A DNA stretch of 64,000 nucleotides from Thermoguttaceae bacterium (GCA_025060325.1 JANXBW010000017.1:45504-109503), one strand, 5' to 3'; shown: positions 1 to 64,000, counted from the first letter of the stretch. A program made the numbers and translations. Notes: a model not told the origin generated them from the letters alone.

Positions 1-1
1 C

Positions 2-286
2 ATGATTTTAGATGAAGCCCAGAACGCCTCCGTGGGTCAAATGAAGATGTTTTTGACCCGAATGGGCGTAGGGTCGAAAATAGTAGCCTCGGGTGACATA
101 ACCCAGATTGACTTGCCGCCGCAGACGCGTAGTGGTTTGGTCGACGCCCTGGGTCGGCTCCGCGGGATACCCGGGTTGGCAACCGTGGAGCTTACGCGGG
201 CTGACATTGTGCGGCACCCGCTTGTGCAAGCCATTGTTGACGCCTACGAACAAGCACCGGCGGGCAAAGGGCGTCGCAAAGAATAA
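2..286 (+). CDS. phoH: PhoH family protein, C-terminal part (5' truncated by window edge)
   Basis: Sequence ILDEAQNASVGQMKMFLTRMGVGSKIVASGDITQIDLP...SGLVDAL matches the PhoH ATPase C-terminal half (Walker B DEAQN, GDxTQIDLP). Confidence 0.9.
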   Translation: MILDEAQNASVGQMKMFLTRMGVGSKIVASGDITQIDLPPQTRSGLVDALGRLRGIPGLATVELTRADIVRHPLVQAIVDAYEQAPAGKGRRKE

Positions 287-299
287 GGTAATTGAAGAT

Positions 300-1979
300 A
301 TGGCTTCCGGATCTCCTGCTAAGACGCGGGCGATGCGGGTGGCCAGCTTTGCCCATGCCGACTCGCGCTGGAAGCAACTGGCCCAGTTGCTGCTAAAACC
401 ACCGCTTTTCCGTTACATCGGCTTTGCCTGTCTGGCAGTGGCCCTGTGGGGCGTCCTTATCGGCGCTTGGGACCCTCCGTTCCCTTATCGGGCAGGGGAT
501 GTTCCCGACAGACCGATCGTCAGCCGGACCGATTTCTCAGCATCTAACCCGGTCACACCGGATGGCGAGCCGATCATGTTTCGTGCTGGCCAAAAGCTGG
601 CCGAGGCCGGCAGACCGTTGACAGCCGAGCAAGTGCGGCTTTTGCGGTCAGAGCATGCCGCCGTCCTTGCCCAACGGTCACTGGCGGAACGGATGGGGCG
701 GTTCCTGGGGATGTGGGTGTTGATGTTGTCCTTGTTGGGCCTAAGTGGCCTTTACCTTTATGTCCACGCAGCGGAGGTTTTTCGCGATGAGCGGCGGCTT
801 ATGGTGTTGGTGTTGATGTCGCTGGGTGCTTCGGCTATTGCCCAGTGGCTTGCCCACGAGGCCTGGCGCGGCGAGCTTGTGCCCGTCTTGGGGTTTACTC
901 AAGGTGTGGCCATTGCCTTGGGTAGGGAACTGGCCCTCCTCTTTGGAAGCTTGGTGGCGCTAGCAACCATAGTGGCCTTAGGGCAACCGGTAAGCGCCCT
1001 TTTGGTTCTCTTGGGCGTAATGGCCGTTGCTTGTATGCAATTGCGCCATGTTCGTACACGTAGCAAGTTGCTCCAAGTGGGGGTGGTGGCTGGCGGCGCT
1101 GCTTTTGTGTTGACGTTGGCGGGGTATGCCCTTCAGACGGGGATGCTCCCGGCGCCCGCTTGGCGATTGGCTCTGTACAACTCGTTGTGGACAATTGCTT
1201 CGGGCTTTTTAATCTTTGGCTTGCTCCAGCCGATTGAGCGGCTCTTTGGGGTGTTGACTGATATCAGCTTGCTTGAACTTGCGGACATGTCCCAGCCGCT
1301 CCTTCAAGAGCTTCTCCGGCGGGCACCAGGGACCCATAGCCATTCGGTACTGGTGGGGGCGATGGCGGAGGCCGCCGCGGAGGCCATCGGGGCAAGGGGA
1401 CTCCTGGCTCGGGTGGGGGCGTATTACCACGACATTGGGAAAATCCTGCAGCCGGAATATTTCGTCGAAAATCAAACCAATGGGGAGAACCGACACAATA
1501 ATCTCCGGCCGGCGATGAGTAGCCTTATTATCATGTCTCACGTGAAAGATGGGGTGAATCTGGCCCGCCAGTACGGATTGCCGCAGGCGATTATCGACTT
1601 TATCGAACAGCACCACGGGACGACATTGGTGCGGTATTTTTACGATCGGGCCACCGAAGAGTGGCGTGCTACTCGGGATTTGCCGGCTGTTGACGAAAGC
1701 ACCTTCCGCTATCGGGGACCAAAGCCAAAGACTAAGGAAGTGGCCATCGTCATGTTGGCCGATTCGGTAGAAAGTGCTTGCCGATGCCTTGACGAGCCAA
1801 CTCCCTCCCGAATTGAGCATTTGGTGCGGCAAATATCTCGGCATAAATTAGAAGACGGCCAATTTGACGATTGCGACTTGACCTTCGAGGAGCTCCGTAA
1901 GATCGAAAACAGTTTAATCAACACGCTGGTGGCCAACTATCACGGTCGCATCAAATACCCCACTGCAGCCGCCGTATGA
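300..1979 (+). CDS. Membrane-associated HD domain phosphohydrolase (7TM-HD / PgpH-YqfF-like)
   Basis: Multiple TM segments followed by HDIG-type domain (GTHSHSVLVGAMAEAAAEAIGA...YYHDIGKILQPEYFVENQ). ATG at 300 is in frame with the longer ORF at 108, which overlaps phoH. Confidence 0.88.
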   Translation: MASGSPAKTRAMRVASFAHADSRWKQLAQLLLKPPLFRYIGFACLAVALWGVLIGAWDPPFPYRAGDVPDRPIVSRTDFSASNPVTPDGEPIMFRAGQKLAEAGRPLTAEQVRLLRSEHAAVLAQRSLAERMGRFLGMWVLMLSLLGLSGLYLYVHAAEVFRDERRLMVLVLMSLGASAIAQWLAHEAWRGELVPVLGFTQGVAIALGRELALLFGSLVALATIVALGQPVSALLVLLGVMAVACMQLRHVRTRSKLLQVGVVAGGAAFVLTLAGYALQTGMLPAPAWRLALYNSLWTIASGFLIFGLLQPIERLFGVLTDISLLELADMSQPLLQELLRRAPGTHSHSVLVGAMAEAAAEAIGARGLLARVGAYYHDIGKILQPEYFVENQTNGENRHNNLRPAMSSLIIMSHVKDGVNLARQYGLPQAIIDFIEQHHGTTLVRYFYDRATEEWRATRDLPAVDESTFRYRGPKPKTKEVAIVMLADSVESACRCLDEPTPSRIEHLVRQISRHKLEDGQFDDCDLTFEELRKIENSLINTLVANYHGRIKYPTAAAV

Positions 1980-2698
1980 GTGCCGCAAGAGGTTCCGCCT
2001 ATCGCTCCGGTCAGCCGGCCGGGAAACAAAGATTCCGGCAGCCTCGGTCGTCCGACGCGGCGCCGCAGGCGGCAGGAGAGAGCTCCCCACGGGCAAGGCT
2101 CCGGGGAAAAGGAAGGAAGAAAAGTCGGGGACCGCAGGGTAAGCAGGCAGCGATCCGGTCGGCTTCCTCATCTTCCGCCAAAGTGTCGGGGCAGAAGGGC
2201 TCATCAACCGGCGAGCAGCTTGGGCCGCTAGCTGTTGACGAATTAGAGGTGCACATTGCCGATCATCAAAGCCGGCTGAAGATCGACCGTGTGCTTGTGC
2301 GGCGGGCGGTTCGGCAGGTTCTCACCGATTACGGCTTTCATCGCGGTGTGCTCACGGTGGCCCTGGTGGGTGACCGGGCTATTCGTCGACTCAATCGGCT
2401 TTTCCTCGGCGAGGATGAGCCGACCGACGTTCTGAGTTTCCCCCTGGAGAAGGCGCCGGGGGTCATCGAGGGGGAGATCATTGTCAGCACCGAAACGGCC
2501 CAACGGGAAGCACAGCGGTACGACAATGATCCCAAGGCGGAACTGCTGCTTTATGTGGTCCATGGGGCTCTCCACTTGGCTGGTCTTGATGACCAGCGAC
2601 TAAGAGACCGAAGGAAGATGCGAAGGGAAGAAAAGCGATACTTGCGACTCTTTGGATACAAGATTCGCATGGCGCCTTCGTCTACGACAAGGCCTTGA
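1976..2698 (+). CDS. ybeY: Endoribonuclease YbeY (rRNA maturation factor), with low-complexity N-terminal extension
   Basis: VLSFPLE, GEIIVS and VVHGALHLAGLDDQ motifs; located downstream of phoH and the HD phosphohydrolase, the usual neighbourhood. Confidence 0.88.
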   Translation: MSAARGSAYRSGQPAGKQRFRQPRSSDAAPQAAGESSPRARLRGKGRKKSRGPQGKQAAIRSASSSSAKVSGQKGSSTGEQLGPLAVDELEVHIADHQSRLKIDRVLVRRAVRQVLTDYGFHRGVLTVALVGDRAIRRLNRLFLGEDEPTDVLSFPLEKAPGVIEGEIIVSTETAQREAQRYDNDPKAELLLYVVHGALHLAGLDDQRLRDRRKMRREEKRYLRLFGYKIRMAPSSTTRP

Positions 2699-2699
2699 T

Positions 2700-4040
2700 A
2701 TGAACCTCGACAGCACCGGCTTTTTAGCTCAGCTGTCGTCTGTCGACATCTGGCAGGCAACCCTCCGCTGGAGCTTTGCCGCTGTGATGGTTGCCTGTTT
2801 CTTTACGGCACTGGGGTGGCGAGCTTGTCAGGACTTTTCCCGCGCAGAACTCGAGGAGTTGTGTCGACGGCGAAAGAAACCGGAACTTCTTGGCACGATA
2901 CTCAAGCAGGATGATTGGGTAGCCACGGCATTGGAAGGGCTTTTCCTTGTCCTTCTTGCCCTGAGTGTTTACTTGGCCGTGGCGATCGTCGAGGGATTGT
3001 GGACAAATTTGACCTGGTTTAGTCGGGTAACCTATCTGGCTGGGCTTACCTTAACTGTGCTTACTGGTGCCCATTGGCTGCCGTGGGCCATCGCTCGGGT
3101 GTGGGCGGCCCCCGTTACTTACTACCTTTGGCCGTTGTGGCAGCGACTGGCCACATTGGGTAAGCCCTTGGCCTGGGGCAATAGGTTTTTCGAAGTTGTT
3201 CTTAAGCGACTTGGTGGACATGTGGATAATGCCCTGCCGGAAGAAGCACTAGAGGAAGAGCTCCGCACGGTGGTCAGCGAAGGTCATCGCGAAGGCATTC
3301 TGGAAGCCGATGCCCAGCATATGATCGTTAGCGTCATCGAGCTTTCCGACGCCACCGTTTCCAAAATCATGACGCCGCGTACTTATGTCGTCTCGATACC
3401 CAAAACGGCAGGCTGGCGGGAGATGCTGCAAACAGTTATCCAGAGCGGTCATACCCGCTTGCCCGTTTACGACAAAAATCGCGATGACATTGTCGGGGTC
3501 CTGTATGTGAAAGACCTGCTGCCAGTTTTGGCTGAATGCGCGGGCGAACCGGATCGCCACTGGAGCGAGCTTGTCCGCCAGCCGATGTTTGTCCCGGAGA
3601 CCAAACGTGTTGACGACTTGCTGCAGCAGTTCCAGCAAACGCGAAATCACCTGGCAGTAGTGCTGGATGAATACGGCGGTTTGGCCGGTGTGGTAACTCT
3701 TGAGGACATTCTTGAGGAAATTGTCGGGGAAATTGCTGACGAATCGGACCGCGAGGAAGTTCACGAAATCCGGCGACTCGACGATCGCCGCGCCGAGGTG
3801 CTGGGCCGAAGTCGACTAGATGAGATCAACGAGGCTTTTGGCCTTGAGCTTCCCGAAAATGGGGAGGTGGAAACTATTGGTGGCCTCCTTTTCTCCGAGC
3901 TAGGCCGGGTTCCTCAAGTTGGAGATGAGCTTCAGCTCGGCAATGTGAAACTAAGAGTGCTCGAAGCTACCCACCGCCGTGTGGAGAAAGTCCTGATCGA
4001 ACTTCTCGAGGGGACTTTCCCACCCGCCCCCGAAGAGTGA
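2700..4040 (+). CDS. CBS-domain membrane protein, CNNM/CorC/TlyC (hemolysin) family
   Basis: Hydrophobic N-terminus, then IMTPRTYVVSIP, tandem CBS (VYDKNRDDIVGVLYVKDLL; VVLDEYGGLAGVVTLEDILEEIVGEI) and CorC_HlyC C-terminal domain. ATG at 2700 in frame with ORF 2652. Confidence 0.92.
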   Translation: MNLDSTGFLAQLSSVDIWQATLRWSFAAVMVACFFTALGWRACQDFSRAELEELCRRRKKPELLGTILKQDDWVATALEGLFLVLLALSVYLAVAIVEGLWTNLTWFSRVTYLAGLTLTVLTGAHWLPWAIARVWAAPVTYYLWPLWQRLATLGKPLAWGNRFFEVVLKRLGGHVDNALPEEALEEELRTVVSEGHREGILEADAQHMIVSVIELSDATVSKIMTPRTYVVSIPKTAGWREMLQTVIQSGHTRLPVYDKNRDDIVGVLYVKDLLPVLAECAGEPDRHWSELVRQPMFVPETKRVDDLLQQFQQTRNHLAVVLDEYGGLAGVVTLEDILEEIVGEIADESDREEVHEIRRLDDRRAEVLGRSRLDEINEAFGLELPENGEVETIGGLLFSELGRVPQVGDELQLGNVKLRVLEATHRRVEKVLIELLEGTFPPAPEE

Positions 4041-4064
4041 AATGGTCCTCCAGATGGGCTTTCC

Positions 4065-4215
4065 GGCCCCGTCCCCGCGCGCACGGCAACCGCTACCCGG
4101 GTAAACAGATAAAAGCGCTACTATCGGCCCCGTCCCTGCGCCCACGGCAAGCGCGATTGCTCTTTCCATGATTTGCCGCTTCCGTTCGCGCCGTCCCTGC
4201 GCGCGGCGGCCGCCT
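4065..4215. repeat. CRISPR-geometry short repeat cluster: three degenerate about 29-bp units at exact 61-bp spacing
   Basis: 4065 GGCCCCGTCCCCGCGCGCACGGCAACCGC; 4126 GGCCCCGTCCCTGCGCCCACGGCAAGCGC (26/29 identical); 4187 a degraded third copy CGCGCCGTCCCTGCGCGCGGCGGCCGCCT. The intervening 32-nt segments are unrelated to each other. Confidence 0.55.
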
Positions 4216-4866
4216 ATTTTGTCGACCCGGCACCCCCGTACCCGCAGGCTAACCTGGATTTGGAATGCAGCCGGAATATCGCCCCTTAACCCCAACCTTA
4301 TCGCCGACATTAGATGGGTTCGGATCGCCCCTATTAGTGGTGCCTTAGACAGGCCAGTTTTGGCGGTCGCTTGGCTGCCTCCTAAGACACATCTTTGTGC
4401 CTTCGGGAGCGCCTCGCCCGATAGCACCGATTTAACGTGGGCAACCTGCGAGCGAATCTTTTCTAACTAAGAGAGGATTAGTTGGTGCGCGGTCCTACTT
4501 TTGGACCATGGTCGGGTGCGCCTCGGTAAACCGATGTCGTTTTGCGCCGCCTGGGTAGGGAATCCCTTCGAAGCTGCTTGAATAAGCTGGGTCGAACCGG
4601 CGCAATTCCCCGGCTTCAGGAGCCGGAGAAGGTCAGGACCGGGAGCTACAGAGTGTGTGGGCTGAGAAGATGGGCTTTCACTTGCCTTCCGGGAAGCTTG
4701 GGAAATTGCCTCGTCGCACTCCGCCGCCTGCTCCTAAAGGGGCCTAACTGGGCACTCAAATCGGTCGCCTAGCTTCATCGAGAACCAACGCTTGAGGGTT
4801 TTGTGCGAGGAGACTCCGGTGTGGAAAAGGCTCAAGAAACCTGAGACGTCGAGGCCTTATAAAGGG

Positions 4867-4883
4867 GCGCGCTGGGAGCGCGC
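4867..4883. other. Perfect short hairpin GCGCGC-TGGGA-GCGCGC
   Basis: 6-bp perfect inverted repeat directly beyond the tRNA terminator hairpin. Confidence 0.5.
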
Positions 4884-4886
4884 ATG

Positions 4887-4909
4887 AAAAAACCCGGCCA
4901 AAAGCCGGG
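4887..4909 (-). terminator. Rho-independent terminator downstream of tRNA-Met
   Basis: On the minus strand: CCCGGC-TTTTG-GCCGGG followed by TTTTTT, 15 nt beyond the tRNA 3' end. Confidence 0.8.
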
Positions 4910-4923
4910 AGCATGTGCCGAAG

Positions 4924-4997
<74 letters not shown>

Positions 4998-5956
4998 TCA
5001 GCGTCCCAAGGGGTATTCCCCCTTAGGGCTTGCTCATTTTAATTATCGCCGGAAGCCCGGACAAGGTTCGATAACAGCTTGAAAACTTCGGCGGCCTGAA
5101 AATCGGATTCCGCGGCCGTAAAGGAATTTTAAAAGCGTAAGTAGAAACCCGCCCATTCTTGGTAAGTCAATTTTTTAAGTCGAATTAGTCAAGATTCCAC
5201 CACGTTCCGGTGCAAATTCCGTTCGAGGTTTGTTTGGTTGGTTTCGGGTCTCCAACGGCTACGGTGCCGGGGGCAAAAAACTACCCGATCCCAAGTTTGC
5301 CAGGTCCGCGGAGCACCGGCACAACAGCCAATCTTCTCGACCATGCGCATAACTCGGCTGCCCGGAAACTCCGGGGCGACTGGGGCTTGCACGCTCACGG
5401 GTGCGTCCGCAAACTCGCCGAGTCGTCCGCGACTACGCCCCCGAGCCCCACGCTCTTCGTTGGACCTATTTAGTCCTGGATCCCCACCTACGTTGCACGC
5501 GCTTAGTTTTTCGGCAAAACCCTTGGGCTCCTAGCTTCCCTCCTATCTATTGCCTCCTTTTCACCGCACAGATTCCCGAGCCGGCCATCTAAGTTCCTTT
5601 GGGTCGCGGCGGCCCGGGTGATTTCCTCACGAAGGGCAGGCCGGAAATTGGCTTGATCGGTGCCCAAGGCCGGGCCCCTGGTGCGTGGCGGCAGTTCCTC
5701 TCTACCCCGGCCCATTCGAGGCCCTGCGTCGAGCGATTACCATAAAGCCCTACCCTGCCGCATGGCGTTGTCGCTGCGTTTTAACGCGTAAACAAAAGCG
5801 TGGGCGGAGCCAATTCCCCTCCCCAAGCTGCCAAGCTGCTTTTTGCACCCGCCGGTAGGGGACGAGTTGATAAATTAGCTTACGGTTGCCCTTGGCTTCT
5901 GCCCAGGGGGAGGTAATTTGCTAAGTCCACGTGGAAGACAGTCAAGGAGGGGTGGA

Positions 5957-7078
5957 ATGCTGACAAAGGACAGAATTGAAGAAGTTTTGCAATTTGCGGA
6001 AAGCCAGGTTCGCCGGCTTGTGGAAAATTACCCAGATTTTTTCCCCATCTATACCGTGGGTGGAAAATGGTTCCACACTGGGGAGCTTTGGACAGATTGG
6101 ACCGGCGGCTTTTTGGCGGGGATGATGTGGCAGTTCTATCGCCGGACTCGATCGCCGTATTGGCGCGAGAAAGCAGTCCACTATTCCAAACTGCTAGAAC
6201 ATCGCAAGGAGGACCGCAATGTTCATGATTTGGGCTTTATTTTCCTAAACAGCTATCTGCCTTGGTACGAAGAAACTGGCGATCCGGCGCTTAAGGACGT
6301 CATTATCACCGCCGGTCGGACGCTTGCCCTACGCTACCAGCCTAAGGGGAAGTACCTTTGCTCCTTCATTGGTCCCCATAGCCTATTTATCGACATCATG
6401 ATGAATGTGCCCATCGTCTTCTATGCTGCCATCCACACAGGCGACCAGCAGCTAATGGACATTGCCCTTAACCATTGCCGCACAACCCGCGATCGTCTTG
6501 TTCGTCCGGATGGTTCCGTGGCGCACGAGGGCCTTTTTGACGTGGAAACTGGCCAATTCCTTAGGCAAAGTACGCACCAGGGTCTTAGTGCCGAAAGCTG
6601 CTGGGCCCGGGGGCTTGCGTGGTCGCTTTATGGCTTTACCAAAGTCCACGCAATGACCGGGCTTGAGGAGTTCCTCGAGGTAGCCGAGCGAAATGCCCAG
6701 TATTGGATCCTTCACTTACCTGTGGACAAAATACCCTATTGGGACTTTTGTGCCGATCTCGCGCAGCCGCCACCGTGGGGAGCGCAAAAGGAAACATCGT
6801 CGGCAGCTATTGCCGCCAGTGGTCTTTTGGACCTAGCTCGGCAGACCAAGGTGCCGGAGCATTCCGTCGCTTACCGAAGTACCGCCCTTGCCATGCTTGA
6901 GGCCCTTACCGATCCTCAATATTTGGCCATCAGCACTCCGGGGTGGGAGGGGATATTAAAGCACGCAGTTTATCACACAAGAAAAAACCTGGGCGTTGAC
7001 GAATCGGTGATGTGGGGCGATTACTTTTTTGTCGAGGGGCTAACTAAGCTCGCCTTGGAAAAGGAGGCAAGCAACTAG
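5957..7078 (+). CDS. Glycoside hydrolase family 88-like unsaturated glucuronyl hydrolase
   Basis: GELWTDWTGGFLAGMMWQFYRRT, AESCWARGLAWSLYGF, YWDFCADLAQPPPWGAQKETSSAAIAASGLLDLA, typical of GH88. ATG at 5957 has AAGGAGGGG upstream. Confidence 0.88.
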   Translation: MLTKDRIEEVLQFAESQVRRLVENYPDFFPIYTVGGKWFHTGELWTDWTGGFLAGMMWQFYRRTRSPYWREKAVHYSKLLEHRKEDRNVHDLGFIFLNSYLPWYEETGDPALKDVIITAGRTLALRYQPKGKYLCSFIGPHSLFIDIMMNVPIVFYAAIHTGDQQLMDIALNHCRTTRDRLVRPDGSVAHEGLFDVETGQFLRQSTHQGLSAESCWARGLAWSLYGFTKVHAMTGLEEFLEVAERNAQYWILHLPVDKIPYWDFCADLAQPPPWGAQKETSSAAIAASGLLDLARQTKVPEHSVAYRSTALAMLEALTDPQYLAISTPGWEGILKHAVYHTRKNLGVDESVMWGDYFFVEGLTKLALEKEASN

Positions 7079-7287
7079 CGGCCAGCTTCCGATGAGAAGG
7101 TGTTCTCGGGTATGGGGAGTGGCCCTCCTTTTCGGCCATCCCGGGGAACTTGCCCGTGCGAATGTCAACAGAAATTTACGTGGGGTGGGGAGATAAACCA
7201 AGCGAGCGATAAGGGCAATTCGTAAACATTGGGTAGGCCGGGCGAGCTTTCCCTTAGTCCACGTCCTTCAAAGCTGGAGGAATTACC

Positions 7288-9186
7288 ATGCAAGCGGCGC
7301 GAGTTTGCTTTTGCGTCATGGTCATCGGGGTTATGGCAGCCGCAGGGTCTTATGTTCTGGCAGCTGACCATGAAGATTTCGCGAATTGTGTGGATGTCTT
7401 TTCCTCTTGGCCTCTTGCTTACGAAACCTCAGCTTACGAGCTTGCCCCCGTGTGGCGGCAACCCCAGCGAGCTTGGCAGCCGGAAGAGCTTCTCAGGGAA
7501 CTTCGCCGTCGCGTCTCCTGGGAGAAAAGTCGGCAAGAGCTCCAGGTTTACTATTACCGGATTGGCTATACGATTGCCTTTCCTCTGCCTGTTGACAAGA
7601 GACCTGATCCGGCTGGTTTTCCCGCCGGAATTCCCGAAATTACCTATCCGTGGCTAACATGGCTGAGTTGGGAGCTTGATGAAAGATGGCGGATCCTGCT
7701 GGCTGGCTGCGAATTGCTTGCCGACGATGAGGCTAAGGCCATTTTGCAAAAAGAGTTGGGCAATTTGGCCTGGGAGAACTACCGTGGTGACGGTAATGCG
7801 GTAGGATTACCCACCGGGCATTTTGCCGGTGTGCTTGCCCTGACCCTAAGCAAGGAGAATCTTTGGGATGAGTCAACACGTGCCGGCATGGAACAGGCGG
7901 CCAGGAAGCTTTTGGAAGAGGATATCGCTCCGTGGTTTGAAAAGAATTGGGCCGAGCCGAAACCGATCACCTCGCCTCGGCTTCACAACTATGTTCTCAT
8001 CCTGTTTCGGGCAGCACAGCTTGCCCGCGTTCTGAAGCATCCGATGACATCCTCGCTTGAAGCCAGGGCAGAAGATGTTTTTCGCGCCTGGTGTCAAGCC
8101 CGGAAGGCCCCGGTCTATCATAGCGAAGGTACGGCCTACGACGGGTATCTCCTTGATGCAGTAACCGAGTGGATAGAGGGTTTGCCGGCGGAAAAGCACC
8201 GGGAACTTGTTGACTTTGGCCAGGCGCCTCTTGTTGACTTTTGTCGGCAGGCAATTGCGCTTTGTCTGCCTGGGCGGGTGGACCTCCAGGCCCCCCTAGG
8301 CGATGTGGAGCCAGAAATGGCCTTTTGGGCTACGGTGCTTGCCCGACTTGCTAGGTGGTACGATATACCGGAAGCATGCTGGCTCCTAAAATTTTTCCCG
8401 CCCTCGCGCTTCCGGGCAGAAGCATTACGTCAACTTGTTTACCACAGTGAGTCTTTTGGTCGAGATTTCCCGGCGCCTTCCGGTGGGGCGCGGGAGCAGA
8501 TGGCCTCCGTTTCCCTCCGTACGGGCTTTTGGCCTTCCGACTGCCTTGTGGCAGTAGGGCTTCCCCGTTGTCAAATGGGGCATCTCCATCCGGATGCTGG
8601 CCAAGTGGTGATCGGTTGGCAAGGCCGGTTTTGGGTGACCGATCCCGGTTATCAACAGTATCGCCGTGGGGAGGAACGTGTTTACACCTTGGGGCCCCGG
8701 TCGCACAACCTCCCTGTCGTGGGTGGCGTTGCGGCCAGTAAGTTAGCGGGCCAGTTACTTGAACTTGGCGAGGGGGCCGACGAACTTCGCGCGGCTGTGG
8801 ACATCACGCCGGCTTACTCGGGTTTAGGATCGGAGGGAAGGATCGTCCGTACGATTGTGCTCCGAGGAAAAGGCCCTTCGTACACAGTAACTGTTTCGGA
8901 TCATTTTAAAGATTTTGCCCCGGGGACCGAGGTGATCTATCACTGGCTTGGCGGTGCTTACTTGGCGTGGGCATTTCGGGAGGGGTGGGCACGATTAAGC
9001 GACGGAAAGCACAGTCTGTGGATTGCCTGCGGGCAGGCACCGATCATGGCCCGACACCTTGACCGCCACCCCGGGAGTCGTGGCCCGCTGACACTGGCAG
9101 TGCCTTTAAAGATCGAGGATTCGTCAACAACCATCACCTGGTCTTTCCACCTTGTCCCTGGACCTTCGTGGACGCCACCCAAGTAG
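7288..9186 (+). CDS. Secreted heparinase II/III-like polysaccharide lyase-type protein
   Basis: Signal peptide, alpha/alpha-toroid-like helical region, then beta-rich C-terminus with GHLHPDAGQVVIGWQGRFWVTDPGYQQY, resembling heparinase II/III-like domain; follows GH88. Confidence 0.6.
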   Translation: MQAARVCFCVMVIGVMAAAGSYVLAADHEDFANCVDVFSSWPLAYETSAYELAPVWRQPQRAWQPEELLRELRRRVSWEKSRQELQVYYYRIGYTIAFPLPVDKRPDPAGFPAGIPEITYPWLTWLSWELDERWRILLAGCELLADDEAKAILQKELGNLAWENYRGDGNAVGLPTGHFAGVLALTLSKENLWDESTRAGMEQAARKLLEEDIAPWFEKNWAEPKPITSPRLHNYVLILFRAAQLARVLKHPMTSSLEARAEDVFRAWCQARKAPVYHSEGTAYDGYLLDAVTEWIEGLPAEKHRELVDFGQAPLVDFCRQAIALCLPGRVDLQAPLGDVEPEMAFWATVLARLARWYDIPEACWLLKFFPPSRFRAEALRQLVYHSESFGRDFPAPSGGAREQMASVSLRTGFWPSDCLVAVGLPRCQMGHLHPDAGQVVIGWQGRFWVTDPGYQQYRRGEERVYTLGPRSHNLPVVGGVAASKLAGQLLELGEGADELRAAVDITPAYSGLGSEGRIVRTIVLRGKGPSYTVTVSDHFKDFAPGTEVIYHWLGGAYLAWAFREGWARLSDGKHSLWIACGQAPIMARHLDRHPGSRGPLTLAVPLKIEDSSTTITWSFHLVPGPSWTPPK

Positions 9187-9343
9187 GCTGTTGGTATCCT
9201 TGGCCGGCATGTCGATTTAAGCTTGCTTGGTCTTGCGCCCGCCGAAGGTTGGCCAATTAGGAAAGCCGCCTCCTGCTAATATTTTTGAACCAGGAGCTGC
9301 TCCCCGGGTTCACCGAGGGCTATTTGGGAGGGCGACTTCTGCG

Positions 9344-11734
9344 TTAATGCGTCAGGAAATAGAGAAGGACATTTGCGACAAGCCGGAAGGCATCTTCGCG
9401 CACATAGCCTTGGCATTCTGGGCCGCTATAGCCTTCTAAAGCGCAACTGATGTCATAGGGGGAGAAGATGACCGCCCACCGGCCGTCGCGCTTGATCCCT
9501 TCGAGAACGGGCGGGCCAATTTCAACTTCCGCATTCGGTTGCCCAGGTCGGCGGACCTGCCGGCGGATTTGCCGCAGGTCGTAGCCCCCCAAGTCCGGGA
9601 GGAACAAAACTTCGTCAACAGGTATGGGAACAAGCGAAGAATCCGGGAAGAGCTCGGCCATCTCGCGGCGAAAGGACTCGGCAAAGGCCGGGCTGGAGCA
9701 GATAGCATCGGCCAGCACGGATCCGCCTCTGTCGACATATTCTCTTAACCGTTGCCGCTGAGCCTGCGAGAGGACAAAGGCATTTCTTCCTGGAAAGAAA
9801 AGTATGGGCAGCTGAAAGATGGCAGGATCGGCTAGATCCACGCTTTCTGCCACAGGATAGGAGTTAAGGCGAAGTTCCCGCTCAAGGGTGCTTGTTAGCT
9901 CCAGGAGCGCACGGGGCGTAACCGCGCAGCTTCCCCCATGACGAACCATGGCCAAGGGCAATTGGTGGCGCGATCGGGCCACGGCTGTGCGAAGCCGGGT
10001 GGCAGGACTAGCCGGGTCTTTAAACCGCAGCTCCCGACCCGTGGCATAAGCCAGGATGTTGACGCCTAAGGCGATCGCAGCGTCAATTTCCCCTTGGACT
10101 GGTGGCGGATAAACTTCACTTCGCCCCGGCCGAGCAAGCTCCCACAAACAGGAAAGTGACGGCCGGTCTCCATCCGGCGGGATGTACACGACAGAGGTCC
10201 GGCAGCCATACTGTATTCCCAGTAAAGGACGGATGTACCGTGCCGGAATCGGGAGCTCCATCCGCCAAAGAGGATGCTCCGGCGGCAGCGGTTCCAAGCG
10301 ATACTGCCCTTCCGGAAAGACAAGTTCCACAAGCCGCCGAAAGCCACTATCGAAATCGGAGCTAGCGCAATTACACTCCGCTAGAAGGAATCCTCCCTGA
10401 TCGAGGTAGCCGCGGATCTTGGCCGCCACAGCCTGAGCGCCTTCTGTTGACAAAGGCAGTGGGCTCGCCTTACCAGCCAAGTAGAGTACGGGCGCTTCTA
10501 ACAAGTCGGGGACATCGGCCCGATCCAGGGGAATGACCTGCCACACCAAATCCCGCCGCCACAAGCGTTCCACATGAAAGGTCAAATTGGCCAGGTCGTT
10601 GCGATGAGGATTCCAATCCCCCTCATTGCCGTAGCGAAGCTTGGCTGCCAACACTGGCCAGCGCCCCTTGGCCAAAAAGATAAGTGCCATGGATGTGGCG
10701 ATAAACTCGTTTGCTTCGTCACCGGCTGTGCCCCGCCAATGGTCACTGGCCTGCCCTTTGGCGCGTAAGAGTTGCTCAGCACCAGCGCGGTACCAGTCGT
10801 GTCGACCAATAAAGCGTTGGGAGGTCATCCGCCCGACGCGCTCCAGGCCATAAAGGTAGTAAAACCACCAGGCCCCGGGTAACCCGGGATTATGGCTTAC
10901 TGAAAAGACATCATCGCGGCCAAGCCACTGTAGCGCCCGAGCGACGCGGTCCGGCCCGGTCTCGCTAGGACGGCAACAAACGACTTTTTCCCCTTCCACT
11001 TGAGCATCCGGAGGTCGAAGCCGGCCGTTGCAGATAATAAGCGCCGCAATACCTGCCGCAGTCATACTCCCTGTGCCAAACAGCCCCTGCTTGTAACCCC
11101 ACGAGCCGTCGGCATTTTGTACACGCTCCCAATAGGCCTTCGCCAACCGATAGGTGCGTGCGTCCACCTGAACGCCCGCCAACTCTGCCTCGTAAAGAGC
11201 AAGGAGGGCGAATTGGGAATTGGAATTATCCCCTTGTAAGGCCGGATATCCCCAGGCACCAGCGGTGGCCGGATCATCCTTGATTTGCATCTGTTCCAGC
11301 CAGCGGACATTTCGCTCGATGAGTGCCCGATCCTTCTCCGGCTCGGCCCGGCAAAAGACCATCGTCTGAAGGGCCACGGAGTAGGTCTTGGCGGTGCGGT
11401 CAAGAGGGATTTTGCGGAGGTAGGTGAGCGCGGCCTGAATGGCCGGGTCACCCGGATCGACACCGGCGCTTAAAAGGGCTAGCGTGCACAGGGCGGTAAC
11501 CCCGCCGGGGTAGCCGGGCTTTTCCGGCCAGCTACCGTTCCGCTGCGTGCGTTTCAAAAAAGCCACCGCTCCATCAATCGCTTGCCGGACGTCTTCGGCC
11601 GTCACTTCGGCCAAGAGAGTCCTCGGGTTCCGGAATGTAAGGCCTACTAAGCATAGCCAAATTATCCACAAGCGAGGTATGAGAAAGGCCGCCGGCAGAA
11701 GGCGCCGGTAGGATCGGTGATTACGATTTGCCAT
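9344..11734 (-). CDS. DUF4159 domain protein with prenyltransferase/squalene-cyclase-like repeats
   Basis: AIDGAVAFLKRTQRNGSWPEKPGYPGGVTALCTLALL repeats, then DUF4159-like C-terminus (LAECNCASSDFDSGFRRLVELVFPE..., GGYDLRQIRRQ). Start chosen at internal ATG (ORF extends to 11833). Confidence 0.75.
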   Translation of the reverse strand: MANRNHRSYRRLLPAAFLIPRLWIIWLCLVGLTFRNPRTLLAEVTAEDVRQAIDGAVAFLKRTQRNGSWPEKPGYPGGVTALCTLALLSAGVDPGDPAIQAALTYLRKIPLDRTAKTYSVALQTMVFCRAEPEKDRALIERNVRWLEQMQIKDDPATAGAWGYPALQGDNSNSQFALLALYEAELAGVQVDARTYRLAKAYWERVQNADGSWGYKQGLFGTGSMTAAGIAALIICNGRLRPPDAQVEGEKVVCCRPSETGPDRVARALQWLGRDDVFSVSHNPGLPGAWWFYYLYGLERVGRMTSQRFIGRHDWYRAGAEQLLRAKGQASDHWRGTAGDEANEFIATSMALIFLAKGRWPVLAAKLRYGNEGDWNPHRNDLANLTFHVERLWRRDLVWQVIPLDRADVPDLLEAPVLYLAGKASPLPLSTEGAQAVAAKIRGYLDQGGFLLAECNCASSDFDSGFRRLVELVFPEGQYRLEPLPPEHPLWRMELPIPARYIRPLLGIQYGCRTSVVYIPPDGDRPSLSCLWELARPGRSEVYPPPVQGEIDAAIALGVNILAYATGRELRFKDPASPATRLRTAVARSRHQLPLAMVRHGGSCAVTPRALLELTSTLERELRLNSYPVAESVDLADPAIFQLPILFFPGRNAFVLSQAQRQRLREYVDRGGSVLADAICSSPAFAESFRREMAELFPDSSLVPIPVDEVLFLPDLGGYDLRQIRRQVRRPGQPNAEVEIGPPVLEGIKRDGRWAVIFSPYDISCALEGYSGPECQGYVREDAFRLVANVLLYFLTH

Positions 11735-11900
11735 TGTTCTCGTCGACAATCTTAAGACGATGACAGGCGGCTCGTTTTTGGGTGCGGCAAGAATTTGACA
11801 CAAGAATTGGCCGCTAGGGCGACAAACGTTCACTTAGAGTTACCAGCATAGTATCTACCAAAAAGGCGGTCGAGGCTTTAAGCGTCGAAGCTCTCCGTGA

Positions 11901-12092
11901 TTACGCACTTGAGGGATTTTGTCCCGCGCGGGAGCCCGGCGCTTGCGAGTGGCTTGCCCTCTGGGTTGGGTGCCCCTCCCGCGGTGGATGGTAGGTGCGA
12001 AGCCAAACGGTCATTAGCGTAAACAGCCAGCGAACAGCAAGATACGATACCACAACATAAAGCGCAAAACGGAAAACAGTGTTTATATCCAC
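11901..12092 (-). CDS. Small single-TM hypothetical protein (tentative)
   Basis: GTG start giving VDINTVFRFALYVVVSYLAVRWLFTLMTVWLRTY hydrophobic segment; directly downstream of PII gene. Start uncertain. Confidence 0.3.
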   Translation of the reverse strand: MDINTVFRFALYVVVSYLAVRWLFTLMTVWLRTYHPPREGHPTQRASHSQAPGSRAGQNPSSA

Positions 12093-12358
12093 CGAACGAA
12101 CTCCGAACCGGGCGAACTCCGAAGAATTTCTCCGCTTAGTGCCCTTAAGAATCTGGAGCGGCTGGCTTGCCCAGTCCCCCTTTTCGCTCCGCGGTTTTCG
12201 ATCCAAGGGGTAGTTGAGTTGTTCCCGGACAAGCTTAACGCAGTCGGCCATTCCAAACGAGCGGTCAACTGTCGATGAAACCACCCCCAGCTTTAGCCTA
12301 ATGGCAATGTCAGTCCATCTGGCACTCGTTTTGATCAGAGCTGGCAAGCTCGGCTCGT

Positions 12359-12706
12359 CTATGACGCCTCTACCTCGATCGTTGCCGCGGCGGCCTTTTC
12401 GTCACCGGTAGGGTCCGCGGCCGGCACCACGAAGATCTTCCCGTCGCCCATACGTCCTGTTCGCGCCGCGGAAACAATCGCTCGGATCACCTGCTCGGTT
12501 TTCTCGTCTCTCACCCAAAGCGTAAGTTGCACCTTCGGCAAGTAAGCAAGCGAGTATTCGCTGCCCCGATATTCGTCGAGATAGCTTTTTTGTCGACCAA
12601 ATCCCTTCACCTCTCGGACAGCAAGGGCTTCGATCGCGGTCGGGTCAAGGGCCGCAAGCACTTTTTCTGCCAAAAACGGCCGAACAATGGCAATTATCTG
12701 CTTCAT
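12359..12706 (-). CDS. PII family nitrogen regulatory protein
   Basis: MKQIIAIVRPFLAEKVLAAL...VREVKGFGRQKSYLDEYRGSEYSLAYLPKVQLTLWV...GRMGDGKIFVVP, PII signatures including the T-loop. Confidence 0.92.
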   Translation of the reverse strand: MKQIIAIVRPFLAEKVLAALDPTAIEALAVREVKGFGRQKSYLDEYRGSEYSLAYLPKVQLTLWVRDEKTEQVIRAIVSAARTGRMGDGKIFVVPAADPTGDEKAAAATIEVEAS

Positions 12707-13255
12707 AGGTACGTTTATGCTTAGTCCACAGTTGCTTCGCAGGCGGTCAACGACTTGGGTCTGCCTCAAAAGCGTGTCTTTTGGCTCTTCGTTCCCTCGC
12801 CGAGGCTAAAGAGTCCCATGCGTCGGTGTGCTCCCCAGGCTCAACCTGCCCGCAATTTACTCCGATAGGTTGTTTCGGCGGTGATTGGCAAAGCATTTCT
12901 TGTTTTAACCGTTGCCGGTTTCAACTTGCGATTATACCGGCGAGTGGGATTTCCGCGGAGAGAACCTTCGCCTTACCACTAAGTTACGTTTGCCTGGGAT
13001 TGTTCAGCAGGAGGAGCACAACCGGCTTTGCGAGGAACATCGATCCTATTATCCGCGCCTGCAAGCGGGGCGTATGAAGGTACTTCCAAAGGGACACTGT
13101 GGAGTGAGGGGGGAGGCAAAGTTTACACGGGCAAAGAGTGGCCCGAAGCCGGGCTGATCATGGGAAGCATCTCGGACCGAACTGTCCGGCGGGATGACCG
13201 CGGCGGTAAGGAAAATCGGTTGTCCCGCTGCAAGGCATCTCAGCAAGGGTGCGGC

Positions 13256-14623
13256 TTACCTTTCGGAGATCCGCACTGGCCGCGAGCTGGAAGCCTGGGG
13301 CCGCCCTGGCATACTCTCCTCGCCAAACCAATGGGGAGGTGGCACGGCAAAATTGGCTGCGGAGGAAAGATCCCTGCGTGCATCGGGGGAGGATTGGCCA
13401 AAGATGCGGCCGACGACGCAGGCGGCGGCTCTTCCGGCCGCCCCGGGTTGTCCATAGGCCTCCTTCAGTTGCCGCAGACGTCGCCGGCATTCATTGTAGG
13501 CTGCCGGGTCGGATAGCCATCCCAGGACATGTTCGGCAATGGCCGCAGATGGATCTCGGTAAGTCAAAAATTCGGGGTAGATCGTGCCATCTTGATCCTT
13601 AAGCCCTGGCCATCTGCGCCCTGGTTGGAGCGGATTTTGCGCGGCAAGCAGGTTGACTAAACAGATGTACCGTACCTGACGGAAAAATCCTTGCGCAAGC
13701 CACGCGGAGGCCGGAATATGATAAACAATGGCCGCAGGCTTCTCGTGATACAAAAGCTCAAGGCTCACCGATCCCGAAACGGCCACACAACACCGAGCAA
13801 TGTGGATGAGCTCCTGTGTCTTGCCAGCCCAAATGTGGAGGGGAAATTCAATCTCTGCCGAATGTTCTTGCAGCCACTGAGCATGTTCCGATGAGAAGGC
13901 AGCAACGGCAAAGCGTGTTGCCGGCCGACATTTGGCCACCTCTCTTGCCACCCGAAGCAGGATGTGATAGTTGGCCTCAAGCTCCTGCATTCGCGAGCCA
14001 GGCAGGAGCGTCACCCAGGGACCGGCGTCAAGTCGCAGGCTGTTAATGAACGCTCGATCTAGTGCTCGTTGCGAAAGATAGTCAAAGAAGGGATGGCCGA
14101 TATAAACAACTGAACAGCCATGCTGACGGAAGAAGTCGGCTTCAAACGGCAGTGTGCACAGGACAAGGTCGGTAAGCCGACGCATTTTGTGGACACGCCA
14201 TCGTGCCCACGCCCACACCTGGGGCGGCACGTAATAGAAGACGGGGATGCCGCATCGCTTTGCCGCTCGGGCAATCCACCAATTAAAGCCCGGAAAGTCA
14301 ACAAGAATCACCCCAGCTGGGGGGTTCGTTCGAAAGGTCTTGGCCGCCTTCTGCCAAAGGTTGACAAATCGTGGCAAATGGAGGAAAGCCCGGCCGAACC
14401 ACATCACCGCCCATTGCGTTAAGTCCGCATAGAGGTGACACCCGGCCGAAGCAAGGTGTCGCCCGCCGTATCCAAAGGCCAAGAGGTCCGGCATGAGTCG
14501 ACGAATTTCGCGCAGGAGTGTCGCCGCGTGGAGGTCCCCGCTTGGTTCGCCGGCAGAAAAGAATAAGCTCGGCGTTGACTGATTACCCGCTGGGAGTTTG
14601 GTGCGCGCCTCATCCGACATCAT
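13256..14623 (-). CDS. lpxB: Lipid-A-disaccharide synthase
   Basis: FFSAGEPSGDLHAATLLREIRR, VDFPGFNWWIARAAKRCGIPVFYYVPPQVWAWARWRVHKMRRLTDLVLCTLPFE, LLPGSRMQELEANYHILL. Confidence 0.95.
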   Translation of the reverse strand: MMSDEARTKLPAGNQSTPSLFFSAGEPSGDLHAATLLREIRRLMPDLLAFGYGGRHLASAGCHLYADLTQWAVMWFGRAFLHLPRFVNLWQKAAKTFRTNPPAGVILVDFPGFNWWIARAAKRCGIPVFYYVPPQVWAWARWRVHKMRRLTDLVLCTLPFEADFFRQHGCSVVYIGHPFFDYLSQRALDRAFINSLRLDAGPWVTLLPGSRMQELEANYHILLRVAREVAKCRPATRFAVAAFSSEHAQWLQEHSAEIEFPLHIWAGKTQELIHIARCCVAVSGSVSLELLYHEKPAAIVYHIPASAWLAQGFFRQVRYICLVNLLAAQNPLQPGRRWPGLKDQDGTIYPEFLTYRDPSAAIAEHVLGWLSDPAAYNECRRRLRQLKEAYGQPGAAGRAAACVVGRIFGQSSPDARRDLSSAANFAVPPPHWFGEESMPGRPQASSSRPVRISER

Positions 14624-15452
14624 CCCGCCTCCATGAGGGATGCCGCTTGGCCGGGTAAAATTAGTGGCAAAGAATCAATCGATCTGTGGACGAACTTTTC
14701 GGGCGGAGACTGGCCTCTTCCCTCCGCAGCAAAGCGATCTGAAGCCAGCTCGGCTATTTGTAAAAATCTCGTCAGCCACCTTGGGTAAACCGCGTTTTAA
14801 CTGGGCGCCCGTCAAGCACGGTTCTGGAAGGAATTGTCATCAACCGGTGCCTCCCATAGCTGGGTCGGGTCTTGCCCCAACCACCACGCGGTTTGTTTGG
14901 GCTTTAAAAGGGTTAAGGGAGTCAGTTTGGTCAAGAGCACCAATCGGGGGAAAGGCCAGTTTCTAGACGTGATGCTGTGGGAGTAACGGAGCTTCCCGAA
15001 AAGTCTTAGAGGCTAACGCCGGCCCGGCCGAACACCGGGTTGAGAGTGCGCAAGCACCTTGCAGCAAGGACCATTAAATATACAAGTAAGTTGCTAATTT
15101 AACTAATGTACTTTTGGCCTAGTCACCGGTTCCAGAAGGTCTTCTTGTCCGGCTTTCGCTGGGGAAATAAGGCCGGAGATTCGTTTTCGTCAACGTCCCG
15201 GTGTGGGTGGTGATCCCAGGAGCCCTAGCTGCTGAAAGGGGATCACGACCTCCGGTGCGGATTTCTCGCCAGACTCTTGACCGGCATATGTAATCGACTA
15301 ATCATTGGAGGGGTCATCAACCGAAAGCCATTTAGTAGAGTCGGGTTAATCCGCAAATTTCCCTATTAGCCAACGCCCCGGCAAGACTGCATGATTCGTA
15401 GCTTGAGCAACAAACTAATCATCTGGCGAAGGATCGCTACTTGTCGCTGTTG

Positions 15453-15475
15453 TTGTCCGGCGTGACGCCGGACAA
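15453..15475. other. Perfect 10-bp stem-loop TTGTCCGGCG-TGA-CGCCGGACAA
   Basis: Exact inverted repeat with 3-nt loop, about 170 bp upstream of the serine acetyltransferase start; not followed by a long T tract. Confidence 0.6.
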
Positions 15476-15647
15476 GCCCACCTCTTTTCGCCGCTTTTAA
15501 CCTGCCGTTTGCTTTGGTGTAGCTCTGGCCGTGGAAGTTCGGAAGGAATAAGCCTTCCCCCCTTTACCACACACCGACTGGCGGACCACTCGCACCCAAC
15601 CATTCTGGCCGAGCGAACTTTGTCAAGGCACGATTGGAGTCATAGCG

Positions 15648-16637
15648 ATGATGCCCTTTGTGGTCCTGAGGAAGGACAAGATTCCGGAGATTACCGATCG
15701 GCTAGTGGCGACCTATCGCGAGGTAGAGAGCCTTACCCATCTCGGTCACTGCCCTTTGCCAAATTACGAGGTCGTCATTAGCTGCATTGAAGATCTAAAG
15801 GAGGTGCTTTTCCCGGGTTATCGCCGGCGGGAGTTTCTCCATTGGGAGAACATTGGCTACTACGTGGGCTCGTTGATCGACAGACTGCACGATCGGCTGC
15901 GGGCCCAGATTGCTCGGGCACTGTGCCACGCTGCCGGAGATGACATCAGTTGCACTTCGGAACAGAGGACGTTTTACGAAAGGCTCGGTGACGAGAAGGC
16001 GATTGCCTTTCTGGAACAACTCCCGGAGCTGCGGCGGATCTTGGCGTTGGACGCTCAGGCGGCCTACGATGGCGATCCGGCGTGTAAGTCGCTGGATGAG
16101 GTCATCTTCTGCTACCCGGGATTTGAGGCAGTAACTGTTTATCGACTTGCTCATTTGCTGCATGAGTTAGGCGTGCCGCTCATCCCGCGAATGATGACCG
16201 AATGGGCACATAGCCGCACGGGAATCGATATTCATCCGGGCGCAAAGATCGGCAAACATTTCTTCATCGACCACGGTACTGGTGTTGTCATTGGCGAGAC
16301 CTGCGAAATCGGCGACCACGTTAAGATCTATCAGGGGGTGACGCTGGGGGCACTCAGCTTTCCCACGGATGCTGAGGGGAAACTTGTCCGTGGACTAAAG
16401 CGCCACCCCACGATCGAGGATCGTGTTGTCATTTACGCCAATGCGACTATCTTAGGCGGTGAGACGGTGATCGGGCATGATTCAGTCATTGGATCAAGCG
16501 TTTGGTTGACAAGCTCCGTCCCGCCGTATACGACCGTCACCATGGAGAAGCCTCGTTTACGTATGCGGGGCAAGAACGGCGATGAGCTTCGGCCCGTGGT
16601 CAAAGAGCCGGTACCCGCGGCTGACTCGCAAGTCTAG
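15648..16637 (+). CDS. cysE: Serine O-acetyltransferase
   Basis: SAT N-terminal helices plus hexapeptide-repeat domain: [50 protein letters not shown]. Confidence 0.92.
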
Positions 16638-17339
16638 GTACCCTGGTGGCTGGGCTTTTTTCGGCAACAACTACCTTCCCTCTATCAGCGATTTACTACG
16701 CGCGATGGAAGACCGTGCCGCGATGGTGCTAAAGAAGGGAAAGTCGATCGAGTTTTGCGTGTAACCTTTGAAGTAACTTGTTAGGGGAAATCTCTATGGT
16801 TTAGGGGGGCTCGGCCTTAGCAACAAGTGCGGCGTGAAATTAACGCGGTGTGGCCATGCCCGCGGAGGAGGAACTAAGAGGAAGTCGGTGCATCGGAGAT
16901 TAAGGTCGCTCGATTATTTTCTGGGCATCCCTGGGGCCAAAACACGAGATCGGTTGAATACCACTCGGCTTTGTGCCAGGCTGCTTTTCCAGTTAAGCAA
17001 GGAGATCTTTCTTAGGCTTGCCTTCCGCGCGGAGTTTTTAATGACAAGATCGCGCTAACAAGCTAGCCTCCCGCATTGAGATATTCCTGTCGACTTTCAG
17101 CTTGATTCAGCAGAGGCTAGTAATGGGCCACAAGTTAGCAGTTACGGCTATCTTTTTCTCGTGAGCTTGTTGAAAGCGTGTCATGTTATAGCTCGAGGCG
17201 CTGCCAACCGGTCTGGAAATCACAAGTAAAAAATGGGGTGAGACACGGGTAATGCAGTTGGTACCTTCCGCCGTTTTCGCCCGGGATGACACGGTCTCTG
17301 AGGTTCTTATGCACAGTAACCGGCCCTGACGCGGTGCGT

Positions 17340-20300
17340 TTATCCTACGGGCCTTAAATTGACGGCATTAAGAACGAGTTTGCCGCTGGATGGGTGTGTG
17401 GAAACCGCCAGTTGGAAAATGACGACCTGGCTTTGCATTAGGGCATGGCCGGGCTCAATTCGAAAATCCCTGTAATACGGCACAAAGAGCCACTCCGAGT
17501 TTTTCTGATAGCCGAACAAGTTTATCCCTTGCAACTCCTCGGGGGACGGAGCTGTGTCCGGAGAAGTCAGGCGCCGGTTAAGTGCCTCGATTCGCTCGTG
17601 TTCTGCGTGATTGTGGATCAACTGCTTTTGCGAAAAACGCAGATGGGCACAAAGACGGGCAAATTCAGCTTTAAGGTTGGTATCTTCTTTCTTTCGGATC
17701 TTTGGCAGCAAGTGGGAAGAGGCATACTCAATCGCCGCCTGAACATGGCCGCACTCGAAAAGAAGGAATAGCTCCAGGGCGTCAGCCGAATATTGTCGGG
17801 AAATAAGCCTAGGGAGTTCGCTGCAAAGCTCCTTGGCTTTCTCAGGTGGAGCTACCGATGCTAAAAGTTTTTCCAAGGTGGCTGTGGACAGTGTGCCATG
17901 GGCCCAAGCCGTCCGGATGAACCGGATGGCATCGGTTATTCGCCCCTGGGAAACAGCAGCTGCCACAAGCCGTTCACCCATCTCGTCAACTAATCGTAAG
18001 CAGCGCACATAGTGCCCGGCCTGTGGGAACTTCCCCTCGTCGATTAACTGCGTAATCAGACTCCCAACAAAGGTCCTGACGGCTTCCGACGCTTTCTGCC
18101 CTTGCCAACGGACTTTGTGGAAAGATTCCAGGATTTTGGCAGCTCCTTCCTCCTGAGCACGCTGCTCCAGCAGCTCAAGTATTCCACTTTGATCAGGTCG
18201 GGAACCAAGACGCCCTATCCAAGGAAGCGCAATCTCCAAATAACCGTTTGCTAAGCACCATGCGAGAAACCTGTCCCCAAGTTCCTGAAACTTTTTTCGT
18301 TCGCGTAAAGGGGATTCACGTGACCATTGACTTGGCAGCCAGTATAGGTACAGAGCGACGGTGTCCAGCGCGTTCACCTGAGACGCAATATCCAGAAAGT
18401 TTTCGAAAACCCCTGTTAATAGTCCGGTTTCTGCAAGCGCCTGCGTAACCGATCTGACGAGATCTGCGTGGCACAGGGCGTGTACAGCGCGAAGGAGCGA
18501 AGCTGTGGAAATTTTCGCTAGCCTTTTGAAGCATTCCTTAAGCTCGTTTAATTGAACCCCGGCTTTCCAAGGCCAAAGTAATGCTGCAAGCTCAGCTTGC
18601 TGTAAACCCAGTTTAATGCCCCAGACAATGGCCGCCCCTACGCGTCGTTCTTCGGCTAGCTTGTCAATCAAAAATTCCGGCGTCAACTCTGCCGAAAGAT
18701 TGAATTCCTCGATCAGACGAAGGGCCTCTTCCCACTGTCCTGCCTTGATATACCCATCAACTATTTTCCGGCCAAGCTGCGCGCGTAGTCCGAGGCGTCT
18801 TGTCCATTCTGTGGCCGCACCGAGCTTGCCTGACTCAACCAGCTTGCAAAGCCACTCTGCGACAGGATAGCTGTTTTGCTCCCCTAATGTTTCGACGATC
18901 AGCAGGGCATGCTCCCAGTTCCCGGAGGCTATCGTATTTTGGAGAATCTGCCGGGGAAATTGCGCCAACAGGTCTAGTTCCTTAAGAAAAGAGAGTGCGG
19001 CAGGTACTCCTTCGGTCTCGATTAGGTGTTGGGTAAAAGTTTTGAAACCCAGCTCTGGTTCTAACTGTTGACGAAGGCCGGCTGACAGACGCTCATGCCA
19101 CTCTCTTAGAAGTCTCAGGGCCGTTTTCCATTGACAAGCGTTCTTAAGGCCCTGGAGGATCGTCCGTGCGAATTGCTCCTCCAATCCAAACTGAGACACC
19201 CAATTGCCGGCGAGAGTAAATTTTCTTTTCTCGCATAGCTCCTCGATCCACCTGGCAGGAGGAAATTCATTTTCGAGTTGCAGCCGCCAGATACACTCCA
19301 AGATAATTTCGGTCTGGTCCTCGCGCTGGCAAGCTTGGATTAAGGTGGGAGCCAGTTTACGGAGCTGAAATTTTTCCATCCAATGAAGTGCTTCAGTTAC
19401 CGAGCCTTGTCGAATGAGTTTTTCGACGTATGGGGCCGGATCAACCATGTCTTCCAATTGGAAGCCCCATATGAACAACAAACAGAATCGGGGCGCGAAC
19501 TCGTACTTTGTCCACTTTTTGGTGAGGAGGTCAGCGGCCTCTTCTTGAAGGTTTGCAGGAATGGGGGCTTCCCTTGACTGAAGTGGAGCGAGCAATGCTT
19601 CCGCGTATCGTCGTGCATTCGGCCCCAGTCTCCGCAGGGCGCTGAAGGTCGCCTCGACGGCCGGGGCCTCCCCGGTAAACGCGCGGGCCAAAATCCGCGG
19701 AATGCCAGCTATGTGTTTGACTTGTCGGGCCTCCCGAAGCCAGTGGGCTAAAGTCTTCCCGTCCCCGAGGATATAGATGGTCCGGAACTTCTCCGTTAGC
19801 TCATTTTCCGACTGCCGTGGCAAGCTGGAGATGTCCAGACGCCCCAGAACGTTCGTTACGCGTTCAATGGAGGGAGCCAATTCGCTTTGTACACACCGGG
19901 CAGCCAAGGACAGTTCTCGTTCGACGACACTGTCGAAAAGTGCCTTCGGCGACCCAAGTAGGCCGTAGAGGAGCACCAATGGCTCTCGCCAAAACTCGTT
20001 GCCTCTGAGCGGCTCGATCGCTGTGGGCGAAAGCTCATAGCGGGCTTTCAACCCAAGCGCGGCGAAATACTCTTGGTACATTTCGTGGGCGAAAGCGAGG
20101 ATATCCCCTTGGTCGGTGAGAAGCCCATTGTCGACGATTTCGTGAACAAACGCTGCGGAGTCAACTTGGTAACCTACTGCGTTGGCACGAGAATTTATGA
20201 CCTCCCAAGCGTAAAGCCGCGGAAAACTTACGCGATTATCGAGCCGGGACTTATACCCCAGCTCACTTAACAGATCAAGCTTTATATCTCGACGTGTCTG

Positions 20301-21899
20301 TGGTCCTTTCGCTTCCTCCCGCGCTAAGAGATAGTTGACAAATTTTTGGAAAAGTAATCCACGATTGGGGGGCAGTTCCCCACCGGTTTTCCCACCGACC
20401 TGTGCTAGCATCCACAGGCGAAGTGGATTCCGCCCCCACTCCCACAAGCGAGGGTTGTTGCGCAGAAGCCGACTGAATTTTTCGCAGTCAACGCTGCGCT
20501 CAAAGTGCCGTCTCAGGAATTCGTCGATTTGTTGATCGGTCAAGGGATCGAGTCGAAAAACCGGAAGACCGAGACGCCAAAGCAGGGGATGAGGCCGGGA
20601 CGCCACAACTAGTGGCGCATCCGGAAAGTCATGGATAAGCTTTTCCAATTCCCCAGAAGCCCGCTCAAGAAGATCCGACCGAACCTCATTAAGTCCGTCT
20701 AGAAGGAGGATCCACTCGCCGGCGGCAAGGGAATTTTCAAACTGGCCGCGTTTGAGTGGCACTGTTTTCAAAGCTTGCCCAAGCAAATCCCACAAACCTT
20801 CCGGGCCGTAAAAACGTAGCTCGATGTAAACAGGTAGAGGCTTGAAGACGTGGGGACTTGCCAGGAGCTCAGTTGCCCGGCGATAGGCAAAATGTTGTAA
20901 GGAGGTTGTCTTACCAGCACCGGCTTCGGCAACAAGGGCAAGCCGCCCCACAGATTCGAAAAGCTGATGCACCTTTCCAGACCGGAGCGGTCGTCCCCAC
21001 GTTTTCTCCTCGGCGACTCTACCGCCAAAGAGCCGTTGACCCTCGCCGGCAATCTGTGCTTGTTGGTATGTCGAGGTGGCCGCCTCCTCAACTGGGAGAT
21101 CTATATCGCCGGAATCTCCCCACGCATCCCAACGAAGATCTAACTCGCCTGCGGAGAGTTCCAGAAGCTCCTCACTTGGCTGCTCGGCTGCGTCCAAAAG
21201 GATCCACCGGCGGAGATGCTCCTCCCACCTTTGCTGAATATGACAAACGTAACTCTTGCAGGATTCCACGCGGTTTCTGTTGCGAAATGCGGGTGCCACC
21301 TGGGCGGTGCACCAGAACATGACCAGGAGGCAATCCACAATTGATCGAGCCAACTGGAAGTCGGACCAAGCCGGGGCGACATGAACCTTGTTGCGGATCT
21401 CCCTAACGCGATAGCTAGCGTCTTGGATTGCTTTTGGCGCCTTTGCGCGAAGATCAAACCCCTTGGGACCTACCAAGTCGCCATAGGTCGGGTTATAGGT
21501 GGGCTGCCGCCAATCCGGTGGTGGTTCGTGAAGCGCTTCCCATCGCTCGGGACTGGCCACGATGAGAAGCCGTTTCAGCAATGGCTCCACAAGCTCTGTC
21601 AGCTTTTTAAAGCCGACGATCTTTTCTTCTCGATTGGCAGTCGAGAGGACATTCCAGATGGCTCCCCGGAAGTGATCTGCGAAGCCGTCATATTCGGGAT
21701 TGCCTATCGGAGTGTCGACGGCCTCGATGAAATCGGCAAGCACGCGAGAGAAGTCAGCGGAACACCTAGCAGATGTCCACTCCGGGAGACACTCCCGCTG
21801 GGCGTAGTCGCGAAACAGGTCCCAAAATTCGGACGAGTGCTCTGCCGAATACATCGGCCGAAAACTCCTGCCGGAACTTTCTTCTGCTCCTTCTATCAT
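17340..21899 (-). CDS. Large STAND/NACHT NTPase with putative HEPN-like N-terminus, helical-repeat C-terminus and small beta-rich C-terminal tail
   Basis: Walker A LVAEAGAGKTTSLQHFAYRRA, Walker B-like EWILLLDGLNEV, sensor PLVVASRPH; N-terminal REIRNKVH motif; multiple about 35-residue helical repeats (e.g. AGQWEEALRLIEEFNLS). Confidence 0.85.
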   Translation of the reverse strand: MIEGAEESSGRSFRPMYSAEHSSEFWDLFRDYAQRECLPEWTSARCSADFSRVLADFIEAVDTPIGNPEYDGFADHFRGAIWNVLSTANREEKIVGFKKLTELVEPLLKRLLIVASPERWEALHEPPPDWRQPTYNPTYGDLVGPKGFDLRAKAPKAIQDASYRVREIRNKVHVAPAWSDFQLARSIVDCLLVMFWCTAQVAPAFRNRNRVESCKSYVCHIQQRWEEHLRRWILLDAAEQPSEELLELSAGELDLRWDAWGDSGDIDLPVEEAATSTYQQAQIAGEGQRLFGGRVAEEKTWGRPLRSGKVHQLFESVGRLALVAEAGAGKTTSLQHFAYRRATELLASPHVFKPLPVYIELRFYGPEGLWDLLGQALKTVPLKRGQFENSLAAGEWILLLDGLNEVRSDLLERASGELEKLIHDFPDAPLVVASRPHPLLWRLGLPVFRLDPLTDQQIDEFLRRHFERSVDCEKFSRLLRNNPRLWEWGRNPLRLWMLAQVGGKTGGELPPNRGLLFQKFVNYLLAREEAKGPQTRRDIKLDLLSELGYKSRLDNRVSFPRLYAWEVINSRANAVGYQVDSAAFVHEIVDNGLLTDQGDILAFAHEMYQEYFAALGLKARYELSPTAIEPLRGNEFWREPLVLLYGLLGSPKALFDSVVERELSLAARCVQSELAPSIERVTNVLGRLDISSLPRQSENELTEKFRTIYILGDGKTLAHWLREARQVKHIAGIPRILARAFTGEAPAVEATFSALRRLGPNARRYAEALLAPLQSREAPIPANLQEEAADLLTKKWTKYEFAPRFCLLFIWGFQLEDMVDPAPYVEKLIRQGSVTEALHWMEKFQLRKLAPTLIQACQREDQTEIILECIWRLQLENEFPPARWIEELCEKRKFTLAGNWVSQFGLEEQFARTILQGLKNACQWKTALRLLREWHERLSAGLRQQLEPELGFKTFTQHLIETEGVPAALSFLKELDLLAQFPRQILQNTIASGNWEHALLIVETLGEQNSYPVAEWLCKLVESGKLGAATEWTRRLGLRAQLGRKIVDGYIKAGQWEEALRLIEEFNLSAELTPEFLIDKLAEERRVGAAIVWGIKLGLQQAELAALLWPWKAGVQLNELKECFKRLAKISTASLLRAVHALCHADLVRSVTQALAETGLLTGVFENFLDIASQVNALDTVALYLYWLPSQWSRESPLRERKKFQELGDRFLAWCLANGYLEIALPWIGRLGSRPDQSGILELLEQRAQEEGAAKILESFHKVRWQGQKASEAVRTFVGSLITQLIDEGKFPQAGHYVRCLRLVDEMGERLVAAAVSQGRITDAIRFIRTAWAHGTLSTATLEKLLASVAPPEKAKELCSELPRLISRQYSADALELFLLFECGHVQAAIEYASSHLLPKIRKKEDTNLKAEFARLCAHLRFSQKQLIHNHAEHERIEALNRRLTSPDTAPSPEELQGINLFGYQKNSEWLFVPYYRDFRIEPGHALMQSQVVIFQLAVSTHPSSGKLVLNAVNLRPVG

Positions 21900-22894
21900 A
21901 GTCGGGGGAACGGAGGGATGTGGCGACGATGACTGCTTCCCCCTAAACGGTGTACTTCAATAATCACTAAAAAGGGGGGCAGTCGATTATTCTGTCCGGG
22001 ACTGGAGCTTTTTTAAACAGGCGTTCGCCCTGGGGGATGAGCGGAGCTCCTTAGGCCGAAGGAGATTTGATGAATAGGGTAGCGGTTGGTACCGTGGGCT
22101 CTTCCGGCGGATAGCGCGGCAGAGGTTACCTTTGGCCGGATAGGGCTCGGCTCCCGGATGGGGCAATTCCTCGGTTGCTTCGGAGGATCGTTTGGGAAAA
22201 AGTAGTGCACGGGTTGAGGGAACTCGGCCAAGCGCTTTGGGCTGGGAGGCCACAAGGGCTCCTGATGAGTGGCGGGTATTTTCTCCCACAACGCTTCTTC
22301 GTCGTGATGGCCGGGCATAGGCTCGCTCGCCGTTGCGGGCGTTGATGACTCGGGCAGGAGGCCCATATCTTCTCAAGCGGGGGCAGCGGGGGACTGATCC
22401 AGAGTCGAAGTTGGTCGTTAGGCAAAAGGTGCTGGCGTAGAGGTACTTTCGGAGACCCACCCGGCCGGGAACGGGCTGAGGGGCGAGCCAGGCTCGCAGC
22501 GGGATGTTGACACCGTGGAACTCCCGTTAACTGCCTTGATCCCTATGACGGCCTGCTCATTGCAATGCTGACAGCTTCCATGCTCTACACCCAAGTTGCG
22601 AAAGAGCTGCTAATCCACCCGACTTGCGCGGACAACTGGGCCCAACTTGGCGCGGGTGCGAGGGGTTCGTGGTTAGCTCCTTCCATTTCCTCCGATCGCC
22701 GTTTGTTGGCCGGTCCTTGGATTGCCGTTTATTGGCCGGCAGCCGGAATTCCCGGGCAAAGCGGTGGGCCTTAGTCGACGTTTTCGCGAAGACTGTCGCC
22801 GTGGCGGAAAAAAGCGAGAGAAGGTAAAATTTTCCGAGTGATCACCATTGTCCAGTATATTTCCGAACATTAGTTACATCGGTGGGCGATTAAG

Positions 22895-24631
22895 ATGCCT
22901 CGGGTGCTCCCTCGTGGACTGGGCGAGACCAGTTTAGAGCTGAAGTGTCTCCTTCTCTTTGGGGTCTCGATCGCCATCGTCATTGCGGTCAGCTTCTTCC
23001 TCTATTGGGTCGTCACGGGCAGTGTCGTTTATGGTCAGAATCCGATCAAAGCCCGGCTTTTGGTCGACCAGGTGATGCTTATCAAGCACTGGCAGCAGCT
23101 TGAGACGAACGAGCAATTTCGGCCTTATATCGAGCATTTGCGGCGTAACCTGAGCAATCAGGAGTACGAGTGGCGAGTGATTCATCGGCCGGATAGCCGC
23201 GCCGCTAACCCTGAACTTTTGGGCAGCCCCAACGACGAATTTGAGAAGCAACTCTTAGAGCAGTTTATGCGGCACCGTCGTGCGGGGGACTCGGCGGACA
23301 CTGGCCCAGAATATGCCGAGCGGTATATCAACAACGGCCTGAAGTATCAGTATTACCAGCCGGTGCGTGCTCAGGCGTCTTGTTTGACACTCTGCCATAA
23401 GACCTACTGGCAGCCGGGCGGCTTCGATGTCCCGATCGGTACGGTTCTTTTGGCCAGCGAGCCGCTGGAAGAAGGGGATCTGATGGCCATCGTGCAGGTG
23501 ACGATCCCCAACGGCCCGACACAGTCGGCTGTGACAGAAACATGGAACTGGCTGTTTGCCGTGTCGATTGTCACCGCCTTTTTGGCACTAGTTACTTTTT
23601 ACGTGGTCATTCGTTACGTGATCATTCGTCCCCTTCGACATCTTAAAGAAGTTAGCGAAGCGGTAAGCCGGGGGGACATCGATACCCGGGCGGAGCTTCA
23701 TACCGGCGATGAATTCGAGACGTTAGCTGACGCCTTTAACTGTATGCTCCATCATCTGATCACGGCACAGGAGCAACTGCGGCAGGTCAATGCTGACCTC
23801 GATGCCAAGGTGGACCAACTGGCCCAGCTTAATATGCAGCTTTACGAGATGAACCGAATCAAAAGCGACTTCATGGCCACAATGAGCCACGAATTGCGAA
23901 CGCCGCTCAACAGTATTTTGGGGTTTAGCGAGGTGCTGGCTTCTGCACCCAATTTGGACGAGCGGCAAAAGCGATTTGTGGGCAACATTCAAAAGGCGGG
24001 GCGGATGCTTCTGGAAATGATCAACAACATCTTGGATTTGGCCAAGATCGAAAGTGGGCGGATGGAATTGCGCCCCATCGAGTTTGATGTCGGGCAAATG
24101 ATTTCGGCCGAGTGCGACTTAGCGCGTCCCTTGAGCGAAAAGAAAAAGCTCGAACTTCAAGTGGACGTTCAGCCGAATTTGCCGCCGATGTTCCAAGATG
24201 AATACCGGCTTCGGCAGATTCTCAACAACCTGCTGTCCAATGCTATTAAGTTTACGCCGGAAGGTGGTCGCATTAAGGTCACGGCTCGGCGGGAAAATGG
24301 CTTCCTGGTGCTTCAGGTAAGCGACACGGGGGTGGGAATTTCCGAAGAGGATCAGCAGATTATTTTCGAGAAATTCCGGCAAGGCCGGACCGCGCGGCCG
24401 AGTGGCGATCCGTTTACCCGGGAACACTCCGGCAGCGGACTGGGCCTATCGATCGTCAAAGAGCTTTGTCGACTGATGGGAGGGGAAGTCTCGGTCCAAA
24501 GCCAATTAGGAGTAGGGAGCACGTTTACAGTGCGGATCCCGTGGACCTTGGAAAAATACCCTGCCGGGGAAGTACGCCCGGAGTGGGCCGTGGAGCAAGC
24601 TGTCGGCCTAGCCGGCGAAGGCAGGCGGTAA
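22895..24631 (+). CDS. Sensor histidine kinase: DUF3365 (Tll0287-like heme sensor) - TM - HAMP - HisKA - HATPase
   Basis: N-terminal TM, DUF3365-like region with ASCLTLCHKTYW, HAMP (VIIRPLRHLKEVSEAVSRGDIDTRAEL), H-box MATMSHELRTPLNSILGFSEVL, G-boxes DTGVGISEED and GSGLGLSIV. Confidence 0.93.
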   Translation: MPRVLPRGLGETSLELKCLLLFGVSIAIVIAVSFFLYWVVTGSVVYGQNPIKARLLVDQVMLIKHWQQLETNEQFRPYIEHLRRNLSNQEYEWRVIHRPDSRAANPELLGSPNDEFEKQLLEQFMRHRRAGDSADTGPEYAERYINNGLKYQYYQPVRAQASCLTLCHKTYWQPGGFDVPIGTVLLASEPLEEGDLMAIVQVTIPNGPTQSAVTETWNWLFAVSIVTAFLALVTFYVVIRYVIIRPLRHLKEVSEAVSRGDIDTRAELHTGDEFETLADAFNCMLHHLITAQEQLRQVNADLDAKVDQLAQLNMQLYEMNRIKSDFMATMSHELRTPLNSILGFSEVLASAPNLDERQKRFVGNIQKAGRMLLEMINNILDLAKIESGRMELRPIEFDVGQMISAECDLARPLSEKKKLELQVDVQPNLPPMFQDEYRLRQILNNLLSNAIKFTPEGGRIKVTARRENGFLVLQVSDTGVGISEEDQQIIFEKFRQGRTARPSGDPFTREHSGSGLGLSIVKELCRLMGGEVSVQSQLGVGSTFTVRIPWTLEKYPAGEVRPEWAVEQAVGLAGEGRR

Positions 24632-24781
24632 GGCTGGAACGGGCGGCCGGGCAGCAACCAAGAGAACTTTCCTCGCCCGTCAACACAATCGCCATCGTTT
24701 TTTCCGAGAGAGTACGAGCCGAAAAACTATCATTGGCCTTGTTGACAAATTTAATCAGGGAGGCAAGGGACGGGCCGAACT

Positions 24782-25351
24782 ATGGCTATTCGTGGGAAGG
24801 CTTCCGCAGATCAAGGAGGGCAAAGCCCACCGCGGAAAAAGCGGACCGCCAAGGAAGATTCGCTTCCTTTGGGCCAAGGGGCAAATAATTTGCCTCATGT
24901 CATCCTTTATACCGATGGTGCTTGCCATGGCAATCCTGGGCCGGGCGGGTGGGCGTTTATTCTTCGACACCCGAGGAGCGGCAGGGAGCTTGTTTGCTCA
25001 GGTGCGGAGCCAGACACCACAAACAACCGAATGGAGCTAACGGCCGTGGTGCGGGGGCTGGAGGCCCTCAAGCGGCCGTCGTATGTGGAGCTTGTTACCG
25101 ATAGCATTTACGTCGGTAAGGGGATCACCGAGTGGCTTCCAAAATGGAAAAGTCAGGGCTGGCGGCGAAAAGAGGGCCGGAGCTGGGGTGAGATTAAAAA
25201 CGAGGATTTATGGCGGCGTCTTGATGAGCTTCTCTCGCGACACCAGGTGGTTTTTCGCCATATACCGGGCCATAGCGGGCATCCCGAAAACGAGCGGTGC
25301 GACGCCATGGCGGTGGCGGCTTACAAGGAGCTAATGGGGCGGTTGCTCTAG
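24782..25351 (+). CDS. rnhA: Ribonuclease HI
   Basis: VILYTDGACHGNPGPGGWAFILR, TTNNRMELTAVVRGLEAL, VTDSIYVGKGITEW, GHPENERCDAMA; all catalytic D/E positions present. Start uncertain. Confidence 0.93.
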   Translation: MAIRGKASADQGGQSPPRKKRTAKEDSLPLGQGANNLPHVILYTDGACHGNPGPGGWAFILRHPRSGRELVCSGAEPDTTNNRMELTAVVRGLEALKRPSYVELVTDSIYVGKGITEWLPKWKSQGWRRKEGRSWGEIKNEDLWRRLDELLSRHQVVFRHIPGHSGHPENERCDAMAVAAYKELMGRLL

Positions 25352-26322
25352 CGGTGGCTTGCACCGGCACTGTTGCCAGGCTTGACGGCCGCGCCCGGAA
25401 TCCTTCTCTTTTTCTTTCCGGTTTGCGGTCGACACGCCGTCGGCGCCTCGCGAATTGATAGTCCTCTTATCAAAAAAACCTCTCCGAAAATCTCTCCCGG
25501 AAGAGCAGTGGCTGACTTCGCGAAGTTTGTGGGCGGCTTAGGCATGTCCCCAGGTAAGGGCGTGGACGTGTTTGAAACGGGATGGGGTCACAAACCCGTT
25601 CGAAGCTGTTTCGCCCAGCTCGCGTAGTAAGTTCGCAAGGCAGTTATGGCTCAGGAAGAACTGTCCCATAACTCATTGCCCGCCAAAGAGTTTCCCCGTC
25701 TCCGTTGTTTCGGCCGGTTGGAGGGATTCCGGATCGCTCGCATTTACGGTTTGGAAGTTTCGGCCAATGACGGTGCGGTGGGGGCTGTTAATTCGAGCCC
25801 TTGAAAGAGGCGGGGTCTCCTCGCCCACAAAAGAGGGTGTTAAATGCTCGCTAAGCGGGGCAATCGACCGACAAGCAAATCACGCGCGGTCCATTCTCCT
25901 TCACCCTCCGGCAGCCGAGAAGTTTCGGGCAAAAAGAGGAGTTTTGGGCAAAAAAGACCAGAGAAGCAAAGTAAGCTGCCACCGCAATTGCCGCAGGGGA
26001 GCCCCGGCCTCGGGGGAGACTCCTATTGGGTTTGGGTTTTGCTTTTCAGGGCCGGTGGTACTGGCCTCCCTGGGGCTAATGGTCCGATCGGGTGGCAGCC
26101 TGAAAATATCGCCCACTTTATCCTTCTGCCTTAGCGCCTCCTACCGTTCCGGGGCGTAGTCGCCAGCAGTCGTTCGCCCCGGTTTGGCCGGGTTAGTCCG
26201 GCGCCTAATCGCTTCGTGAGCTAAAGTTTCCTTAGAAGGCTCTTTGCCATATCCGGCCAGTGGGCAAAGGGGCGTCATGTTCGATTTTGCCAGGTTCACA
26301 TTTGGGAGGAGTGGACGGTCCG

Positions 26323-26574
26323 ATGACTCAGGCGGTTGAAACTCCGAGTATTTTCGTCGATCGGCGTAATTACGACCATCCTTCGGCCCCCCCGGTGGTG
26401 GAAAGACGGCAGTTTGCCAATAGCCACGAGGGCCTGTCCCCTGAGGCCAAAGAATTGGCTTTGGCAATTGACCGTTACAAAATGCTCCACCGGCGGCGAT
26501 TCATTTCCCACGAAGAGCTCCTTCTGGTAATCAAGTCGCTTGGTTACCACCGCGATGACTTCCCGCCTACCTAG
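26323..26574 (+). CDS. Small conserved hypothetical protein
   Basis: MTQAVETPSIFVDRRNYDHPSAPPVVERRQFANSHEGLSPEAKELALAIDRYKMLHRRRFISHEELLLVIKSLGYHRD; coherent charged helical sequence resembling a planctomycete hypothetical protein family. Confidence 0.65.
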   Translation: MTQAVETPSIFVDRRNYDHPSAPPVVERRQFANSHEGLSPEAKELALAIDRYKMLHRRRFISHEELLLVIKSLGYHRDDFPPT

Positions 26575-26701
26575 GCCATTCTGTCTGACGAAAACACGCG
26601 CGTTTAGCCTGCCCGTAAGAGACTCTCCCGGGAAGCTCGGTTGTTTTCGCAGAAAAGAACTTGGGCTGTTGACGGCCTAGGCGTAAGTTAAGGTGGTAGC
26701 A

Positions 26702-27646
26702 CTAATGGGGCAAGGCTGCAGCTGAAGCTCTTTCGGGTGGGACGAGGCTGCGAAGGAGCTTCATATTAACTTGATCCATATCTTGGCCCTGGAGTTTCTC
26801 CTTCGGTGTTTCGATGTACATCGGGATGCCGAAGAATCTCTTGTCGTTGACGATAAGGCGAAAGGCCTCCAAGCCTAGCTGGCCGCGACCGATGTGCATA
26901 TGGCGGTCCACGCGGCTTCCCAGCTTTCCGCGACTATCATTGAGATGAATGGCCTTAATCCGCGCAAGGCCCACGGTCTTTTCAAGTAGCTTCGTCGTCT
27001 GTTCATAGGCACTTGCCGGAGCCAAGGGATAGCCTGCCGCAAAAAGGTGACATGTGTCCAGGCACACTCCTACGCGATCGGGCCGTGAAATTTCGGCCAG
27101 AAGGAAACGGATTTGTTCCAAGTCTGACCCCAGCGCATGGCCCTGGCCGGCTGTGACTTCGATGAGGCAGCCCACCTGTGTATTTGGCGGCAGTGTTTCC
27201 AGCGTTTGATTTAGCGCCCGCACGACCCGGCTTAGTGCGCGGTCGAGTTGGCCATCGGTAGCCGCCCCGGGATGAAAGACTACCCAGGGGATACCAAGCG
27301 CCGCGGCTCGGCGAAGCTCTCCGGCAAAAGCCCGTATGGACCGCCGCCATAACTGCCCGTCGGGGCTTGCCAAGTTGATGAGATAATTAGCGTGCACCAG
27401 TGGACAAACAATCTGATGTCGGACAAGAGCTTCGCGAAATAGCTTTGCCTCCTGCGTACTGACGCGGCGGGTTTCCCAGCGGAGATTATTCTGGGTAAAG
27501 ATTTGTACACAATCGCAGCCTAGTGCTGCCGCCCGTTCAACCGCCCGGTGGTAACCCCCAGCAATCGACATGTGTGCCCCGACAATAAAGCGATCCGTGC
27601 TAACCTGCCAAAAGTCCACCGCTACTGCCCTTGACGATTTGTGCAC
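26702..27646 (-). CDS. nfo: Deoxyribonuclease IV (AP endonuclease, Nfo family)
   Basis: VGAHMSIAGGYHRAVERAAALGCDCVQIFTQNNLRW, PLVHANYLINLAS, CLDTCHLFAAGY, IHLNDSRGKLGSRVDRHMHIGRGQLG. Confidence 0.95.
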   Translation of the reverse strand: MHKSSRAVAVDFWQVSTDRFIVGAHMSIAGGYHRAVERAAALGCDCVQIFTQNNLRWETRRVSTQEAKLFREALVRHQIVCPLVHANYLINLASPDGQLWRRSIRAFAGELRRAAALGIPWVVFHPGAATDGQLDRALSRVVRALNQTLETLPPNTQVGCLIEVTAGQGHALGSDLEQIRFLLAEISRPDRVGVCLDTCHLFAAGYPLAPASAYEQTTKLLEKTVGLARIKAIHLNDSRGKLGSRVDRHMHIGRGQLGLEAFRLIVNDKRFFGIPMYIETPKEKLQGQDMDQVNMKLLRSLVPPERASAAALPH

Positions 27647-27713
27647 TTTTTAAACCGGAACTTAAGTCCGATGTGGACGCGAGGCGCATTCGTTAATTGC
27701 GAAGGCTGAAAAC

Positions 27714-29756
27714 CTATCCCGCGGAGCGGCAAATCAACACTCTGCGGCCCGAAAGCTGATTGATGACTGGACTTAGGGCTACGAAAAGTGTCAAAGCTAG
27801 ACACAGCTGTCCCAGCCAGTCGCCCCAGCGTAAATAAAGTGTTTCTTGGTCGTTTGGTGTCACCTCAGCCAAGAGAAGGTCGGTTTGCCGTCGGGCACCT
27901 ACATCCCGGATTCGGCCCGCGCTGTCCACAAAAGCCGACAGTCCCGTATTGGCAGCGATGAGATGCGGTTTACGAAATTCCACCGCCCGAAGGACACTAC
28001 AGGCCAGGTGAAGATCAAGCGCTGCCGCACCGCGGAACCAACCGTCGTTTGTCAGATTGACTAAGACGTTTGGCCGATACCCCTGGTCGCGAAGAAAAAG
28101 AAGCTGTCGACGAATGAGGTGCGGCACAGTGGATTCGAAACATATGTTGGGTGCCATCTGAGCTTTGCCGAGGACGAAACACTTTGGCTCTCGCCCAGGC
28201 TCTGTGTTGACTTGCAAAGTGCTAAGAGGTCGAAGGTCCAAAATCCAACGTAGGTGCCGGGCATACGGGACATATTCCCCGAACATCACAAGATGAAGCT
28301 TGTCGTAAACATGGATTGCCGGGCGAAGGGACGGATTGGGCGACCGTTGAGGGGGGACATCGGCCTGAGGCCGGGCAGGGTGGGAGGAAGCGTCCTTGCG
28401 TGTTTTTCGAAAAGTAGGTTCGCCGGTCGCGCCGGGGGAAGTTCCGGTGTCGTCAACAGCTGGAACAAACACTGCGGAGTTGTACATCTTTGGCCCTTCA
28501 GCGGTCCATTCCTCTCGGTTGATCCCTACAATAAGCGGTGCTTTGAATTGAGAGGCGGATTGATGGAGAAGTTCTCTGCTTGCTTCGCAGGCTTGGGCTA
28601 AGCGCTTGCGGAAAAGTTCGGGCGAGTCTTGCCAATCGCCAGGCGGAATAGCATCGGGCGTTGCGTCAACAAGGGGGTAACCGTACACGCTTTCTGGCCA
28701 GATAATTAGGTCGATGTTCTTATAGGTCTCCACGCCTTTACTTGAAAGCATGGAATATTGTGTGTGCATGAGAAAAGGGGTAAGCGGAGGGGGTGGAAAG
28801 ACCACATCCACCGACCCTTGGACAAGAAGGACCCTCAGCTGTGGGTTACTGTCGGGAAATGCCGTTAGTCGCAACGCGCCGTAAACAGCAACGCTGAGGA
28901 CAATCATCCCGCCGAGCATTGTGCCGATGGCCGCCCGCGCTAGGTTCCTTGTAGCAACCGACACGGCCAGAATGGCCGAAACGGCCGCCATCACAAAACT
29001 GAGCGTGTACTGCCCTCCCAAATCGCACACTTGAAGAAAGAGACTCCACCGGTACTGTGTGTGCGCGAGGCTAGCCAACGTGAAGCCGGTAAGAAGATGA
29101 GCGCGGACATATTCGAGGGCTGTCCACACCACGGGCACAACTAGCGCAATGGGAAGCCGAAGCCGGTGGAATCCTACTCGGCAGATCGCTACGAACGCCG
29201 GGAGGTAGCAGGCCAAGTATGCGGAAAGAGCTACCCACCCTATGCTTACGGCCGGATGGGGATACCTTAGCCAATGGAGCGTGACAAGCCAAAACACAAA
29301 CCCAGCCCACCAAATTTGCCAGTACGGCTTTAGGAAAATGGGAGACAACTTTCGGGCCATTCGGCGTGGGAGCGATCGCGGGCCAGAACTGAGTTTGCGG
29401 GCCGTTCGCGGATCAGCAGCCTGCTTCGTCTTGCAAGGAGGGGGATCGGCCGCTGGAGGCGGGCAGTGTCCTGCATTATTTTTGCGGCGGGCAGCAGCCC
29501 CATTCGCGCCAGGATCCCTCGTCGGTTGTTGTGTCGTATGGCCCGGGGGAGCGCCCAGCTTTTTACGCATGACAAGCCAAACCCATGGGGTGAGCGCTAC
29601 CCACCCGATGAACGGCAGAACCCCTCCCTGGTGGGGACCAGGCAGGGCTAGCCAGTACAGGAAGGCTCCCCAGGCTGCTTCCGGCCAGGCAAGGTGCCGA
29701 TCGGGGGTGGGAAGGAGGCTTAAGACGAAAGTTTTTATCCGACTGCTTGCGATCAT
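27714..29756 (-). CDS. lnt: Apolipoprotein N-acyltransferase with two low-complexity insertions
   Basis: TM segments plus nitrilase domain: LIIWPESVYGYPL, VYDKLHLVMFGEYVPYARHLRWI, NICFESTVPHLIRRQ, LVNLTNDGWFRG. Confidence 0.9.
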   Translation of the reverse strand: MIASSRIKTFVLSLLPTPDRHLAWPEAAWGAFLYWLALPGPHQGGVLPFIGWVALTPWVWLVMRKKLGAPPGHTTQQPTRDPGANGAAARRKNNAGHCPPPAADPPPCKTKQAADPRTARKLSSGPRSLPRRMARKLSPIFLKPYWQIWWAGFVFWLVTLHWLRYPHPAVSIGWVALSAYLACYLPAFVAICRVGFHRLRLPIALVVPVVWTALEYVRAHLLTGFTLASLAHTQYRWSLFLQVCDLGGQYTLSFVMAAVSAILAVSVATRNLARAAIGTMLGGMIVLSVAVYGALRLTAFPDSNPQLRVLLVQGSVDVVFPPPPLTPFLMHTQYSMLSSKGVETYKNIDLIIWPESVYGYPLVDATPDAIPPGDWQDSPELFRKRLAQACEASRELLHQSASQFKAPLIVGINREEWTAEGPKMYNSAVFVPAVDDTGTSPGATGEPTFRKTRKDASSHPARPQADVPPQRSPNPSLRPAIHVYDKLHLVMFGEYVPYARHLRWILDLRPLSTLQVNTEPGREPKCFVLGKAQMAPNICFESTVPHLIRRQLLFLRDQGYRPNVLVNLTNDGWFRGAAALDLHLACSVLRAVEFRKPHLIAANTGLSAFVDSAGRIRDVGARRQTDLLLAEVTPNDQETLYLRWGDWLGQLCLALTLFVALSPVINQLSGRRVLICRSAG

Positions 29757-30064
29757 GACCCTCCGGCCAAGTCAGGTGGTCTTTCCAATCAAAAGTCCGG
29801 CGGTCATTGTCTCCGTAAAAGTTAGGTGCCCCGGGCCTTTCCGCCAAGCTCATATGGCCGTTGAGGGTTAAGTGCTGAAATGTGCGAAAGATGGCGAAAG
29901 ATTGGAAAAGATCGGCTACCTGGTTGATGATTTTTCAAGGTGCGGGGCGGGTTGGGCTCGTAGCATGAGAAAAAACGGCTCGTCCAATCGAAATCAGGAT
30001 CGACTCTGGGCCTCGGCCGCGGAGGAGCAAACGAGCGAAGTCACACCCTCAATCTTTTTTTGGA

Positions 30065-30709
30065 TCAGCTCTCCTTCGCCGTCTCTTGATCGGTAAATTT
30101 GGTCTCGGCCACCTCGCCTGGGTCGGCTCGGACGTTTAAGAATCGCCGGAGGAGTTCGTGACCCACATCGGTCAAAAAGCTCTCTGGGTGAAATTGCACT
30201 CCAAAGACCGGGTACCGCCGATGGCGGATGCCCATGATGATCCCCCGCTCTTCTGGATCCTCACTCCAGGCGCAGACCTCGAAATCGGAAGAAAGTGTGT
30301 CCGGGGCGATCATCAGACTGTGATACCGTGTGGCGACAAACGGATTAGGTATCCCCTCGTAAAGATAACAACTATGGTGATAAATGAAGTCCGTCTTCCC
30401 GTGCATGACGCGCGGTGCCCGAACGATCTCGGCGCCGAAAGCCTCGCCGATCGCTTGGTGCCCAAGGCACACCCCTAATATGGGGATTTTGCCGGCAAAC
30501 GCCCGGACGCAGTCAACGGAAATGCCCGCCTCCTTCGGCGTACATGGCCCTGGAGAAATGATGATGTGCGTGGGACCCCGAGCCGCGATCTCCTCAAGGG
30601 TAATCTTGTCGTTGCGATACACCTCGATCTCTAAGTTCGGATCAAGCTCGCCAAGACGGTGGACGAGGTTGTAAGTAAATGAGTCATAATTGTCGATTAT
30701 CAGAATCAT
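30065..30709 (-). CDS. Anthranilate/aminodeoxychorismate synthase component II (glutamine amidotransferase)
   Basis: MILIIDNYDSFTYNLVHRLGE, IIISPGPCTPKEAGIS, PILGVCLGHQAIGEAFG, FGVQFHPESFLT. Confidence 0.93.
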   Translation of the reverse strand: MILIIDNYDSFTYNLVHRLGELDPNLEIEVYRNDKITLEEIAARGPTHIIISPGPCTPKEAGISVDCVRAFAGKIPILGVCLGHQAIGEAFGAEIVRAPRVMHGKTDFIYHHSCYLYEGIPNPFVATRYHSLMIAPDTLSSDFEVCAWSEDPEERGIIMGIRHRRYPVFGVQFHPESFLTDVGHELLRRFLNVRADPGEVAETKFTDQETAKES

Positions 30710-30987
30710 CCCGGGGCTCCGGAGGAAACTTCTCGTCTGCGGAAAGGTTGAGGCGGACTTCCTCGCGCTTGCGCGAATTTTACGTGGGGCCCATGGGCGC
30801 TCGGGCCGGACTTCGGCCAAGCGCTGCCAGCCGAGCCAATTTCAAGAGGCCGCCCGCCCGAAAGTAACACCCGCGATTTGGTTCATATGTTACTTGGGCG
30901 GTGATAGTAGAGCATCTGTTGCCGAGGATTTTAGGCGGCGATAAATTTTTAATGCGATGGCCAAGTGCTTTTTGGCCCGCGTAGCAC

Positions 30988-31059
30988 TGCCCGGTGGTGT
31001 AATGGGTAACACACGGGATTTTGGTTCCCGTATTCCTGGTTCGAATCCAGGCCGGGTAG
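30988..31059 (+). tRNA. tRNA-Gln (UUG)
   Basis: TGCCCGGTGGTGTAATGGGTAACACACGGGATTTTGGTTCCCGTATTCCTGGTTCGAATCCAGGCCGGGTAG; cloverleaf with anticodon TTG, no encoded CCA. Confidence 0.92.
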
Positions 31060-31370
31060 CTTGGCAAGAGCTCCTTGAGCGCCGTCCATTTGGCTAGCTT
31101 CGACCCCGCCCCAAAACGTCCCGCCTTTTCGTCCCTCGCATTGCGGTCGGACCTCGGTTTTTCGATGCCCATTTGAAAGTCTATCCGCCGGTGGGGCGAG
31201 CTTTACCCTCCGGAAGGGGATAGTTTGCTTGCACTTTTCCGCGCGGGTGCCAACTCCGTGTTCTTTGGCGGCCTCCATTGCTTGGCTCCACGGTCTTGGG
31301 CACCTCCCTTTCCGGCCCTTTATTGGCAAAGAATACTTCCCGAGTCTCCCTGGAATCCGGTTTTGCGATA

Positions 31371-31468
31371 GCTCCCCCGTGCTACTGGTCGTGGCTGCCT
31401 TTGCGAACTGCCTGAGGGGCTGCGTATGACCGCTCCCCTGTGCCCCTGGTCGTGGCCGGCTTTTCGAA
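31371..31468. repeat. Imperfect 37-bp direct repeat pair at 61-bp spacing
   Basis: 31371 GCTCCCCCGTGCTACTGGTCGTGGCTGCCTTTGCGAA vs 31432 GCTCCCCTGTGCCCCTGGTCGTGGCCGGCTTTTCGAA (31/37 identical). Confidence 0.6.
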
Positions 31469-31689
31469 AGTATCCTCCTGCTGCGTTATCTTGCTGGTGC
31501 GTTTTCGAGCATTCAGGAGCGTGTGAAGAAACTGGCAATCGCCGAGCTTAATTACGCTTGGGCTTCCGATATCGCTGCTTCCTACTTGCCGCCCCGATAT
31601 TTGGGCAGTGCCGGTGGAGCAGGGCAGAAACTGCGCGTCTTTATCAACGAACGTCGATTTTCTTTTCGGGACTGACGCGTCCGATTGTG

Positions 31690-33210
31690 GACTCCCGGGT
31701 TTTGCCGGATCGATTTGGCCGCGGTTACCTGCCGGTTCTCCCCGATTGTAACGGCGATAGATTTCATAAGATGTTTGTCACTTGCGATGCCGAGATCTTC
31801 GGCGGCCGGGCTTTTCCAGGCAGTGCGAAGCCGGCAAATAGTCTTTCCGTTACCGTCGGTCGGTAAGACGTAAGGCGGCACGTGTCGGACAAAGTCGGAT
31901 TTAAAATGCCGAGGCCTACAACGGCCAACCGAATCGCGGCGTTGTCAACAAGGCTGGATGTCGCGATATAGCCGTGGGGTGCGATAGTATTGGCAATGCC
32001 TTCGGTGGCTTTTCGTACAGCGGGCTCCACATTGATCGGTTTTCGGGGGCGCGGTTTGAGGATTGGCATTCAAAGGACATTGGCGGCTCTAATATTCTCC
32101 CCGATTTCGGCAGTTTTTATCGTGGCAGGTCTCCTGATAAAGCGGGGCTAGGTATTAACATGGGCGGCTTAGACAACGGCGGGGCTATGGATCTAGCTCC
32201 GTCCTAGTATGTTGACATCCGCGATCCGGTGCTTCCTAATTCCCCCCGTGGAATACCGGCAGGGGCTCTTTTCCTGGCGGAATCGGCTGGCTAGACCGGC
32301 GAATTTTCTTTGAGAAACTGACCGGTGATGGTTTGGCCTTTGAAGCTCGGTTGAAGCTTAATCCAGACAAGCGGACGCTTTGATCGGGCAGGAAAGCGCC
32401 GGGAGTTCGCTATTGGTCTCTTGCCGATGTGGAAATGAGGGGGATCTTAATGCTTTGGCGGTCGGTCTGGCTAATTGGCGCTAAGCACCGCGCCCCGAAT
32501 ATGTCGGCGCCTGCTTGCGGCGAAATGAAGGCAACCTCAATTTCCGGGAGGCGACCGAAGAAGCAGGCCTCAGCCCGATTCATTGGGCGTATCGCGAGGG
32601 TGCCAGTTTTCCGATGCCCCCCTTCTCCTGCGGTGCTTGGTGCTCGCGTCGGTCCGACTAATTGGCGGCTTCATTTGGCGGATGCTGTCTTTTGCGACTT
32701 TGACAACGCGGGCTGGCTCGACCTTGTTGTGCTTAACCGAAGTGAATCGATGAATCAGCCGGCAAGGGGATTTTATTTAGGAATTAGGGCAGCGTGTCTT
32801 TAAGCCAAGGTCCACCATATTGAGCGGCCTGGACGGTAGCGGCGTTTGGGGCGAAAAGGCGAGATCTTAATAACAACGGCGCTCTTGATCTTGTAATGGC
32901 CTCCGATCCTGACAATACTGGCCTGGCGGCAAGCATGGGTCGCCACGAAAGCAAAGTGTACCGGCATGCGGGTTTACCGGGGCAGGACAGTAATTGGCAC
33001 CGTTTGTGCTTCGTGGGGATTAAACATGCGGAGGCTCTCGGGGCTTGTGTTGACGCTTGGCAACCCGGCTTGGGTCGCTTGCTTGGTTGCCGCGTTATTG
33101 CTGCCGGGCGAAGCGGGGCACCTTTCAAAGGCCATTTGGTGCTGGAAAGGAAGCCGCCTGTTGACATCACGTTTAGGTTCCCTGGTGAAGGGTGTTTTAC
33201 GTATGGCGGG
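31690..33210 (+). pseudogene. Decayed FG-GAP/VCBS-repeat + ASPIC/UnbV (CRTAC1-like) protein gene
   Basis: Remnants in three frames: DCNGDRFHKMFVTC (about 31.74 kb), AGLGINMGGLDNGGAMDLAPS (about 32.15-32.21 kb), ADAVFCDFDNAGWLDLVVLNRSES (about 32.68-32.75 kb), DLNNNGALDLVMASDPDNTGLA (about 32.87-32.93 kb), SNWHRLCFVGIKHAEALGACVDA (about 32.99-33.06 kb). Confidence 0.65.
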
Positions 33211-33397
33211 TAGAGGCTAACAGGTCTGTGGAGCTAAGCCTTGGGGTAGGTTTAGTCAGCTATCAAATAGGAGCCACCGGACGGTAGAATGCATCAGGCG
33301 GCCGAAGGTAGTTTGCGCAGTGCCCACGTGAGATCGGCTTGTGTGGTACCGACTGCAGTTGGTAGTCCTACTTTGAGATGTGAAGGGAGATCTGCCG

Positions 33398-34270
33398 ATG
33401 GCCAAGCACGCTGCGGGTCGCTTGTCAACATGGCATGGTGTGATTGTTGTCGTGATCGTCATGACTTCGGGGGTTTCCCCGGCCTTTGGGCAAGCGGAAG
33501 GGGTGACCGAGGATGAGCTGCGGGCAGGAAAAAATTTCATCCCCACACCGGTTTATTCGCCGGAAGAGGACGAAAGGATTCTCAAGCTTTATGAGGGCCT
33601 TCGGGTTGCCGACGTTTGCGATGGGATGGATAAGGCCGGGCTGCAGAATATCGGGCTTGTTTCCCCAGAGATCCAGCCCTTATGGCGCGACACGGAGAAT
33701 TTTACGCATCGGATCGTGGGCATTGCGGTGACGGTTCGCTATGTGCCCACCAATCGGCCGCCGATTGGCCGAAAGGAGACGGCCGAATTTAACGAAGCGG
33801 TCAGCCAGTGGTACCGCGAGTTGTCGCCCGAGCCATTTATTCCCCTTTTACGCAAAGGCACGGTGCTTGTTATCGAAGACGCTGAAGGCGCCGATGTGGG
33901 GACAATCGGCTCCAACAACATCTTGGCGTGGAAGCTTCGCGGCTGTGTGGGCGTGGTGACCAACGCTTCTGCCAGGGACACTGACGAGATCATTGCCCAG
34001 CGGGTGCCGCTTTATTTCAAGCAGCCCGGCCGAGGGATTCGTCCCGGTCGTAACCAGATCGAATCGGTCAATCGGCCGGTGGTCATCGGTGGGGTCCTGG
34101 TGGTGCCTGGGGATGTTATCGTTGCCGACGGTGACGGCGTGATCGTTGTGCCTCGGCAGTATGCGGAGGAAGTGGCTCTCTACGCCCGAGGAATTCTGGA
34201 GTCCGATAAGGCAGCTCGCCGCCGACTCTACGAAAAGTTGGGGATGCCCCTTGATCCGTCGGTAAAATAG
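33398..34270 (+). CDS. RraA-like family protein with N-terminal signal peptide
   Basis: GLRVADVCDGMDKAGL, GTIGSNNILAWKLRGCVGVVTNASARDTDEI, VIVADGDGVIVVPRQYAEEV, RraA-fold signatures; hydrophobic leader WHGVIVVVIVMTSGVSPAFGQA. Confidence 0.85.
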   Translation: MAKHAAGRLSTWHGVIVVVIVMTSGVSPAFGQAEGVTEDELRAGKNFIPTPVYSPEEDERILKLYEGLRVADVCDGMDKAGLQNIGLVSPEIQPLWRDTENFTHRIVGIAVTVRYVPTNRPPIGRKETAEFNEAVSQWYRELSPEPFIPLLRKGTVLVIEDAEGADVGTIGSNNILAWKLRGCVGVVTNASARDTDEIIAQRVPLYFKQPGRGIRPGRNQIESVNRPVVIGGVLVVPGDVIVADGDGVIVVPRQYAEEVALYARGILESDKAARRRLYEKLGMPLDPSVK

Positions 34271-34654
34271 CCGATATTCGTCAACAAGCATTTAAAGAGC
34301 CGTAGGGCCAAAAGGCACTAAATCTGGCGACCGGGAACATATTTTCGTCAACACGGTGGGGGTTTGACCCCGGGAACGGCCCCTGGTCCGTGGCCGGCTA
34401 GGGTTGCTTATGTTCCGGGTACGGGAATTCTCTGTGGTGAATAAGGATTTCTGTCGGCTAAACCTCTTGGGATTAGGTTTGTTGATGCCGGCGATAGCCA
34501 GATTCGGCTACTCGGGGGCGAGCTGGACTCGGCTTCCCCTCGGCGGAGGCGACTGCTGGGTGACAGCTAAATCTTATCTGGGGCTTCACGGGGCAAGTAC
34601 GAGGAGCCTCAAGGATAAAGCATGCGGACCAGTTAATGCGGGACGAGATCGACC

Positions 34655-35833
34655 ATGGCGTTAACAAGTGGCATTCTTGTCACTTTAGCTGCTGTGGGGT
34701 TTTTCCTTCAGCTGCGTGCTGAGCTTGCTGATTGGCTAAGGCGACTTGATCGCAACGGTGACGGCCGAGTGTCCGCCGAGGAAGTTAAGGGGATTCAGCT
34801 CCTTGAGCGCGTCCTCTCTTTTGCTGACGAAGACCGCGATGGCATGTTGTCGACGGAGGAGCTCCGGGGAGCTTTGCGGCGGCGGGTGGCGCAGGGTGGC
34901 CAGGGCGAACGGTCGCTTTCTCCCCCGCCTCCTGGGGTGGAGCAAAAGGTTTGTCGCCTTACTGTGGATGGCCGGGAGCGATCGTTTATCATTCAGGTCC
35001 CGGAAAAGCGGGAAGGGAAATTGCCCGTTGTGTTTGTTTTCCACGGTGGTGGGGGCCAAGCGGAAAACATGCTCGTTCGCACTAACTTCGGGCCGCTTGC
35101 CGCCAAGGAGTACTTTCTTGTTGTCTATCCAAATGGCTGGAAAAATCACTGGAATGACGGTCGAAAGGCTGTCAGGATTGCTTCCCAGCAGGAAGGCGTG
35201 GATGATGTGAAATTCGTGCGGATGATCATTGAGCATTTAGCCAAGGAGTACCCGATTGACCGTGGGCGGATCTTCGCCACCGGCGTATCAAACGGCGGCA
35301 TTTTTTGCCATTATCTGGCGGCGCAGGCGGCAGACCTTTTTGCGGCCATTGCCCCGGTTATCGGCGGACTGGCCGAGCCGGTGGCAAAGAACTTTCGCCC
35401 CAGTCATCCGATCTCCCTTCTTGTCATTCAGGGGGATGCTGATCCACTTGTGCCGATTGCCGGTGGGCCAATTGCGGGAAGTGATCGCGGTGGCCGAATC
35501 ATCTCCACGGAAGAAATGCTCACGCTTTACCTTGCGCACAATGGGATTATAGGGCAACCTGTTGAGGAACCTTACCCCGATAACGACCCCAATGACGGAT
35601 GCCGCGTGGTGGTCCGGCGGTATCCGCCCGGCAGAGAGGGCGTTAAGGTCGAGTATTGGCTCATTCAGGGAGGGGGTCACACCTTGCCTGGCTCGCCGAG
35701 GGCTGGCTTGCGCTTGGCGGAAGCATTTGTCGGCAAAGTATGCCGGGATTTTGATTTCCAAGAAGTTATCTGGAAGTTCTTTCAATCATGTCCTGCGCGA
35801 TCAACGGATATTACCACTCCTGCCACCAAGTAG
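34655..35833 (+). CDS. EF-hand-containing PHB depolymerase/feruloyl esterase-like (LpqC family) secreted hydrolase
   Basis: DRNGDGRVSAEEV and DEDRDGMLSTEEL EF-hand loops; alpha/beta hydrolase with VFVFHGGGG, IFATGVSNGGIFCHYLA, VIQGDADPLVP, GGGHTLPG. Confidence 0.85.
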   Translation: MALTSGILVTLAAVGFFLQLRAELADWLRRLDRNGDGRVSAEEVKGIQLLERVLSFADEDRDGMLSTEELRGALRRRVAQGGQGERSLSPPPPGVEQKVCRLTVDGRERSFIIQVPEKREGKLPVVFVFHGGGGQAENMLVRTNFGPLAAKEYFLVVYPNGWKNHWNDGRKAVRIASQQEGVDDVKFVRMIIEHLAKEYPIDRGRIFATGVSNGGIFCHYLAAQAADLFAAIAPVIGGLAEPVAKNFRPSHPISLLVIQGDADPLVPIAGGPIAGSDRGGRIISTEEMLTLYLAHNGIIGQPVEEPYPDNDPNDGCRVVVRRYPPGREGVKVEYWLIQGGGHTLPGSPRAGLRLAEAFVGKVCRDFDFQEVIWKFFQSCPARSTDITTPATK

Positions 35834-35958
35834 CCGGGGTTAAACCACCGGGGTAAACCTCGCAAGAGTTTCTTCCTTTTCCGTTCCCTAGTTAAAGGAA
35901 TGGAAGATACGCGACGAGCCCAAGTGTTAGCAAAGGAAAAATGGCGGGGCCGGACCGG

Positions 35959-36978
35959 TTAACTTGGAGGTGATTTCACTCCCAACGAGCGGTAATGCCG
36001 TAGCTCTTCAAGGACACGAAGGATGTCGGCCGGCAAGGGGGCTTCCACTTTCATCCACTTTTCGGTGCCGGGATGGATAAACCCAAGTCGCCATGCGTGG
36101 AGGGCTTGCCGGGCAAGGAGTGGCTCTTCGCTCGGGCTAGGAACCTGCCGGCGGATTTCGCTTGCCGAAATGCTGGCCCGACCACCGTATTGCTTGTCGC
36201 ACAAGACGGGACAACCGATGTGGTCTAAATGAACACGAATTTGGTGGGTTCGGCCAGTCTTGGGCACGACCCGGAGAGCGGCAAAGCCGTCAAAGCGTTC
36301 GAGCACTTCGTAAAATGTTTCCGCCATTCGGCCTGCGGGGGTAATGGTTCGGATGGCCATCTTTTCCCGATGATGTGGATGAACCCCAATCGGCAGGGAA
36401 ATAACATCCCGATCCCGATCGGGTGTCCCGACCACGATGGCAAAGTACTCCTTTTCCACCACGCGGTCATGGAACTGGCGGGCAAGTTGCGAGTGGGCGA
36501 GGTCGTGCTTAGCGACAAGAAGGGCGCCGCTCGTATCGCGGTCCAAGCGATGAACCACCCCCGGCCGGGTCGGCCCGCCAAGACTGCTAAGCCTCCCTCC
36601 GAAGTGGTACACCAAAGCGCCGGCAATCGTTCCCGACCAATGTCCTCGGGAGGGGTGGACCACCATCCCCGGAGGCTTGTTGATGACCGCAAGCCACTCA
36701 TCTTCGTAGAGGATTTCCAGGGGGATATTTTCCGGCTTGGGAGATTGACGAGGTATCTCTGGCAAGACCACCGAAACGCGTTGACCTAATTTAAGCCGAT
36801 AAGCCGGCTTGCACCCGCGATCATCAACACGCACACCCCCAGCGGTGATGATCCGCCGCAAATGAGCCCGAGTATATTGGGGAAAATGATAGACAAGGAA
36901 TTGATCGAGCCGCCAGCCTACCTCGGCTGGTCCGACGCGAAGTTCAACCGGTTGCTCCGAAAGATAGCGATGCTCCAC
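35959..36978 (-). CDS. RluA family pseudouridine synthase
   Basis: S4-like N-terminus (GWRLDQFLVYHFPQYTRAHLRRII), PTRPGVVHRLDRDTSGALLVAK, GRTHQIRVHLDHIGCPVLCDKQYGG. Confidence 0.93.
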   Translation of the reverse strand: MEHRYLSEQPVELRVGPAEVGWRLDQFLVYHFPQYTRAHLRRIITAGGVRVDDRGCKPAYRLKLGQRVSVVLPEIPRQSPKPENIPLEILYEDEWLAVINKPPGMVVHPSRGHWSGTIAGALVYHFGGRLSSLGGPTRPGVVHRLDRDTSGALLVAKHDLAHSQLARQFHDRVVEKEYFAIVVGTPDRDRDVISLPIGVHPHHREKMAIRTITPAGRMAETFYEVLERFDGFAALRVVPKTGRTHQIRVHLDHIGCPVLCDKQYGGRASISASEIRRQVPSPSEEPLLARQALHAWRLGFIHPGTEKWMKVEAPLPADILRVLEELRHYRSLGVKSPPS

Positions 36979-37045
36979 ACAAACAGGACACTTCTAGGCT
37001 GCCGCGACGTTCTGCTGATTTTCCCGGTTACGATTGGGAAAGCAA

Positions 37046-37975
37046 TCAAGGCTCTTGGGGTTGAGAGGAAGCCGTTGGCGGATTAGCCGGTGAATCGGCC
37101 TGGGAAGGTTGTGGCCCCTGTTGACTGTTTGGGGAAGGACTCGGTTGGGTGGGAGCCTCCCCGGGTTTTTCCTCGGATTTGGGGCTGACCTCTCCTGGGG
37201 ACACAAGGGGCGGCAAGGGTACTGTTGACACAGCGGACGATTCACCGGCCGGGGCCGGTTGCCCTTGCTGAGCGGTTGGTTCCGACGGCGGGTTTAGGCC
37301 CGTCTCCGGAAGTGGGGTGCTAACAGGTGCCTCTGGCTGGAGGGGTGGCCGCGGATCATACTTGGCAAACCGATCGTAGAAGCGTTTGGTGTCCTCAAGC
37401 TCCAAATCGGCCAGTCGCTGCTGGGCGAAAAAGGCAAATGGATCTGTGGGAAACTTTTGGACCACCTCGCGATATTTGGCCACAGCCTCACGCAGTAGGC
37501 CTTGGCCGGCTTCTGTGCCCGACATGGCTTCTAGCGTCCGGGCTACTCCGAAAATTGCCCGCGCATGAATCTCGGGGTTGCGGGCACTGCTTTCCACTTG
37601 GCGATAAAGTTCCAATGCCTTCTGAAGATCCTGGCGGGCAATCGTCTTGTTGATGAAAAGCTGTTGGGTCCCCTCGGAAAAGTAAAGGTCAGCTGCGGCC
37701 AATTGCGCAAGTTGCCCGACCGTACCGCCGTGCTGCCTAGCAACATCCTCTAACGCCCCTGGGCTTCGCTGGGCTAAGGCCTGAGCCAGGGCCTCGGACG
37801 CCCGGGCAGCTGCCGCACCGCTTGACGACCGCCAGATTGCCCCGACTAGGACGACAACCACGACTATTGTCGCTCCCCAAGCCAGGGGACGTGCGTATGG
37901 CCGAAGCCAACCCAAAAGTTTGCCCAGCCAAATAGCTAGCTCGTTTTGCTCAATGCGGTGGCGATCTTCAGCCAT
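37046..37975 (-). CDS. Hypothetical membrane-anchored protein with TPR-like region and Pro/Gln-rich C-terminus
   Basis: Single TM (WGATIVVVVVLVGAIW) and tetratricopeptide-like helices (AIFGVARTLEAMSGTEAGQGLLREAVAKYREVVQKFPTDPFA). Confidence 0.7.
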   Translation of the reverse strand: MAEDRHRIEQNELAIWLGKLLGWLRPYARPLAWGATIVVVVVLVGAIWRSSSGAAAARASEALAQALAQRSPGALEDVARQHGGTVGQLAQLAAADLYFSEGTQQLFINKTIARQDLQKALELYRQVESSARNPEIHARAIFGVARTLEAMSGTEAGQGLLREAVAKYREVVQKFPTDPFAFFAQQRLADLELEDTKRFYDRFAKYDPRPPLQPEAPVSTPLPETGLNPPSEPTAQQGQPAPAGESSAVSTVPLPPLVSPGEVSPKSEEKPGEAPTQPSPSPNSQQGPQPSQADSPANPPTASSQPQEP

Positions 37976-38418
37976 CGAAAACTCCCCCGGAAGATTTTGG
38001 GAGCCGCCAGATCGAAACGAATTCTCCTCGGGACCGTCTGCCCGCGTTCAACTTCGGTAACTAGCTTTCCCCTTTATTTCGCCCGACCCGGATCGGGATT
38101 CTGCGCCAGTCGGCTCTTGAAAGCGGTCCGATGAATGATGCTTTTATTGCTAACTTTATGCCTTTTGGAATTTTGGGACCATATTCCGTCCCCACTTGAC
38201 CGCCAATTTAGCCCACGTTTCCGAAAGTTGTCAATCTTGGGAGGCACCCGAAACTTTTCTTCGAGAGACTTAATAGGCGCGTTCTAAATTGGCCTATGCG
38301 AGAGAACACGCCCCCTGAGGGCGCACCCAGCGCCTTGCCTCTGCCCAGCCCGGAAGACCAACTAACGCCACCCCCATGAGGTCCCGTGCTGGGAATATTC
38401 CCGAAAGGATTGGCCCGG

Positions 38419-39795
38419 CTAAGTGGCTTTGGAAAGCTTACTTAGTTGACTTCTCAGGCGATATATCTTGCCAAACGCTTCGGCGATATCTTCCATGTCT
38501 TGCTTATCTCCTAAAAGGACGTTTTGGGGGAGCCAAATCCCCTGGGAGGCAAGGAGGTCATTGTTTGGGCAGTGGTTGGCCTCACGATAGCGGCGGAGAC
38601 GCTCTAGCGAAAAGATCCGCCGGAAGGTCCGCGATTCAAGAGCTGCCTCGATAAAAGGTTGCCGGTTCAGCCGGTCGAAATACATCGTGGTGTAAGGAAC
38701 GCCCTCGGCCCGAAGCGCCCGAAGGAATACATCCCGCGGCACTCCGTCCCAAGCCTCCGGCACGTACCGCAAGCCGAAGAGGTAATAAGCCCCTTGTGTC
38801 ACTGCGGGGTATCGCTTTTGTGGAATAATCCCGGGGATTTGCTCAAGCAGGCTTGCCAGGTAGAGGGCATTGCGATCTCGGCGGGCAATCTCCTCGGGCA
38901 GTGTCTCCAACTGGGGCAGGAGCACAGCGGCTTCGAATTCGTTCATGCGGTATTTAGTTCCGATGCCGACAGAATTTCCGTTTGGTCCAAGCCCCATGTT
39001 GTGGAAGACGTAGCAGGCCTCGGCAAGCGAGGGATCATCTGTCACCAATGCTCCGCCTTCCCCGCAGGCGATCTGTTTGCTGGTTTGGAAGCTAAAGCAA
39101 CCAATATGCCCGAATGTGCCGCAATACCGATCTTTGTATCGGGCAAGATGGGCCTGAGCAGCGTCCTCCACGACAGCCAACTTATGCTGCCGCGCAATCT
39201 TAAGGATTGGCTCCATGTCGCACGGCAGACCGGCAATGTGCACTGGCTCGATGGCGCGGGTCTCCGGGGTGATTAATGCTTCGATCTTGCTGGGGTCCAT
39301 CTGGAAGGTGTTAATGTCTACATCCACAAAGACAGGTAATGCCCCGTTGACAAGGATGGCTTGAACCGAAGCGATAAAGGTACAGGGGGAGACGAGCACT
39401 TCGTCCCCGGCTTCCACGCCCACGGCATGCAGAGCTGTGTGCAATGCCTGCGTACAGCTGCCGGTTGCCAAACAGTATTTAGCCCCCACAAGTTGAGCGA
39501 AGCGATTTTCCAGTTGGACCACTGCACCGGTTCCTTTCATGGGGCCTTGAAGGCTGCGGCCCCATTGGCGAGAACGAAGCGTGGTCAAAAGCGATGCCTC
39601 AATCTGCGGTGTGACCGGCGGCCAGGGGGTAAACGCCTTTTGGCGAACCGGTGTTCCGCCCAGCGCTGCCAACACGTCGGCTTTGCCCTCGGCCTGTGAC
39701 CAACGGCAGGGCCAAAAGCCACTCGTGCCTACTGTGCCAGTGGCCACTGCGGCTTGAGCCAAGAATCTTCGCCGGGGGAATAGGTAGTTTCGCAT
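38419..39795 (-). CDS. DegT/DnrJ/EryC1/StrS-type PLP aminotransferase with Tat signal
   Basis: MRNYLFPRRRFLAQAAVATG leader; ATGSCTQALHTALHAVGVEAGDEVLVSPCTFIASVQAIL, VEDAAQAHLARYKDRYCGTFGHIGCFSFQTSKQIACGEGGALVTDD. Confidence 0.9.
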   Translation of the reverse strand: MRNYLFPRRRFLAQAAVATGTVGTSGFWPCRWSQAEGKADVLAALGGTPVRQKAFTPWPPVTPQIEASLLTTLRSRQWGRSLQGPMKGTGAVVQLENRFAQLVGAKYCLATGSCTQALHTALHAVGVEAGDEVLVSPCTFIASVQAILVNGALPVFVDVDINTFQMDPSKIEALITPETRAIEPVHIAGLPCDMEPILKIARQHKLAVVEDAAQAHLARYKDRYCGTFGHIGCFSFQTSKQIACGEGGALVTDDPSLAEACYVFHNMGLGPNGNSVGIGTKYRMNEFEAAVLLPQLETLPEEIARRDRNALYLASLLEQIPGIIPQKRYPAVTQGAYYLFGLRYVPEAWDGVPRDVFLRALRAEGVPYTTMYFDRLNRQPFIEAALESRTFRRIFSLERLRRYREANHCPNNDLLASQGIWLPQNVLLGDKQDMEDIAEAFGKIYRLRSQLSKLSKAT

Positions 39796-39880
39796 CGGAC
39801 GGACCCCTCCCGAATGGTTGACCACATCAACAAGCGAGCGAAAACACCGATTTAGCAAACTGCCCAGGTGGTGGGGGTTG

Positions 39881-41239
39881 TTAATCCTTGAGAAGCTGAG
39901 CCAAAGCCTCCTTCATAACGCTCTCTGCTTCCGGGGCCAGGGCGCTTTCGGTCGGTTCGTAGCCACCTTCCGAAAAGGCCACCTCTGTACAGATATACCC
40001 AGTGGCAATATCGCCGTAGGCGGCCACAGCGACGAACTTTCCCGGCCGAAGCGACTGAGCATATAGTTGGTATTCCACGAAGCTTTCCCCCGGTAGGCCT
40101 ACAATCACTCCGTCGTTGATGAATAAGGCACAGAAGTTAAACGGTTGCGATGCCCTGTTGTGGAAAGCCAGATGACACGCAGCTCGAACACGTTGAACCG
40201 GGTTAAGGGCAGGGTTTTTCATGCGAGCTTCCATGTCCACAGGTGAATAACCGGGGTCACTTCGTGCCGGGAGCACCACCGGGAGGCTCTTCCACCGCAA
40301 GGACTTAAGGCTTTCGTAACGAGTTTGCCGACAGGCTTCCGCCATCGCCTTATAGAGCCGCTCGGTCAACGCATCGCGAGCCTCCCGGGAGCCGTCGTTA
40401 TATTTGCCCATAGTGATATTGCCGGCACAACCGGTGAAATAGATTTGAAAGACCGCTTCCTCTTTTTCCAAGCGCTCGCGGGCAAAGCCGGGGACATCGT
40501 ACGAGGCACGGGGATCGCCGTAAAAACTCTGTGGGTGTGTGGCGTAAAAATGGAGCCGTACTAAGGGCTTGCCATCACGGGCCAGTGTGACCGTGCGAAG
40601 TAGTGGGTCGATTAACCCTTCGGGCATGGCCCGAAGGTTAGGGTCTTTGCACGAGCTATAGCGCACAAGCATCTTTCCTTCCGGAGTTTTCACCCGGCGG
40701 TTGGACGCAACTTCGGCCACCGGCACAGCAGCAAACCCCACCTGATCGAAAGGCTCAAGCTGCGCCACGGCTTGCTTGACCGCCTGAGCCAACCGGCCGG
40801 CTGCCTCCTCCAGAAATTTAAAGTCAACATATAGCGGCTCGAAGCCCGCAGCGTTCAGAAGCCGCTGGGCGTCCCCATCTGTATAGGGAGCCGTATGCTG
40901 GTGCACGGTGTGCACGAAGACATGCTCCGGCGGGCAACTAGCGGCGGCAGCAGTTTTGTCAACAAAAAGCCGATAGGAGCTATTGGCTAAGCCGCACCAA
41001 TCGATCGAGCAAAGAACGTAGCGGCTGCCTCCGGCTTCAAGGAGGATCCCCTTGGCCAAAAGAGGTGTCTCTACGACTTTGACCGGCGTAAGCCAAATAA
41101 GCGGATGGCCGTCAACAGGCGGGGTCAAATCAGCCACAAAGGTGGCAAGACGCGCCTCACTAGCCGTCCCAGTTGCACTATCGGTGGGTCCCCAAATTAC
41201 CAAACCCAGGGCCACGAAGATCGCGCGGCTGACTTGCAT
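39881..41239 (-). CDS. Secreted neutral/alkaline ceramidase-like protein
   Basis: Signal peptide, ATFVADLTPPVDGHPL, HVFVHTVHQHTAPYTDGDA, QIYFTGCAGNITMGKYNDGS, VGLPGESFVEYQLYAQSL; ceramidase N-terminal-domain-like pattern. Confidence 0.65.
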   Translation of the reverse strand: MQVSRAIFVALGLVIWGPTDSATGTASEARLATFVADLTPPVDGHPLIWLTPVKVVETPLLAKGILLEAGGSRYVLCSIDWCGLANSSYRLFVDKTAAAASCPPEHVFVHTVHQHTAPYTDGDAQRLLNAAGFEPLYVDFKFLEEAAGRLAQAVKQAVAQLEPFDQVGFAAVPVAEVASNRRVKTPEGKMLVRYSSCKDPNLRAMPEGLIDPLLRTVTLARDGKPLVRLHFYATHPQSFYGDPRASYDVPGFARERLEKEEAVFQIYFTGCAGNITMGKYNDGSREARDALTERLYKAMAEACRQTRYESLKSLRWKSLPVVLPARSDPGYSPVDMEARMKNPALNPVQRVRAACHLAFHNRASQPFNFCALFINDGVIVGLPGESFVEYQLYAQSLRPGKFVAVAAYGDIATGYICTEVAFSEGGYEPTESALAPEAESVMKEALAQLLKD

Positions 41240-41838
41240 CGGATAGCTCTCCCAACTGTCAGTCGCTTTTAACGAAAGCAGGGAAGCCAAAACCTAACCG
41301 GCAGGATACGTTTGAGCACGGCATCGCCAGTTCCAAACCTGGGGCGGGTTTTTATCTGTCGACATTCGGCAGCCCGTTAGGCGGCGGGACCATCCCATGG
41401 CGTTTAGTGTAGAACACTACTTCCGACTTTTCCTGCGGTCAATTGTTCGAGGGCAGAGACCTGAGTCAAGCAAGAAGTCCCAAGTGGAGACTCGCGCAGT
41501 GGCTTTGGCCGTTGGCCGGTCGGAAGATCGGCGATTTCCCCAATGGTCCACCGGCGGGATGGTTTCCAATTGCGACCCGTTGGGTGCAGATTGCCCGCAA
41601 ATTGGGCCGGGACAAGAAGGGCCTGATCGGCCGGAAATCCTCGGGGCCCGAAGCGCTTAGGAAAAAACTTCGGGCTACCTCTTTCGGAGCAAAATTTGGA
41701 GGGCGGACTAAGATAATGGGGACTTAAAATCGTTCTGGGAGTTATTTGGAACCGGGCCGGTTGGGTGGGTCCCTCTTGTCAGTCTGGTGGGCCGGCTGCT
41801 GCGGGATCCTAATCAACAGGCGGCAGGCTCCTAGGAAC

Positions 41839-42708
41839 TTAGGCTTTCGGTCCTTTTCCCACAAGTCGACCAAGACCTTCTCGCACAGCAAGCGCAGCGA
41901 GGTATGTGCCTACCGCAGCAATGACGATGGCCGACTCCGCGCTAATGACGGTGCCGTAAACAAGCATCCGCGGCAGTGTGGTTAGCACCGCCGCCACCAG
42001 GGTACTAACTAGGATGACCGCTGCGATAGAGTTTACGAAGATTGCTGCCGTTGCCGCCGGAAGGGTCAATAGCGTAATCACCATGACTAGTCCCACGACT
42101 TGAGCAAGGACGATGACGGCAATGGCGGCTAGCACAAGTAGGACGCCGTTGACTACTGCCGCCGAGACACCCTGGAGCTCTGCCTGTTCTCGATCAAGGC
42201 AAAAGGCTAAGAACTGTTTATGAAAAAGCGCCGTCGCAGCAGCCAGAAGAGCATCCAAAAGGACTAGTGTTTTCACCTGCCGCCAGCTCACATAGCTTAT
42301 GTTGCCAAAAAGAAAGGCCATGAGCTGGGACTGATAGCCGGGGGTCATTTTTGCAAGGAGGACTCCAAGGGACATTCCCAAAGCCCACATGGCCGCAAGG
42401 AGCGTTTCCGGCATGCTCCCCCAACGCGTCTCGGCAACGGCAATAAAAATTGCGGCCGCAACGGCTACTATAAGTCCGCCCGTCAGCGGATCAATCCAAC
42501 GGGAGGCTGTCGGGGCATAGGCGGCCAGGAAAATGGCTAGTCCCACTCCGCCCACGGCTGCATGGGCAATTGCCCCAGACAGAAGCACCATTCTTCGCCC
42601 AACCACATAGGGACCAATAAGTCCACAAGCAAGAGCGCTTAAAAGCCCGGCCAGTAACCCCGTCAGTAAAAAGGGATTATCCGGCAAATCGCGTAGGAAA
42701 CCGATCAT
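41839..42708 (-). CDS. znuB: Metal ABC transporter permease (ZnuB/MntB family)
   Basis: ABC-3 family: LLAGLLSALACGLIGPYVVGRRMVLLSGAIAHAAVGGVGLA; adjacent to ATPase and metal-binding protein. Confidence 0.88.
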   Translation of the reverse strand: MIGFLRDLPDNPFLLTGLLAGLLSALACGLIGPYVVGRRMVLLSGAIAHAAVGGVGLAIFLAAYAPTASRWIDPLTGGLIVAVAAAIFIAVAETRWGSMPETLLAAMWALGMSLGVLLAKMTPGYQSQLMAFLFGNISYVSWRQVKTLVLLDALLAAATALFHKQFLAFCLDREQAELQGVSAAVVNGVLLVLAAIAVIVLAQVVGLVMVITLLTLPAATAAIFVNSIAAVILVSTLVAAVLTTLPRMLVYGTVISAESAIVIAAVGTYLAALAVREGLGRLVGKGPKA

Positions 42709-42762
42709 CCTCGAGATTCCGTTTGGGACCAGGAGGAAAAGGCTTCTGCTTGCCTTGACAAT

Positions 42763-43569
42763 TCACAGCGAGCTGGTCTCCCCGGCCAGGCGGCAGCCTT
42801 GGCGACACCCGCTATCAAAGAGAGGACAACCCGGCCGGTGAACTATCGTACACACATCTTGACCGTATATCTCCCGAAGGCGGTCCGAGGATAGTTCGTC
42901 GACGCGATGCACAGTCAGCCGGCGGTTTAAGCATGCCACCCGCTTCATGTGCGTGGTGACAAATGCAATGTCGTGACTGGCGAGCACAATCGGAATATGC
43001 CGGCTCAGTTCGTGGAGGAGGTCGGTAAGGGTTTGCTCGGACGGCAGATCGATGTTGGCCGTAGGCTCATCCAGTAAAAGAAGTTGCGACTCGGCGGCCA
43101 GGGCGCGAGCGATTAACGCCCGTTGACGTTGTCCTCCGGAGAGGCTTTGCCATGGTCGGCCGGCAAGATGCTTGAGGCCTACACGCTCTAAGGCATTCTC
43201 GGCCGCCAGACGGTCCGCGCGGCCGTAGCACACGCCCCACCGGGACCGGTGCAATCGCCCCGTGAGAACAACATCCAGAACGGTGGCCGGGATCGCTACG
43301 TCCACACGAGCATGCTGCGGCACATAACCGATGCGATGGCGGACCTGAGCCGGGCTAGTTCCGAAGACGCGAATCGTCCCCCGCTGCGGCCGAATCAGCC
43401 CCAGGATAAGCCGAAGCAATGTGGTCTTTCCACCGCCATTTGGCCCCACAAGTCCCAGGAAATCGTCAGCGAAAACGGTTAGAGAAATGTCTTCCAATAC
43501 GGGCTGACTTGCTGGGGGAAATGTGTACCAGAACCAGACATGTTCAATTTCCACGACAGGGTTCATCAA
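42763..43569 (-). CDS. znuC: Metal ABC transporter ATP-binding protein
   Basis: GLVGPNGGGKTTLLRLILGLIRPQRGTIRVFG, SLSGGQRQRALIARALAAESQLLLLDEPTANID. Confidence 0.93.
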   Translation of the reverse strand: MMNPVVEIEHVWFWYTFPPASQPVLEDISLTVFADDFLGLVGPNGGGKTTLLRLILGLIRPQRGTIRVFGTSPAQVRHRIGYVPQHARVDVAIPATVLDVVLTGRLHRSRWGVCYGRADRLAAENALERVGLKHLAGRPWQSLSGGQRQRALIARALAAESQLLLLDEPTANIDLPSEQTLTDLLHELSRHIPIVLASHDIAFVTTHMKRVACLNRRLTVHRVDELSSDRLREIYGQDVCTIVHRPGCPLFDSGCRQGCRLAGETSSL

Positions 43570-43704
43570 CTCTTACTCCAGGCAAAAATGCCCGTTCTGG
43601 CTCCGCCTTGAAACCATTGACCTGGGGAGAGCCGAATTATTGTAAATGAAGACCTCTTCACGCATAGGAGCCCGTCACCTGATGCGTCGGCAAGCGGCCT
43701 TCGG

Positions 43705-44814
43705 TTAAAACGCATACGCCAGAGCAAAATCGGAAAACTCACGCAGGGTTTGCTCAATGTTTTCGCCGATGGGACTAATGACAATAGTTTTTAGTCCTAT
43801 TGTTTCAGCAAAAGCCCGAGCGGGATGGCCCGGGTCGGCCGATTCGATGACAATCGCTTTGGCACCGGCTTCACGAAGTTCTTTTCGTAGCCGGGTGAGC
43901 TCCGCATCGCTCGGGAGTTTACCTTCTTTCTCGACAGCCACCTGGGCCAGGCCATATCGGCTGAGGAAGTAATGCCATCCTGGATGGAAGACCAAAACCC
44001 GCCGGCCTTTAACCCCGGCCAGTTTGCTAGCAAGCTCCGCGTCAAGCCTCTTGAGGCGATCTTCCAGCTTGCGAGAGTTTTCCGTGTACAGGGAAGCATG
44101 CTGGGGATCTATCCGACAAAGTTCGTGCGCAATAGTGGCCACTTGGGCGACAAGCAGATTGGGCTCAAGCCAAATGTGCGGATCAGCCTCATGGGAGTGA
44201 TTGTGGTTGTGTCCATGTAGATGAGGGTCGCCGTCGGTCTTGGCACCATGATGTTCCTCGTGAACTTCTGCCGCGGAGCCATTAGCTTTTTCTTGTGGGT
44301 GGCTGCTATGGGCCACTTCGTCAACGACCAGCGAATTCTCTTTAGCCGCCTGAGACGTGGCCCCATGTTGTGAAAGTAAGCCCGTTGATAAAACGCTCTC
44401 CCGAAGATCAACCACGCGGATGCTTGGATGGGTTAGCAGGCTTTGAAACCACGGACTCTGCTCGAAGGGTAAACCGACACGGAAGAGAAGGTGGCAGGAA
44501 AGGACGCGGGAGACCTCGGCGTCGGTGGGCTGGTAGGCTTCCGAGCAAATCGCTCCTTCGCCAAGCGTGACTATATCCACACGCTCGCCTGCTATCTGGT
44601 GCAAGAGCCAGCGGTAAGGCGTCGCCACTACAGCGACACGCAGCTTGTTGCCCGGTCTCCCAGGCGTAGGAACTCCACTTTCCATTTGCGAGCACCCAAC
44701 GGTGCACGCGAAGATAAGTAATGGGAGAGCGATCAAAAAGGCAGCAGCTATCCGGTCCCCAAGTGTGGCGTGCTGATTGATGGCTGACTTATGCCCGCTT
44801 TTGTGGTCCTTCAT
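43705..44814 (-). CDS. znuA: Zinc ABC transporter substrate-binding protein with His-rich loop
   Basis: TroA/ZnuA fold with HEEHHGAKTDGDPHLHGHNHNHSHEADPHIWLEPNLL and GRRVLVFHPGWHYFLSRYGL; lipoprotein-like N-terminus. Confidence 0.92.
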   Translation of the reverse strand: MKDHKSGHKSAINQHATLGDRIAAAFLIALPLLIFACTVGCSQMESGVPTPGRPGNKLRVAVVATPYRWLLHQIAGERVDIVTLGEGAICSEAYQPTDAEVSRVLSCHLLFRVGLPFEQSPWFQSLLTHPSIRVVDLRESVLSTGLLSQHGATSQAAKENSLVVDEVAHSSHPQEKANGSAAEVHEEHHGAKTDGDPHLHGHNHNHSHEADPHIWLEPNLLVAQVATIAHELCRIDPQHASLYTENSRKLEDRLKRLDAELASKLAGVKGRRVLVFHPGWHYFLSRYGLAQVAVEKEGKLPSDAELTRLRKELREAGAKAIVIESADPGHPARAFAETIGLKTIVISPIGENIEQTLREFSDFALAYAF

Positions 44815-44899
44815 TGATGCCCCTCCTTACCCGGCAGGTTCAACCCATTGGGGAAGTGGTGAACGGGTGGTAGTATTTTTGGTTTTTTTTCGAAAGAAA

Positions 44900-44923
44900 G
44901 TGATAATGGATTATCGTTATCAC
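44900..44923. promoter_or_regulatory. Putative Fur/Zur operator, nested palindrome GTGATAATGGATTATCGTTATCAC
   Basis: Outer dyad GTGATAA-N10-TTATCAC and inner dyad GATAAT-GG-ATTATC, between divergent znuA and the Fur-family gene. Confidence 0.75.
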
Positions 44924-45173
44924 GGAAAATTTTACAGATACTTAACCAGGCCGGCAAGTGTGCGGCAAACATGGTGAGAGGGCGTCATGAGCTTCGCGAA
45001 CCAGACCCGGGTCGGCCGCCAATTGGCTGGCCCGCGCGCACAAAGGACAGGCGTCTGAGGACTAAATAATCGGTCCGCACATAATTAAGGGGACTGTTGA
45101 CTAAATGTCGACAAATCCCAGGCCTTTCGATACCATGTCATTTTGCAAGTCTGGGAAAGCACAGGAGTCAGCC

Positions 45174-45593
45174 ATGCATACCAGGAAGAGCGTTCGGATA
45201 GGACGGGACACTCGGCAACGTCGGGCTATTCTGGAGGTTCTTCGGAAGGCCAATGGGCCGCTTACTCCCAGCGAAATCTGTCGTTGGGCGCGCAGACGTG
45301 TCCCTTCCCTGGGAATAGCGACGGTCTACCGGCATTTGCGCGTGTTGACAGCGGCTGGGCTTTTGCGGCGGGTGGAGCTGCCTGGCGGCAGCGCTCGCTT
45401 TGAATGGGGCGATATTCCCCATCATCACCATTTTCTCTGTCGAAGATGTACTCGTGCTTTTTGCACCAGCTCTTGTCGGCGGAGGCTCATCGAGGCGGTT
45501 CCCCGGGGATTTAAAGTGGAAAGCCACGAGGTGACTTTAATTGGCATCTGCCGGCAGTGCTTCCACCGACGAAAACAGCCGCGGCCCGGGTGA
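45174..45593 (+). CDS. zur: Fur family transcriptional regulator (probable Zur)
   Basis: RQRRAILEVLRKANGPLTPSEICRWARRRVPSLGIATVYRHLRVLTAAGLLRRVELPGGSARFEW...HHHHFLCRRC; divergent from znuABC. Confidence 0.88.
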   Translation: MHTRKSVRIGRDTRQRRAILEVLRKANGPLTPSEICRWARRRVPSLGIATVYRHLRVLTAAGLLRRVELPGGSARFEWGDIPHHHHFLCRRCTRAFCTSSCRRRLIEAVPRGFKVESHEVTLIGICRQCFHRRKQPRPG

Positions 45594-46393
45594 TTGGCGG
45601 TGTAGCCGTGGTCCTTGTTCAGAAAGATTTATGCCAGCTATCCCCTAGTTTTTTTCTGCTAATGCAAATGCCTGAACTCCGGCAGAAGCAAGGACGCCTC
45701 CTGGGCTGGCCTTGTCGGTGGATGGACCACAGCCATTCAAGTTAAGCCAGAAATGTCAGAAAAGTCGCCAGTTGGGCTTAGTTCCTCATCCGGAAAATTC
45801 ACCCCGTTTTGGGCGCCCACCATTTCGCAACATAAATTTGTGTCAGAATCGGGCTAAGTTTCGATCGCTATGCCCCCCAAGCCTCCCTGATGTGGCACCT
45901 GTGTGGCGGGGCAAATCCCCCTTCCGGGTGGCAATGCCCATCTTAAAGGACGACCGGACTAGGGATTCCCAGGAAAAACCCCGCTTTGGAAGCTGGTGAG
46001 ACTGACCGGCGCCTGTGTGACCCTCACCGTGTGGGGAAAGAGGGACAGAATCGGAGAATTGCCCGGGGCCGGATGAGTCTCAGGCGGCTTCCAGTTCCGG
46101 TGGCTGGGACGTTAGGCATTGACCACGTCCCGGGAAGGGTTCGGCTGACGCCGAGGACAATGCGGCTAAGTGTTATCGCCTGACGGAAGGGCAGCACCGC
46201 CGTTTGCCCGGCGGGAATTGGCTTCGGAACTCGCCCGCAGCCCGGCCTGGTTGGCGGGCCGTATGGAGGCAGGCCGTGCGGAGTTGTCGTCTCTTCGATA
46301 ACCCGCTCGCCTGCTTTGAGGGCAAGTGGGCAAAATCGGCGGGACGCACACGTCCACCAGCGTAAGTGTTTTTGGCCACGGAGGTGCACGGCG

Positions 46394-48991
46394 ATGGAAA
46401 AGATCTCAATCGTGGCCGCAAGGGTCCTAGGGAGGCTGAGAGGGCTGGTAAACGAAGTGAGTGCTCAGTTTCGTTCCCTTTCCTGTTGTCAAAAGATTTG
46501 TGTAAGCTTGGCTCTTCTGGCGTTGATTGTCCTTGGCGGGCTCCTGGTAAGTCTTTCGTGGACCCTTGCTGCGGCATTTGCCGCGCTGGCGATGGGGGTG
46601 GCACTAGGAATTCTCATCGGCCGACGCTCCCCTGGGCCAAAAGAGAGCCAGCTAGTTCGGGAACTGGCCAATGCCAGACAGGAACTTGATCAACTGCGGA
46701 TTGTCCTCCGGGAGAAGCTTGATCGGATCACCAATCTGGAAAACGAGTTACGCCGGATTCAGCTTCGACTGGAAACGTTGCTTGCGACTATTCCTGACAT
46801 TGTTGTCGAAGTGGACCGGAATTTTGTTTTCACCGCGGCCAATCCGGCGGCCCTGCGATTTTATGGCAACGACCTTTTAGGGCGAGAGGCTAGGGAATTT
46901 CTTTACTATCCGCAGCCGGTGTATGACCGTTCCCTGCCTCTTCTTTCTGGGGAAGCGGAAGCGCTTTATCTGGAAGATTGGCTTCGGCGTCGCGACGGTG
47001 CTTGCCGGCTCGTCGCATGGCACGCTCGGGCCTTGCGCTCGCCTGATGGGGAAATTGTGGGCATTCTGGGTGTTGGCCGCGATATTACTGACCTTCGCGA
47101 GTTAGAGGAGGAAAACAAAAGCAAATCCGACTTGTTTACTGCGGTGGCCTCGGCTGCCCAGGACGGCGTGGTGCTCATTGATCAGCAGGGGCAGGTGACA
47201 TTCTGGAACCAGTCGGCAACTCGGATCTTCGGTTACTCCGCCGAGGAGATGTTGGGCAAAGACGTCCATCGCGTTCTTTGTCCGCCTGAGCTTCTGCCTG
47301 TGTACGAAAAAAATTACATTGTCTTTGCTCGCACTGGTCAAGGTCCGGTCGTCGGGCGGACTTTACGGCTAGAAGCGATACGCAAGGATAAAACCCGGGT
47401 GCCCATCGAGCTTTCTGTCGGGGCTTACCGCTTGCATGGCCGCTGGTGTGCCGTCGCGGTCATTCGCGACATCACAAAACAGCAAGCTTTGGAGAGCAAT
47501 TTGCGGGACAGCGAGGCCCGTTACCGCTTCTTGGCGGAAAATATCGACGACGTCATCTGGGCAACCGATAGCCAGTGGCGAATCACTTATGTCAACGAAG
47601 CCGTGCGGAGCTATCTAGGTTTTGAGCCCGAAAAGTTGTTGGGGCAAGATCTGACGGCCCTTTTCCCGCCCGAAGCATCGGAATTCATTAAGGAGTTCAC
47701 CCGTGCGGAGCAGCGCAATGGGGAGTCTTCCCGGCCGGTGGCGACGACCATTGTGGACCATCAGACGGCGTGGCAATTCCGCCGGTCGGGGCAGGTGCGG
47801 ATAAAGCCGCTCCAGGATGAAGCCGGCCAATTTTGTGGACTTTTAGGTGTTAGCCGGATCATCTTGCCGACCGAGGGCGCGTTGCGGCCAGCCGAGGAGG
47901 AAAGCCCGGTTGCGGAGTTTTTCGATGCGCTTTTGACTCTGGCCAGAAAAGGCGCAAGGGTTGACGCGATTTTGGCGCAAACGGAAATGTTCCTGAAATC
48001 AGCCCGACTTCTTGCGCCCAACGGAGCTGTCGGCCTATGTCGGCCCCGCTCCACGCCGGCCTTGCCGTTTGCATCAGCAGTTGCTGATTCGCATTCGGAC
48101 CAGGCTAGTGAACCTCAGCAGCCGGGTCAATCACGGGGCCTGCCGGAGAGTTTAGACAACTCGGCGGTTGCCCATAAGATCGGTGCAGAAGCGGTCAGTT
48201 GCTGTGCCGGGGTTGGATCGCCAGGAGTTGGGCGTTCTGATTGCGCGGGGTGGGACGCGGTTTGCCACTCACAGCAGGCTCCGTCTTACCTCGTCAACTT
48301 GTCGAGCGGGGAGTTTGAAGGCCAGTTTCCGTTCCAGAATGTGAACGCGGAGAAGCTAGCTGATTCCAATCTGCTTGTGCCGATTTTTGCCTCCAGCGGC
48401 GAGGTTTTGGGCGTACTTTGTTGCCAGGGGGTGATTTCCGGCCCGGAAGTCCGCCGAATAGTCACCACCCGAGTTGTGCCAATTCTTTCGCTCGTGTTGG
48501 CCCGGGAAGAAGACGTCCGGCAGACCCAGGCGTTGCGGGAAAGCCTTGCCCGAAAGAGCCGCTATCTCCGCGCATTTCTCGACTTAGGCAGTTGGTGCAG
48601 TGCCATCAAATGGGACGAAATTGTCGACGAGCAGGATTTGCTCAACAAGATCGTTGGCGTATTCTCCCAGTGCGTGCCCGGTGACTACCTTAATGGCGTC
48701 CGCGTCGTGCTTTTTGGGAAAGAGGCAAGTAGCGTTCAATTCTGCGATTCTCTTTTCAAACTAGCAGCTCCGATTTATTGGAACGGTCAGCTCGTGGGGG
48801 CCATCGAAGTTTCGCTGCCAGCAGCAAGGGCCGAGAATCTTGATCCCTATCGGTGGCAGGAAGAACAACTCTACCTGACGCATCTTGTCAACTTATTAAG
48901 CCAAATCCTGGGCCATCACTTATCCCGATTTGCCATGTCCACAACTGGCTATTGGGCGGCCCACGCCTATGCCACCACAAGCGGCAACTAA
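46394..48991 (+). CDS. Membrane-anchored multi-PAS/GAF sensor protein without recognisable output domain
   Basis: TM segment, coiled coil, three PAS units (LLATIPDIVVEVDRNFVFTAANPAALRFYG; AAQDGVVLIDQQGQVTFWNQSATRIFGYSAEEMLG; LAENIDDVIWATDSQWRITYVNEAVRSYLGFEPEKLLG), GAF-like C-terminus. Confidence 0.85.
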   Translation: MEKISIVAARVLGRLRGLVNEVSAQFRSLSCCQKICVSLALLALIVLGGLLVSLSWTLAAAFAALAMGVALGILIGRRSPGPKESQLVRELANARQELDQLRIVLREKLDRITNLENELRRIQLRLETLLATIPDIVVEVDRNFVFTAANPAALRFYGNDLLGREAREFLYYPQPVYDRSLPLLSGEAEALYLEDWLRRRDGACRLVAWHARALRSPDGEIVGILGVGRDITDLRELEEENKSKSDLFTAVASAAQDGVVLIDQQGQVTFWNQSATRIFGYSAEEMLGKDVHRVLCPPELLPVYEKNYIVFARTGQGPVVGRTLRLEAIRKDKTRVPIELSVGAYRLHGRWCAVAVIRDITKQQALESNLRDSEARYRFLAENIDDVIWATDSQWRITYVNEAVRSYLGFEPEKLLGQDLTALFPPEASEFIKEFTRAEQRNGESSRPVATTIVDHQTAWQFRRSGQVRIKPLQDEAGQFCGLLGVSRIILPTEGALRPAEEESPVAEFFDALLTLARKGARVDAILAQTEMFLKSARLLAPNGAVGLCRPRSTPALPFASAVADSHSDQASEPQQPGQSRGLPESLDNSAVAHKIGAEAVSCCAGVGSPGVGRSDCAGWDAVCHSQQAPSYLVNLSSGEFEGQFPFQNVNAEKLADSNLLVPIFASSGEVLGVLCCQGVISGPEVRRIVTTRVVPILSLVLAREEDVRQTQALRESLARKSRYLRAFLDLGSWCSAIKWDEIVDEQDLLNKIVGVFSQCVPGDYLNGVRVVLFGKEASSVQFCDSLFKLAAPIYWNGQLVGAIEVSLPAARAENLDPYRWQEEQLYLTHLVNLLSQILGHHLSRFAMSTTGYWAAHAYATTSGN

Positions 48992-49994
48992 TGAAATGGA
49001 TGTTAGGACCTAAAGGCTCGGCCTGCAGATGAAGTCAAAGTGCTTCGCCTTTGTTTACCCCTTCGCACCCACCTGGCCCGGCTAGCGGTTAATGGGAGGG
49101 GACAAAGGGCTTTTTGTTCTTGTGCTGGTTGGAGATTGCTCATGGCAAGCACACGGACTTGCTGATCTGTAGACACCTTCGAGTGGGCTCCCGGTTAGAG
49201 GCCAAAAAGCTTAAAGCAAACTGGGCACTTGGTCTTAAGGCCGGAGGAGGGATAAACACTTGCCCCAATCAAAGTTAATTTGCTGCCGTAGAGTTTGCGT
49301 CTGAGAAGAGTTGTTCCTCATTGCCTCTCCTTGGGTTGGCAAGTCTCGATGCAACTCGGATGACCTGCTCCTCCGCCTGTAGCGTAATTCCTCGCAGCTC
49401 GGGAGATAGTCGAGCATTATCCCGTCCTTAACTGTCTTCCTGGGGTTTGTGCGGGTGAAGCGGGGAAGTCGAAGTGTCCGTCTCGGGAGCGCGCGATCGA
49501 AGATCTCACGGTTCGCTAGGTAACCCGGGACTAAATAGCGGTCAGGCTTTGCCGACTGGTAAAGGGCCCGAGGGGCGGCTCGGAAGAGCAAAGGGTTAAA
49601 TTGGCTCACTTGTCTCTCGATAAGGTGGGTACAGCCTCCTGCGCACACCGAGGCGACTGCCGAACACCTTGGGCGGAGCCTACCCGCCGGAGGCTTCAAG
49701 GTGGGTAGCAGAGCGGCAACTTGCCCGTTTAAGGGCATATCAATAGAGCTCACGTCGCGAATTTTGCCAAATTTTGGACACGATTGTAACACTGAGTGTA
49801 TAATGCGGCCGGGTGGCCCCGCCAACGATCTTTTATAGGGAAGCGTGTTTTCCAAGTTCTGTTACTAGTGGCTAATTTTGTCCGCGTTTAGCCGAGGCAA
49901 GCTCCGAGGCCTACTGAGTTGGCGGGAACTGGGGTAACGGAGAACCGTAGTGGGCGAGTCGAGCGTTGGTCTTTTAAGGTGAGGAGGATCGACT

Positions 49995-51035
49995 ATGCGC
50001 AGCTGTGTGGTCCAACATGACAAGCATTATCGTGGCTTTACGTTAGTCGAGTTGCTTGTTGTCATTGCCATTATCGGGATTTTGATCGCTTTATTGCTTC
50101 CGGCGGTGCAGGCGGCGCGAGAGGCCGCCCGTCGAACCCAGTGTGTCAACAACCTCAAGCAATTAGCGTTGGCGATGCACAGTTACCACGACGTGCATCA
50201 AATCTTCCCGAAAAACGCGTACGGCGGGTCGGCTTACGGTTGGAATGGCTGGGAATGCTTTAGTGCGAACGTCATGATTCTGCCTTACATCGAGCAAGGG
50301 GCTCTTTACGATCGATTCCGACCAGCACCGGCCGGCGGGTGGGGACAGTACCATGGGGGACCAATGAAGCAAAAGCTGGCAGCTTTCTTGTGCCCGACCG
50401 TGGGGCAGTTCCCCAACCCCACTTTTAATTACTGGGCCGGTCCTGGGAGTAACTACGCTTGGTGCTCGGGAAGCTCGGTTCACACGGCCTGGAACAACGC
50501 GTTGAACCAGAACGGTATGTTTAATGTCGCCCAGGAGCGCCGGATGTCGGATGTCCGCGATGGACTTTCCAACACCATAATGGCTTCAGAAATCTTGTCT
50601 GGCGACGGAGACCAGGGTCGGGCAACGTACCCCAACGACGTCTTTTATGCCGGCGACGGTGTATTCAACGCCGTGGCGGATAAGTACTGGCCAACTCAGG
50701 CCGAGTTGGATGCCATCGGCCAGGCGGCGTTAAATAGCCCTCAGGGGCATCTGAGCAACAACGGGGCGCTATGGGCTTGGTATGCCCACGCGCAAACGCT
50801 GTTTAATACCGCGGCCCCGCCAAATTGGCGATTCCCCACAGCCGGGGGCAATTGTTGCCCGGGAGGGGCGCACGACTGGGGCTGGGGCGTTATCCCGGCC
50901 AGAAGCTTCCATCCAGGTGGGGTGAATGCTGCACTGGGTGATGGCTCAGTGCGATTCATCAGCAACACTATCGATCTGCTGACCTACCAGCGTCTCGGAG
51001 CCGTGGCCGACGGCAACGCGGTGACGAATTTCTAG
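49995..51035 (+). CDS. DUF1559 prepilin-like protein (planctomycete type)
   Basis: [53 protein letters not shown] ... [23 protein letters not shown]. Confidence 0.95.
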
Positions 51036-51187
51036 CCCTTCTTCTGTTGAGAATTCCCCTCGATTGCCAAAGGGCGGGGTATCTTGCCTCTCGGATATGC
51101 CGCACGTCCGAGGCTCGGAAGTCACAGATCGGCGCGGATTTTGTGGGAAAACCGATTTCGCTGCACCTTAGGTTTGGGAGTGGGACA

Positions 51188-51511
51188 ATGAGGCGAGGCT
51201 TTTTGTTGCTTGTTGTTATGCTGCTGACCGTGCCCATAACCGTTTGGGGATGCGGCGGCGGGAATGTTCCTCAGAAAAAGGTTGTGGAAGTCCCCATGCC
51301 CAAAGGGGTGGAGCGGGCCAAGATACTGCTCCAAAATTACGCTAAAGGCCAACCGCTAGGGAGCGAGGTCTCAAGCTTTCCGGAAATAGTCGAGGAGGCT
51401 AAGAAAACCGATCCGGACAAAGCGGCAATTCTGGAGCAAGGGTTGGCGGAACTGCAGAAAAATCCAGCCAAGCGTCAACAAATCGCCCAGGATTTGTTGA
51501 AAAAGCTTTAG
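51188..51511 (+). CDS. Small putative lipoprotein
   Basis: MRRGFLLLVVMLLTVPITVWGCGGG (lipobox-like VWGC), charged helical remainder; directly downstream of the DUF1559 gene. Confidence 0.75.
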   Translation: MRRGFLLLVVMLLTVPITVWGCGGGNVPQKKVVEVPMPKGVERAKILLQNYAKGQPLGSEVSSFPEIVEEAKKTDPDKAAILEQGLAELQKNPAKRQQIAQDLLKKL

Positions 51512-52601
51512 CAGCTGGATGCCTCAGCCCGCTCTCATTCCGCGGAAATGCTGTTACATTTGGACGCGCCTGGCACGGGGCGCTCAAAGTGCGGATCAGA
51601 CCGGAAAGCTCCCCTTGAGCCGCGGCTTGGGAGGCCGTGAGACCGCGGGAGCGCTCCCGGCGATTGGGTCGGCCTCAGGACGGCGCGTGTGCCTGGCGTG
51701 CCTAGATCGTTTATTTGTTCGTTATCTTTCGCTTTGTCGTATTTAACCAGAGGCCTGGGTTATAGCCTGGCCAGGCGTGTTAAAGAAGCTGCTTCCCTTT
51801 GGCATGGGTTTGACCAAGCGAGGGGTGAGGATCTATCAGGGGGGAAACTTCGTGTCTGACGAGCGGTAGGGGCGATTACCGAAAGTCGCCCTGACCGACC
51901 TTTTTGATTTTTGTCGGAAGAATCGGCCCCTTGCGGACGCGGCAATCCGGGGGGATGGCGCCGGTGGATGTGGACCGCCAGTGACTTCCCGCCCAGGTCG
52001 GGGAGTGATTGCCCCTTTAGTCCGAACGCGATTTCGATCTTGAGCGGGAAATCGGCCGCTGCCCTAATCGTGCGCGGGCCAACCGGGTATGTCTCTTATC
52101 TCGGACGCCCCTCACACCCGCCTTCCCACTGTCTGAACCACCTCGGCCGGCGCGTCGAAACATAACTAAGTCTGTTGGTTTTGTGATCTCTTCCGCGGTT
52201 TGCTTTCTGGAAGAGGGTCTCCTCTTGTGGTCGAGTTAATCTTTTCCGTTAAGCGGGCGGTCTTCATAATCTGGCTTGACCAGCGGGTTAAGTTCGGTAA
52301 ACCAGGGAACTTGGCCGGGGAATGCCGGGGCGGGCCGGTCGGATGCGACGGCGCTCTGGCCCTCATTTTAGGGGGATGGAACCGAGAGCTTCGCCGTGGG
52401 TTTCGCGGGCTTTGGGAGGGTTGGCCTGGCGGCGAGGCCGGCCTTCACGGGCTGGGGGTTCCTTGGTGGATTATCTGCATTATCTAGAGAAGGATACTTA
52501 GGTCCTCCCTAGTTGTGCCACTTGGGGAGGATTAGCTCGCAAGTGGTTTAGGAGCGGTTCGGATACCGGACCTTTCGGGGAGCCGAACGTCCTAAGCCAA
52601 G

Positions 52602-53867
52602 GTGAGAACGTTCTTTGCCGCGGTATTGGGGCTTCTTGAGGGGACGCAAATGGGCGAAGTCCAGTTGGTCGGCAAGACGGCAAACACTCCTGAACGGGCA
52701 ATCGGGGAGGCTCCGAACCAAGCCGTGCAAGTTGGCGGGGTAGTGGTGGCACGGGCTGGCGGAGGCGATTACAAGCCGTGGATGCCCCGGATTTGGTCCG
52801 GGATCACATTGGGCCCGTGGCTCCGGCTTCTTGCCCGGAATCGTTTCCGGATTGCCCCGCACCGCCTTCCCATGGCACTCATCATCACGACTCTTGCGGC
52901 GCTTGTGAATTCACCCTCAAGCTGGGTTCAGCGGTTGATTTACGGCCGCCGCATCGCCCGCACGAAGATCGATCCACACCCCATTTTTGTTGTCGGTCAC
53001 TGGCGGACGGGAACAACGTTTCTGCATGAGCTGCTGGTGGCCGATCCCCGGCATGCTTCGCCCACGTCTTACCAGTGTTTTGCCCCGGGGCATTTTTTGG
53101 TTTCCCGAAGTTGGCTAGGCAAGGTTGCCGAAATTCTTGCTCCTCGGCACCGACCGCAAGACGACATGCCCTTTAGTTTGGACAATCCTCAGGAAGATGA
53201 ATTTGCGCTGTGTAATTTGGGCATACCCTCTCCGTATTGGACGATGGCTTTCCCTAATCATCCCCCGCAGTGTCAACAGTATATCGACATGGAGGGATTA
53301 ACCTCGGCGCAGCTGGAGCGGTGGAAGCGAGGGTTATATGGCTTTCTCCAAGCAGTGACCTTTGCTACTGGAAAGCGGCTGGTATTAAAGTCGCCAGCGC
53401 ATCTAGGTCGCATTCGTGTGCTTGTTGAGCTTTTCCCGAAAGCGAAGTTTGTCCACATCTATCGCGAGCCGCTTACGGTATTTGCCTCAACAATGAATTT
53501 GTGGCGGCGATTTTATCGCGACCAGGGCCTCCAGCGGCCAAGTTACGAGGGGTTAGAAGATTACGTTCTTGAGACCTTCAACCGGCTTTACCGGGCCTTT
53601 GAGCGGGATCGGTTGCTCTTAGCGCCGAACCAATTGGCGGAGGTTCGCTTCGAGACCCTCGTGGCCAATCCCATCGGCGAAATGGAGCGAATCTACCGCG
53701 AGCTGGATTTGGGACCGTTTGACCTGGCCCGGCCGGCGGTGGAAAAACTTCTGGAGGGCCGAAAGGACTACAAGCCGAATCGCTTTTCCGTCGCAGAGGA
53801 GACCCGCCGCAAAGTCCGCGAAAGTTGGGGTTGGTTTGCCGTCAAGTACGGATATCCTGAACCTTGA
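52602..53867 (+). CDS. Sulfotransferase family protein
   Basis: IFVVGHWRTGTTFLHELLVADPRHASPTSYQCFAPGHFL (5'-PSB loop) and FVHIYREPLTVFASTMNLW (3'-PB region). Start uncertain. Confidence 0.88.
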   Translation: MRTFFAAVLGLLEGTQMGEVQLVGKTANTPERAIGEAPNQAVQVGGVVVARAGGGDYKPWMPRIWSGITLGPWLRLLARNRFRIAPHRLPMALIITTLAALVNSPSSWVQRLIYGRRIARTKIDPHPIFVVGHWRTGTTFLHELLVADPRHASPTSYQCFAPGHFLVSRSWLGKVAEILAPRHRPQDDMPFSLDNPQEDEFALCNLGIPSPYWTMAFPNHPPQCQQYIDMEGLTSAQLERWKRGLYGFLQAVTFATGKRLVLKSPAHLGRIRVLVELFPKAKFVHIYREPLTVFASTMNLWRRFYRDQGLQRPSYEGLEDYVLETFNRLYRAFERDRLLLAPNQLAEVRFETLVANPIGEMERIYRELDLGPFDLARPAVEKLLEGRKDYKPNRFSVAEETRRKVRESWGWFAVKYGYPEP

Positions 53868-53890
53868 CGGCAGCGGATGATCCGCCATTG

Positions 53891-53939
53891 AGCGGGCGGA
53901 AGCTATGTTTTTAGCTTAGGCGAACGCGCCCGCTTTTTT
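53891..53939 (+). terminator. Rho-independent terminator downstream of the sulfotransferase gene
   Basis: AGCGGGCG ... CGCCCGCT followed by TTTTT, with a nested AAGCTA/TAGCTT inner stem. Confidence 0.75.
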
Positions 53940-54013
53940 CGGCCCCTCCGACAGCCTTTGGTGAAAAATCAGGGCGGTGGTACCCCAAAAGCACTGTGTG
54001 ATTTTTGGCCCAC

Positions 54014-55093
54014 TCACGCAGCCGTCCGTGGGATGGTCTTGCCTTTAAGCTTGTAGACATAAGCGAGGACTTCCGCCACGGCGGCGTAAAGCTCGCGGGG
54101 GATGGGCCTGTTGACGTCTACCTGTCGATAAAGGGCCTGGGCTAGCTCTCTGCGTTCCACAATGGGTATGCCGTGCTGAATGGCAAGTATGCGGATCCGC
54201 TGCGCCAATAGGCCGGCACCTTTGGCAACGACCACCGGGGCGATCATGGTCTGCGGTTCGTATTTAAGGGCAACGGCGTACTCGGTGGGGTTGGTAATGA
54301 CAACGTCAGCTTTTGGGACAGCCGCCGACAGCCGATGGAGCACAAGTTGACGCTGGATGGCTCGGCGCCGGGCAATGATCTGGGGATCGCCCTCGAGGTG
54401 TTTGAGCTCCTCGCGGACCTCCTGGGGAGTCATCCGCAGGTCAAGCTCGTACCTCCAGCGCTGGAGGCCGTAGTCGACAATGCCCAGCACAAGGATGGCA
54501 AGAGCCGCCCAAGCCGAAAGGCGGTAGAGAAAGGTCGCGGCAAACTGGAGGATCTCCGGAAGTTCAAGGGCCGAAAGGTTAAGGATAGTTGTCAACTCGT
54601 TCCAAATGACAACAATCCCGATCGCGAAAATGATGGCTACCTTTGCCAAACCTACCAGTAGTCGGATGACACCTGACCAGGAAAAGATCCGGCGAAACCC
54701 TTGAATCGGGTCAATCCGGCTCAGGTCGAAGGCCACTCGCTTGGGCACAATCAAAAGGCCCATTTGGGCAAGGTCAACGGCAACCCCGGCCGCCACCGCT
54801 AAAGTAAGCAAAGGCAAAAGCACCTGGGCCATCTGGGCCAAAAGTTCCCGGGTAAGCCCCACCCAACTGTCGACATCGCCTAAGGGAGAGGCGAGCGTTC
54901 CTAAATAAGTTTTTGTCAGGTCAACGGTCCAGGAAAAAAGCGAGGTGGCAAAAAGCCCCAGGGCCAAAACCCCACCCACCAAAATGGCGGCCGAGGTAAG
55001 TTCGTGGCTACGAGCGACATGGCCTTCTTCGCGGGCCTTTTGTCGCCGAAATGGCGTCGGTTCCTGAGATTTTTCCCCATATTGGTCCGGCAT
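54014..55093 (-). CDS. flhB: Flagellar export apparatus protein FlhB
   Basis: EKSQEPTPFRRQKAREEGHVARSHEL ... DLRMTPQEVREELKHLEGDPQIIARRR ... VVITNPTEYAVALKYEP ... GIPIVERRELAQALYRQVDVNRPIPRELYAAVAEVLAYVY. Confidence 0.95.
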   Translation of the reverse strand: MPDQYGEKSQEPTPFRRQKAREEGHVARSHELTSAAILVGGVLALGLFATSLFSWTVDLTKTYLGTLASPLGDVDSWVGLTRELLAQMAQVLLPLLTLAVAAGVAVDLAQMGLLIVPKRVAFDLSRIDPIQGFRRIFSWSGVIRLLVGLAKVAIIFAIGIVVIWNELTTILNLSALELPEILQFAATFLYRLSAWAALAILVLGIVDYGLQRWRYELDLRMTPQEVREELKHLEGDPQIIARRRAIQRQLVLHRLSAAVPKADVVITNPTEYAVALKYEPQTMIAPVVVAKGAGLLAQRIRILAIQHGIPIVERRELAQALYRQVDVNRPIPRELYAAVAEVLAYVYKLKGKTIPRTAA

Positions 55094-55132
55094 GGGCCGG
55101 CGTTACTCTCCCGGGTTAGCGAAGGGATTTGC

Positions 55133-55948
55133 CTATGGTGTGATCGCAGGCAGAAGATCAGTTAACGCCGTTTCTTGCCAAACTTCTAACTCTTCGGCAA
55201 AAAACCAGATCATCCCTCCGAGGGCTAGTCCTACGCCAATGATCGTTAGCAAGCCGTTTAGAGTAAGCCCTACGGCAAGGACGTTTAGTTGTGGAAATGT
55301 TCGCGCCACAAAGCCAAGGATGAGCGTGCAGGCAAGAAGGGCAACAAGGAGGGGCGCTGCCAGACGAAGACCGCACACAAAACTTTCGCTTAGTACCGCG
55401 GTTAGGCCGGTCCAGTAGCGCTCCGCGGGGATGACGCCTGTCGCCGGCAGATAAACGAAGCTTTCCAGAACGGCCTCTATCAACAACCGATAACTGCCGC
55501 TTACCAAGAGTGTGGCTGTGGCCAGCCATGCACAAAGTTGCGCAAGCGGTGAAATTTCTGTGTTACTCAGCGGATCGAAAATGTCGGCCAGCATTAGCCC
55601 CGCCGTGCGGGCGATGGCCTCGCCGGCAAGCTGAAGACTGCCAAAGATTACGCCAAATCCGATTCCCAAAACCACCCCCACAAGCCATTGACTAGCAAGA
55701 AGCAGGCCCACATCCACAACACCCATCGCTTGTGGTGGAGCAAGGTGCCATTGTGTCGGCAAGATGACAAGGCTGAAAGCGATGGCAAAAAAGGCTCGGA
55801 ACTTAATCGGGAGATAAACGGCCGAAAATAGCGGGGCGGCCGTCACCAGCCCACTGATGCGGGCAAGGACGAGGGCAAAAAGCCAAAGCTTTTCCACAGG
55901 CGGCAGGGGAATTCCCCACAGTGTGGGCAAAGGATGGCTTGGCCACAT
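55133..55948 (-). CDS. fliR: Flagellar export apparatus protein FliR
   Basis: FALVLARISGLVTAAPLFSAVYLPIKFRAFFAIAFSLVILP and multi-TM FliR pattern, between flhB and fliQ. Confidence 0.93.
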   Translation of the reverse strand: MWPSHPLPTLWGIPLPPVEKLWLFALVLARISGLVTAAPLFSAVYLPIKFRAFFAIAFSLVILPTQWHLAPPQAMGVVDVGLLLASQWLVGVVLGIGFGVIFGSLQLAGEAIARTAGLMLADIFDPLSNTEISPLAQLCAWLATATLLVSGSYRLLIEAVLESFVYLPATGVIPAERYWTGLTAVLSESFVCGLRLAAPLLVALLACTLILGFVARTFPQLNVLAVGLTLNGLLTIIGVGLALGGMIWFFAEELEVWQETALTDLLPAITP

Positions 55949-56065
55949 CTGATTACTTGTCGCCCTCGGTGTCTACGCCCTAAGCAAAAATCGGCCTCAT
56001 GCCTTGAGGCAACCGGTTGTTGACAGCGAGAGGTGGCAGGTCCATAAGCCCCCTAGCCCGTTGCA

Positions 56066-56329
56066 CTAAGGAACGACCCCAAAATGGAATAGCCTTTCCG
56101 AATACTCCAGGATGATAGCCAAAAGCCATGGCAACGCCACAGCAAAGACAAGACCCATGGCGACCACCTTGGGCACGAAAGCAATCGCTTGGTCCTGGAT
56201 TTGTGTTAGCGCCTGAAGAAAGCTGATCACCAGGCCCACGAGCATCCCGGCCCCTAACATGGGTGCAGCAACTAGGAAGGCTATCCACAGAGCCTCGCGA
56301 CCGAGGTCGACAACATCGGCAACTTCCAT
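56066..56329 (-). CDS. fliQ: Flagellar export apparatus protein FliQ
   Basis: VVDLGREALWIAFLVAAPMLGAGMLVGLVISFLQALTQIQDQAIAFVPKVVAMGLVFAVALPWLL. Confidence 0.95.
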   Translation of the reverse strand: MEVADVVDLGREALWIAFLVAAPMLGAGMLVGLVISFLQALTQIQDQAIAFVPKVVAMGLVFAVALPWLLAIILEYSERLFHFGVVP

Positions 56330-56600
56330 AATCGACTAGTCTCCGAACGCCTGCTTGTTGCCTTCAAATGATATTTGCGTTTAAGTTAGGGCAACGACGA
56401 TCTTCGTTTGTCTTCGCTTTCTTGGAGCTCATTCGGTGTACTTCGAAGAATTAGCTCCGAGCTCCCAAACGTTTGCTGCGAAGGTGCCGTATCCTTTAGG
56501 CTTCGGGGCCAAAGTCTTGGGGGACTGCCTTGAGGCGCCTTTTTGCACCCGATAACCAAGTGAGTGTGTCGATACCCCTGCAAGCCGAAAATTTTGTTTA

Positions 56601-57440
56601 CTACGCCACGGGGGCGAAGCTTTCTAGCAGCATCCCAACCACAAGATGCCAGCCATCAAGCAGAACAAAAACTGCAAGCTTTAACGGCAGGGAGACAAGC
56701 GCCGGCGGAACCATCAACATCCCCATCGACACAAGGACTGTGGCCGTCACCATGTCGATGACTAAAAAAGGCAAAAAGATCTGAAAGCCAATCAAAAAGG
56801 CCGTCTTTAGCTCGCTTAGCATAAACGCCGGTACCAACGCATGGAGCGGTACCTCATCGTAGGTAGCTGGCTGGGCCTCGGGAGATGTGTACCGGAGGAA
56901 AAGCCACACGTCTTCGCTATTGCCGGCGCGGTCGATTTGTGCGCTCATAAATCGCCGAATCGGTAGCACCGCCTTATCCCAAGCATCGGCAAGCTCAAGT
57001 TGTCGTTCCGTGTACGGCTTAAGGGCGGAGTGATAGACCTCTTGCCAGACTGGTGCCATGATCGCCACTGTCACAAAGAAGGCAAGAGCGGTAATGACTT
57101 GTGACGGAGGAAGTTGCTGCGTGCCGATCGCCTGGCGGAGGAGGGCCAGCACCACAAGAATCCGGACGAAACTTGTGGTCATAAGGAGGATCGCCGGTAC
57201 CAAGCTCAGAACAGTAAGCAGAATGAGAATCTGGAGCGAGGCACTTAAGCCCTCAGGTCGCAAAGGCGCTGGCGGATCAAGGGGCAGGACGGGTCTTTCC
57301 GGCGCTAAAGTCCGGGGCTGGTTGAAGGCATCTTGGGCAAAGATGGATCTATCCCCTGCCAACGCCAAAGCCAAGGCCAGGCTAAGGAAGATCCCTGTTG
57401 CAAGCCAGCCGCCCTTCCCGTGCAACTTTCCGTCCCCCAC
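56601..57440 (-). CDS. fliP: Flagellar export apparatus protein FliP
   Basis: LSLVPAILLMTTSFVRILVVLALLRQAIGTQQLPPSQVITALAFFVT ... LVPAFMLSELKTAFLIGFQIFLPFLVIDMVTATVLVSMGM. Confidence 0.97.
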   Translation of the reverse strand: MGDGKLHGKGGWLATGIFLSLALALALAGDRSIFAQDAFNQPRTLAPERPVLPLDPPAPLRPEGLSASLQILILLTVLSLVPAILLMTTSFVRILVVLALLRQAIGTQQLPPSQVITALAFFVTVAIMAPVWQEVYHSALKPYTERQLELADAWDKAVLPIRRFMSAQIDRAGNSEDVWLFLRYTSPEAQPATYDEVPLHALVPAFMLSELKTAFLIGFQIFLPFLVIDMVTATVLVSMGMLMVPPALVSLPLKLAVFVLLDGWHLVVGMLLESFAPVA

Positions 57441-57597
57441 TAATGCTTACATTCCGCGTCCTTAACAGCAAGGACCATTCATGCCGCCTTTTCTGTGAAC
57501 GATTGTCGTCGCGTTCGGCCTTCTTGTGCTTCGTTGACGAATGGAGAATGTCCACGCTATGGATCGCCGGCCTGCAAGCCCGTAATCCCAGCCGGTA

Positions 57598-58833
57598 CTA
57601 CCCAGCTAATTCTTTGCTACGGGACAACTGCTCAAATACTTGTCGAAAACTTTCGGTGATAGCGCCCGGGGCGCTTCGCCGACATAGAGCAAGCAGTTGG
57701 TTGACCTCACAAGGCTCTGTGATTTCCGACAAGGTGTTGACACCATCAGGAGTAGCCGCTACGAGAAGTAGGCGGTTCCCGCAGCGAATAAGTTGAAGCG
57801 ATAGCCGAGGCGTCAGGGGGCGTCGCCCGAGAACCTCCACCACTTCCGACGGCAAAAGCCCGCCCGGGCGGGAGGCTCGCATGCTGCCCATCCAGCCGAT
57901 GACAGTTAGACAGACAACTACCACACCAACTGTAAGCAGGACCAAAGGTGTTGACAGCGACCAGGGTTGTTTCGAGGATAGGGGACTACCGGAGGAGTTG
58001 GTTCTCCTGTCCGGGGCATTTGGCCGACCTTGCGCGGGCGGAAGTGGTAGGCCACTTCGCTCCGGGTGGTTTTGCCTTTCTTTAACGTTGTTTATACTTG
58101 GGGAAGAATCTGCTTCGGCCACTGGTCGCGCCAGTTCGGGGGTGTTTCCGTCGTGTTGCTCGGCTTTGTCATCTTCGGAACGCGCTTGGCCGCTACTCGA
58201 AATAGCCTGCTCGACCGGCGGAGGTAACTCCGGTAATTCCTCCGTGGATGAGGTCTGCCTTACCGGCCGGCTTGCCGAGTTGCCAAGTTCGCCGGAGCCG
58301 GTGGGCTCGTTGTCCGCCAGACCGGGAATGGGTATCGTCTCGGACTCGCGTGTCGGCTTAAGTCCTGGCAGTTGTGGACGCGATGAGGCTGATTCTTCAT
58401 AAACTGCCGGCATGGTGGAATTTTGGCTAGTGGCAGGGATTGGCTCGCTTTGTCCTTGCTGGGCCGACATTGCTGGTACGCGCGGTGATTGGGAGGACAA
58501 GTTGGGCAAGCTAGATTGGCTGCTTCCGGCTGCGCCGTCTTCCGACATTGGTTGGGCCGATTTACTCGGGTCGTCGAAGACCCTGTCGGCCGGCGGAAAG
58601 TTTGTCGACAGCGAAAACCGAAGATCAAATCGCTCCACCGGCGATGTGTCAACGAATCCTCCTCGGTTAACTGCAAGTAGCGGAGACTGAGCCTCAGCAT
58701 CTGCGGTAGGCCCCCGCTGAGAGGCAGAATGCCTCCCTTCCCAGTCCTGGGCGCTCCCAACCGAGGCGCTCAAGACGGTGGGCCATAAAAAGCAAAGGGT
58801 GGTTAAGAGTTTAAGTACCTCCTTGTACACCAC
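57598..58833 (-). CDS. fliO: FliO-like flagellar biosynthesis protein with long Ser/Pro-rich region
   Basis: TM (LVLLTVGVVVVCLTVIGW) followed by VVEVLGRRPLTPRLSLQLIRCGNRLLLVAATPDGVNTLSEIT; immediately upstream of fliP. Confidence 0.82.
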   Translation of the reverse strand: MVYKEVLKLLTTLCFLWPTVLSASVGSAQDWEGRHSASQRGPTADAEAQSPLLAVNRGGFVDTSPVERFDLRFSLSTNFPPADRVFDDPSKSAQPMSEDGAAGSSQSSLPNLSSQSPRVPAMSAQQGQSEPIPATSQNSTMPAVYEESASSRPQLPGLKPTRESETIPIPGLADNEPTGSGELGNSASRPVRQTSSTEELPELPPPVEQAISSSGQARSEDDKAEQHDGNTPELARPVAEADSSPSINNVKERQNHPERSGLPLPPAQGRPNAPDRRTNSSGSPLSSKQPWSLSTPLVLLTVGVVVVCLTVIGWMGSMRASRPGGLLPSEVVEVLGRRPLTPRLSLQLIRCGNRLLLVAATPDGVNTLSEITEPCEVNQLLALCRRSAPGAITESFRQVFEQLSRSKELAG

Positions 58834-58963
58834 TGTCGTCCTCGAGGGCCGGTCACTGGGGACGGCTCACGCGGTGCTCCCAATATCAACAGGGGCAGCA
58901 AGTTTTTGATTTCAATGTAGCAAAGTGCAAGTTTGCTCCCATCAAAGGGAGTACTCCCACAAG

Positions 58964-59698
58964 TCACTTGGGCACCACAAGCTCTGCCACCCGAACGCAG
59001 AAATTATCGTTGAGGACCAGTACTTCTCCCCGGGCGATTAGTCGTCCGTTGACATAAATATCGACCGGATCGCCGGCTAGTTTGTCCAAGGTGACGACCG
59101 ATCCCTTCCTTAGTTTGAGCACATCTTCTAGGTAAAGTCGGGCTTGGCCCAGTTCGATCCGCACCTCAAGCTCAACCTCGCCCACCAGGTCAAGATTGGC
59201 TGTCTCCTGGGAGGGTTGGGTTGGGGCAAACTGCTCGAACTGAAAGGGCTTTAGCCCAGGCAGTGAGGGAAGTTCCGCCGGTTCCTCCACTGACCGAAGG
59301 GCCTTTTCCGCCTGCTCCAAAAGGAACTCTAAATCTCGAGGGGAGATCGTCTCCTCCGGCGGTGGCGGCGGAGGGGGCGGTTCAGAGCGGGGTTTGGGCG
59401 CAGGTTTTGTGCGAGCTACACCGGCCTGTTCCAAAAGCCGATCAATCTCGGCCTGTTTGAGCGGACGGGTCGGATCGCCAAGATCCACTCCGGCAGCTCC
59501 TGCAGCGGGGGGCGGGGAGCCGGGTTTGGCTGTTGGCGCCTCACCGGAGAGACGGTCCTTAGAGGGGCCTCCACTTGCAGCTTGTCCGAGGGGGCCCCGG
59601 GGCGGGACCGGCTCCTCTTTCGGCGGCTCGGCCGCCGCCGACTGCCGGAATAGTTCCTCAAGCTCGTCCTGGCGGAGAAGGCCTTCTCCTTCGCTCAT
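58964..59698 (-). CDS. fliN: Flagellar motor switch protein FliN with extended Pro-rich N-terminus
   Basis: SpoA domain: VELEVRIELGQARLYLEDVLKLRKGSVVTLDKLAGDPVDIYVNGRLIARGEVLVLNDNFCVRVAELV. Confidence 0.92.
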   Translation of the reverse strand: MSEGEGLLRQDELEELFRQSAAAEPPKEEPVPPRGPLGQAASGGPSKDRLSGEAPTAKPGSPPPAAGAAGVDLGDPTRPLKQAEIDRLLEQAGVARTKPAPKPRSEPPPPPPPPEETISPRDLEFLLEQAEKALRSVEEPAELPSLPGLKPFQFEQFAPTQPSQETANLDLVGEVELEVRIELGQARLYLEDVLKLRKGSVVTLDKLAGDPVDIYVNGRLIARGEVLVLNDNFCVRVAELVVPK

Positions 59699-59980
59699 GG
59701 GATTACCTTCCGTGGCCGCTGGCCTCTCCGATGGTCTGGTTTCCAAGTACTACGACGTTACAGCAGCTGCCCCAGCCTAAGCCGGTGGCCGCCCCTTAAA
59801 GTGGGAGCCGCCCGGGCGTATGGGCTCCGCTCCGGCAATGCCCAGCCCATCTGATGCCTCACTCGTCGGGGGGCAGTCACTCCTGCCTAAGTTCGAGGAA
59901 AGTGACCCGATTAAATCGGGCCAGCCAGCGCAGAAAAGACCCAACGATAGGGGCTAAGCGCAATATTTACCCTGGCCGCT

Positions 59981-60502
59981 TCATTGTTCCACGAGTGAAA
60001 AGTTACTCACGATCAGCGCCTGAATAAGCGGCTTTCCGAATAGACGGTTACTTTTCTCCAATATCTGGCGTTTGATCAAGGCCAAACTTGGATCGGCTAA
60101 GTCGGCAGGTTGGGCCGCCCGGACGGTGGTGATCACAATCTCGCGGAAGCGATTAACCGCATTGGGCCAAAGTTTATTAAAATCATCAACTTCTTCATTT
60201 GCGATGAGTCCAAAGAGGTGAAAATCTGCCCGAAGCGTCGTGTTGGTGGAAAGACGTACGCAGGTGATAGTGTATTCGCCCAGATCGACTTCTACCCCCT
60301 CCTTTTGGGGAATTTGATCAGGGGTACTGGCCGGGGGTACAGTCGGCCTGGAAGATTCGCCGGACTCATTAAGGCCTGCCGCGGGGGTTTCAGCGCCTCC
60401 AGCTGCGGTGCTTTCCGCCCGGGTTAAGAGAAACCACACAGCCGCACATTCCATCCCCACTATGGCCGTCAAGAATCCGACAATTCCGAGCGATCGCACC
60501 AT
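59981..60502 (-). CDS. fliL: FliL-like flagellar basal body-associated protein
   Basis: Single N-terminal TM, then VDLGEYTITCVRLSTNTTLRADFHLFGLIANEEVDDFNKL...RFREIVITTVRAAQPADLADPSLALIKRQILEKSNRLFG; adjacent to fliN. Confidence 0.75.
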   Translation of the reverse strand: MVRSLGIVGFLTAIVGMECAAVWFLLTRAESTAAGGAETPAAGLNESGESSRPTVPPASTPDQIPQKEGVEVDLGEYTITCVRLSTNTTLRADFHLFGLIANEEVDDFNKLWPNAVNRFREIVITTVRAAQPADLADPSLALIKRQILEKSNRLFGKPLIQALIVSNFSLVEQ

Positions 60503-62666
60503 CGCTGCGCATTATCCTCCCTCGTGTTACGACCAGACTGCCCCCGCTGAATTTGCACGGGCTAAAAGATGCCGCCAACGCCGCTCAATTCGGGGACGAG
60601 AATAACCTTTTCGCCCGCCAAATCGGCCCGTCCGCCCATGTTACCAGCCTATCTTCATCTGGAAGCTTAGCTTATTTCGGCTTTTCTTGTCGAAAACCGG
60701 CCGCTGGCCAGGTGACTCGACTCAGAGCCGATGGGTCATCGAAGCCCAACCGTGAATTAGCTTCGCCCTGTGTGGAGAAGGAAAATGACAACTCCTTGAC
60801 GACGCCTCGCTAGGGGATGGTCAAGTTAGAGCTGGCGCTGCCGGCAGATACTTTGCTCAATCCCCCGAAGGACCAGAGGATGGTTGCAAGGCTGCTTGGG
60901 CGGTGGGACTCGAATCTGCGTTCTTGTTGCCGGGATCGGGTAATTTCCGACCCTTCCCCCCTAATTCGAGTTTGAGTGCTTGGCTCCGAGTTCACGTCTC
61001 CGCGACCCTCACCGCTCCCGGGGGCCACCCTAAAAAACTTTTCTCCCTTTTAACTTCCCGAGGTGCCCCTGTGCACGGAGTGGAATGCGGTACACCCTTT
61101 TTGCTCCAAATGTTAGGCCTTGGGACAAGTCCCCCTTTCCGAACCAATGACTTAACGTGAGAGCCTGGCGCCTGGCTTAATCCGCGGTGAGCTCTAAAGG
61201 AGGAAACAAAGGGTGAGCGGATTGAACCTCATTGAGCACTGGTTGCGGCCCTATTCCGATTGTTTCGCTTAAGATACTGTAAAAACGGTGAAACCCAAGC
61301 GCGGCCGGCAGCCGGTCGGCGGCTCGGCATGCGAGACGAATTCGGTCGTGAAGGGGGAAGATGGGGCCTCTCGTATTAAGTTGGGACGCGATGTACGGTT
61401 TCGTTTGAGCTTGGGTGCTTGGTGGAATTTTGAGCGTACTCTGGAAGCACAAAGAGAATATCGGCCAACAGCTGGCGGCTACCTTCTGGCAGGCGAGGGC
61501 GTACGGGCAGGGTTTCCCAAGCGTCTTCACTGGGAGATCGAAAAGTTAACAGGCACCGTAACCCCGGCGGGGTGAGGGAAGCGTCTGGGCTTCACAAAAA
61601 AGGTACTCTTGCAAATGCTCAAAACCTTGCGTGGACCAAGCGGCTAGGCTTGGTCACGGAGGAGGGGACTTAATTTCCGCGCAGAGTTCGTAGTCCAGAA
61701 TGGGTTCGACCAACTTCGCACCTCCATGTGGTTTGCTCAGTTTACCATTGCCGACCAACTGTCTGGTCGGAGTGTAACCAGTGCTTCCAACCACCCCTAG
61801 GCCATTTTGTTAAACGCTCTTAATACCCCTGGCCGGGAATGCAGATGTTTTCTACAAAATTCCGACCGGAAAGGGGAACATGCGCGTCCATCTGGAAGAG
61901 TCAATCGCGCCCTGGAAGGGCACGAACTTCGCAAGGCAACTTACGGCAGCCGGGTGCGCCTTTACTACCGCAGTTGAACCGATTTGCGCAAGTTGACGAA
62001 CTGCCCATTAGCTTCTTGCAGGATTGTGGACATATCCCATTTACTTAGGGCTCACGCGGCCGAGCGTAGCAAAGCCCGACAAAGCGGCATTTGTCATCCA
62101 CAAGCGGCGCTTTCCATATGCTGCGCCTGGTCGAAAATGTTCGCCGTCCTGCCATTTTCCGTCCCTAAAAAGGTGAGACGTGTTTTCGCCTCCTGCCGAA
62201 CGACTGTTCACCCGGGCAAAGATGCATGCTATTCGACATGCGCTGGCCAGTTGCCGCCCTTTCCGCGGAAAGGCGTTTACTTCGACCTTACTCGATACGA
62301 AGACTCTAAGTCGTAATTAAACAGTCGTATATCGAGGTCTGAACGCCACAACTGCTGGAAACTTCTCGTGAATTCTTCGCTCCTATGGGCGGGGAAAGTT
62401 TCCCTTCCGAGTCAATTCCTGGAGAGTTCGCCCGAAGCGCGATTACCTCACGAGATTGACCTCTTCCACAGCGCCGCGCTAAGCCTATTGCGAATGGCTT
62501 GCTGGCAAGCGGCGGATTGGGTCGCCAACTGAACGTTTAGCTATCCGTTCGGCAAGCACACTAGGGGGCCTGCCAATTGTGTCCGGAGGTAAACGGCCTA
62601 AGTCCTTTCGCCAAAGCCCCTTTTTCGTCCGAAGCCGATCGGCGCAACTTGTGGAGGCTCCTGAAC

Positions 62667-64000
62667 ATGAACTGGTGCCGAGTAACAACATTTACCATGG
62701 TTGCATTTGCGCTTTCGGCCGTGAGGACGGTCGCGGCTCAGGACGAAGCGGTTGTTGTTTATCCCGCTGCGGACGGTGCTCCCTTGATATCGGAATATCG
62801 CGTTGAAGTCAACGGCAAACCGGTCCCTGTTTATTTGGGATCTCCCGTCCGATTTTACGGATTTTGTCAATTTGACGTCAAGGGACCGGTGACCGTGCGG
62901 GTTACAACCACACTTCCGCTAGTCAATCCGCGCCTGATTCCGGAGAGGTTTCAAATTGCGATTAGTCAGGAGGGAAATTCTGTTGTCTTTCGCTTGGCGC
63001 ACCCGTGCCACATTACTCTGCTCCCCGACGGTGGAAGTCCTGCCAACGCTCTCCATCTGTTTGCAAATCCACCCGAGGAGAATATCCCTCGCCCGGATGA
63101 TCCCTCAGTCATTTACTTTGGGCCGGGAATTTACAAGAGGGACGTCGTCGTGGAAGATGGACAAACCCTCTATTTGGCCGGAGGTTGCATCCTGAAGGGT
63201 GCCGTTTCGCTGCGGGGCCGCAATGCTCAGGTACGCGGCCGAGGAATCATCGACGGCAGCGATTGGGGCCACTTCGAACGGCGGGAGGTTCCCCTGCGGA
63301 TTACCGGCCCTTCGACGATGGTGGAGGGGATCGTCGTGCGTCTTTCGTGGCGAGCCGGTGTGTACGTATCGCGGACAAGCGATGTGGTGATTAAAAACGT
63401 AAAGGTTTGCGCAAGCCGATTTGCCAACGATGACGGAATCACGGTAAGCAATGGGGATAATGTCCGCGTCTCCGGATGCTTTGTGCGTACCGACGACGAT
63501 TGTATCGCTCTTAAAGGCTATTCTGCCGACCGCCGCGATGTGTTCGCCTGTGTCTTTGAAGATTGCCAACTGTGGTGCGATCGCGCCCGGATTATCCTCA
63601 TTGGACACGAGACGATGGTCCACCACATGCGGGACATCCAGTTTAAAAACATCGATATTCTTCGTTTCTCCATGACGCCGTTTTTAATCGAACCGGGCGA
63701 GTTGGGCACGGCGGGGCCCAATATTGTTTTCGAAAACATTCGGCTCATCGGTTGGGGCGACAGTCAACGACCCCTCATCCAAATTCAACCCACTGTTAAC
63801 CGGTGGATGCAACTGAAAAAACCCGGTTGGGTCGACGGCATAACTTTGCAAAACATTGAATTTGTGGGCCGACATGGTGGCCCTTGGGTGGTCATTCGCG
63901 GATATGACACTGCTCATACCACCCGAAATGTGAGCGTGATCAATCTGCGCGTAAACGGAAGGCCTTTGCAGCCGGAGGATCCTGGTGTCAACGTCGGAGA
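62667..64000 (+). CDS. Secreted GH28-like (polygalacturonase-type) right-handed beta-helix protein, 3' truncated by window
   Basis: Read from sequence (not in ORF track because no stop): signal peptide, IYFGPGIYKRDVVVEDGQTLYLAGGCILKGAV, VRGRGIIDGSDWG, FANDDGITVSNGDNVRVSGCFVRTDDDCIALKG. Confidence 0.8.
   Translation, partial: MNWCRVTTFTMVAFALSAVRTVAAQDEAVVVYPAADGAPLISEYRVEVNGKPVPVYLGSPVRFYGFCQFDVKGPVTVRVTTTLPLVNPRLIPERFQIAISQEGNSVVFRLAHPCHITLLPDGGSPANALHLFANPPEENIPRPDDPSVIYFGPGIYKRDVVVEDGQTLYLAGGCILKGAVSLRGRNAQVRGRGIIDGSDWGHFERREVPLRITGPSTMVEGIVVRLSWRAGVYVSRTSDVVIKNVKVCASRFANDDGITVSNGDNVRVSGCFVRTDDDCIALKGYSADRRDVFACVFEDCQLWCDRARIILIGHETMVHHMRDIQFKNIDILRFSMTPFLIEPGELGTAGPNIVFENIRLIGWGDSQRPLIQIQPTVNRWMQLKKPGWVDGITLQNIEFVGRHGGPWVVIRGYDTAHTTRNVSVINLRVNGRPLQPEDPGVNVG

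Follow-up and report, generated by a model that had tools for sequence, protein, structure and literature searches.

The locus raises the question of whether one long gene, lying in the 64,000-nucleotide stretch of DNA from a Thermoguttaceae bacterium that we analysed (the window), encodes an immune-type STAND ATPase, and how each part of its product should be read. Bacterial NACHT proteins are a proposed source of animal NLRs. The gene, whose product the preliminary description had given as 1519 residues, is a single uninterrupted frame on the minus strand without in-frame stops and belongs to a Pirellulales-type MAG of 4.78 Mb. The 1519-residue product represents a new, divergent and rare family inside the already described HEPN-STAND architecture class and is, judging from its sequence, probably an NLR-like (STAND/NACHT) defence protein encoded by a single gene. 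The case for a defence role is built on its architecture, its patchy distribution and the decay of its only relative, and not on its genomic neighbourhood.

Features of the gene, with positions counted from the first nucleotide of the window
Feature	Window position	Strand	Basis
Whole gene	17340..21899	-	Single ORF, 1519 aa; sole copy in own genome
N-terminal helical domain, HEPN-like (residues 40-250)	21150..21782	-	34-35% identity to L034; Ex3K and R169-N-K-V-H173
NACHT NTPase core (residues 322-467)	20499..20936	-	Pfam PF05729, E 7.4e-7; motifs kept in L034
NACHT helical/winged-helix extension (about residues 468-653), RNPLRLW and FAHEMYQEYFAA	19940..20498	-	Blast to NACHT proteins; L034 conservation
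Degenerate alpha-solenoid (about residues 654-1400), PPR/Frigida-like helical hairpins	17700..19939	-	TIGR00756, PDB, L034 repeats
C-terminal small beta barrel, OB-like (residues 1459-1519)	17343..17525	-	AF2 pLDDT 80, pTM 0.75, five strands

A scan of the genome collection returned a single full-length relative, L034, in the MAG of Pirellulaceae bacterium KatS3mg110, with 35% identity to the window protein over residues 18-1518. This copy is not intact: its region contains no ORF longer than 800 aa, a TAG lies near the start of the match, and the frame changes at about 10200, 11660 and 12250, while the neighbouring genes for DXP reductoisomerase (DXR), an M50 protease and a pyridine nucleotide-disulphide oxidoreductase are intact. 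L034 may be a gene in decay; alternatively, its repeat-rich parts may in part reflect an assembly problem. All comparisons given here use its pieces unmended. Searches of 100 relatives and of 393 members of the phylum gave matches to the NACHT region of the window protein alone, and the same held for plasmids. A profile of the N-terminal domain was positive in two of 395 Pirellulales genomes, namely those of the window and of L034, and in 393 Planctomycetota genomes it found nothing below E 0.01 besides the window copy itself; a tail profile run on 295 genomes gave strong E-values for the two known copies only, the remainder being noise. The gene is absent from the genus mates of the window genome; neither the whole protein nor the N-domain profile found a match in viral contigs, and the L034 N-domain found none in plasmids. 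Other long planctomycete NACHT proteins (L070-L072) were rejected as relatives, as they share NACHT alone with the window protein, and the RNDGQH of L070 sits in an unrelated N-terminus; a match on a Lysinibacillus plasmid is a different NACHT gene that adjoins an MBL-fold gene.

The central motor is the best defined part. NACHT is the sole Pfam family above cut-off on the window protein (29.6 bits against a cut-off of 26.7), and the same model scores 27.2 bits on L034. The three elements from which a NACHT module had been proposed were all located: the Walker A motif GAGKTT (residues 327-332, window 20921-20904), the Walker B motif LLLDGLNEV, which ends at residue 406 and has DGLNEV (the DGxNE form) at 401-406, and the sensor-1 motif VVASRP (residues 431-436). 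These catalytic motifs are conserved between the window protein and L034, as is the winged-helix motif of the FxHxxxxEYFAA type; the helical/winged-helix extension is the best conserved part of the two proteins, and blast matches from other NACHT proteins extend to about residue 670-700. On the profile match and these motifs, the assignment of the window protein to the NACHT/STAND class is firm.

For the N-terminal domain, a HEPN-like RNase with an R-X6-H motif had been suggested. HEPN domains carry Rx4-6H, with a polar residue after the arginine, and often also Ex3[KR] (PMC3710099). Across residues 40-250 the window domain is 34% identical to that of L034, the invariant columns including V104-E105...L108-K109-R110, R164, R166, R169-N170, H173 and APAWS, and a RW-EH-RRW helix (residues 224-232 of the window protein) leads on to NACHT. 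L034 has a canonical RNRSSH (Rx4H), and the accessory Ex3K motif is found in both copies (VE105PLLK109 in the window protein, VEVGLK in L034). The R166-x6-H173 spacing of the original suggestion does exist, within REIRNKVH at residues 166-173, but the string aligned to RNRSSH is RNKVH (R169 to H173, Rx3H), which is one residue short. Since R166 would give Rx7H in L034, R169 is the better candidate for the catalytic arginine; R166 is probably not that residue. The shorter RNKVH also makes RNase activity of the window copy uncertain.

The R...H string alone is weak evidence for HEPN: an R[NDH]x2-5H string arises in 16% of shuffles of the window domain and 35% of those of the L034 domain, and one common to both sequences at a single column in 2%. 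A two-sequence AlphaFold (AF2) model places the helices in the HEPN order H-H-insert-H-H (in model numbering, 51-76 with Ex3K, the insert, 111-132 ending in RNK, and 141-159), at a mean pLDDT of 57. A HEPN fold is expected to have two alpha-hairpins, its R...H motif close to the end of helix 3 and the accessory motif on a helix upstream of it. Foldseek searches with this low-confidence model gave chance-level matches only, the HEPN protein 4nqf ranking 29 with E 2.8, no better than noise, and no HEPN family in Pfam matched the domain up to E 10. Aligned by hhalign to a profile of 24 planctomycete HEPN_Swt1 domains, the domain scores 19.3, compared with a mean of 12.7 (SD 2.1, maximum 18.2) for 60 shuffles, and the alignment pairs RVREIRNK-VH with ELRDCRNKWAH; by hhalign's own estimate (probability 2.5%, P 0.019) this falls short of a match to a known HEPN family. 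We regard the domain as probably HEPN-like and consider HEPN ancestry likely. The proposed HEPN N-terminus draws support from the canonical motif of L034, the shared Ex3K, the helix order and the weak HEPN_Swt1 similarity, but domain libraries gave no match to it.

Two other readings of this domain have to be weighed here, both of which keep the STAND defence protein. According to one, the domain is derived from HEPN but catalytically dead, with RNKVH as its remnant, so that the protein is an adaptor or a decaying gene in which oligomerisation would signal via a partner or not at all. The missing residue in the window motif, the disruption of L034 itself and the lack of an obvious partner gene speak for this, whereas the window gene has kept an open frame of 4.5 kb and every NACHT motif, along with R169, N170, H173 and E105/K109; we consider it possible, at roughly half the weight that we give to our preferred reading below. 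According to the other, the domain is a new all-helical effector and the RN..H is coincidental, in line with the absence of a library match, the chance-level fold search and the ease with which shuffles produce the string. That both copies have the order Ex3K and then RN-(x3)-H, that the helix arrangement fits HEPN, and that the Swt1 profile match centres on the motif all argue against coincidence, and we find this reading unlikely.

Behind the motor, helical repeats of about 35 residues with A..W...LGL motifs had been noticed. Helical repeats are indeed present and such motifs are scattered through the window solenoid, but there is no clean 35-residue period: the repeats are irregular, with best lags of 45 and 31. 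The clearest unit spans residues 1029-1068; within it, the PPR model TIGR00756 finds one PPR-like unit (1046-1065, 24.8 bits), and a repeat profile built from L034 recovers one strong unit only (1054-1068). Designed PPR proteins in the PDB match a wider stretch, residues 993-1088, with E about 1e-6. In L034, the solenoid contains clear units of 31 and 34 aa, two successive ones being identical at the protein level and the others 74-85% identical, and the DNA holds tandem repeats of 102 bp (5.4 copies, 87%) and 93 bp (2.5 copies, 94%); DNA-level tandem repeats were not found in the window gene. The window solenoid is, by these comparisons, real but degenerate. We take the near-identical DNA repeats of L034 as a sign of repeat turnover, and L034 appears to show the array when young. 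Its solenoid also matches Pfam Frigida (E 1.3e-23), which we read as convergent repeat similarity. A classification of the window protein as a PPR protein, with tandem 35-aa motifs, was rejected, as one unit is above cut-off, the others diverge, and the L034 units are of 31/34 aa and Frigida-like.

The tail had been described as a small OB/cold-shock-type domain. The AF2 model of residues 1395-1519 shows helices followed by five strands, the sequence quoted for the tail beginning at residue 1459, and we assign a small OB-like barrel to it with fair confidence, as a prediction from the model. In Foldseek no single PDB match to the tail model was significant (best E 0.13), yet most of the top 50 are OB folds by our own classification, among them RuvA, RecJ, RPA14/32, the Rim1 SSB, the Unr cold-shock domain and S12. 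The OB-like part of the description is therefore retained; a cold-shock identity was rejected on sequence, as the tail has no Pfam match and its alignment to CspA/CspB is no better than that of shuffles. The L034 tail has 24 extra residues within the barrel region. We also considered that the PPR-like solenoid and the OB-like tail might bind invader RNA directly and license the HEPN RNase via NACHT, with in-frame repeat amplification diversifying specificity, but an RNA-sensing bacterial NLR of this kind seems to us very improbable.

Defence islands had been suggested as a place to look for support. None was found at either locus: no defence genes were detected beside the window gene, and the neighbours at both loci are housekeeping genes, those of the window gene being LpxB-like, serine acetyltransferase-like, a histidine kinase, RNase H, AP_endonuc_2 and Lnt. 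The only PADLOC match among the neighbours is to the generic ATPase region of the histidine kinase. This setting is what a regulatory or housekeeping STAND protein without a defence role, with MalT/SWACOS-like signalling, would lead one to expect, with LpxB, serine acetyltransferase, histidine kinase and RNase H genes near the window gene and the DXR, M50 protease and oxidoreductase genes near L034. Such a protein should, on the other hand, have a DNA-binding output domain, which is missing here, and its extreme rarity, its absence from sister genomes, the tandem amplification of sensor repeats in L034 and the disruption of that copy all fit poorly with a housekeeping role, which we hold to be improbable. 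With a GC3 of 0.564 the gene ranks last among the 18 window genes tested, though by a small margin. The genes to either side are conserved across the family, yet in the sister genome and others they lie at separate loci or in other orientation; this places the gene at a rearranged junction, where no clean empty site can be read. An ORF at 21987-22460 was rejected as a co-transcribed partner; having no family and no homologue in 60 relatives, it is probably spurious.

We give an even chance to our preferred reading, in which a single gene encodes an NLR-like defence protein whose effector is a HEPN-type RNase, whose motor is NACHT and whose sensor is formed by the solenoid and the OB-like tail. 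The sequence itself shows the order of the domains, the NACHT identity, the conservation of motifs, the rarity of the gene and the repeat turnover in L034, whereas the HEPN fold, the RNase activity, oligomerisation and phage sensing are inferred. The sensor would keep the protein off until it meets an invader-derived ligand (a phage protein or nucleic acid); binding would lead to nucleotide exchange in NACHT and to oligomerisation, which would bring HEPN domains together as dimers, so that host or viral RNA is cut and the infection is stopped. In the window copy, the short RNKVH may have weakened or abolished the RNase, the motif of L034 being canonical. Counted against this reading are the lack of HEPN and PADLOC matches, the chance-level fold search with the N-domain, the odd motif spacing, the housekeeping loci and the fact that the sole relative is not intact. 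The claim of a defence or surveillance function draws on architecture, patchy distribution and the decay of L034, and is weakened by the neighbours and by the absence of a PADLOC family match.

We suggest that this rare family outside defence islands, with its probable RNase head, is a type of single-gene system that is missed by island-based surveys. The repeat arm of L034 grows by unit duplication. In this family one could ask in a simple way whether the sensor of a bacterial NLR is retuned by turnover of its repeats. Bacterial and animal defence proteins already show the same general plan; the family itself is new and very rare, and the surprise is limited because that architecture is already on record.

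Bacterial proteins combining HEPN and STAND, some with C-terminal cold-shock-like OB domains, were described by Anantharaman et al. 2013 (PMC3710099), and for this reason the HEPN-STAND-OB combination is not unusual, although the nucleic-acid-binding-like tail had been so described. These proteins (e.g. gi 229028907 from Bacillus cereus) have an N-terminal HEPN domain and a central STAND NTPase, and some of them end in an OB-fold RNA-binding domain, an order that the window protein shares with its probable HEPN-like domain, its NACHT and its predicted OB-like tail; compared by description, the window protein differs in an N-domain too divergent for HEPN profiles, a tail not recognisably cold-shock in sequence, and a PPR/Frigida-like solenoid in between. 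The bNACHT and NLR-related antiphage proteins, which as a class protect against phage (Kibby 2023, as cited in PMC12169576), share the NACHT motor, the effector-NACHT-sensor order and the single gene; the window protein has no match among PADLOC models, and the likeness to other NACHT proteins that we found is confined to the NACHT region. The NACHT region of L034 resembles the antiphage model EruA (NCBIfam NF058535, E 1.2e-11), at 43.6 bits against an equivalog cut-off of 1000 bits and over part of NACHT only. Avs (AVAST) STAND proteins also have an N-terminal effector, a STAND ATPase and a long helical-repeat sensor, whereas the window protein belongs to the NACHT clade, matched no Avs model in PADLOC and has an additional OB-like tail. 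Fungal NLRs are known for sensor repeats that are nearly identical (PMC4986451); the L034 repeats are bacterial, consist of helical PPR/Frigida-like units instead of WD/ANK/TPR, and as a whole lie somewhat below the fungal criterion of 85% over 100 aa (PMC4986451), but L034 shares with the fungal NLRs of high internal conservation an array of near-identical tandem sensor units.

The NACHT gene of the only full-length relative of the window protein (L034, from Pirellulaceae bacterium KatS3mg110) carries one stop and several frameshifts, while the genes on either side are intact; the broken reading frame is either a pseudogene or an assembly error. Within its solenoid region lie in-frame tandem DNA repeats with units of 93 and 102 bp, which suggests that the sensor repeats were recently amplified.

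Counterparts of the two genes flanking the window NACHT gene are adjacent and convergent in one family member (L065), with ~600 bp between them; in others they lie at separate loci.

Coordinates of the features discussed
Feature	Sequence	Position
Flanking gene	window	15648-16637
Flanking gene	window	22895-24631
Relative's NACHT gene	L034	8001-12486
Solenoid tandem repeats	L034	10726-11518
Sole further NACHT match in window genome (L069)	G000:C55	189324-189809
MBL-fold hydrolase and NACHT genes	L074	3007-7340

The L069 NACHT protein (579 aa) is unrelated in architecture to the window protein, and a serine/threonine kinase gene adjoins it. On a Lysinibacillus plasmid (L074), 11 bp separate an MBL-fold hydrolase gene from a NACHT gene, possibly a two-gene defence operon. 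Many other Planctomycetota NACHT proteins (L008, L011, L018, L026, L028, L029, L031-L033) have RVLRGGSW...GFR as their terminal segment, which resembles a formylglycine-generating-enzyme/sulfatase-modifying fold and is possibly a variable sensor; DGR-diversified sensors have been described (PMC10907252).
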